A stretch of DNA of 35,975 bases from Methanosarcina spelaei (GTDB taxonomy: Archaea; Halobacteriota; Methanosarcinia; Methanosarcinales; Methanosarcinaceae), in contig NZ_LMVP01000268.1 in assembly GCF_002287235.1 (NCBI RefSeq), forward strand, positions 1 to 35,975, read 5' to 3'. The stretch's first letter is position 1. The number at the start of each line of letters is the position of its first letter. The position numbers and the translations under genes are program-made. The notes beneath the pieces were generated by a model. The model was not told the DNA's origin. It made no database searches and saw nothing but the letters and a program-made list of their open reading frames with translations. Positions 1 through 35,975 of this stretch are shown here, one piece after another.

Positions 1-221
1 CCGGGGAAGTTTTCCATCCCCGCAGCAAGCTAGCGGGGTATTCGACTGAAATAAACTCTGTAAAGAAATTCTAAAGAACGAGGATTTGTATAGACATAAT
101 CAAATATTTTCTAATATATGATACAGTTTTGTGATCTTTTGAAATTCCAGAAAAACATAGTATCTGTTGATAAGATACATAAAGGTAAAAGTAAACCTAA
201 GAAATTTATTTCCGCATTTCC
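1..221. other. Gene-free window edge with GC-rich hairpins
   Basis: No coding region is visible. The first 40 bases are GC-rich in an AT-rich setting and can form two mutually exclusive hairpins: CGGGGA with TCCCCG, or CCCCGC with GCGGGG around AGCAAGCTA. They could be the tail of a repeat or mobile element lying outside the window, or a terminator. The rest is AT-rich and downstream of the leftward HAD gene. Confidence 0.4.
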
Positions 222-911
222 CTATAGCAAGATATTATAGATCTCATCCAAACTTTTACAGTAGTTTTGATAGTTGTGAGTGTTTTCTTTTCTTACCAGT
301 ATGGCTTTAATTCCTGCGTTTATTGCCCCTTCAATATCTGCAATGTAACTGTCACCAATCATTGTTACTTCACTGGTATCTTCGAGTTTGTCAAGCACTC
401 CCCTGTAAATCTGGATATTAGGCTTTTCATAGCCTAGCTGTGCTGACGAGTATACCTGGATGAAATATTTACTTATTCCTAAGTCTCTTACCAGACCGGA
501 TAATTCGGGTACATGGTTTGAGACTATTATATTTTCATAACCTGTATTTATCGCTCTTTCTAAACAGGGAACTGTATCATTATAAAGATGCCATTTTGTG
601 TTATCCAAGTATTTTGTTTTTATTTGACCTGCAATTTCGGATGATAGTGTTTCATTAACCCCAAGTTGATTTATTATTTTTGAGAAGTGCAATGTCATGT
701 AATCCCACCAGTGGATTCCTCCAAAAAACTCTTCATGAGATTTTTCAGGGGTATGCCAGGGAAACCCTCTGGTAAGAAGTGGACGAATATCCTCAAGTTT
801 AATGCTACTGTATCCATATTCCTGTAACAAGTCGTATATAGTTTGACTCCACATTCCGTCCCGATATGCAAGGGTGTTATCAAAATCCCACAGTATATAT
901 TTTTTCTGCAT
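222..911 (-). CDS. HAD-superfamily hydrolase (subfamily IA)
   Basis: A 229-aa soluble protein of the haloacid dehalogenase superfamily, which are mostly phosphatases. The N-terminal motif I is WDFDNTLAY, with the nucleophile Asp and the second catalytic Asp two residues later. Motif II is the SNH segment near residue 131, motif III the Lys of EKPNIQIY, and motif IV the MIGDSYIADIEGA segment that carries the Mg-binding acids. A helical cap of about 100 residues follows motif I, as in phosphoglycolate phosphatase-like members. Length and ATG start are normal for the family. The gene stands alone, with no operon partner in the window. Substrate cannot be deduced; family membership is certain. 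Confidence 0.9.
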   Translation of the reverse strand: MQKKYILWDFDNTLAYRDGMWSQTIYDLLQEYGYSSIKLEDIRPLLTRGFPWHTPEKSHEEFFGGIHWWDYMTLHFSKIINQLGVNETLSSEIAGQIKTKYLDNTKWHLYNDTVPCLERAINTGYENIIVSNHVPELSGLVRDLGISKYFIQVYSSAQLGYEKPNIQIYRGVLDKLEDTSEVTMIGDSYIADIEGAINAGIKAILVRKENTHNYQNYCKSLDEIYNILL

Positions 912-1282
912 TGTAATATTCCTGTTCTATCCTGAAATGACTTCATATTCTATAAAAACTGAAATGTGAATTTTTATCGGTAAAATGCTCGTATTTCGGC
1001 TATAAAAGTGTAAACCCGGCTGTACACATCATATCAGAATTTTCTTGATTCCTTCGAAACTTTCATCAAATGCAAAAATTCTATGATAAACACATAGGCA
1101 CTTTTCTTAGAATCTGCAAACATCAATTTAAATAAGTGTTTAGGCCAGGTGCTGAGAACGGTTACCTTTTCTAATTGTGAAGGTTTTAACTGATTTTGTA
1201 AAAAATTCAGATTTTATGCAACAGAACCCTTCATATAAATATCCGTAATTATCTATAGTCATGAGGTAATTAATGCAACATT
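912..1282. other. Intergenic stretch, nothing coding seen
   Basis: AT-rich spacer between the HAD gene and the 3' end of the ArsR-rhodanese gene. Both flanking genes read leftward, so it should hold the HAD promoter near its left end and the regulator's 3' end near its right. I see no ORF, tRNA or convincing repeat. Confidence 0.4.
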
Positions 1283-1987
1283 TCATGAGATATTGCTGTT
1301 TTTTTTGTTGCAGCAATCATGAACGTTACTATATTCATCATTTTGTGAAAGCCACTCCTGAACGCTTGCCTCCAAACGCACAGCTTTAAAGCCATGAGCT
1401 CTTAATATCTCCACTGCCTCTACAGACAGTAAGCAGCAACGGCCACGGCAATAAGCAACAATTTCCTGATTTATAGGTAAAGTAGCTAAATGTTTTTCCA
1501 AATCTTCTATAGGAATAGAATTAGCTCCTGGAATGTGCATCATCTCATATTCTTCTTTCGGCCTTACATCAATTAAAGTCACATTGCCTTTTTTCATTCT
1601 CACAATGAGTTCACTCATTTTTATTTGTTCTATATTATCTCTGTTAGTGTAAATTTCCTCCCGAAGCTTTTGAAGTTCCGTAATACGCTTTTCGGCTAAA
1701 AGCTGTAAAGATATGATGAAATTCGCCACCGTTCGATCCGCCAATTTGTAATATGAGTAAACTCCACGCTTCTCATACTCTACCAGCCTGGATTCAAGCA
1801 GAGTTTGCAGATGCTGGGATGTATTTGCAACACTCATATCCGTTTCACGGGCGATTGTTTCGACCGTTTTGGATCCCTGCATCAAAATGTCCAATATCTC
1901 CAGCCTTCGAGGACTTGAAATAGCCTTTCCGATTCTGGCGAGCTGCGCATAAACGTTATCTTTAAACACACGGGTTTCTTTTTCCAT
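1283..1987 (-). CDS. ArsR-family regulator fused to a rhodanese domain
   Basis: A 234-aa two-domain protein. Residues about 1-100 are an ArsR/SmtB winged helix: RIGKAISSPRRLEILDIL, then a recognition-helix region with MSVANTSQHLQTLLESRLV and a wing around YEKRGVYSYYKL. Residues about 125-225 are a rhodanese domain, with LIDVRPKEEYEMMHIPGA and an active-site loop AYCRGRCCLLS carrying the catalytic Cys. Such fusions are known as regulators of sulfur or redox stress genes; the Cys-rich loop suggests persulfide or thiol sensing, which is inference. I chose the second in-frame ATG because AGGAAG lies 5 nt before it; the upstream ATG at 2005 has only a very close GAG. It is divergent from the CcdA-like gene, with a 44-bp palindrome between them. 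Confidence 0.88.
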   Translation of the reverse strand: MEKETRVFKDNVYAQLARIGKAISSPRRLEILDILMQGSKTVETIARETDMSVANTSQHLQTLLESRLVEYEKRGVYSYYKLADRTVANFIISLQLLAEKRITELQKLREEIYTNRDNIEQIKMSELIVRMKKGNVTLIDVRPKEEYEMMHIPGANSIPIEDLEKHLATLPINQEIVAYCRGRCCLLSVEAVEILRAHGFKAVRLEASVQEWLSQNDEYSNVHDCCNKKNSNIS

Positions 1988-2065
1988 AAAAACTTCCTGA
2001 TTCATCTCGTTTTTTTATCTATTCTAAGTCGCAATTCATCGTTATGTTAAAATACAATTTTACCA

Positions 2066-2109
2066 TATAATTTAAATATTCAATTGATCAATTGAATATT
2101 TAAATTATA
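2066..2109. promoter_or_regulatory. 44-bp perfect palindrome, probable ArsR-type operator
   Basis: Bases 2066-2087 are the exact reverse complement of 2088-2109, with no loop. The core is CAATTGATCAATTG flanked by AAATATT/AATATTT arms. It lies about 80 bp upstream of the regulator start and about 160 bp upstream of the CcdA-like start. ArsR/SmtB dimers bind AT-rich inverted repeats with ATTCAA/TTGAAT-like half sites, and such half sites are present here. Its position suggests autoregulation and control of the divergent gene. Confidence 0.75.
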
Positions 2110-2269
2110 CAGGTTCTAAACGGGATGCTGCCATCAGATCCAAAATATCGTACTAAGACTTTACCATCTGAAATCTAGACAAGTACAAAATTTAGGATTT
2201 TCGGGTTGCTCTGGATGAGATAGATTTACAGTTGAATACGGAATTAATTAATCTAATAGGATGAAGCTT

Positions 2270-2938
2270 ATGACAGCAACATTTGACCCTTCTGTAACTG
2301 GTATATTTGTTTTTGGGCTACTAGCAGGTATCTGCCCATGTAATAGCGTGTTATGCTTAGGATTAATAGGTTACCTTACAAGCGGAAAAACAAACTTATC
2401 ACTTTTTAACATACTTAAACTAGTTTTCTCATTTTCAATAGGCACTGTGCTAGTACTATTGCCGCTTGGATTTATTGCCGGATACATTGGTAAATATATG
2501 TTGTTTTTTAACAGTGCAATCGCCTGGACAATTGGAGGTATGTTAATGATTGCAATGGGATTACAACTATTACATGTTTACAAACCACCAATACGAAGCA
2601 TATACAATTTTTTTAAATTACCTAACTCTTATACAATAATGGGAGCATTCTTACTTGGGCTTTCTTTTGGGGCAATTACAATAGGTAGAGGTGCTCCGAT
2701 GCTGATAATTGTATTAACTTATATAGGATTGTATCAAACGCCACTTCAAGGGATACTTACTATGTTAATATACGCTGTTGGTCTAAGTATTCCTCTTATT
2801 TTAATCAGCTCTATCGGCGGTTCAATAGGTAAAAAAATCAAAGGAACTACCAGAATAAGTGGTGACTTCATGGACAAAGCAATAGGAGTATCAATTACAT
2901 TAATCGGTGTCTACTTCATATATCTAGCTATACAATAA
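2270..2938 (+). CDS. CcdA/DsbD-type transmembrane thiol-electron carrier
   Basis: A 222-aa polytopic membrane protein with about six hydrophobic helices, typical of the cytochrome c biogenesis CcdA family that passes reducing equivalents across the membrane. The first helix has the motif GICPCNSVLCLG, with a CxC pair and a further Cys. The equivalent second-half helix (LLGLSFGAITIGRGAPMLI) lacks the partner cysteine of classical CcdA, so the electron path must differ or use Cys residues of partners. AGGATG sits 6 nt before the chosen ATG; an ATG three codons earlier is possible but has no well-spaced ribosome site. The gene lies between the divergent ArsR-rhodanese regulator and the CGGC-domain gene, supporting a redox or sulfur role. 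Confidence 0.78.
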   Translation: MTATFDPSVTGIFVFGLLAGICPCNSVLCLGLIGYLTSGKTNLSLFNILKLVFSFSIGTVLVLLPLGFIAGYIGKYMLFFNSAIAWTIGGMLMIAMGLQLLHVYKPPIRSIYNFFKLPNSYTIMGAFLLGLSFGAITIGRGAPMLIIVLTYIGLYQTPLQGILTMLIYAVGLSIPLILISSIGGSIGKKIKGTTRISGDFMDKAIGVSITLIGVYFIYLAIQ

Positions 2939-3152
2939 GTCTAATCCTTTCTAATTTGAGTGAATAATTTAAAGTCGTTTTACAAATATAGTATAAGACA
3001 CCTGAAAAAATTTAGTGTGGAAGATAACATTCAGAATATACTTATCACTTTGATTTAATCAGTTTTAAGCTAGAGAATTAATTTTACCAATAAATAGCAA
3101 TTTTTAGTTACACTATGAATTGAAGTTTATGAAGAAGCAAAGGAGAGATCTT

Positions 3153-3485
3153 ATGAAAATTGGCTTAGTCAGGTGTTTGCAAACGGAAGATATGTGTCCC
3201 GGCTCTGCTTGTTTTAAGGTAATAAATGAGAAGAAACTTGCTTTTGATGGGATTACAGAGGACATTGAAATAATTGGTATCAATACTTGTGGAGGCTGTC
3301 CCGGTAAGAAGGCAGTGACTCGAACAGCAGAGATGGTTAAAAGAGGAGCTGATACAATTGTTCTTGCATCCTGTATATTTAAAGGTACTCCTATAGGCTT
3401 CCCATGTCCTCATGCACAAGAAATGAAAGACGCAATCGTTAGGAAACTTGGTAATTCAATAAAAATCATTGATTACACACATTAA
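3153..3485 (+). CDS. CGGC-domain protein
   Basis: A 110-aa soluble protein of the CGGC-domain family, named for the motif seen here as NTCGGCPGKKAV. Other cysteines lie in RCLQTEDMCPGSAC, LASCIFKG and GFPCPHAQEM, a conserved set that probably binds metal or performs thiol chemistry. The molecular function of the family is not established. The start is set by AAGGAGAG 6 nt before this ATG; upstream TTG (3120) and ATG (3129) would extend it but have no ribosome site. It follows the CcdA-like gene by 214 bp on the same strand, so the three Cys-rich products may work together (inference). Confidence 0.85.
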   Translation: MKIGLVRCLQTEDMCPGSACFKVINEKKLAFDGITEDIEIIGINTCGGCPGKKAVTRTAEMVKRGADTIVLASCIFKGTPIGFPCPHAQEMKDAIVRKLGNSIKIIDYTH

Positions 3486-3861
3486 TCTTTCAAAAAGGTG
3501 TTTTATCTTAGAACAGTTTTGCAATCTAAGAATATAATAAATTATGCTGATTAACAAATGCATAGGTTTAATGTAGAACCTGTGTATTTTTAAGGACTCT
3601 TAATTTTACAGATACATCAATATATGTGCGTTTTCTCATAAAACGTTCGTAGGTCGTGTCCCTGAATTATAGATCAATTCTGAAAAAACGAGTGCATACC
3701 ATGCATTTGATGAATCTAATCAGAGATTCTCTCAATTTCGGTTTTCAATGATTCAAACCCACGACCCGTTCGTATTTTACGGAAATAAACAAAACCTATG
3801 TACATTAAAAATAAATTTACAGATTGTTTTATACGTTGCAAAATGGACACTAATAAACATA
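3486..3861. other. Intergenic stretch containing a MITE-like element
   Basis: Between the CGGC gene and the UPF0060 pair, which converge here. No coding sequence is seen. The notable content is the short insertion element described separately; the remainder is AT-rich and unremarkable. Confidence 0.5.
3652..3766. mobile_element. 115-bp MITE-like element with target duplication
   Basis: The ends are inverted repeats: GGTCGTG at 3652-3658 and CACGACC at 3760-3766, with further matching TGAAT bases five positions inside each end. Exactly abutting them outside is an 8-bp direct repeat CGTTCGTA (3644-3651 and 3767-3774), as expected for a target-site duplication. There is no room for a transposase, so it is a non-autonomous miniature element or an internally deleted insertion sequence. 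The parent family cannot be named from here. Confidence 0.65.
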
Positions 3862-4191
3862 TTAGCGTGGAGTATAATATATAATAAAAACTCCTACAAG
3901 TGAGATGAAAGCTCCAATAATTTCAAACTTATCAGGATTTTTTTTATCGACAAGCATGCCCCATATAAGAGACGAAACAATAAAGATTCCTCCATAGGCA
4001 GCATAAACCCTGCCAAAATTAGCGTGCTGGAAGGTTGGAATAATTCCGTAGATTGCTAGCGTTAATCCTCCAAGTACACCAAAAGCAATTTTCTTATTTT
4101 CCCTTAACCATAGCCAGACTAGATAACCGCCTCCAATTTCAAATAAAGCAGCTAAAAAGAAAAGACCAAGAGAAATAATGATATCATTCAT
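3862..4191 (-). CDS. UPF0060 (YnfA-like) small membrane protein
   Basis: A 109-aa protein with four predicted membrane helices. It matches the YnfA/UPF0060 family by GGGYLVWLWLRE, YGIIPTFQ, FGRVYAAYGGIFIV and a C-terminal helix IGAFISLVGVFIIYYTPR. The family belongs to the drug/metabolite transporter superfamily and resembles small multidrug resistance proteins, which act as dimers. Its start overlaps the 3' end of a second UPF0060 gene by 8 bp, so the two are cotranslated in one operon. Substrate unknown. Confidence 0.88.
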   Translation of the reverse strand: MNDIIISLGLFFLAALFEIGGGYLVWLWLRENKKIAFGVLGGLTLAIYGIIPTFQHANFGRVYAAYGGIFIVSSLIWGMLVDKKNPDKFEIIGAFISLVGVFIIYYTPR

Positions 4192-4630
4192 TTACTTCAT
4201 CCTTCCTTGGCCAATAATATATAATTGATACCCCAACAAGAATTATCAAAGCGCCTATTAGATCATATATATCCGGTGCAGTTTTTTCGAACACCCAACC
4301 CCATAAAATAGACATAACAACAAAAATTCCCCCATAAGTTGCATATATTCTATGGAAATCTGCAGGCTGAAAGGTCGGTACGACCCCGTATAAAAATAAG
4401 ACGATTGCTCCTAAAAATGCAAATGGCAGCCCTCCTCCTTCTCGCAACCATATCCAGAAAAGATATCCTCCTCCAATTTCAAAAATACCCGCAAGGATAA
4501 ACAGGAGAATAGTATAGGTAAAGCATTGTTTTCTAGATACGCATCTTGATTCGAGAGCGATTTTCATATCGATGAAGTGTTTTTTAATCCCAAAATCATC
4601 GTTTTTTGAATATCGTTCGGTTTGTTCCAT
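4184..4630 (-). CDS. UPF0060 (YnfA-like) membrane protein, upstream paralogue
   Basis: A 148-aa paralogue of the next gene, sharing FEIGGGYLFWIWLRE, YGVVPTFQP, YATYGGIFVVMSILWGW and LVGVSIIYYWPR. It has the same four helices but a polar N-terminal extension of about 37 residues that family members lack. The true start may be the Met at residue 22 or later; no clear Shine-Dalgarno site decides it. The pair probably forms a heterodimer, as paired small multidrug resistance genes do (inference from their overlap and divergence). Confidence 0.82.
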   Translation of the reverse strand: MEQTERYSKNDDFGIKKHFIDMKIALESRCVSRKQCFTYTILLFILAGIFEIGGGYLFWIWLREGGGLPFAFLGAIVLFLYGVVPTFQPADFHRIYATYGGIFVVMSILWGWVFEKTAPDIYDLIGALIILVGVSIIYYWPRKDEVNE

Positions 4631-5007
4631 GTAACTAACATGGTAGCCATGAATTTATATTATTTTCTCTATTTTGAAATACTGTTAAAGTTTGCAATTG
4701 CCAAGATATTTAACCAACTATTAATGAACTTATAAAAATTCTAGTCCCTATAGACTTGATAGTAGCAGAATATGACCGATTTATAATTTCATTCCAATGA
4801 AATTTATACCTATATCAGACAAGGACATGACCCAGTCACCAGTCTTAGACATTACTGGAGCCTTTTTTCACATATTACGAAATGATGGACATGGAGAAGA
4901 AACTTATTAATTTAGGAATTCGGAGAGAGGAAATTCAACGGTTTATTTAAGAAAATAAACATAGGAAGTAATTGTAATATTCCTTTTTTGTTTTCCATAA
5001 TTTTTCT
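4631..5007. other. Intergenic stretch with one inverted repeat
   Basis: No coding sequence seen. It must hold the promoter of the UPF0060 operon at its left and the 3' end of trkH at its right. One inverted repeat stands out at 4782-4808: TATAATTTCATT, a CC centre, then AATGAAATTTATA, perfect apart from one bulged A. It may be an operator or hairpin. Confidence 0.4.
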
Positions 5008-6438
5008 TCAGGAATGCCAGAACTCCCTTGTAAAGAGTACAAGCACGGTATAAACCTCAAGCCTGCCTACCCACATATTACCGATAAGAATGATTTTTCC
5101 TAACGGTGGAACTGATTCAAAGTTTGCCATAGGCCCGACAATGTTAAAACCCGGACCTATGTTCCCTAGAGTCGTTATCGAAGCTGTAACCGAGCTTATT
5201 ATGTCAACTCCCAGCAGTGTTAGAAGCACCGTACCTACGACAAAAACGCCTATATAAAGCACAACAAAAGAAAGAATTGACTGTAAAATGTCATCCGGTA
5301 CTGCTTTACTATTAAACCTTATGGGCCTGACGAGTCGAGGATGAACAAATTTAAAGAGTTCTCTCCTTGCATATTTTAACATCAACAGAAAACGTACAAC
5401 CTTCATGCCTCCGCCTGTAGAACCTGCACAGCCCCCGATAAACATGACTGAAAAAACCAGAATTTTTGCCGAATCTTTCCATAGATTAAAATCAGTAGAA
5501 GCAAAACCGGTGGCTGTCATAATAGAGGTTATCTGAAATATGGCATAACGGAAAGAATTGAATGGAGAAAATCCCATGTCGCTGAATAGAACCAGTGTCA
5601 GTAAACCTGTGAAACCAAGGATAAAAAAAGAATAGGCCCTGAATTCCTCGTCTCGAAAAAGAACAACTTTATTGACACGAATAATCCGGTAGTAAAGAGC
5701 AAAGTTAGCTCCTGCAACAAACATGAAAAATGTGAGAATAAATTCAATAACAGGACTGTGAAAAGCTTCTATTCCTGCATTGTAAGTAGAAAATCCCCCG
5801 CAAGCCATACAGGCAAAGGTATGATTGAGAGCATCGTAAAGGGACATTCCTCCGAAGACCAGAGCCACAACTTCAAGAGCAGAGATAAAAACGTAAAGTG
5901 TCCATAGAATCCTTGCAGTTTCTCGGATTCTTGGCTTCAGTTTATCTTCAGTCGGACCGGGAGCCTCAGCCCTGAACAACTGGCGACCAGCAACTCCGAG
6001 TTTTGGTAGAACTGCGATGAAAAGTACAATGATCCCCATGCCTCCAAGCCAGGCGGTAAAAGACCGCCAGAAAAGAAGGCTTCTGGTGTGACTTTCAATA
6101 TCCACAAGAATTGAAGAACCCGTTGAAGTAAAACCTGACATTGTTTCAAAAACTGCATCAATAAAAGAGATTTGTTCAAAAAGAAAAGGAATAGCCCCGT
6201 AAATAGCCGCTGCAAGCCAGCTCAAAGCCACAATGGCAAGCGCTTCTTTTTGCTGCCAGTCCTCACGACCTTTAAACCGCATGAGAAGCAAGCCAGAAAT
6301 AAGGGTTATGGAAAAAGAGACAATAAAAGGTACAAGAGGCTCACGGTAGTAATAAGCTACTAAAAGAGGAACCAGCATTGTAAAAGCCAGAAGGAAAAGA
6401 ATTTTTCCTAATGCATTAAAGACTGTCCTATTATCTAT
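5008..6438 (-). CDS. trkH: TrkH-family potassium channel subunit
   Basis: Integral membrane subunit of the Trk K+ uptake system. Four pore-loop signatures appear in order: SGFTSTGSS, ACGGFSTYN, TATGFASTDF and TLGNIGPGFN, one per M1-P-M2 repeat. From the first ATG (6378) the protein is 456 aa and begins inside what is normally the first helix (MLVPLLVAYYYREP). The frame stays open upstream and encodes IDNRTVFNALGKILFLLAFT, the missing N-terminal part of the family. The only well-placed ribosome site, AGGTGG at 6445-6450, lies 6 nt before an ATA codon at 6436-6438, so I extend the gene to there (476 aa). An AUA start is unusual; function is certain, start is not. It follows trkA by 38 bp. Confidence 0.85.
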   Translation of the reverse strand: MDNRTVFNALGKILFLLAFTMLVPLLVAYYYREPLVPFIVSFSITLISGLLLMRFKGREDWQQKEALAIVALSWLAAAIYGAIPFLFEQISFIDAVFETMSGFTSTGSSILVDIESHTRSLLFWRSFTAWLGGMGIIVLFIAVLPKLGVAGRQLFRAEAPGPTEDKLKPRIRETARILWTLYVFISALEVVALVFGGMSLYDALNHTFACMACGGFSTYNAGIEAFHSPVIEFILTFFMFVAGANFALYYRIIRVNKVVLFRDEEFRAYSFFILGFTGLLTLVLFSDMGFSPFNSFRYAIFQITSIMTATGFASTDFNLWKDSAKILVFSVMFIGGCAGSTGGGMKVVRFLLMLKYARRELFKFVHPRLVRPIRFNSKAVPDDILQSILSFVVLYIGVFVVGTVLLTLLGVDIISSVTASITTLGNIGPGFNIVGPMANFESVPPLGKIILIGNMWVGRLEVYTVLVLFTREFWHS

Positions 6439-6476
6439 AAGAAACCACCTGCTTTTTAAAGTTTACATTTAAAAGA

Positions 6477-7823
6477 TCATCTGAAAAACTTTTCTATCTC
6501 CGACATTGCAGAAGCCATGGAAAAGATGACAACTCTATCCTGATTTTCAATGATGAAGTCTCCTCTAGGGACTATAGTGTCTCTTCCGCGGACTACCATA
6601 TTAATGAGAGCTCCCTTTGGGAACTTGACTTTGTTCAAAGGTTTTCCGACAATTTTTGAGCCCTGGGAAACCGTATACTCTATGATCTCTGCTTTTTCGC
6701 CTTCAAAGGTCGTAAGGGTTTGTATTCCCCTGCCCATTGTAAGTTTAAGTACCTCGCTTACAGTAGCCTCCCTGGGGCTGACTGCCAGATCTATGCCAAC
6801 CATTTCAAAAAGAGGCAGGTAGTCCGAACGATCAGCCCTGGCAATCACTTTCTTTGCACCCAGTTGCTTTCCAAGAAGAGCACACAGCAGATTTTTCTCA
6901 TCGCTGTCCGTAACCGAGATAACAACGTCCATGTTCTCAATACCCTCCTCCCTGAGCAGACTGAGGTCGGTGCCATCCCCGTTTAAAATAAGGGCATTTT
7001 CCAGCGTTTCGGCCACTTCTATGCAGCGGCTTTTACTGTACTCGATGATCTTAAGGTCGGCATTCTCATTTTTATCTATCAGTTTAGCCAGATAAAATCC
7101 TACAATCCCACAGCCTATAATAAGAACTTTACTTTTATTGGGTACCTGGCTCCCGAAAGTCCTGCCTAGCCCTCCCATAGTTTCAGGTTTACCCACAACT
7201 ACCATATGGTCGTTTGCGTCAATTATGTCGCTTCCATGAGGAATAATTATTTCGTGGTCTCGAAAAATCGCACTGACAATGCAGCAGTCAGCAAGCCTGA
7301 GGTCCTTAATCTGCTTTCCTACAAGCTTGCTTTCTGGACTTATTGCAAACTCAGTCATCCGGACTTTTCCATCGGCAAACATCTCGGCACTTATTGCGGA
7401 CGGGCTTGACAGAATTTCAGCAATTTCGGAGGCAAGTGAAAGTTCAGGACAGATCATTAGATCGATTCCAACCTGAGCCCTTGAGGTTACAGGCGAATCG
7501 ATATAATCCGGGTTACTGACTCTGGCAATGGTCTTAGTTTCCTTCCATCCTGGCTTTCCGCGGGTAATTAATTTGGCGGTCATGCAAGCTACAATATTAA
7601 CCTCGTCCAGACCGGTCACAGCTACGAGCAAGTCAGTATCCTGAAGAATTTTTGATAGGATATCAGCGTTTGCCCCGTTACCTTCGATAACAAGAACATC
7701 AAGTTCGTCTGCCCGTTTTGATGCTTCTTCAGCATTCTCAATAATTATTACATCGTTTTTTGGGGAAAGAGCTTTTGCGATGTGATAACCTACTTCCCCT
7801 GCGCCGATAATTATAACCTTCAT
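6477..7823 (-). CDS. trkA: TrkA, NAD-binding regulatory subunit of K+ uptake
   Basis: A 448-aa cytosolic protein with the duplicated RCK architecture of TrkA. The first Rossmann fold begins with IIGAGEVGYHIAKAL (about residues 4-18) and has an acidic IIEN end of strand 2. An RCK-C domain follows at about 140-220. A second Rossmann fold begins with IIGCGIVGFYLAKLI (about 235), and a second RCK-C domain ends the protein. It gates TrkH in response to nucleotides. The two genes form an operon with trkA first. Length is normal for the family (about 450-460 aa). Confidence 0.95.
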   Translation of the reverse strand: MKVIIIGAGEVGYHIAKALSPKNDVIIIENAEEASKRADELDVLVIEGNGANADILSKILQDTDLLVAVTGLDEVNIVACMTAKLITRGKPGWKETKTIARVSNPDYIDSPVTSRAQVGIDLMICPELSLASEIAEILSSPSAISAEMFADGKVRMTEFAISPESKLVGKQIKDLRLADCCIVSAIFRDHEIIIPHGSDIIDANDHMVVVGKPETMGGLGRTFGSQVPNKSKVLIIGCGIVGFYLAKLIDKNENADLKIIEYSKSRCIEVAETLENALILNGDGTDLSLLREEGIENMDVVISVTDSDEKNLLCALLGKQLGAKKVIARADRSDYLPLFEMVGIDLAVSPREATVSEVLKLTMGRGIQTLTTFEGEKAEIIEYTVSQGSKIVGKPLNKVKFPKGALINMVVRGRDTIVPRGDFIIENQDRVVIFSMASAMSEIEKFFR

Positions 7824-8270
7824 TGTACACCTTCAGAAAAACTGTTTTTAACTAACCTTATACTATGAAATCTGCCGGACAAAAAGCAACAGACACAGGA
7901 AAATCCAGAAAGAAAAAATTGAGTGAAAAGGTATAGGAAGTTAAGAGAAAACAAAGAAAACAAAACTGTAAAGTGAAGCCCGATGAACTTTTTGTGATGA
8001 AAATTGATCAGCATATTGACCATCTCTGGAAGTTAAATTTTTGCAAACAGAGTTTGTAAGACCCAGGCTTTTGTAAATATAACTACAAGCTAAAATTCTA
8101 AACCTGAACAATTATATAAATATTTTGAAATTTTTGCAGTAAAAAACAAAAAAGTGAAGCACTGTAGTAAAATGAAGGGGATTAGCTCGTCATTAACTCT
8201 AAGAATTATGCCGTAGTGAATTCAGAAGAAGGCGTTTTTGAGGGATTGACAATACAGTAAGCAAAAGTTT
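7824..8270. other. Intergenic stretch upstream of trkA
   Basis: No convincing gene. A leftward 67-codon frame (7820-8023) touches the trkA start through an ATGA overlap, but it is Phe/Leu/Ser-rich low-complexity sequence from A-rich DNA and I do not call it. The stretch should carry the trkA-trkH promoter. Confidence 0.4.
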
Positions 8271-9173
8271 TTAGGCAACTTCTGTGTAGCTGGGAGTTGC
8301 ATTTATATTGTCAGATGTTTCATTACTATAAAAATCTCTAGTATATTGACTATCTGCTACATCATCATCAGGAATAGTAATTTTCTGTAAAGGCAACCGC
8401 TGCCCCAGAATAGCCCTTACTTTTACATAGCCTGTATCATTAACTCTTGCTAATAATAGATTTTTATACAGACCTACATATTCTCTAGGCCACTTCGTTG
8501 GGTCGTTGTTTGCATTCAAACGGATATTGAAAGATACATTTTCTCCTTCTTTTAGATTGTCACTTAAATAGACATAAGTATCATATGTCGGATAAGAGGC
8601 ATACTTAGTATATTTTCCATAGGGAACAGAAGAAGTATTAGATGCATTTTCAACTGGGAACAATAATGGACTTCCGTTATTTATAGGATCAAAGACATCG
8701 AAACGATCTGCAACAAAACTAGTAATATAATCAATATCTTCTAGCTTGGTTTCATTTGTTCTGAATCCAAGCATATAGCCCTTCTCGGTTTCTGCGATAA
8801 AAGGTATCCAGTTTCCTATTATCTCCCGTTGATTATCAAAAATTTCGGTTGCGTTTTCAAAATAGGGACCTTTCCCACTTTGATCAGACCAATTAAATAC
8901 TTTGTGTGTCAGTTTCTGGCTAAAATAAATATCTGTCTGAGCAGGGGGAGTAAAAAATTTGCCTTCCTTAGACGCGGGAATAGGAACCATTATCACGGTG
9001 GTTCCCTGTACTTCTCTTCCGGAAAGACCTGTCACTTCGACAGTATAAATACAGAGATATCTTTGACCATCATCTCTCCAATCTACTTGATCCCTGTAAA
9101 TGCCATGGACAAATATGCTCACAATTATAAGAACAAAAAACATAAGAATAAGTAGAAGATTTTTTTTTCTCAA
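8271..9173 (-). CDS. Membrane-anchored surface protein, unknown function
   Basis: I do not recognise this 300-aa protein. It begins with a short basic stretch and a single hydrophobic helix (LLLILMFFVLIIVSIFVHG), then a large exported domain with at least seven N-glycosylation sequons (for example NAT, NET, NAS, NVS, NDT), consistent with an archaeal cell-surface protein. The domain has many Tyr, Asp and Asn residues, no Cys beyond one near the anchor, and no catalytic motif I can name. The start is TTG, with GGCGGG about 7 nt upstream; an internal ATG inside the anchor (residue 11) is the alternative. It neighbours another exported protein, the broken phospholipase-like gene, but no operon is evident. 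Confidence 0.7.
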   Translation of the reverse strand: MRKKNLLLILMFFVLIIVSIFVHGIYRDQVDWRDDGQRYLCIYTVEVTGLSGREVQGTTVIMVPIPASKEGKFFTPPAQTDIYFSQKLTHKVFNWSDQSGKGPYFENATEIFDNQREIIGNWIPFIAETEKGYMLGFRTNETKLEDIDYITSFVADRFDVFDPINNGSPLLFPVENASNTSSVPYGKYTKYASYPTYDTYVYLSDNLKEGENVSFNIRLNANNDPTKWPREYVGLYKNLLLARVNDTGYVKVRAILGQRLPLQKITIPDDDVADSQYTRDFYSNETSDNINATPSYTEVA

Positions 9174-9410
9174 ATTATCCCGCCTTGTGTTTTTAAGTAG
9201 CTGGATGAAATATGTTCTTCATTAGAGTTCATATATAGGGATTTGTTTGCGTTACTAAACTTGTCTCTGGACAGCCTGTCTACTTATTGATATTCGATCC
9301 AGTAGTGTAACTGCTTAATATTAACGATGCTTAAAAAATAGAAGAATGGAAACTGATTTTTCAGCCCATAAGTAAAATGGGATCCCTGTTTCAGTTTCCA
9401 ATATCTGCTT

Positions 9411-10620
9411 TTAACTCTTTATGTATTTTGCTAGACCTGCATTATACTTTGCTGTTTCACGCAAACACTTAGTCGTTATGTATCGTGTAGTAATCGTATC
9501 AAAGTTAGTTGGATTGTTGTTAATCTCTGCCCACAACTGACTGTAGTAAGGCTTGCTAAATGCTGCCAGGTTTTTTACTGCTTGAGAGGGATTAGTTACC
9601 GACTTTATAACGGTGTTGCTATTAACACATTGGGAAAATTGGCAGCCACTGACCCAATTATTATCTACATATTGTTCATATTGTAGATGTTGCTCCTCTT
9701 TGAAAGTATCAAAACTTAAACCAGTATGCATTGGCTGCCCTGCATCTGAAAGATAGTGACTGGCGAACCCAAGATTTTCAAAAGCGGTTTGCCTGTATGA
9801 ACTACCCATGGAATAATATGTTTTTGCAACTCCTGCACGAGCGTTACAAGCAGATGGAGCTCCCCCTCCAATGCTAGGGTTATAATAGTGGTACCAATAC
9901 CTATCTAAGCCTTGATCAGTTGAATCAGGGGTGGGAGCAGCATTAGCAGCCCAGTTTGCCCATTGGGAATTGCCATATACTAGATTGACTCCAGCTTTAA
10001 TTAAACCTGAGTGTGCACTAGTACTGCGATTCCGAAGTAGGTTCATAAAACTTAACTTTTGAATCGATCCAAAGATCACTGATCTTTCGAGGGAAATAAA
10101 GAATTGATTTTGGAATCGAAGCACTAGTTTTCCATTGAATACTTTGTTTGTTAGTAACATTCTGTTTGTTAGCCCAATAAGTATCTTCGACGTACTTGGA
10201 TACAGCATCCCCTATTTTTTGAATCTCAGGGTAGTCTTTTTCCGTGATCCTATTTGGAACACGGTTCCAGATATCTTTTATTTCTTTTTTCATTTCTTTT
10301 TTCTCAGAGTTTGATACTGAAAAATTGTCAATATACCCTAAAACAACCTTTTTTGTCTCATTGTCGGCAGTAACCAGACCTATATAAGGAGCATTCTGGA
10401 TAGTCTCTGGTAAACTCTTGATATAACTGGCCCTAGATTCTATTTCCTTCACCTTATTAGCATCCAGACCTTTGATATCGTAAGTTTCGACCTTACTGTC
10501 AGAAAAATTTTTTATATTTACCTTCTCAGCTGCTGCACTTCCAGTTGGTATAAGCACAAAACTCATCAAAAATATCGCCAAAATTAACATTGCTATTCTG
10601 AATTTCTTCTTCGTTGCCAT
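9411..10620 (-). pseudogene. Secreted zinc-dependent phospholipase C-like protein, frameshifted
   Basis: Two overlapping frames make one gene. The first (10018-10620, 200 aa) has a signal peptide (LILAIFLMSFVLIPTGSAAA) and an N-terminal domain ending in EPTSESQY then TAG. The second frame continues with SAHSGLIKAGVN and holds the catalytic part. It has ASHYLSDAGQPMH with His, Asp(+4) and His(+10) spacing, then EEQHLQYE with His and Glu four apart. This is the zinc-ligand pattern of the phospholipase C / S1-P1 nuclease fold. Removing one base at about 10012-10022 joins the frames. The cause is a true indel, a sequencing error or, less likely, recoding. AGGAG precedes the ATG by 9 nt. Intact, it would be about 400 aa and act outside the cell. 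Confidence 0.78.
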
Positions 10621-11270
10621 TCATTTAACTCCTAGTTCTTTTTCCCCAAGAGGCAAGATCAGGCAAGCTTAAATATACGCAAAGCTAACATAATTATGCC
10701 TCTTAGGCATATCTCATGGAGTTCTTGTGAACCGGGAAAGTACATTTGAACTCCATAAATTCTTCTTTTCTAATTCCTTATAAGTTTTCTGTCCAGGCTC
10801 TCTAACAATGCATTTTTCGAACATATTTCGAGTCGTGATTACTTTTTAATATAGTTACAGTTTAATAAATTGGCCATGATCTATATATATGATAATATTG
10901 CGCGACTCGTATTTAAAGATATATATAAAAGAAAATGTTATATAATTTTAAAATATATACGTTTTATTTAAGATAATAATTAATAATTATAGTCATTTTT
11001 ACCTATAAATTGACTAAGTCTGACTATATTGATGTAATCAATTAAAGAGTTCGAAGGACGGAAACTTACCGTTATTGTGCATGCACCTGAGCAAAATTGT
11101 TTTAACCTCTAAAATATAAAATTTTAAATTTGTTGTTTTGTTGAAGTTGACGGACTGTATCCCGCCATCAAATTGGAGATAAAAAGAGTGAGTTGGAGAT
11201 AAAAAGAGTAAATTAAATATAAAAAGGTTAAGTTGGAGATAAAAGGTTAAATTGAAGCTAAACGCTGCTT
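10621..11270. other. AT-rich intergenic stretch with degenerate 20-bp repeats
   Basis: No coding sequence seen over 650 bp. It holds the promoter region of the phospholipase-like gene and the 3' flank of dnaJ. Near dnaJ (about 11170-11260) are four degenerate copies of a unit like AGTTGGAGATAAAAAGAGTA in direct orientation, a decayed minisatellite. Confidence 0.45.
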
Positions 11271-12440
11271 TTAACCTTCAAAGGCATCCTTTACTTTTTC
11301 AAAAAATCCCTTGTTTTTTCTGGACTTCTCCGTAGACTTATCGTTTTTACCATTTTGATTTCCGTTAGGGTTATTACCGTCGCTTATAGTTTCGAACTGA
11401 CGGAGGAGCTCCTTTTGTTCTTGAGTAAGTTTTGTCGGAGTCTTGATTACAACCCTAACGAGCTGATCGCCCTTTCTACTTCCGTGAAGGTGCTGGATTC
11501 CTTTATCTTTAAGCCTGAACACAGAATGAGTCTGAGTTCCTGCAGGAATATTCATCTTGACCTTTCCATGGAGGGTATCGACCATTATATCCGCACCGAG
11601 TGCAGCCTGAGTAAAAGAAATGGAAAGCTCGGAAATTACGTCGTAATCAACTCTTTTAAAGTAGGGGTGTTCCATTACGTGAATCACGACATAGAGATCT
11701 CCGGGTGGAGCCCCTGGTTCTCCAGAATCTCCTTCCCCGCTGAGCCTCAGGTGCATACCTGAATCGGCTCCGGCAGGCACGTTTACTGTAATCTTTCTTG
11801 TGTTTCTGACTCTGCCTGTACCGCTACAAACCGGACAGGGAGACTCAATAATCTGACCCCTGCCGTGACAGGTACTGCAGGTAGTGGTGCTTACAAACTG
11901 CATACCCAATCCGGAGCGAGTGGTTCGGATTTGACCTGTGCCGCCGCATGTGGGACAGCGCTTCGGGCTTGTTCCAGGCTTTGCTCCGGTTCCGGAGCAG
12001 TTAGAACATCTTTCCGTTCTTGGGATGTCGATATCTTTATGGACTCCAAAGGCTGCCTCTTCAAAGGTAATATAAAGGTCATACTGGAGATCGGACCCTC
12101 TCCTAGGCCCCATAGGACCTCTTCTGCCTCCACCGCCGCCAAAAAACATTTCGAATATATCCCCGAAACCACCGAAGTCTGCACCCCGGAAGATATCTTC
12201 TGCACTATATTGCCCGTTTATTCCGGCATGTCCGAAACGGTCATACTGAGCACGTTTCTCATCATCCGAAAGGACGGCATAAGCCTCAGAGATCTCCTTG
12301 AACTTTTCCTCAGCCCCGGATTCCTTATTCCTGTCAGGATGATACTTTAATGCGAGTTTTCGATAGGTTTTCTTTATATCCTCGGGTGAGGCATCTTTGG
12401 ATAACCCAAGAATTTCGTAATAATCACGTGTTGTGGCCAT
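11271..12440 (-). CDS. dnaJ: DnaJ (Hsp40) co-chaperone
   Basis: A full-length 389-aa type I J protein. It has the J domain (residues 1-70) with the DnaK-stimulating HPD in [11 protein letters not shown], then a Gly/Phe linker. A zinc-finger domain carries four CxxCxGxG repeats ([32 protein letters not shown]). The substrate-binding C-terminal domains contain GDLYVVIHV. It delivers unfolded clients to DnaK and stimulates its ATPase. It is the last gene of the leftward grpE-dnaK-dnaJ set, 104 bp after dnaK. This bacterial-type system is found in only some archaea, Methanosarcina among them, and is thought to have come from bacteria. Confidence 0.97.
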
Positions 12441-12544
12441 CAGGATTCCCTGTTATTTTAAAAAAGATAAAGCTCCGGAGCCTGCAAAGCCAGGTTTCCG
12501 GTAAGGCCTGAGAATCTCCAGGCCTGTTATTACTTGGTTTTTGT

Positions 12545-14398
12545 TTATTTACGCTTTTCGTCGTCAACTACCTCATAATCGGCATCAACGACTGTCTCAT
12601 CAGGGCCTTTCGCATCAGGGCTTCCGGCTTCACCTGCGGTTTGCTGAGCTTGCTGCTGGGCTTTCTGATACATTGCAGTTGAGATCGGGTATACAGCTTC
12701 CTGAAGAGCTTCGGTTTTCGACTTAATGTCTTCACCGTCTTTACCTTCAAGAGCTTTCTTAAGATCGTCGATTGCAGCAGTTACCTTTGACTTCTGGTCT
12801 TCGGTTGCCACATCTCCGGCTTCCTTCAAAGTCTTTTCCGAAGCGTTTATAAGGGCTTCGGCATTGTTCCTGGTCTCGACTTCTTCTTTGCGCTTTCTGT
12901 CTTCTTCGGCATGCAATTCCGCGTCTTTGACCATGCGTTCGATTTCGGCATCAGAGAGTCCACCCGGCTTCTGGATAGAAATGGATTGTTCCTTGCCGGT
13001 TCCGAGGTCTTTTGCACCTACATGCAGAATCCCGTTTGCATCGATATCAAAGGTAACTTCAATCTGCGGGATGCCTCTTGGAGCTGGTGGTATACCGTCC
13101 AGAGTAAAGCGGCCCAGAGTCTTATTCTCGGAAGCAACTCCCCTTTCTCCCTGAAGGACATGAATCTCTACTGAAGGCTGGTTATCAGCAGCAGTTGAGA
13201 AGACCTGACTTTTCTTGGTAGGAATTGTTGTGTTTCTCGGGATAAGTGGAGTTGCTATGCCTCCGAGTGTTTCGATTCCGAGAGTCAGAGGAGTTACATC
13301 AAGCAGCAGGACGTCTTTGACTTCGCCACCGAGCACACCGGCCTGGATAGCTGCCCCGATTGCAACGGCTTCATCAGGATTGATATTCTTGTAGGGTTTC
13401 TTACCTGTGAAATTTTCCACAAGTTCGACTACCGCAGGCATCCTTGTAGCGCCTCCGACGAGAATCACTTTATCAAGATCATTTGGAGTGAGCTTTGCAT
13501 CGCTGAGAGCCTGGCGCATAGATACGAGGGTCTTTTCAAGGAGGTCCTCGGTCATCTTCTGGAACTGTGCCCTTGTAAGGTCTATATCGAGGTGCTTTGG
13601 TTCCCCATCGGTACCAACTGTAAGGAAGGGAAGGTTGATATTTGTACTTGCAACTCCGGATAGCTCGATCTTGGCTTTTTCCGCGGCATCGGTTAAGCGC
13701 TGGAGCACGGCTTTATCTTTGGAGAGGTCAATTCCCTCGATTTTTCTGAACTCGGCAAGTAAGTAATTAACTATACGCTGATCGAAGTCGTCTCCTCCGA
13801 GGTGAGTGTCACCACTTGTGGATTTCACCTCAAAGACTCCGCCTCCAAGTTCGAGAATAGATACATCAAAGGTTCCGCCTCCCAGGTCGTAGACAAGAAT
13901 CGTTTGTTCTATATCTCCCTTATCGAGACCGTAAGCCAGGGATGCGGCAGTTGGCTCATTGATAATTCTCAGGACATCAAGGCCTGCAATTGCCCCTGCG
14001 TCCTTTGTAGCCTGTCTCTGGGCGTCATTGAAATAAGCAGGAACCGTGATAACGGCCTGTTTGATAGTTTCTCCAAGATAAGCTTCTGCATCGGTTTTGA
14101 GCTTCTGGAGAATCATTGCGGAAATTTCCTGAGGCTTATACTGCGTTCCCAGAAGAGTCACCTTGTAATTGGCGTCTCCCATATGCCTTTTAATGGAATA
14201 AACAGTATTTTCAGGATTCGAAATGGCCTGCCTCTTTGCAACCTGGCCTACAAGTTTCTCTCCTTTTTTGGAAAATCCGACCACTGATGGGGTTGTCCTG
14301 GCGCCTTCGGCATTTGGGATCACGACAGCTTCCCCGCCTTCCATTACTGCCATGCATGAGTTCGTAGTACCTAGGTCAATACCCAGTATTTTTGCCAT
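12545..14398 (-). CDS. dnaK: DnaK (Hsp70) chaperone
   Basis: A 617-aa Hsp70. The nucleotide-binding domain opens with [19 protein letters not shown], and includes [28 protein letters not shown] and [14 protein letters not shown]. The substrate-binding domain follows from about residue 365 ([17 protein letters not shown]), then a helical lid and a tail ending [13 protein letters not shown]. It folds proteins in an ATP cycle with DnaJ and the exchange factor GrpE, both encoded next to it. Length and motifs are complete. A 203-bp AT-rich gap separates it from grpE, so it may also have its own promoter. Confidence 0.98.
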
Positions 14399-14601
14399 GT
14401 TTTGTCCTCACTAAATTACTTAGTTAAATTATTCAATTGAAGTTTTTATTAAATTGTAATATTAAACAAAATGTTTAGACAAGTCATTTAGTTAAATTAT
14501 TTATTAAGTTATCTTAAATTATAGTAAAGCTGTACAGTTTAATTATATTCAGTTTAATTAGAGTAAGTATGCCTGAACTAAGGAGTAAAATTTTTCCACC
14601 T
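14399..14601. other. AT-rich grpE-dnaK spacer
   Basis: A gap of 203 bp within a chaperone cluster is long enough for a separate dnaK promoter. It contains repeated TTAGTTAAATTATT-like and CAGTTTAATTA-like words. I see no bacterial CIRCE inverted repeat. Confidence 0.35.
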
Positions 14602-15231
14602 TTATTTCTCGGCTTCATCAGGATTTCTGGCCACTGAGACCATAGCAGGCCTGATAACTTTAGAGTTAAGAGCATATCCGGTTTTATAAACTTCTATTAT
14701 AGTATTGTCCGGGACTTCAGAGGTATCGATATGTTGAACTGCCTCGTGCCTGTGAGGGTCAAACTCACTGGCTTTTTCACTTTCGATCTTCTCAAGCCCG
14801 TATTTTTCGAGGATTGAGAAAAACTGTCTTGAAAGCTGCTCTATTCCGCTGACAATCGAGCTCATGTCCTCCGCAGTCTTTGCAGACTTAATGGCGCGAT
14901 CGAAATTGTCCGTTACTTCAAGGAAATCAAGAAATACCTGCTCAAGCACAGCTTTCCGATTTTCCTCCATCTGGCGGGCGGTCCGTTTTCTGAAATTGTC
15001 AAAGTCTGCTGCAAGCCGGTAATAATTATCCATGAGAACCTGTTTTTCCTCCTGGCATCTAGCTTCATAACCGTTCTCAACTTCCGAACTTGCAGAAGCC
15101 TTTTCGGGGTTTTCCCGTACTTTATTAACCTCTTCCGCCGAAGAACCGGAATTTTGGGCTTCAGAATTTTCAGCCTCAGCTTGAGTGTCTTCTTTAGAAT
15201 CCTTATTTTCTTCTTTATTGAATATTTTCAT
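14602..15231 (-). CDS. grpE: GrpE nucleotide-exchange factor
   Basis: A 209-aa GrpE. Residues 1-60 are a charged, Glu/Ser/Lys-rich disordered head. A long coiled coil follows, including YYRLAADFDNFRKRTARQME. The C-terminal beta domain carries the family signature in HRHEAVQHIDTSEVPDNTI and VYKTGYALNSKVIRPAMVSV. It releases ADP from DnaK. First gene of the leftward grpE-dnaK-dnaJ cluster; on the minus strand an AAATATTTATAG TATA-like box lies about 60-70 bp upstream (near 15295-15306). Confidence 0.96.
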   Translation of the reverse strand: MKIFNKEENKDSKEDTQAEAENSEAQNSGSSAEEVNKVRENPEKASASSEVENGYEARCQEEKQVLMDNYYRLAADFDNFRKRTARQMEENRKAVLEQVFLDFLEVTDNFDRAIKSAKTAEDMSSIVSGIEQLSRQFFSILEKYGLEKIESEKASEFDPHRHEAVQHIDTSEVPDNTIIEVYKTGYALNSKVIRPAMVSVARNPDEAEK

Positions 15232-15289
15232 TCGTCGAACCCCTTCAAGTAAGTGTAACGGTTTCGCTCGTCCTGATCTGTGATTGTTT

Positions 15290-15310
15290 GTAATTCTATA
15301 AATATTTTTC
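15290..15310 (-). promoter_or_regulatory. TATA-like promoter element of grpE
   Basis: On the minus strand this stretch reads AAAAATATTTATAGAATT, a good archaeal TATA box. Transcription would then begin about 25 bp downstream, leaving a leader of roughly 40 nt before the grpE ATG. Confidence 0.45.
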
Positions 15311-15358
15311 GTATACTTAAGAATACATATTATTAAGGAAAGAAAAGAAAAAGAAAAA

Positions 15359-15820
15359 TCAGTAAGAGTGGTTTTGAAGTTTATAGAAGAGTGTTTTGAG
15401 CATTACGACGCTTGCAATCATGGAAGCCGCAACTGCTGAAATTACCTGATCCCAACCGATAGCTGAGATTCCTCCTCCAAGTGCAAACTGCACGCCTCCT
15501 ATAAGCGATACAAACATGAAAGAAAAACCAAAACCTGCAAGAGCTCCTCCGACAAGGGAACTTATAGTATCCAGCCCATGCTTTTCGTAAAAAACCATGC
15601 CTGCAATAAACATTACCGCAAAGATCAAAAGTACGAGTGCTAAGGGCAATGGACTTTCTTTTGTGGAAAAGATCTCAAAGAGCCCAAGACTCATATCAAC
15701 CATGAATATACCCATGAAAACCGCAATGGCAAGGGTTTTGACAAAAGGGTTTTCAAAGATCGACTGAGAATTAGGGTTTATGCTATTAATGTTACCAGGC
15801 ACCTTTGTATTTTTCAACAT
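15359..15820 (-). CDS. Small integral membrane protein, unknown function
   Basis: A 153-aa protein that I do not recognise. After a polar head of about 25 residues it has four hydrophobic helices: around LAIAVFMGIFMVDMSLGLF, LALVLLIFAVMFIAGMVFY, a Gly-rich LVGGALAGFGFSFMFVSLIG, and VISAVAASMIASVVML. It has no Cys, no charged residue pattern inside helices and no known motif. It is upstream of grpE on the same strand but 127 bp away, so a link with the chaperones is only positional. Clean codon use and a full membrane layout make it a likely real gene. Confidence 0.72.
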   Translation of the reverse strand: MLKNTKVPGNINSINPNSQSIFENPFVKTLAIAVFMGIFMVDMSLGLFEIFSTKESPLPLALVLLIFAVMFIAGMVFYEKHGLDTISSLVGGALAGFGFSFMFVSLIGGVQFALGGGISAIGWDQVISAVAASMIASVVMLKTLFYKLQNHSY

Positions 15821-15879
15821 TTAACTTTATGGTATAAACTGTATAATTTATATAAACTTTTACATGCTCAATTTCGTAT

Positions 15880-16172
15880 TTAGCAAGCCTTTTAAAAAAC
15901 TGCTTAGAGCCAAGCCTTTTGGGAAAAGGCTTGAGCGAAAACCCCAGTAACGTTTGGATTTGAGAACCTTATCCCCAAACCCTATAAGCGTGATCACAAG
16001 CCTTTTCAAAAAAGGCTTGAGCGAAAACCCCAGTAACATTTGGATTTGAGAACCTTATCCCCAAACCCTATAGGCGTGATAAACCGGCGCAACGGTTTTG
16101 ATCAACCGGCGCAACGGTTGCGGGTCAACGGTTGCGGCCCAACGGTTGCGCTTCAAGCAATTTTTTCAAAAG
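15880..16172. repeat. Palindromic repeat block A, upstream of mfnD
   Basis: A composite repeat. Hairpin units of the form CAAGCCTTTT...AAAAGGCTTG occur at 15911-15933 and 15997-16019, exactly 86 bp apart. They are separated by a nearly identical spacer containing AACCTTATCCCCAAACCCTA. They are followed by four reiterations of an (AACCGGCGC)AACGGTTGCG word (16083-16152). The same modules recur at 18250-18480 and, inverted, at 25387-25770, so this is a dispersed repeat family of the genome. Confidence 0.85.
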
Positions 16173-16177
16173 GTGGA

Positions 16178-16195
16178 ATAAAAAGTAATAAATAA
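16178..16195 (+). promoter_or_regulatory. Putative TATA element of mfnD
   Basis: The AT-rich word ATAAAAAGTAATAAATAAG sits about 25-35 bp before the mfnD ATG, and no Shine-Dalgarno site precedes that ATG. Together these suggest a leaderless transcript starting at or near the start codon. Confidence 0.4.
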
Positions 16196-16218
16196 GTTCC
16201 CGAGTTTTTCCTTTCCGA

Positions 16219-17178
16219 ATGAAAATCCTGATTGCGGAATTTGCTGTCGGTACGGACATTGAAAAGTCCCTTATCCCTGAGGGGGCTGCTATGCTAAAAA
16301 CCCTTGCGGAAAGCTTTGTTCGTCTTGGGCATGAGGTATACTATCCGTCAGCAGGTACAAAAATTAGTGCAGGCACATGCATTGAATCTAAAGCCGAAAA
16401 CTTCATGCAGGTAATCGAGAGAAAAGCAAAGAGCTGTGATGCAGGACTGATTATTGCGCCTGATTCTATGCTTCCTGAGTTGAATGAAGTTCTTGAAGAA
16501 AATACTGTAAATCTGGGATGTTCACCCGGATCGGCAGCCTGCTGTGCTGATAAGTTGATGTGCACGGAAATCCTGACGAAAGCCGGAATTAAAGCTCCCG
16601 AGATCGCAAAAAAGGCTGAAGAAGGCAAAAAGTACGTTACAAAACCCAGGTTTGGCTGCGGTGCAGAGGCGACATACCTTGTCACGGAGTTTGAGAATAA
16701 AGAAGAAGTCATTGCAAGCGAGTATGTTGAAGGAGAAACTCTGAGCGTAAGCCTTATTGCAGGAAAAAAACCGCTTCCTCTTACTGTAAACCGTCAGTTT
16801 ATAGAGTTTGGTGAGAAAGAAGCAAAGACCAGAGAAAATGAAAAAGCTGCATCATCCGGCATAAAATACAATGGAAGCCTGACTCCTTATCAGACTCCGA
16901 GACAAGACGAACTCTATGAAACTGCGATCTCCACAGTCAAATGCCTTGACTGTTTCGGGTATGTGGGTGTAGACATCATACTTGCTGACCTTCAGTATAT
17001 AGTGGATGTAAACCCAAGGCCTACGGCTTCGCTTTTTGGAATTAGCCGTGTTATGCGAGAAGAAATCGGAGACCTGCTTTTAAAAAATAAGTTTGGAGAA
17101 CTTCCTGACTCGGTACATATTGAGGGAGAATACCGCTTTTCAAAGGATGCACTGGGCGAGCTTTTCGGAAGGGTTTGA
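16219..17178 (+). CDS. mfnD: Tyramine--L-glutamate ligase (MfnD), ATP-grasp
   Basis: A 319-aa ATP-grasp enzyme. In methanofuran synthesis MfnD joins tyramine to the gamma-carboxylate of glutamate using ATP. The ATP-grasp layout is visible: ADKLMCTEILTKAGIKAPE (lid-side helix), YVTKPRFGCGAEATYLV (phosphate-binding region), IASEYVEGETLSVSLIAG (central strands), and GVDIILADLQYIVDVNPRP with the Mg-ligand Asp and Asn near the end. It heads a cluster with mfnF and mfnE, two other enzymes of the same pathway. Assignment rests on the family and this neighbourhood. Confidence 0.88.
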   Translation: MKILIAEFAVGTDIEKSLIPEGAAMLKTLAESFVRLGHEVYYPSAGTKISAGTCIESKAENFMQVIERKAKSCDAGLIIAPDSMLPELNEVLEENTVNLGCSPGSAACCADKLMCTEILTKAGIKAPEIAKKAEEGKKYVTKPRFGCGAEATYLVTEFENKEEVIASEYVEGETLSVSLIAGKKPLPLTVNRQFIEFGEKEAKTRENEKAASSGIKYNGSLTPYQTPRQDELYETAISTVKCLDCFGYVGVDIILADLQYIVDVNPRPTASLFGISRVMREEIGDLLLKNKFGELPDSVHIEGEYRFSKDALGELFGRV

Positions 17179-17286
17179 AAACAAGAACAGATTGAAAAGC
17201 CAGAAGCTTGAAAGATAGAAAACAGATTGAAAGCCAGAAGCTTGAAAGATGAGAAACAAATTAAAAAACATGATAAGGGCTCAAAA

Positions 17287-18267
17287 ATGAATTCAAAGGT
17301 TATCGGGCTTGATATTGGAGGAGCGAATACTAAGCTTGCCTCCTCGGACGGAGCGATTGTAGAACTGCACTATTTGCCTCTCTGGAAAAACACAAAGCTT
17401 CCGGAAGTTTTAAAGGAAATTGCACAGCAGTTGCAGCCCGAAAAGGTTGCTGTTGTTATGACCGGTGAACTTGCAGATTGCTTTGAGGACAAGGAACAGG
17501 GCATCCGCTTTATAAAGTCATGTGTCGATTCTGCATTTGGGCCCTCAAAAGTATCTTATATAAACAGTACTGGAAGGTTCCAGAGCGAAACTGACGATAT
17601 AAGGGAACTTGCTGCTGCCAACTGGGCGGCTTCAGCCGGATTGATAGGAAAAGAGATAGGAGACTGTATTTTTGTGGATGTGGGAAGTACCACAAGCGAC
17701 ATTATCCCTATCCTGTCAGGAGAACATAAAGCCGGACTTACTGACTTTGAGCGGCTGGTTAGAAGTGAACTCGTCTATGCAGGCACCCTGCGGACAAACC
17801 TTGCCGCACTCCTCGAAAAAGTAAAACTTGGTCAGACATGGTGCAGGACAGCTTCCGAACTCTTTACTACAACTGCGGACGCCTATCTCCTGCTTGGAAA
17901 AATTGATGAAAATATGTACACATGCGAAACTGCTGATGGGGCAGGCAGGAACAAAACCGATGCTATGCGAAGGCTTGCAAGGCTGGTATGTGCGGACCTT
18001 TCCGAAATCCAGGAAGAAGAAATATATGAAATTGCAGCCCAGGTAAAAGAAAAACAAATCTCTGTCCTTGCTGAGGCAATTTCCGAGGTTGCGGAAAAGA
18101 ACGGACTTAAAAGAATCGCAGCTGCAGGCCTTGGGGAGTTTCTGATAAAAGAAGCCGCAGAAAAGCTTGGCTTCGAATGCATCTCAGTATCCGACCGCTG
18201 GGGAGAAGAGATCTCAAAAGTCTTTCCGGCATATGCGGCTGCCAGGCTGCTTGCCAAGCCTTTTTAA
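17287..18267 (+). CDS. mfnF: MfnF, methanofuran-biosynthesis coupling enzyme (ASKHA fold)
   Basis: A 326-aa protein of the hydantoinase/ASKHA-like family once called 'H4MPT-linked C1 transfer pathway protein'. MfnF couples the aminomethylfuran unit to gamma-glutamyltyramine. It shows an ATP-fold N-terminus (VIGLDIGGANTKLASS), a second phosphate loop (FVDVGSTTSDIIPI), and AAAGLGEFLIKEAA near the C-terminus. AAGGG lies before the chosen ATG; an earlier ATG at 17227 would add a lysine-rich stretch encoded by a local direct repeat, which I reject. The last codons (KPF, TAA) are formed by the first arm of repeat block B, so the C-terminus may have been remodelled by that insertion. Confidence 0.86.
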   Translation: MNSKVIGLDIGGANTKLASSDGAIVELHYLPLWKNTKLPEVLKEIAQQLQPEKVAVVMTGELADCFEDKEQGIRFIKSCVDSAFGPSKVSYINSTGRFQSETDDIRELAAANWAASAGLIGKEIGDCIFVDVGSTTSDIIPILSGEHKAGLTDFERLVRSELVYAGTLRTNLAALLEKVKLGQTWCRTASELFTTTADAYLLLGKIDENMYTCETADGAGRNKTDAMRRLARLVCADLSEIQEEEIYEIAAQVKEKQISVLAEAISEVAEKNGLKRIAAAGLGEFLIKEAAEKLGFECISVSDRWGEEISKVFPAYAAARLLAKPF

Positions 18268-18480
18268 AAAAGGCTTGAGCGAAAACTTTTTTAAAAAAAG
18301 TTTGATCAAAAACCTCTAGTAACTGCGTGATCACAAGCCTTATTAAAAAAGGCTTGAACGAAAACCTTTTGAGAAAAGGTTTTATCGAAAACACGAGAAA
18401 CATTTGGATTTGAGAAACTTATCCCCAAACCCTATAGGCGTGATAAACCGGCGCAACGGTTTCGGGTCAACGGTTGCTTG
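18250..18480. repeat. Palindromic repeat block B, between mfnF and mfnE
   Basis: The same family as block A. The first hairpin CAAGCCTTTTT...AAAAAGGCTTG (18255-18277) contains the mfnF stop codon. Degenerate hairpins, the ATCCCCAAACCCTATAGGCG spacer and the CGGCGCAACGGTT module follow, ending just before the mfnE ribosome site. It fills the whole 220-bp gap inside the gene cluster, so any mfnF-mfnE cotranscript would carry several stable stems. Confidence 0.85.
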
Positions 18481-18491
18481 AAAGGAAAACT

Positions 18492-19160
18492 ATGAGAGTG
18501 GTAATAAAAATAGGGGGAAGCCTTATTAAAGAGGCCCCCGAGCTTGTAGACAGGCTCGTAAAGGAATTTGGCTCAGGAAGCCAGAAAATTCCAGAGGAAG
18601 CGTGTATATCCGAAGGACTTCCTTATTCCGTTCTAATAGTACCCGGAGGAGGAGTTTTTGCTGATGCAGTAAGGAAAACTGATGAGAGCTTTTCCCTTAG
18701 TGCCGATGCGGCTCACTGGATGGCTATACTGGGTATGGAGCAATATGCCTGCTATCTTAAGGATAAAAGCCATGCGCTGGGCGTAAATTCGATAGCCAGT
18801 CTGCCTCATGGCGTCTCTGTTCTTTTCCCATACCGGCTACTGAGAACGGAAGATCCTCTGCCTCATACCTGGGACGTGACCTCTGATACTATCGCAGCCT
18901 GGGTTGCAAAGCGGATTGGAGCAACCTTAATAAAGGCCACGGACGTGGACGGTATATTCATTAATGGAAAATTAGTCAGGGAAATTTCTGCTGTCAGCTA
19001 TATAGGAAACCGTGAAAGCTGTATTGATTTTGCCCTGCCGGGATTTCTCACGAAAAAACGAATGGAGTGCCTGATTGTAAACGGAAAATTTCCGGATAGG
19101 GTAGTTCAGGCTGTGTATGGGAAGTCCGTGCTTGGTACTGTGGTAAAGGGGAATATTTAA
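18492..19160 (+). CDS. mfnE: MfnE, aminomethylfuran phosphate kinase
   Basis: A 222-aa amino-acid-kinase-family protein. MfnE phosphorylates (5-(aminomethyl)furan-3-yl)methyl phosphate to the diphosphate, the substrate used with the MfnF step. Motifs: VVIKIGGSLIKEAPEL at the N-terminus, IVPGGGVFAD for phosphate binding, HWMAILGMEQYACYL, TIAAWVAKRIGATLIKATDV and DGIFINGKL. The start is the ATG preceded by AAAGGAAAAC; the upstream TTG would extend into the repeat. Third gene of the mfn cluster. Confidence 0.88.
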   Translation: MRVVIKIGGSLIKEAPELVDRLVKEFGSGSQKIPEEACISEGLPYSVLIVPGGGVFADAVRKTDESFSLSADAAHWMAILGMEQYACYLKDKSHALGVNSIASLPHGVSVLFPYRLLRTEDPLPHTWDVTSDTIAAWVAKRIGATLIKATDVDGIFINGKLVREISAVSYIGNRESCIDFALPGFLTKKRMECLIVNGKFPDRVVQAVYGKSVLGTVVKGNI

Positions 19161-19335
19161 ATCGTATATCGTATATGACTAGGGCAGAAGCAAAGCGTGT
19201 CCAAAAGCATTAATTAAATTCAGTTCATTAAATCTGCTAACGTTAACAAAGGTGCCCGGAAAAGCAAAAGATCGATACTTAAAGAAGGCACCTCATTCAT
19301 CGGCAACTCGTTACAAAATTTACTATTCGAAGTAA

Positions 19336-19524
<189 letters not shown>

Positions 19525-19627
19525 TTCAGATAAATTCCGAAGGATACTTAATGCCTGATGTGTAAACAAAATTAAATTCGACCTTAAACTCGATCAAAAG
19601 ATCAGACAAAATCTAAGAGGAATTATA

Positions 19628-19897
19628 ATGGGTGATGTTGCAGCAAAGATTAAAATCATGCCAGAGAGCGTTGACACTGACCTTGCAGAGCTGAAAGAGA
19701 AAATAAAAAGCGTAATTCCAGCAGGAGCCGACCTTCACGGAGATATTGTTGAAGAGCCGATTGCTTTTGGTTTGAAGGCTCTGATTGTGACATTAATTGT
19801 TAATGATGAAGAAGGCGGAACTGAGCCTGCAGAAGAAGCCTTTGCAAAAGTTTCCGGCGTTGAAAACGTCCAGGTTATTGACGTCAATCGTTTTTAA
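19628..19897 (+). CDS. ef1b: Elongation factor 1-beta (aEF-1B)
   Basis: An 89-aa archaeal EF-1beta, the guanine-nucleotide exchange factor for EF-1alpha. The sequence is complete, with [20 protein letters not shown] at the start, [16 protein letters not shown] in the middle and a C-terminal [28 protein letters not shown] precedes the ATG. The upstream neighbour is the usual zinc ribbon; a hairpin terminator and a tRNA gene follow. Confidence 0.95.
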
Positions 19898-19909
19898 GAG
19901 GAGAAGAGA

Positions 19910-19928
19910 CCCGGACAATGCGTCCGGG
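19910..19928 (+). terminator. Hairpin after EF-1beta
   Basis: CCCGGAC and GTCCGGG form a perfect 7-bp GC-rich stem with a 5-nt loop, 12 bp after the EF-1beta stop, followed by AAACAGTCTTTT. It probably ends the zinc-ribbon/EF-1beta transcript before the tRNA gene. Confidence 0.6.
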
Positions 19929-19956
19929 AAACAGTCTTTTCATATTCTCCTTTCTT

Positions 19957-20028
19957 GGGCTCGTAGATCAGGGGAAGATCGTTACGTTCGCAACGTAAAG
20001 GCCGCGGGTTCGAATCCCGCCGAGTCCA
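19957..20028 (+). tRNA. tRNA-Ala (anticodon CGC)
   Basis: A 72-nt cloverleaf. The acceptor stem is GGGCTCG with CGAGTCC and includes the G3:U70 wobble pair that identifies alanine tRNAs. The D arm has GATC/GATC. The anticodon stem TTACG/CGTAA holds the loop TTCGCAA, anticodon CGC. The T arm is GCGGG TTCGAAT CCCGC, and the discriminator is A. CCA is not encoded and no intron is present. Confidence 0.95.
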
Positions 20029-20644
20029 TTTAAAAAATATTAAGAAAGCTTATCAGTTACGTAAGTTGCATTAAACATGCTCTTAAAGTACCTTAATCGC
20101 TCTGAAAATCTCACAAATACATTTAGTCAGAATAACTAAACTGTAAAAACGTATAATTTTAAACTATAAAATGTATAGTTTTAAACTGTAAAAACGTGTA
20201 GTCTCTGGAATCGATTATCAGGACAGAAGTACTCATTTTCATGCTACAATCGGATAGTAATCCTTTTCATGCTATAATCGGATAGTAATCCTTTTCATGC
20301 TACAATCCGGATGTAATTGCTCTACACCTATGCATAGAAGTTCAGCTTGCTTGAATTCGGAGATGAAGGTTGAAATGGGGATTTCTCCTTTTTGTCTGGT
20401 TTTTCTTTTTTGGCTTTAATATGCCAGAATCTCGTTAGAAAGACAATTTTCTCCATTTAAACAGGAAGACAAAAACTAGTAAAGTGTATCCTGGCAAATT
20501 TATTTAAACATAGCTATTTTCTTAGCGAATTATATTTGCTTGAAAGCCTGTTAAAAAACAGCATTGCCATAATATTGACGGATTGAACATCTCAATACAA
20601 ATGTATAAATATGTTAATATATGACATTATTTTGGGGTGATATT
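20029..20644. other. Intergenic stretch with two tandem repeats
   Basis: No gene seen over 616 bp. At 20138-20204 there are three roughly 22-bp copies of AAACTGTAAAAACGTATA-like sequence. At 20236-20318 there are three copies of a 28-bp unit beginning TTTTCATGCTACAATC. The right end carries the Hsp20 promoter. Confidence 0.55.
20236..20318. repeat. 28-bp tandem repeat, three copies
   Basis: Copies begin at 20236, 20264 and 20292 with TTTTCATGCTA(C/T)AATC. The first two also share GGATAGTAATCC. The third is partly degenerate. Uniform spacing and no unique spacers mark it as a minisatellite and not a CRISPR. Confidence 0.75.
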
Positions 20645-20944
20645 ATGGTGGAAACATTAAGACTATCACCGGTAATTAGTACATATCCTGATGACAAATA
20701 TGAAAACCTTTTAATTGAAGTACTTCTTCCAGGAGTGGAAAAGAAAGACGTTTCTTTCAAACTCACAAGTGACAGCTTTTATGTAAGCGATAAAAAAGAA
20801 GGAGTTTCATACCTGGACAGCTATCCAACCGACTGCCCAGTAGTTCCGGAAAAAGCTGTTGCCAAATATTCAAACGGTGTACTTAAAGTCACTGTGCCTT
20901 ATCAGGAGCCTTTAGAGAAATTAGTTGATGTAAAAATAGAATAA
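20645..20944 (+). CDS. Small Hsp20/alpha-crystallin-like protein
   Basis: A 99-aa protein resembling a bare alpha-crystallin domain: NLLIEVLLPGVEKKDVSFKL matches the family's strand pattern with its L-PGV-K-D core, and AVAKYSNGVLKVTVPYQEP matches the A-Y-NGVL-V-VP signature. It lacks the usual N-terminal extension and the C-terminal IxI motif needed for large oligomers, so it may be a minimal or diverged member. GGGGTGAT immediately before the ATG is a near-perfect match to the anti-Shine-Dalgarno and sets the start over the ATG at 20621. It is a single gene. Confidence 0.82.
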   Translation: MVETLRLSPVISTYPDDKYENLLIEVLLPGVEKKDVSFKLTSDSFYVSDKKEGVSYLDSYPTDCPVVPEKAVAKYSNGVLKVTVPYQEPLEKLVDVKIE

Positions 20945-21348
20945 AAAACTATCGCATAGCAAACTTCTCTAAAGAAAAAGCAGCAAACGAAAACCTGAAA
21001 TCATAGTTTGCAAAACCTTAGAATTATCACTTTTTCAGGCTATATTGTTCTCGATTTTCTACTTTTTGTAACTTTTTAGGGTAAACATATTCACCGTGCC
21101 AAGAACGACACGGTACGGCAAACATTTCGGATCAGAAACATTTGTAATTCAGCCCTCTTGAGCGTAGCGAAAAGGGCACCGTCCTCCCGAGACGGAACTC
21201 GGGTGACGGAACTCGGGTGACGGAACTCGGGTGACGGAACTCGGGCAGCGAAGCATTTACATGTAAGGTGAACAATAAAGTGCACGAAAAGCTGACTAAA
21301 AGACAGGCAAAAATAAAATAAAACTGGACGACTGGTAGAGGAAAACCA
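20945..21348. other. Intergenic stretch with GC-rich 14-bp repeats
   Basis: No gene seen. A GC-rich block (about 21150-21260) containing the 14-bp repeats described separately looks like a dispersed repeat element inserted ahead of the cyclophilin gene. Confidence 0.5.
21191..21245. repeat. 14-bp tandem repeat, 3.9 copies
   Basis: GACGGAACTCGGGT is repeated perfectly at 21191, 21205 and 21219, with a 13-bp copy at 21233. The preceding CTCCCGAG is partly complementary to the unit's CTCGGG, so the array can fold. Confidence 0.85.
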
Positions 21349-21816
21349 ATGGCTGTATGGAAAGGAAAGAAAGTAATTCTACATACCACTATGGGCGATA
21401 TAACAATTGAGCTCTTTGAAGACATGCCGATTACGGCAGGAAATTTTGCAAAACTCGTGGAGAAAGGCTTCTATGACGGAGTTGTTTTTCACAGGGTAAT
21501 CGACAAATTTATGATCCAGGGTGGAGATCCAACAGGTACAGGTATGGGAGGACCAGGCTACGAGATTCCGGATGAGTTCACAAGCCATAACCGGAACGAC
21601 AGGGGAACTATATCTATGGCAAACGCAGGCCCTAATACAGGCGGCAGCCAGTTCTTTATCAACCTCGTAAACAATAATCATCTTGACAGGATGCACCCCG
21701 TCTTCGGGAAGGTAGTCGAAGGCATGGATGTTGTGGATTCTATGGGAAAAGTCAAAACTGACCGTCAGGATCGCCCGAAAACCGAAGTGAAAATTATAAA
21801 GGCTGAACTGGTCTGA
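21349..21816 (+). CDS. ppiA: Cyclophilin-type peptidyl-prolyl cis-trans isomerase
   Basis: A 155-aa single-domain cytosolic cyclophilin without a signal peptide. The catalytic signatures are all present: FYDGVVFHRVIDKFMIQGGD (active-site Arg in FHRV, Gln in IQGGDP), then TISMANAGPNTGGSQFFINL and MHPVFGKVVEGMDVVD. It accelerates proline isomerisation during folding. GAGG lies 7-10 nt before the ATG. It is not clearly in an operon, but it adds to the folding factors of this window (DnaK system, Hsp20). Confidence 0.95.
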   Translation: MAVWKGKKVILHTTMGDITIELFEDMPITAGNFAKLVEKGFYDGVVFHRVIDKFMIQGGDPTGTGMGGPGYEIPDEFTSHNRNDRGTISMANAGPNTGGSQFFINLVNNNHLDRMHPVFGKVVEGMDVVDSMGKVKTDRQDRPKTEVKIIKAELV

Positions 21817-22188
21817 AGCTTCTTAATGCTTCAGGGCAATTCATGCCTTTTATTTTTCCTATCTTTGCAGCTATCTGTTCTTGTATTATCTGTTTTTTAC
21901 CTCTTATTTTTTCATATTTTCTATTTTCCGTTTTTGCTATTCGGTTATTAACTTATTTACTATTTTTATCTCTATATCTAATCATGTTCTCTATACACCC
22001 TTTCTGAATCTTTTTTCTTGAATCTTTTTTCTTGAATTTTTTTTCTAACTATTATTTTTGATCACTATTTTTGATCACTATTTCTGATTGCAATTTCTGC
22101 ACACGATTTCTGATCTAATTTTCGGATACTATGATAAAAAAGCCCGCATAATTAGAATATAATTTCTTTTATCGGAGACTGAAACCTG
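21817..22188. other. Pyrimidine-rich intergenic stretch
   Basis: No gene seen. Long T-rich runs follow the cyclophilin stop and would act as terminators. Between about 22008 and 22090 there are short direct repeats of CTTGAATCTTTTTT and of ATTTTTGATCACT. Confidence 0.45.
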
Positions 22189-23880
22189 TTGAACACAGGA
22201 GAAGAGATTTTTGTGTTGAAAACAGAAGAGGAATTGGATTTTCTGGCAAGTGAAACCCTTAAAGCCAGGTATCTGCGTGAGGGAGAAAAGGACTGGAAGG
22301 ATGTCTGTGAGAGAGTTGCAAAGGCAGTTGCATTAACTGAGGAAGAGTATCTGGATTTCAAAGACCTCATGGTCAGGAAGATTTTTCTTCCAAGCTCGCC
22401 CACGCTTATGAATGCGGGTACTGAATTCGGACAGCTTGCAGCCTGTTTTGTAATTCCTGTGGAGGACGGAGTCGAGGAAATCTTCAATTCGATAAAAAGT
22501 GCAGCCCTAACCCAGAAAACGGGAGGGGGTACAGGGTTTGATTTCTCAAAAATACGCCCTGAAGGTTTTACCAGTTCATGTGGTAATAACTCGACTAGCG
22601 GTCCTGTAACTGTCATGAAACTGTTCAATGAGGCAACCGAGATCGTAAAACAATTTGGAAGGCGACGAGGTGCCAATATGGGCATCCTTGATGTTTCCCA
22701 TAACGATATCCTTTCTTTCATAAGGGCAAAGCATGTCGAAGGAGAGTTGAGCAATTTCAATCTCTCAGTTATGGTACCTGATGCTTTCATGGAACTTGTT
22801 GAAGCTAATAAGGCTGACGAAGTTTGGAACAGGCAAACAGGTGTGACAGTCGGGGATATATTTTCCGAGATTGTAGAGGGAATATGGAGAAATGGTGAAC
22901 CTGGCATTCTTTTTTATGACCGAATAAACAGAGATAACTTCACACCCGCCCTTGGTAACATCTCGGCTACAAATCCCTGTGGTGAAGAGCCACTTCTGCC
23001 TTTTGAAGCTTGCAACCTGGGCAGCATAAATCTTTCACTTTTCATTACAGACAGAAAGGTAAACTGGGACTTCCTCAGGGAAGTAGCCGGAAAAGCTATC
23101 CGTTTCCTGGATTACGAAATTGATAAAAATACATATCCTGTTCCGGAGATCGAAGTTGCAACTAAAAGGACCAGGAAAGTAGGGCTTGGAGTAATGGGGC
23201 TTCATGATATGCTTTTAAAGCTCGGGCTGCCCTATGACTCACAGGAAGCCCTCAAGCTTGCGGAAAAGCTTATGGAACAGATTACCTGGGCTTCGATCAG
23301 GGAATCAAGGAAACTTGCTGCTGAAAAAGGAAGTTTTCCGGAATATGAGGATTCCTCGTGGGAACTTCCAATGAGGAACGCTGCACTAACCGCAGTCGCT
23401 CCGACTGGCACAATCAGCATTCTTGCCGGTTGTTCGGCAGGAATTGAGCCTGTTTTCAGCTGGGTCTACAGACGAACTCAGACCGTAGGCAGGGAATTTA
23501 TGCTTGTTCATCCGTTTTTTAAGGCGTATTTCAAACCAAAACTGTCGGAAGCTGACTATGAATGGCTTCTGGAGCATGTCTATAAGTATGGTACGTTGCA
23601 GGATGTGGAAAATTCAGAACTTGTAAGTGAAGAGGATAAGCAGCTTTTCAGGTCAGCCCTTGATATTGACTGGAAGGCCCATATTGATATGCAGGCCTCA
23701 TTTCAACGGCACTGCCATGCCGGGATTTCGAAAACTATAAATATGCCTGGTTCCGCAAGAAAAGAGGATATCAAACAGGCTCTAGTTTATGCCTGGAAAC
23801 AGGGACTTAAGGGGCTTACTATCTATAGGACCGGAAGCAGACAGCATGTAGTACTCAGCCTCCAGAAATTTAAAAATTAG
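22189..23880 (+). CDS. nrdJ: Adenosylcobalamin-dependent (class II) ribonucleotide reductase
   Basis: A 563-aa class II ribonucleotide reductase, making deoxyribonucleotides with a B12-generated thiyl radical. Catalytic elements are intact: GQLAACFVIPVED (first redox Cys), ATNPCGEEPLLPFEACNLGS (Asn, radical Cys, Glu, then the second redox Cys), and AVAPTGTISILAGCSAGIEP. The N-terminal ATP-cone is absent. The protein stops soon after GLKGLTIYRTGSRQ and has no C-terminal CxxC tail that normally re-reduces the active site. The start is TTG (an in-frame TGA lies just upstream), with GGAG about 11 nt before it. The stop is TAG, then five codons (NYYCL) and TAA. A minisatellite follows at once. Confidence 0.9.
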   Translation: MNTGEEIFVLKTEEELDFLASETLKARYLREGEKDWKDVCERVAKAVALTEEEYLDFKDLMVRKIFLPSSPTLMNAGTEFGQLAACFVIPVEDGVEEIFNSIKSAALTQKTGGGTGFDFSKIRPEGFTSSCGNNSTSGPVTVMKLFNEATEIVKQFGRRRGANMGILDVSHNDILSFIRAKHVEGELSNFNLSVMVPDAFMELVEANKADEVWNRQTGVTVGDIFSEIVEGIWRNGEPGILFYDRINRDNFTPALGNISATNPCGEEPLLPFEACNLGSINLSLFITDRKVNWDFLREVAGKAIRFLDYEIDKNTYPVPEIEVATKRTRKVGLGVMGLHDMLLKLGLPYDSQEALKLAEKLMEQITWASIRESRKLAAEKGSFPEYEDSSWELPMRNAALTAVAPTGTISILAGCSAGIEPVFSWVYRRTQTVGREFMLVHPFFKAYFKPKLSEADYEWLLEHVYKYGTLQDVENSELVSEEDKQLFRSALDIDWKAHIDMQASFQRHCHAGISKTINMPGSARKEDIKQALVYAWKQGLKGLTIYRTGSRQHVVLSLQKFKN

Positions 23881-24339
23881 AATTATTATTGTCTGTAAAA
23901 AACAATAAGGCTGTAACCTTTAAAAAACAGAAAGCTGTAACCTTTAAAAAACAGAAAGCTGTAACCTTTAAAAAACAGAAAGCTGTAACCTTTAAAAAAC
24001 AGAAAGCTGTAACCTTTAAAAAACAGAAAGCTGTAACCTTTAAAAAACAGAAAGCTGTAACCTTTAAAAAACAGAAAGCTGTAACCTTTGAAAAATATAA
24101 AGTTGTGATCTGCAAAAAACTATAAAGCTGTAACTACTAAAAAACATAAAACTGTGATCTACAAAAACTATAGAGTTGTAACCTGTGAAAACATAAAAGT
24201 GTAACCTCTAAAATCTGTTTATTATCTAGAAACCGAATCAGGCGCCTGCAAAGAAGCCCGCATTATAAACAGTGTAATAAATATTCTAATGTGTTATCTT
24301 ACTAAAAATATATATACATTTAATCACTCTAAATAATAT
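23881..24339. other. Intergenic stretch: minisatellite and eamA promoter
   Basis: The left half is the 24-bp repeat array and its decayed copies. The right part holds an AAATATATATACATTTAA TATA element (about 24305-24322) some 20-35 bp before the eamA-family ATG. No ribosome site is visible, suggesting a leaderless message. Confidence 0.55.
23907..24215. repeat. 24-bp minisatellite with decaying 3' copies
   Basis: Seven nearly identical copies of AAAGCTGTAACCTTTAAAAAACAG (24 bp) occupy 23907-24074. Two diverged copies reach 24122, and increasingly degenerate 21-25-bp copies (TGTAAC...AAAAAC) run to about 24215. Because 24 is a multiple of 3, the array is open in frame and would encode KAVTFKKQ repeats from a TTG at 23889, but there is no ribosome site and I do not call it a gene. 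Confidence 0.9.
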
Positions 24340-25302
24340 ATGACTGATACATTCAAACATCACCTTGAATTGTTAATCGCCTGCGTGATTTATGGTACTG
24401 TTGGAATCTACATGCAACAGCTTGAGGATATGTCTATAGGGTCAATTATTTTCTATAGAATATTCTTCGGACTGACAGCTCTTTTATTCTATCTTTCAAT
24501 TACTCGAAACTTAGGTCAGTTAGCTTTAAAAAGAAAAAAGAAGTACCTGCTTCTTCTGGGAATCCTGTATGTTTTGCAAATGTTTTCCTATTATTCGGCA
24601 ATTCGTTATCTTGGAGCTTCTTCAGCCGTTCTTCTGCTCTATACGGATCCGATATATCTGACTATTCTTGCTCCTCTACTGCTTGGAGAAAAGAACACGG
24701 GAAAGACTATTTTTGCCCTCTTCCTTGGCTTAATAGGAGTTTTCTATATAACAAGGCCGGAAGGAGGCTTTGAGCAGATTGAACTTGGCAGCAGTTATCT
24801 TAAGGGAGTACTCTTCGGGCTTACAGGAGGTCTTTTCAGCAGTGGCGTAATAATCTCGGTTCGTTATCTCAGAGATGAATATAATGGGCTTACCCAGCTC
24901 TTCTGGCAGAGTGCAATCAGCCTTTTCTTCCTTTCACCGTTCGCAGTTTCCGTTCCACGAGATATACTTACCGGAAACCTTCCAGTCCTGGTGGTCTTCG
25001 GAGTATTGATTACAGGAATCGGTGCAGTGTTTTATATAAGAGGTGTAACAGGCGTGAACGCTATTACAGGCAGTCTCTTTACTCTGCTTGAACCGGTTTC
25101 CTGTATGTTCTTCGATTATACTGTACTGGGAAGCTCGATTCACAGTGGAATGCTCACTGGCTGTATTTTCATCCTTGCTGCAGCAATTGTAATAAGCCTT
25201 GATGACTCAGTTTCCCCGATAAAACTGTTTTTCCTGAACAAAGCAGCCTCTGGCAAAAGGGCTTTTGTCAGAAAAAAACCGGTTTTAAGAGCTGAGGATT
25301 AA
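24340..25302 (+). CDS. EamA/DMT-family transporter
   Basis: A 320-aa membrane protein with ten predicted helices in two five-helix EamA repeats, the drug/metabolite transporter layout. Typical pieces are LLIACVIYGTVGIYMQQLE and IIFYRIFFGLTALLFYLSI at the start of repeat 1, LGASSAVLLLYTDPIYLTIL in its last helices, and VNAITGSLFTLLEPVSCMFF in repeat 2. The C-terminus is basic and cytosolic. Substrate is unknown; members export amino acids or other metabolites. It is a single gene, followed by T-rich terminator-like runs (about 25320-25365). Confidence 0.9.
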   Translation: MTDTFKHHLELLIACVIYGTVGIYMQQLEDMSIGSIIFYRIFFGLTALLFYLSITRNLGQLALKRKKKYLLLLGILYVLQMFSYYSAIRYLGASSAVLLLYTDPIYLTILAPLLLGEKNTGKTIFALFLGLIGVFYITRPEGGFEQIELGSSYLKGVLFGLTGGLFSSGVIISVRYLRDEYNGLTQLFWQSAISLFFLSPFAVSVPRDILTGNLPVLVVFGVLITGIGAVFYIRGVTGVNAITGSLFTLLEPVSCMFFDYTVLGSSIHSGMLTGCIFILAAAIVISLDDSVSPIKLFFLNKAASGKRAFVRKKPVLRAED

Positions 25303-26058
25303 TAAAACTCTATACCTGAACTCTATTTTTCCTTTTTCTTTCCTTTATCTTTTTCTCAAATTAATCTGTTTCTGTCCCTTTTGAGCTCAACGGTTGATCC
25401 GCAACCGTTGACCCGCAACCGTTGCGCCGGTTGATCACGCCGTTGCCAGGGGAAGAATTTCGTGCACTATTTTAGGTCAAGCTTTTTAAAAAAAGGCTTG
25501 TGATCACGCCGTCATGATGTTTTAGATTTAGCAGTAATTTTTGCTCAAGCCTTTTTTGAAAAGGCTTGTGATCACGCCTATAGGGTTTGGGGATAAGTTC
25601 CTCAAATCCAAATGTTACTGGGTTTTCGCTCAAGCCTTTTTTGAAAAGGCTTGCGGGCAAGCAGTTTTTTGAAAAGGCTTGTGATCACGCCTATAGGGTT
25701 AGAGGATAAGTTTTTCAAATCCAAGCACTGCTCGGGGTTTTCGCTCAAGCCTTTTTTGAAAAGGCTTGTGGTATAACAAAGCTTAAATCAAGTACAGCAA
25801 TTACTGAATAATTGATTGGCGTGTGGAAGATCAGTTTTCTTCAGGACAGACAAAAACGTTCTTTCCCGAACACGGATATTATGTTCGTTAAATACTTATT
25901 TGAAGTTTGATATATAAGCGGCGGTAGTAAAGTTTTCCAGTAGTCCACCGGTTTGCATTTATTATTAATACTTATCGGGCAGCTGCAGGACATCTGCAGG
26001 ACAGGACTGCACTGACCGCACTTTCACTTTAGCTAATCTTTCTTCAGGGAGACCCTAT
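25303..26058. other. Intergenic stretch: repeat block C and ileS promoter
   Basis: The left half is the third palindromic repeat block. The right half is ordinary sequence, with a TTTGATATATAAGCGG TATA element near 25906-25921 that should drive ileS with a leader of about 110 nt. Confidence 0.55.
25387..25770. repeat. Palindromic repeat block C (inverted orientation)
   Basis: The same modules as blocks A and B but reversed: CAACCGTTG words first (25387-25432), then four CAAGCCTTTTTT...AAAAGGCTTG-type hairpins. These are separated by spacers with CCTATAGGGTTTGGGGATAA, at about 85-bp spacing where intact (hairpins begin at 25546 and 25631). It is the longest of the three blocks. Confidence 0.85.
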
Positions 26059-29000
26059 ATGATAAAAGAAATCACTGCCAAGTATAACGCAGAGCAAATC
26101 GAAAAAAAGATAACGGAGCTCTGGAAAGATAGCGATGCTTATCGAAAGACCCGAGAGCACCGCAAGACTGGAAAAAGACTTTTTTTTGTTGACGGCCCTC
26201 CGTATACGACCGGACATATCCACCTGGGAACTGCCTGGAATAAGATCATCAAAGATTCCATTCTTCGCTATTACTCCATGAATAATCGTAATATTCTCGA
26301 GCGCCCTGGTTGGGATATGCACGGCCTGCCGATTGAGGTCAAAGTCGAAGGCGTGCTCGGTTTTAAGTCCAAAAAGGACATTGAGAGCTTCGGGGTAGAG
26401 AATTTTATTGAGAAATGTAAGGAATTTGCCATCAACCAGAAGCAGGAAATGACTGCGCAGTTTCAGAGGCTAGGGGTCTGGATGCAATGGGATGACCCCT
26501 ACATGACCTTAAAAGATGATTACATTGAGGCTGCCTGGTGGACTCTCAAGCAGGCCAGTGAGAAAGACTTGCTGGATGTGGGCAAGCGTTCGGTCAACTG
26601 GTGCCCGCGCTGTGAGACTGCAATTGCAGACTCCGAGGTCGAATATGCCGAGAGGACCGACCCTTCGATCTATGTGAAATTTAAGATCAAAGGCGAAGAA
26701 AATACTTTCATTGTCATCTGGACAACAACACCCTGGACAATTCCCGCAAATGTAGCTGTAGCCGTACATCCCTGTTTTGAGTACTCAAAATTCAGAGCAA
26801 TCAGGCAAGACGGCTCTGAAGAGATTTTAATTGCAGCCACTGACCTGATCGAAAATGTCCTTAAACAGGGCAGGTATGTTGATTACGAAGTACTTGAGAC
26901 AATGCTCGGGGAAGATCTGACGAAACTTGAGTACGAAAGTCCTGTTGGAGATCTGGTGCCTGTGCAGAACGAGATAAAGCATGGCGTTTATCTTGCTGAC
27001 TACGTAACTGCAGAAAACACAGGTTGTGTACATATTGCCCCAGGGCACGGTATGGACGACTTTAACGTTGGCGTGAAATATAAGCTTCCGATCCTCTGTC
27101 CTGTGGGCCCGAACGGTGCCTACACTGAGGAAGCCGGGGAATATGCCGGCAAGAACGTCAGAGAGGCAAACCCGATTGTCATTGAAGACCTGAAAAAACG
27201 CAACAGGCTGCTTGCAGAAGGGACCGTAACGCACAGGTACGGGCACTGCTGGCGCTGCAAGACTCCCATAATCTACCTTGCAACCGAGCAGTGGTTCCTC
27301 AAGGTTACAGAGATAAAGGATAAAATGCTTGAGGCAATTGATGCTGTAGACTGGTACCCTGACTGGGCAGGTTCAGCCAGATTCAGGACCTGGGTTGAAG
27401 GCGCCAGAGATTGGTGCATCTCCAGGCAGCGCTACTGGGGAATTCCGATTCCGGTCTGGAAGTGTAAGAAATGCGGAAAACTTGAGGTAATAGGAACCAA
27501 AGCCGAATTGCTGGGAAAATCCGGAATAAGCGGAGATGTCGAACTTCACCGCCCCTACGTAGACAAAATAACTATCCCATGTGAATGCGGCGGAGAGAAA
27601 AAACGTGTTGAAGACGTTTTCGATGTCTGGTTTGATTCAGCTGTCGCTTCCTGGGCTACCCTGAAGTTCCCGCAGACCAGGGAACAGTTTGATGAATGGT
27701 GGCCTGCGGACTTTATCACTGAGGGGCAGGATCAGACAAGAGGCTGGTTCTATTCACAGCTAGGAGCAAGTATGGTGGGCTTCGGACGAGCTCCATACAA
27801 GAGCGTGCTCATGCACGGCTTTACGCTCGATGTAGGCGGAAAGAAAATGTCAAAGAGTCTTGGAAACGTAATTTCCCCAATTGATATCATTGACAGGTAC
27901 GGGGCTGACACTCTGCGTGCCTATGTGCTTTCCTCAAGTGCACCCTGGGATGACCTTAAGTTTAACCTGGAAGAAGTGGAAAACGTCCACCGTTCGGTCA
28001 ATATCCTCTGGAATGTTTTCAGATTCCCGCTGCCTTATATGGCACTCGATAATTTTGATCCGCTTAAGGTTAGCCTTGATTCCGTAAAAGATGCGCTCAG
28101 GGAAGAGGATAGGTGGATTCTCTCAAGAGTTCAGTCCGTTGTTAAGGCTGTAGATGAAGCAATGAGCGGGTATTTCCTGCATAAAGCTGTGCGTGAGATT
28201 CTTGAGTTTACTTTGGAAGACCTTTCCCGCTGGTATATTCAGCTTATCCGTCCAAGAACCTGGACCGAAGCCGACGACCCTGACAAGCTTGCAGCTTACT
28301 GCGTGCTTTATGAAGTCTACGTAACCCTTACAAAATTGATCTCTCCTTTCATGCCTTACCTGGCTGAAGAGATGTACCAGAACCTGATAAGAAATGTAGA
28401 TCCAGATGCACCGGGATCGGTTCATATGTGCGACTGGCCAAAGGTCAATGATGTCTACCTTGACTCTGAGCTCGAAGCGGCTATGAACACTGCACGTTCT
28501 ATTGTGGAAGCAGCCTCAAACGCCCGCCAGAAAGCAGGAAGAAAGCTCAGGTGGCCTGTTTCCCGAATAGTTCTTTCTCCTGAAAGTGAGGATGCATCAA
28601 AGGCTGTCGAGAGACTGCGCTCAGTCCTTATGGACCAGACAAATTCCAAGGCAATTGTCCTTACACCTATTGGTGAGAGCTGGAATGAACTCGGGCTTGA
28701 AGTAATCCCTGATCCGAGCAAAATAGGCCCTGTATTTAAGAAGGATGCAGGAAAAGTCATTCCTGCCCTGCAGAAGGTTGACGGCCTTGCTTTGAAAAAG
28801 GCCTTTGTCGAGACTGGTGAGTTTGAACTCTCTCTTGCAGACGGAACAACAGTTACAGTTACTCCGGACATGGCAAACTTCAAAGAAACCCTACCAGAAG
28901 GTGCCGCAAGTGCAGAATCTGATGCTGGCCTTGTTTATGTGGACGCAAACCTGACTCCAGAACTGGAGGCTGAAGGATATGCAAGGGAAGTTATTCGCAG

Positions 29001-29235
29001 GCTTCAGGACATGCGGAAGGAACTTGACCTTGTGGTGGACGAGAACATCCGTGCCTCGGTCCGGATCGAAGATGAAAGGGTCCTGAAGCTTGTTGAAACT
29101 CTTAAGGACCTGATTGCAGAAGAGGTAAGAGCCGATATTCTTGACCTTGGCAGTGATATCGATGTTCCTGGAGCCCTTATAAAGGATTGGGATGTCGAAG
29201 GCATTGCAATGAAGATGGGTATTGCAAAGAAATAA
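26059..29235 (+). CDS. ileS: Isoleucyl-tRNA synthetase
   Basis: A complete 1058-aa class Ia synthetase that charges tRNA-Ile. The HIGH-type motif is HIHLG at residues 53-57, in [15 protein letters not shown], and IleRS-specific [15 protein letters not shown] follows. The CP1 editing domain that removes misactivated valine includes [19 protein letters not shown] and [15 protein letters not shown]. The KMSKS loop is at residues 596-600. Two zinc-binding Cys clusters are visible ([18 protein letters not shown]). The C-terminal anticodon-binding region is archaeal/eukaryotic in type. The ATG is used, with no strong ribosome site. mptE follows after 71 bp and may be cotranscribed. Confidence 0.97.
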
Positions 29236-29306
29236 ACCCTTAAAAAAGATTGAAAATCAAAGAAACTCTGAACTCAAAATATAAGATGGAAAGGAAACTG
29301 ATTCAT

Positions 29307-29948
29307 ATGGATTTTGCTACCTGGGAACCGATTTACAAACGAATCCTTGAGGATTTCGGGTTCGATCGAGTAGGTGATGAAAAGGCAGCCATTTTCCTTT
29401 CCGGCATGCTGATCCAAGAAAATACTGTCAGTCTGTCTGAACTTAAAACTATAATTTCCGGAAAGTGTGTCCTGGTCTGTGGAAATGCTCCAGGGCTCAG
29501 AAGCGACCTTTCGGAAATTAATCTTTCTGATTTTACGGTAATTGCAGCCGATGGGGCTGCTGCTGTGCTAATGGACATGGACATTGTGCCTGAGGTCATC
29601 TGTACCGACCTTGACGGCAATTCCGAAGCGGATATTGAAAAAGAAATCCTTGCCTGCCAAAAGGGCTCAATAGTCCTTATTCACGCGCATGGGGACAATA
29701 TCGATAAGCTTGAAAAATATGTACCTCGCTTTAGACGATTTATTGCAACTACCCAGGCAAGACCTTTTGACAAGGTCTATAATTTTGGAGGCTTCAGTGA
29801 TGGAGACCGATGTTTTTTTGTAGCCACGGAACTTGGAGCTAAAAAAATTAAGCTGGTGGGTTTTGATTTTGAAGATAACGATGTAAACCCGATTAAGAAA
29901 AAGAAATTGAAATGGGCAAAGAAATTAATAGGGATTTATGACTTTTAA
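29307..29948 (+). CDS. mptE: 6-hydroxymethyl-7,8-dihydropterin pyrophosphokinase (MptE)
   Basis: A 213-aa protein of the DUF115/MptE family, which pyrophosphorylates 6-hydroxymethyldihydropterin on the way to tetrahydromethanopterin or tetrahydrosarcinapterin. Seen: CVLVCGNAPGLRSDL, FTVIAADGAAAVLMD, VPEVICTDLDGN, VLIHAHGDNID and GGFSDGDRCFFVATELGA, the nucleotide- and metal-binding segments of the family. I chose the ATG preceded by AAGGAAAC (9 nt); ATG 29286 and TTG 29250 would add up to 19 residues without support. With the mfn genes it makes the second one-carbon cofactor pathway in the window. Confidence 0.88.
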   Translation: MDFATWEPIYKRILEDFGFDRVGDEKAAIFLSGMLIQENTVSLSELKTIISGKCVLVCGNAPGLRSDLSEINLSDFTVIAADGAAAVLMDMDIVPEVICTDLDGNSEADIEKEILACQKGSIVLIHAHGDNIDKLEKYVPRFRRFIATTQARPFDKVYNFGGFSDGDRCFFVATELGAKKIKLVGFDFEDNDVNPIKKKKLKWAKKLIGIYDF

Positions 29949-30601
29949 AACACAAGCTGTTCAAATAAAAATAATGTAATTATAACGTATTGACAACTTA
30001 TTTCCTTTTTATTTACACGCTGAATCGAAAAAATTATCCTATTAAAAAGTCGTCCTTTATATGAATATTTTACTTAGGACGAAAAAGACTAAAGTGATGC
30101 AGTAGAGAAATAAGAAGAGTTATCCAACTTTTTCAAGAAAATAAACACTTTTTAAGACCTTAAATTGAATTTAGGTTGGATATAAAGCTTATAGGGGTCA
30201 TCAAGACAATATTTTTTGGTTAAGTATTCAATTCCAGATTATTGTTCCTAATTAGTTGAGAGCTTCAATAAAATTATAAGTTATACAATAAATGTAAAAG
30301 TAAGTTTGTTTTACTGACAGAAGGTTTGTTTAGTTTTATAAAGATTATTTATATTAAGAAACAGTTATTCTAGGTCTTTTATATAATTTATAATTCTATG
30401 TTAAATTGTACTTTCATGACAAGATTGTTCCTATATAATCGGAAATAAGTAACTCCACTAAATTTTAAAAAGTCGTCGTGAAAGTACTGTTGGGAGTGGG
30501 TGAGACCTTTAACTATAGGTATAATTCTCTAACCTGAAAAACCCACTATATGTCATTTGAAAAGTCTAAATAAAATAGCAAAAATCTTGGAGGTAAATAT
30601 A
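29949..30601. other. AT-rich gap: promoter and leader of cassette 1
   Basis: No ORF. The left 380 bp show nothing I can interpret. From 30332 begins the promoter block shared with the next two cassettes, followed by a leader of about 190 nt ending in a strong ribosome site. Within the leader AGTGGGT (about 30495-30501) can pair with ACCCACT (about 30539-30545). Confidence 0.5.
30332..30415 (+). promoter_or_regulatory. Conserved promoter block, cassette 1
   Basis: Contains AAGATTATTTATATTAAGAA, then GTTATTCTA, a TATA box TTTATATAATTTA (from 30378) and TTGTACTTTC about 28 bp further. The same ordered words at the same spacing occur before cassettes 2 and 3, so they are very likely upstream control element, TATA box and start region. 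Confidence 0.7.
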
Positions 30602-30691
30602 ATGTGGTTTGGTAACTGTGGCTGGGGTGGCTGCGGCGGCTGGGGTGGCTGCGGTGGCTGGGGCGGCTGCGGCTTATGGGACTGGTGGTAA
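30602..30691 (+). CDS. Tiny Gly/Trp/Cys-rich peptide, cassette 1
   Basis: A 29-aa peptide that I do not recognise. It has 13 Gly, 7 Trp and 4 Cys and is built on WGGCGG repeats (core WGGCGGWGGCGGWGGC), ending LWDWW. GGAGGT at 30589-30594 lies 7 nt before the ATG, the strongest type of ribosome site in this window. It has no signal peptide. Two paralogous cassettes follow at 31493 and 32644 with the same promoter, leader end and ribosome site, so selection acts on the expression of this peptide. Regular Cys spacing suggests metal binding or crosslinking, and the Trp-rich composition suggests a structural or interface role; both are guesses. Confidence 0.75.
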   Translation: MWFGNCGWGGCGGWGGCGGWGGCGLWDWW

Positions 30692-30750
30692 GAACAAACG
30701 CTAGGCCCAATGGCTGAGCTCAATAAATATTGAGTATGGATGAATAAAAG

Positions 30751-30809
30751 TAGTCATCACTTCAGGACAGAAAGGTCATTCCAGATTAATTGTCTTGAGT
30801 TGATGGCTA
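30751..30809 (+). ncRNA. Long hairpin downstream of cassette 1 ORF
   Basis: TAGTCATCACTTCAGGACA pairs with TGTCTTGAGTTGATGGCTA. Eighteen of 19 positions pair (three as G-U), with a 21-nt loop. It lies 60 nt after the stop. It may be a 3' stabiliser, terminator or separate small RNA; it occupies the place of the nested structures after cassettes 2 and 3 but differs in sequence. Confidence 0.5.
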
Positions 30810-31191
30810 TATATTTTATCACCTGTAGGTTAGCAACTACAAGCTTCATATGTTTGAAAGCGGGTTTCTATTCAGGCTGATTAAATTAAAAGTTCACTAT
30901 TTTATAAGAATAATTTATTTTAAAAAATAGGATACTTTCTTCTCAATATGTACAAGTGATAAGGTTTAAAAACCGAATGAGTAATACTATTTTCTTTTAC
31001 TAAACGCGCGTGTTTTGAGCCTTCAAATTGATTATAACCAGATGTTATAGCGTATCTATACCATCCAGGTTTTATTTTTGTATAAATATTAAATTGCAGA
31101 CTATAAGCCCTGGCTCACCGAGATATTTAAAAACTCAAGTTTTATAAATTAAATATAAAACTAAACATGATTTTTCAGCGTATGGTTTCAC

Positions 31192-31277
31192 AGCTTTTTC
31201 AATGACTATTTAATGTTAAGAATTTATTATTCTATTCTATTTATATAATTTACAATTATATTATTGATTGTACTTTC
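31192..31277 (+). promoter_or_regulatory. Conserved promoter block, cassette 2
   Basis: AGCTTTTTCAATGACTATTT, TTAAGAA, TATTATTCTATT, the TATA box TTTATATAATTTACAATT (from 31240) and TTGTACTTTC follow in order. It is nearly identical to the block before cassette 3, and recognisably the same as that of cassette 1. Confidence 0.75.
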
Positions 31278-31359
31278 TGGCAATTAAAGTTAAATCTGTC
31301 TCTTTTTAAGTGGATATAGATTATAACACGATTGTCAGGAGTAATAATAGAGTTGGGAA

Positions 31360-31388
31360 GTCGATATAAAATTTGATTTGAGAAATAT
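31360..31388 (+). promoter_or_regulatory. Leader box identical to that of cassette 3
   Basis: A 29-nt stretch, beginning GTCGATATAAAATTTG, is identical at 32519-32547, although the surrounding leader is only partly conserved. It is preceded in both by a conserved CAGGRGTAATAA and GTTGG. It lies in the presumed 5' untranslated region and could be a protein- or RNA-binding site. Confidence 0.6.
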
Positions 31389-31492
31389 GTACTCTAATCT
31401 CCAAAATATATCTTTCCCAATATATAAAAATTGTGTGAATTAACTAGAAAAACATAAAACAACAAATATAGTAAAATATGGAGGTAAATATA

Positions 31493-31591
31493 ATGGGTGG
31501 AGGATTTGGATTATTTGGAAGAGGATTTGATGGTTGTGGCTGCGGCTGCGGCTGCGGCGGCGGCTGGGGCGGCTGGGGCGGCGACTGTTAA
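31493..31591 (+). CDS. Tiny Gly/Cys-rich peptide, cassette 2
   Basis: A 32-aa paralogue in style of the cassette 1 and 3 products. The N-terminal part is Gly/Phe (MGGGFGLFGRGFDG). The middle is CGCGCGC, then Gly with two Trp (GGGWGGWGGDC). Five Cys and two Trp in total; no signal peptide. GGAGGTAAATATA before the ATG is identical to the cassette 1 site. The GC-rich coding island in a strongly AT-rich setting, the preserved reading frame and the strong ribosome site support translation. Function unknown; alternating Cys-Gly runs could bind metal. Confidence 0.75.
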   Translation: MGGGFGLFGRGFDGCGCGCGCGGGWGGWGGDC

Positions 31592-31675
31592 GAGCAGGCG
31601 CTAAACCAATAGCCTAATGCTGACTAACCGAACCACATATTAAATAGACAAATATAAAAACATAAAACCAATGAT

Positions 31676-31792
31676 AGCTCATTCATGCAGCCCTTTGTCG
31701 GATATAGAAAGAGAACCTTGATTGTATCAGAGTTCTAAAATGTGCTGAAAGGTCTCTTCTGTAATTAACCGGCGCTTTTTAATGAATGAGCT
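31676..31792 (+). ncRNA. Nested structured RNA element downstream of cassette 2
   Basis: Three coaxial helices can form. The outer one is AGCTCATTCAT (31676-31686) with ATGAATGAGCT (31782-31792), perfect over 11 bp. The middle one is GTCGG (31697-31701) with CCGGC (31769-31773). The inner one is AAGAGA-A-CCTT (31709-31719) with AAGG-TCTCTT (31749-31758). The same arrangement recurs after cassette 3 with different bases. No T-run follows, so it is not an ordinary terminator. Confidence 0.65.
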
Positions 31793-32350
31793 CATCTATA
31801 TTTATTAGTCCATTACTAACGCAGTTTAGAACCAGTCTTATAAGAATTTGATATAATTGTGAACACCTTTACAGATCTAAAAAAAGAGATCTGCATTTAC
31901 TTATTTTCCCACAGTTACTCTAATTTTTCATGTTATCTAGGTGTGAGTCATATACTAGAATTTATTTAGTTATTCCAACTGCAGTTAAGATTTATTCTTT
32001 TTAGTTCGGTTTTCGGGAGTATTTAATTTAAATAGGAGTTTATGTACTTAAAGCAAATAATTAATCTTATGAATATCATTTCATGAGTAGTTCACTTTTA
32101 TATAAAAATCTTAGAGTACTAAGGTTCAAAAATCATATAAGTGACTCTATTTTTGTTTGTTAAATTGACTTATATTAAGCCTCTAAAAAGGGCATAATCA
32201 GAGAATATAATGTATTTATACCATAGAAGCTTTATTTTTTGGTTAAATATAAAATTAAAAACTTGAACTCCTGGTTTTATATAAATTAAAGGAATTAAAA
32301 TTCGTAAATTAAGCTTGAAATTTAACGCGTTTTACGGAGCATGATTTCCC

Positions 32351-32436
32351 AGCTTTTTCAATGACTATTTAATATTAAGAACATATTATTCTATTATGCT
32401 TATATAATTTACAATTATATTATTAATTGTACTTCC
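32351..32436 (+). promoter_or_regulatory. Conserved promoter block, cassette 3
   Basis: Same ordered words as cassette 2: AGCTTTTTCAATGACTATTT, TTAAGAAC, TATTATTCTATT, TATA box TTATATAATTTACAATT (from 32400) and TTGTACTTCC, followed by a leader of about 215 nt. Confidence 0.75.
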
Positions 32437-32643
32437 TGATAACTGAAGTTAAACTGATTTTTCTTCACGCGAAGACAGACCACAATGCGATTATCAGGGG
32501 TAATAAAATAGTTGGTGGGTCGATATAAAATTTGATTTGAGAAATATTACTCGAATCATATATTATATCTACTAAAATATATAAAATATTAGATCAATTG
32601 ACTAAAAAAGTGATAAAATATAGTAAATATGGAGGTAAATACA

Positions 32644-32856
32644 ATGGGAGGATTTCCGTTCTTTAAAAAGTTCGATAATTGTGGCTGTGGCTGTGGCTGT
32701 GGCTGCGGCGGCGGCTTTGGCGGCTTTGGCGGCTTTGGTGGTTTCTTTGGCGGCGACGGCTGTGGTTGTGGATGCAAAAAGGAGAAAGAGGTTTGTTGCA
32801 TAACAGCAGTTCGTGCCTGTAAGATCAAAGGCGACGAATGTGGCGGCTGGTGGTAA
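32644..32856 (+). CDS. Gly/Cys-rich small protein, cassette 3
   Basis: A 70-aa protein, the longest of the three. It has an aromatic/basic head (GGFPFFKKFDN), a CGCGCGCGC run, GGF repeats, and a second CGCGC run. A distinct non-repetitive tail follows (KKEKEVCCITAVRACKIKGD, then ECGGWW). Twelve Cys in total and no signal peptide. GGAGGTAAATACA before this ATG matches the other cassettes, so I reject the ATG at 32629, which overlaps that ribosome site. The tail with its CC pair looks like a small functional or recognition domain. A compact hairpin TTGATCAG-ATA-CTGATCAA (32863-32881) follows the stop. Function unknown. Confidence 0.8.
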   Translation: MGGFPFFKKFDNCGCGCGCGCGGGFGGFGGFGGFFGGDGCGCGCKKEKEVCCITAVRACKIKGDECGGWW

Positions 32857-32937
32857 GAGAGATTGATCAGATACTGATCAATCACTCTGACTTATCAACC
32901 ACAAATTCAATAATTAAGTAAAATATAAAACCAAAGT

Positions 32938-33068
32938 GGGCTCATTTGTACAATCCTCTGCCGGGGTGCAGAAGCAGGAGAACCTTAATTGCACAGAACC
33001 TTGAAATTTATTAAAGGTTTCTCCTGCATTTAACCGGCACTCATTTGAAAGGACTAACGAATAAGCCC
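32938..33068 (+). ncRNA. Nested structured RNA element downstream of cassette 3
   Basis: The same three-helix plan as after cassette 2. Outer: GGGCTCATTTGT (32938-32949) with ACGAATAAGCCC (33057-33068), one mismatch and one G-U in 12. Middle: TGCCGG (32959-32964) with CCGGCA (33034-33039). Inner: GCAGGAGAACCTT (32974-32986) with AAGGTT-T-CTCCTGC (33014-33027), 13 bp with one bulge. Pairing is kept while bases differ, which supports a selected RNA structure. Confidence 0.68.
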
Positions 33069-33337
33069 TATGTCATTTTATTCATCCATTACTTATAATT
33101 TTATCGAAAAAATAACCACATATAACCACATAAGAACTCAAACAATTTAATTTCGGGCACTTTAATTCTGGACACTTTAATTCTGGACATTTATAAATAT
33201 ATTAGAACAGAGTTTCAGATATGATGCTTTTTTAATCTCGGTTTTGAAAGTGCTTCATTATAGGACTTTATCAAACTAAAAGTATCTCTGTCATGCTTTT
33301 GGTTTTTTAACGCATTCAAGTTATCATTTATCATCAC

Positions 33338-33460
33338 TTTTTCTCGATTTAGAGAAGTCTTATAATTTCCTTACTTTCTTTTTTCTCGATTTAGAGAAGT
33401 CTTATAGTTTCCTTACTTTCCTTACTTTCCTTACTTTCCTTACTTTCCTTACTTTCCTTT
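33338..33460. repeat. 42-bp direct repeat running into a 9-bp tandem array
   Basis: A 42-bp unit (TTTTCTCGATTTAGAGAAGT and following bases) occurs twice in tandem, at about 33338 and 33380. The second copy runs into five perfect copies of CCTTACTTT (33411-33455) plus a partial one. The array is a growing simple-sequence tract and is not in a gene. Confidence 0.85.
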
Positions 33461-33734
33461 ATTCCATGGTTTACAGTTTCACTTCACTTAAAAGTATAAT
33501 TATAGAACAGTAGCGTGAACATAATCCCTCACAGATTCTTGCAAATTTTTTATAGAGAATGTTTTCTTAACATCTTATTCACCAGATATTTAGTAACCTA
33601 TTTTCTCCTTATGAAGGTTTTCCACCTGTTATAATAATTTATACGAATGATTAACTTTTTATAGTCCAATGAGTCTATTTTTAATCATTGAGTGATTTTA
33701 CTAAATTTGAGAAGTATTAGTGGGGGAAATTATT

Positions 33735-34082
33735 ATGGATAGTGTCCAGGTTTTTTACCTGAGGATAGCTGCAAGCTTCCTGGTTATTTTGTCAACGCTT
33801 TCAACTTCAGTGGCACTAACTGATGGAGAGGAGACCACTTTTGAAGACGAAAATAATGAAACTGATTTCGCGTCAACATATAACGAAACTGAAGTAACGG
33901 ACCAGGAAATCGGCCTTAACTTTCGGTTTCTCACACCCGTGTTTCAGATGATAGAGGCAGGCATAGCAGTAGTGAATTCAATACTCTGTGTGCTGGAATC
34001 AAACCCCGGAAATTCGAGTGAGATAGAAAATTCCCTGATTTCCTTAAACGAAAACGTAGAACGATTTAATGCAAGCCTCTGA
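33735..34082 (+). CDS. Small secreted acidic protein, possibly truncated
   Basis: I do not recognise this 115-aa protein. It starts with a signal peptide (YLRIAASFLVILSTLSTSVA), then an acidic Thr/Asn/Glu stretch with several N-glycosylation sequons (NET, NSS, NAS), then a helix around FQMIEAGIAVVNSILCVLES. GTGGGGGAAATTATT before the ATG contains the ribosome site. After the TGA at 34080 the same frame stays open for 41 more codons to TAA at 34206-34208, encoding an amphipathic sequence with another NLT and NTT sequon. The gene may therefore have been longer and interrupted by a nonsense change. Confidence 0.68.
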   Translation: MDSVQVFYLRIAASFLVILSTLSTSVALTDGEETTFEDENNETDFASTYNETEVTDQEIGLNFRFLTPVFQMIEAGIAVVNSILCVLESNPGNSSEIENSLISLNENVERFNASL

Positions 34083-34208
34083 TATCCTGACGATATGATG
34101 ACACCTGCTAACTTGACACCTGAAAAACTTGATAACACTACGCCTATTATTATCGAGATGCTCAAAAGCATAAAAGTAATAACGAAACTTTTTGAGTTAA
34201 ACTTCTAA
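34083..34208 (+). pseudogene. In-frame continuation beyond the TGA stop
   Basis: In the same frame as the preceding gene: YPDDMMTPANLTPEKLDN, then TTPIIIEMLKSIKVITKLFE, ending in TAA. It could be the severed C-terminus of the secreted protein or a 37-aa separate peptide from ATG 34095, although no ribosome site precedes that ATG. UGA is an ordinary stop in Methanosarcina, which recodes UAG (pyrrolysine) but has no known UGA recoding. Confidence 0.4.
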
Positions 34209-34436
34209 TGTCCGTAAGGATAGCCTAGTCTGTAAAGATAACTATGATCCTAAACTTTCTCAAAAAAGCAATTCCTAACAAACTTAAAGTTCAACTACCG
34301 GTTAGTATAGCTAAATGTCCATGTTGGACCATATAAAATGAGTCCGTTAGTATTACCACATAAAAACAAAAGATATTCAAAAGCTTTTTTGAGTGAGATG
34401 CAGAAAATCGCCTGTTTGCAAGCTCCAGCCTGCACA

Positions 34437-35072
34437 TCAGTCAATAAACTCTTCTAACGAATCGATAAAGGACTCTAATTTTCTTCTCACCTCATATAGA
34501 TCATGCTTTCCTTCCATGCGCCAGACCTCATGGCCTTCAAAATCGTACAATATCGATAGAGGTAATGTACTTCTTTCGTATTTACTCTTCATTTCCGGGT
34601 AATTCTCTACATTTACAACTTCAATAAACAATGCGTTATTAAATTTTGGTTCTGTCAGGAGGACCTCGTGCATGAAAAATATTAAGTCCTGGTTATCTTT
34701 GCTGCTGGTGGATTTTATATTAATACGGTAAACCAGTTTGTTTCCATAGTAAGAAAACAATAAGCGCTGCAAGATGGTATTTATTGTCTCATCAGGATGG
34801 ATCTTTGCTTCATTGAGCCTGTCATGAAGGTTTTGCGTAATTCTCACATTTTCCGTAGTATGCGTGAGCTCCGGGAAACTTCGTTTCCTGCCATTAACGA
34901 CGAACCAGTAGCTGCAGTCCTCGTGTATAAGCCGGCAGGTGTCATCGTATCGCACTAATAATTTTGAAATTATCGTGCTCCTAGACTCCCAGGCACTATC
35001 ACTATTCCTGTCTCTACAAAAATCGAGCGCTTCGTAGAGCTCGGCACTAATTTTAATGGTCTTTGTTTCCAC
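34437..35072 (-). CDS. Two RHH-like segments with a thioredoxin-like C-terminus
   Basis: A 211-aa protein of unusual composition. Residues 1-45 (ETKTIKISAELYEALDFCRD, then a helix ending ISKLLVRY) and 74-108 (VRITQNLHDRLNEAKIHPDE, then INTILQRLLF) each look like a ribbon-helix-helix strand plus helices, so the pair could form an intramolecular DNA-binding unit. Residues about 145-205 resemble the second half of a thioredoxin fold: FIEVVNVENYPEMKSKYE, then STLPLSILYDFEGHEVWRM with a possible cis-proline, and a final helix. No CxxC is present, so it is not a redox enzyme by itself. The start is GTG, with GAGGTG 5 nt upstream. Function unknown; a regulator is the likeliest reading. Confidence 0.7.
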   Translation of the reverse strand: METKTIKISAELYEALDFCRDRNSDSAWESRSTIISKLLVRYDDTCRLIHEDCSYWFVVNGRKRSFPELTHTTENVRITQNLHDRLNEAKIHPDETINTILQRLLFSYYGNKLVYRINIKSTSSKDNQDLIFFMHEVLLTEPKFNNALFIEVVNVENYPEMKSKYERSTLPLSILYDFEGHEVWRMEGKHDLYEVRRKLESFIDSLEEFID

Positions 35073-35516
35073 GGCTGCACCTCAATCTGGAGCATACATC
35101 AGGTTAATATATAAAAAATGTTCGCCATGGCACTCAAAAAAAGTCATCGTATATGCTGTGGCGCTACTAATTGAGATTATGTGAAGAATCTGTAATTATT
35201 TTTTATAAATGAATTACGCTGAGAACTATAAGAGATTTTCAAATGATATATTACCCACATTTAAAGATAAATTTCTCAGAGTTTGTTCCGGCACTAAGAA
35301 CCTATCTTAAAATTCAATAATGCACGTTGAAAAATTAAAGCAATATTTTTCGGATAGACAAGTAATAGGTATTAAAATAGAAAGTTTAAAAAATTACAGA
35401 AAATTCAAACAAGGCTAAAAGGATTGATTGATTGATTGATTGATTGATTGACTAAATCAAATATAAATACCTTTTAGACCTTGGATATTTTATTAGTTTT
35501 CATCAATATTTTCCAC
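35073..35516. other. Intergenic stretch with (GATT)7
   Basis: No ORF seen. It holds the promoter of the RHH-like gene and the 3' flank of the PKD gene. A GATT microsatellite of seven perfect copies lies at 35422-35449, about 70 bp beyond the PKD stop codon. Confidence 0.5.
35422..35449. repeat. GATT microsatellite, seven copies
   Basis: Seven perfect GATT units, followed by GACT. It lies outside coding sequence, between a leftward PKD gene's end and a leftward regulator's promoter side. Confidence 0.9.
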
Positions 35517-35975
35517 TTACTTTACTGTAATATAGTTAGAGATAGTTTTGGTGTTACTTCCAATAACATTCTTTACTGTTAAGCTAACAGTATATTTTCC
35601 TGCTTTGGAATACTTATGCGTTGGGTTCTGAACTGTCGAAGTGCTCCCATCTCCAAAAGTCCATTTCCAGGAACTTGGCAACCCTGTACTTTTATCTGTG
35701 AATTTTACTGTTAATGGTACTTTCCCGGACGTTGGAGATGCGGAAAATGCAGCAACGGGTTTTGCTACTACTGTTATATAATTCGTTTTTGTTACCATAT
35801 TACTACCTGCTGCGTTGGTAACTGTAAGTGTCACTGTATACTTTCCTGCTTTTGAATACTTATAAGTTGGATTCTGTTTTGTTGAAGTGTTTCCGTCACC
35901 AAAAGTCCATTTCCATTTAGTCGGTGTTCCTGTACTTTTATCTGTGAATTTTACTGTTAATGGAATTTTCCCAGA
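35517..35975 (-). CDS. PKD-domain cell-surface protein, C-terminal part
   Basis: The 3' end of a larger gene; the frame is open to the window edge (153 codons visible). It encodes one and a half to two PKD domains with the typical core: VKFTDKSTGTPTKWKWTFGD with YKYSKAGKYTVTLTVTNAAG, then a second copy FTDKSTGLPSSWKWTFGDGS with HKYSKAGKYTVSLTVKN. It ends NTKTISNYITVK. PKD modules are beta-sandwiches common in Methanosarcina surface proteins and mediate adhesion or layer assembly. The two copies are nearly identical at DNA level too, so the array may vary by recombination. No C-terminal membrane anchor is visible, so any anchor must lie upstream or be absent. Confidence 0.9.
   Translation of the reverse strand, partial: SGKIPLTVKFTDKSTGTPTKWKWTFGDGNTSTKQNPTYKYSKAGKYTVTLTVTNAAGSNMVTKTNYITVVAKPVAAFSASPTSGKVPLTVKFTDKSTGLPSSWKWTFGDGSTSTVQNPTHKYSKAGKYTVSLTVKNVIGSNTKTISNYITVK

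Follow-up and report, generated by a model that had tools for sequence, protein, structure and literature searches.

The locus studied here raises the question whether a folded RNA behind two neighbouring small genes is maintained as such and, if so, what it does for them. The window, a stretch of 35,975 nucleotides of Methanosarcina spelaei DNA, carries three tandem cassettes, in each of which a small Gly/Cys-rich ORF lies between a conserved upstream region and a 3' hairpin. The genes upstream of the array presumably are ileS and a DUF115/MptE-like gene, as judged by reading their sequences. The upstream regions of cassettes 2 and 3 share 80% identity across 218 nt; these two cassettes are therefore duplicates, and their likeness alone is no proof of selection on the RNA. 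An earlier note on this DNA had taken the likeness of the two 3' regions as a sign of conserved pairing. Much of this likeness reflects the shared ancestry of the duplicated cassettes, but the pairing itself is maintained. To our knowledge, conserved structured 3'-UTR elements have been little described in archaea.

Nested 3' structures in the window

In cassettes 2 and 3 the 3' structure begins 81-84 nt behind the stop codon of the small Cys/Gly-rich ORF (Table 1). The outer, middle and inner helices (P1, P2 and P3) that the earlier note had described were recovered in the same order with spans of 117 and 131 nt, and both elements fold better than shuffled sequence. The minimum free energies amount to -39.5 kcal/mol for cassette 2 and -43.5 kcal/mol for cassette 3 (z-scores of -3.4 and -3.0), and 1 and 2 of 200 dinucleotide shuffles, respectively, folded equally well. 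Within the predicted whole transcript the element keeps the same fold. Pairing between the 5' leader and the 3' element was not above that of shuffled sequences (z from -0.5 to +2.5).

Table 1 Features of the three cassettes.
Feature	Position	Strand	Remarks
ORF1, cassette 1	30602..30691	+	Conserved ORF, MWFGNCGWGGCGGWGGCGGWGGCGLWDWW
Long 3' hairpin, cassette 1	30751..30809	+	Predicted fold, followed by TATATTTTATT (UAUAUUUUAUU)
Upstream region, cassette 2	31171..31388	+	Promoter-like stretch and start of leader; 80% identical to 32330-32547
TATA-like TTTATATAAT, cassette 2	31240-31249	+	Putative promoter and transcription start
Leader hairpin, cassette 2	31277-31284 / 31331-31338	+	CTGGCAAT / ATTGTCAG
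ORF2, cassette 2	31493..31591	+	Conserved ORF, small Gly/Cys-rich protein MGGGFGLFGRGFDGCGCGCGCGGGWGGWGGDC; GGAGGT start signal
3' element, cassette 2	31676..31792	+	P1 31676-31686/31782-31792 (AGCTCATTCAT/ATGAATGAGCT); P2 31697-31701/31769-31773 (GTCGG/CCGGC); P3 ~31704-31719/31747-31762
U-rich tail, cassette 2	31797..31808	+	CTATATTTATTA; position conserved in alignment A2; likely 3' end region, putative termination
Upstream region, cassette 3	32330..32547	+	Leader hairpin CTGATAAC 32436-32443 / ATTATCAG 32490-32497
ORF3, cassette 3	32644..32856	+	Conserved ORF, MGGFPFFKKF...KKEKEVCCITAVRACKIKGDECGGWW
3' element, cassette 3	32938..33068	+	P1 32938-32949/33057-33068 (GGGCTCATTTGT/ACGAATAAGCCC, single C-A mismatch); P2 32960-32964/33034-33038 (GCCGG/CCGGC); P3 32974-32986/33013-33027
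U-rich tail, cassette 3	33074..33082	+	CATTTTATT; conserved in alignment A2; putative termination

A U-rich stretch lies 3' of the outer helix (UCAUUUUAUUC; AUAUUUAUU in the window copies; UUAUUUUACAUUUUUU in relatives). The earlier statement that no U-tract follows is correct for a perfect U-run, but most copies do have a degenerate, interrupted U-rich stretch after P1, with a higher U content in the signal-peptide genes described below. The hairpin of cassette 1 matches the elements of cassettes 2 and 3 in position and differs from them in sequence; its helix is retained across species with both arms changing. At the matching place cassette 1 combines a U-rich tail with a hairpin of unrelated sequence, which argues for a structural role of the folded 3' end. 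The foot of this hairpin (30736-30749) is perfectly complementary over 14 nt to the tail of cassette 3 (33076-33089). Cross-talk between the two is not claimed, since the cassette 1 stretch also pairs with its own U-rich tail.

On the 5' side, the upstream regions 31171-31388 and 32330-32547, as well as 30348-30415, are ~85-96% identical between species, above the expectation for a spacer. The leader helix is retained in most of 15 copies, and its arms covary between cassette 2 (CTGGCAAT/ATTGTCAG) and cassette 3 (CTGATAAC/ATTATCAG). ORF2 is shorter than its orthologues and does not contain the C-terminal CITAVRAC part that is conserved in the nearest relatives. Short tandem repeats are also present in the window, with a KVTAFCFL-coding unit at 23870-24115 (minus strand) and TACTTTCCT units at 33338-33470.

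Homologues of the element within Methanosarcina

BLAST searches with the element returned copies in further genomes of the genus, 3' of the same type of ORF, and all named records containing the conserved upstream sequence belong to Methanosarcina. In eight genomes the cluster adjoins ileS, syntenic with the window. The earlier note had proposed a genome search with a covariance model. A model built from 16 copies (R1) located the element in 16 of the 31 genomes of Methanosarcina, whereas none of 155 genomes from other genera in the order gave a match under stricter filters, which weak copies could escape. R1 scored the cassette 2 element at 139.7 bits (match 31664-31811) and the cassette 3 element at 172.6 bits, and it matched between 0 and 5 places per genome, tied to a single gene family. 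Genome G015 holds a diverged copy. At L030 (G016:C1:852588-852747) the 3' element is kept with good pairing, and the cassette ORF and promoter are lost; this hints at decay in progress or at an independent role.

Pairing is maintained among homologues

Copies from other species keep the pairing. In the alignment of 16 copies 95.3% of the pair cells are paired, a share that falls to 36-49% on shifting the partner by 1-3 columns. For a large form of the element (14 copies, 47 pairs) the value is 92.4%, and a tree-based null that keeps the substitutions per branch and reassigns their positions gives 64.3 +/- 4.2%; as the structure of this form was derived from the same alignment, its pairing figure is favoured. 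When the arms of the outer helix were found by sequence only, 86.9% of cells were paired among 28 copies, against 60.4 +/- 6.9%. Read on the sense strand, G-U cells outnumber A-C cells by 105 to 25 in the large form and by 36 to 13 in a further count, as expected for an RNA of that strand. P1 alone did not separate the strands in 28 copies (21 G-U and 23 A-C).

Covariation at the level of single pairs is modest to weak. In the large form both-sided changes occur in 16 pairs, and one of the 47 pairs covaries at E<0.05. The covariation sum of P1 in 28 copies did not exceed that of the tree null (117 of 500), and an R-scape-like test of all pairs in 21 copies gave as top signals differences between the cassette 2 and cassette 3 types and no base pairs. 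Strong sequence conservation leaves little room for covariation, and maintained pairing and recurrence are therefore the main support for the structure.

The element accompanies a family of small Cys-rich proteins

Weaker R1 matches lie 3' of genes for secreted repeat proteins, in which a typical signal peptide (KKTLxIFMLVLFVASxTAASVSA) is combined with Cys/Asp/Lys/Arg repeats. A second covariance model (R2), built solely from five copies behind secreted repeat proteins, recovered the window-type copies, mostly with E between 6e-11 and 1e-3; the two groups are therefore homologous. The cassette 2 element matched R2 with an E of 1.2e-6 and the cassette 3 element with 1.4e-5; the latter also matched the model of the large form (R3) with 1.6e-7. 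The protein classes are linked as well. The C terminus of one signal-peptide protein reads CFITAVRAGC, and others contain KVFNLRGA; both resemble C-terminal motifs of the proteins from the leaderless cassettes.

The signal-peptide genes have a common promoter type and a conserved leader. A promoter-like motif (pattern TTYCTNATTWWTATTTCKNTANNTATTATATYYT; L110-L139) occurs in 29 of the 31 Methanosarcina genomes, and the reversed pattern had no match. The motif lies ahead of genes for signal-peptide repeat proteins and of some other genes. Among 30 loci picked by this motif alone, 22 encode signal-peptide repeat proteins, and a sense-strand R2 match (E < 0.01) follows downstream at 15 of these 22 and at none of the 8 others; the count of 15 is partly model-dependent, as three R2 seeds are among these loci (L123 and L125 hold L031 and L032). 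The genome of the window has a further gene of this kind elsewhere (G000:C518).

In an automated check, a family ORF preceded the element in the sense orientation at 14 of 18 loci, in the antisense orientation at 0 of 18, and at 7 of 400 random positions. Three of the four missed loci do have a family ORF, which the start-signal or signal-peptide pattern of the filter overlooked. Across homologues the element thus lies downstream of the stop codon in sense orientation, the position of a conserved structured 3'-UTR element, and its conservation extends to subfamilies between which the coding sequences can no longer be aligned. The element also points to a hitherto undescribed family of small proteins that are rich in Cys and often secreted.

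An extra arm in some paralogues

Several paralogues have an extra arm, P4 (AGGAYTTAYGC...GCGTAARTCCT), which is absent from the window copies. R3 gave many partial matches to the P4 arm only, 3 to 59 per genome in 30 of 31 genomes. Of 12 dispersed examples inspected, with L158 not judged, most are intergenic and have matching terminal inverted repeats. The dispersed repeat is ~118 nt long (L159-L169; R3 positions ~100-221), is bounded by AGGACTTACGC and GCGTAAGTCCT and is MITE-like, with copy numbers from several to dozens in a Methanosarcina genome, one version of it being the P4 arm. P4 has the look of a MITE-type repeat that the 3' RNA acquired.

Proposed role and alternatives

We propose, with a probability of about one half, that this conserved RNA acts in cis in the 3' UTR of Methanosarcina genes for small, repetitive Cys/Gly/Asp-rich proteins, many of which have signal peptides, and that it defines or protects the 3' end of their mRNAs. 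The starting point is what the computations establish, i.e., the presence of the element, its position and sense orientation, its conservation, its association with these genes and its maintained pairing. We infer that it would be transcribed together with the upstream ORF and that the RNA would fold into a single long nested hairpin, P1-P2-P3, with P4 added in some paralogues. Transcription would most likely end in the U-rich stretch after the hairpin, and the folded tail would fix the 3' end and shield the short mRNA from 3' decay. As a hairpin was reported to be dispensable for archaeal termination (PMC8716108, PMC7289017), the termination part may be idle. The sequence in and beside the 5' arm of P1 is near-invariant, which suggests that the sequence itself may be read, and a protein may accordingly recognize recurring bases there (CUCAUUCGUACAGUCCU). 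This near-invariance exceeds the needs of a mere barrier and counts against simple 3' protection. The copy at L030, the weak covariation of single pairs and the G-U and A-C counts of P1 also speak against our proposal.

An unlikely but still sizeable alternative is that the element binds a regulatory protein, or as an RNA senses a ligand or the temperature, and in this way coordinates the whole gene family. Unpaired or partly paired UACAGUCCU and GACCGGCA recur across subfamilies, and the same genes have a common promoter type and conserved leaders; however, there is no known binding protein, and the leader does not pair with the element beyond chance. A wider version, to which we give a comparably small chance, would place the genus-wide family under dedicated post-transcriptional control through its promoter type, its conserved, partly structured leaders and the homologous branched 3' RNA, read by a putative trans-acting factor; in some members a MITE-like repeat would have been recruited into the fold as an additional arm.

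Next in order, and doubtful, stands an independent small RNA acting in trans on other mRNAs, or a precursor of one. Bacteria have 3'UTR-derived small RNAs, several homologous copies with near-invariant stretches occur per genome, and the copy at L030 persists without ORF and promoter. Yet a family ORF nearly always precedes the element, the apical loop varies from one subfamily to another, and no conserved promoter was seen at a suitable distance. Transcription from the A/T-rich TATAAAAC upstream would start inside P1, and a promoter directly upstream of the element was rejected for its geometry.

It is improbable that the element is an ordinary terminator hairpin whose likeness was inherited through cassette duplication. 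The cassettes are duplicates and a U-rich tail is present, but with ~120-290 nt and three or four helices the element far exceeds the size of a terminator hairpin, archaeal terminators are reported without hairpins, the element is conserved across subfamilies with non-aligning coding sequences, and pairing is retained above the tree-based null. The view of the earlier note, a conserved 3' RNA rather than a simple terminator, agrees with the pairing kept in other species, with the genus-wide occurrence behind related genes and with the absence of an Rfam family. A mobile palindromic repeat of the MITE or REP type is highly improbable and largely refuted for the P1-P3 core, as the likeness to a dispersed repeat concerns the P4 arm of some paralogues, the window copies do not have this arm, the core is not dispersed but tied to family genes at no more than five R1 places per genome, and the locus is syntenic beside ileS in eight genomes.

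As the preferred 3'-UTR element occurs genus-wide in a genus with genetics, a possible role in mRNA stability or 3'-end formation is directly testable.

Relation to known systems

Rfam 15 gave no match to the element, neither at the gathering cut-off nor at E up to 1; one chance microRNA match at L136 was below the cut-off and outside the element. Pfam and NCBIfam returned nothing meaningful, with no match for ORF3, and the plasmid collection returned no match. A single-motif search allowing one mismatch was set aside, as its matches outside the family were mostly chance occurrences in unrelated genes. An earlier description was not found in the literature covered, which excludes most subscription journals.

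Published work describes archaeal termination as dependent on a U-tract but not on a hairpin (PMC8716108, PMC7289017). The U-rich stretch behind the element would match archaeal U-tract (aCPSF1-dependent) terminators if the transcript ends there. No upstream hairpins are reported for these (PMC8716108), whereas the stretch described here comes after a long conserved RNA of several helices. Bacterial intrinsic terminators do combine a hairpin with subsequent U-rich RNA. In place of their short GC-rich hairpin and uninterrupted U-run, however, the window copies show a nested fold of 117-131 nt and an interrupted tail; the element is much longer, contains internal loops, has a degenerate U-tract and is conserved in sequence across a gene family. 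MITE/REP-type repeats share with it the terminal inverted repeats (AGGACTTACGC..GCGTAAGTCCT) found in P4 of some paralogues and in the dispersed copies, but the P1-P3 core, the part present in the window, does not occur as a dispersed repeat. Structured 3'-UTR stabilisers and 3'UTR-derived small RNAs, mostly bacterial, likewise consist of folded RNA at the 3' end of mRNAs from one gene family; the element differs from them in being archaeal and in having no homology to catalogued families (Rfam). We regard it as a new RNA family within a known general type, the structured 3'-UTR element, and as unusual for archaea.
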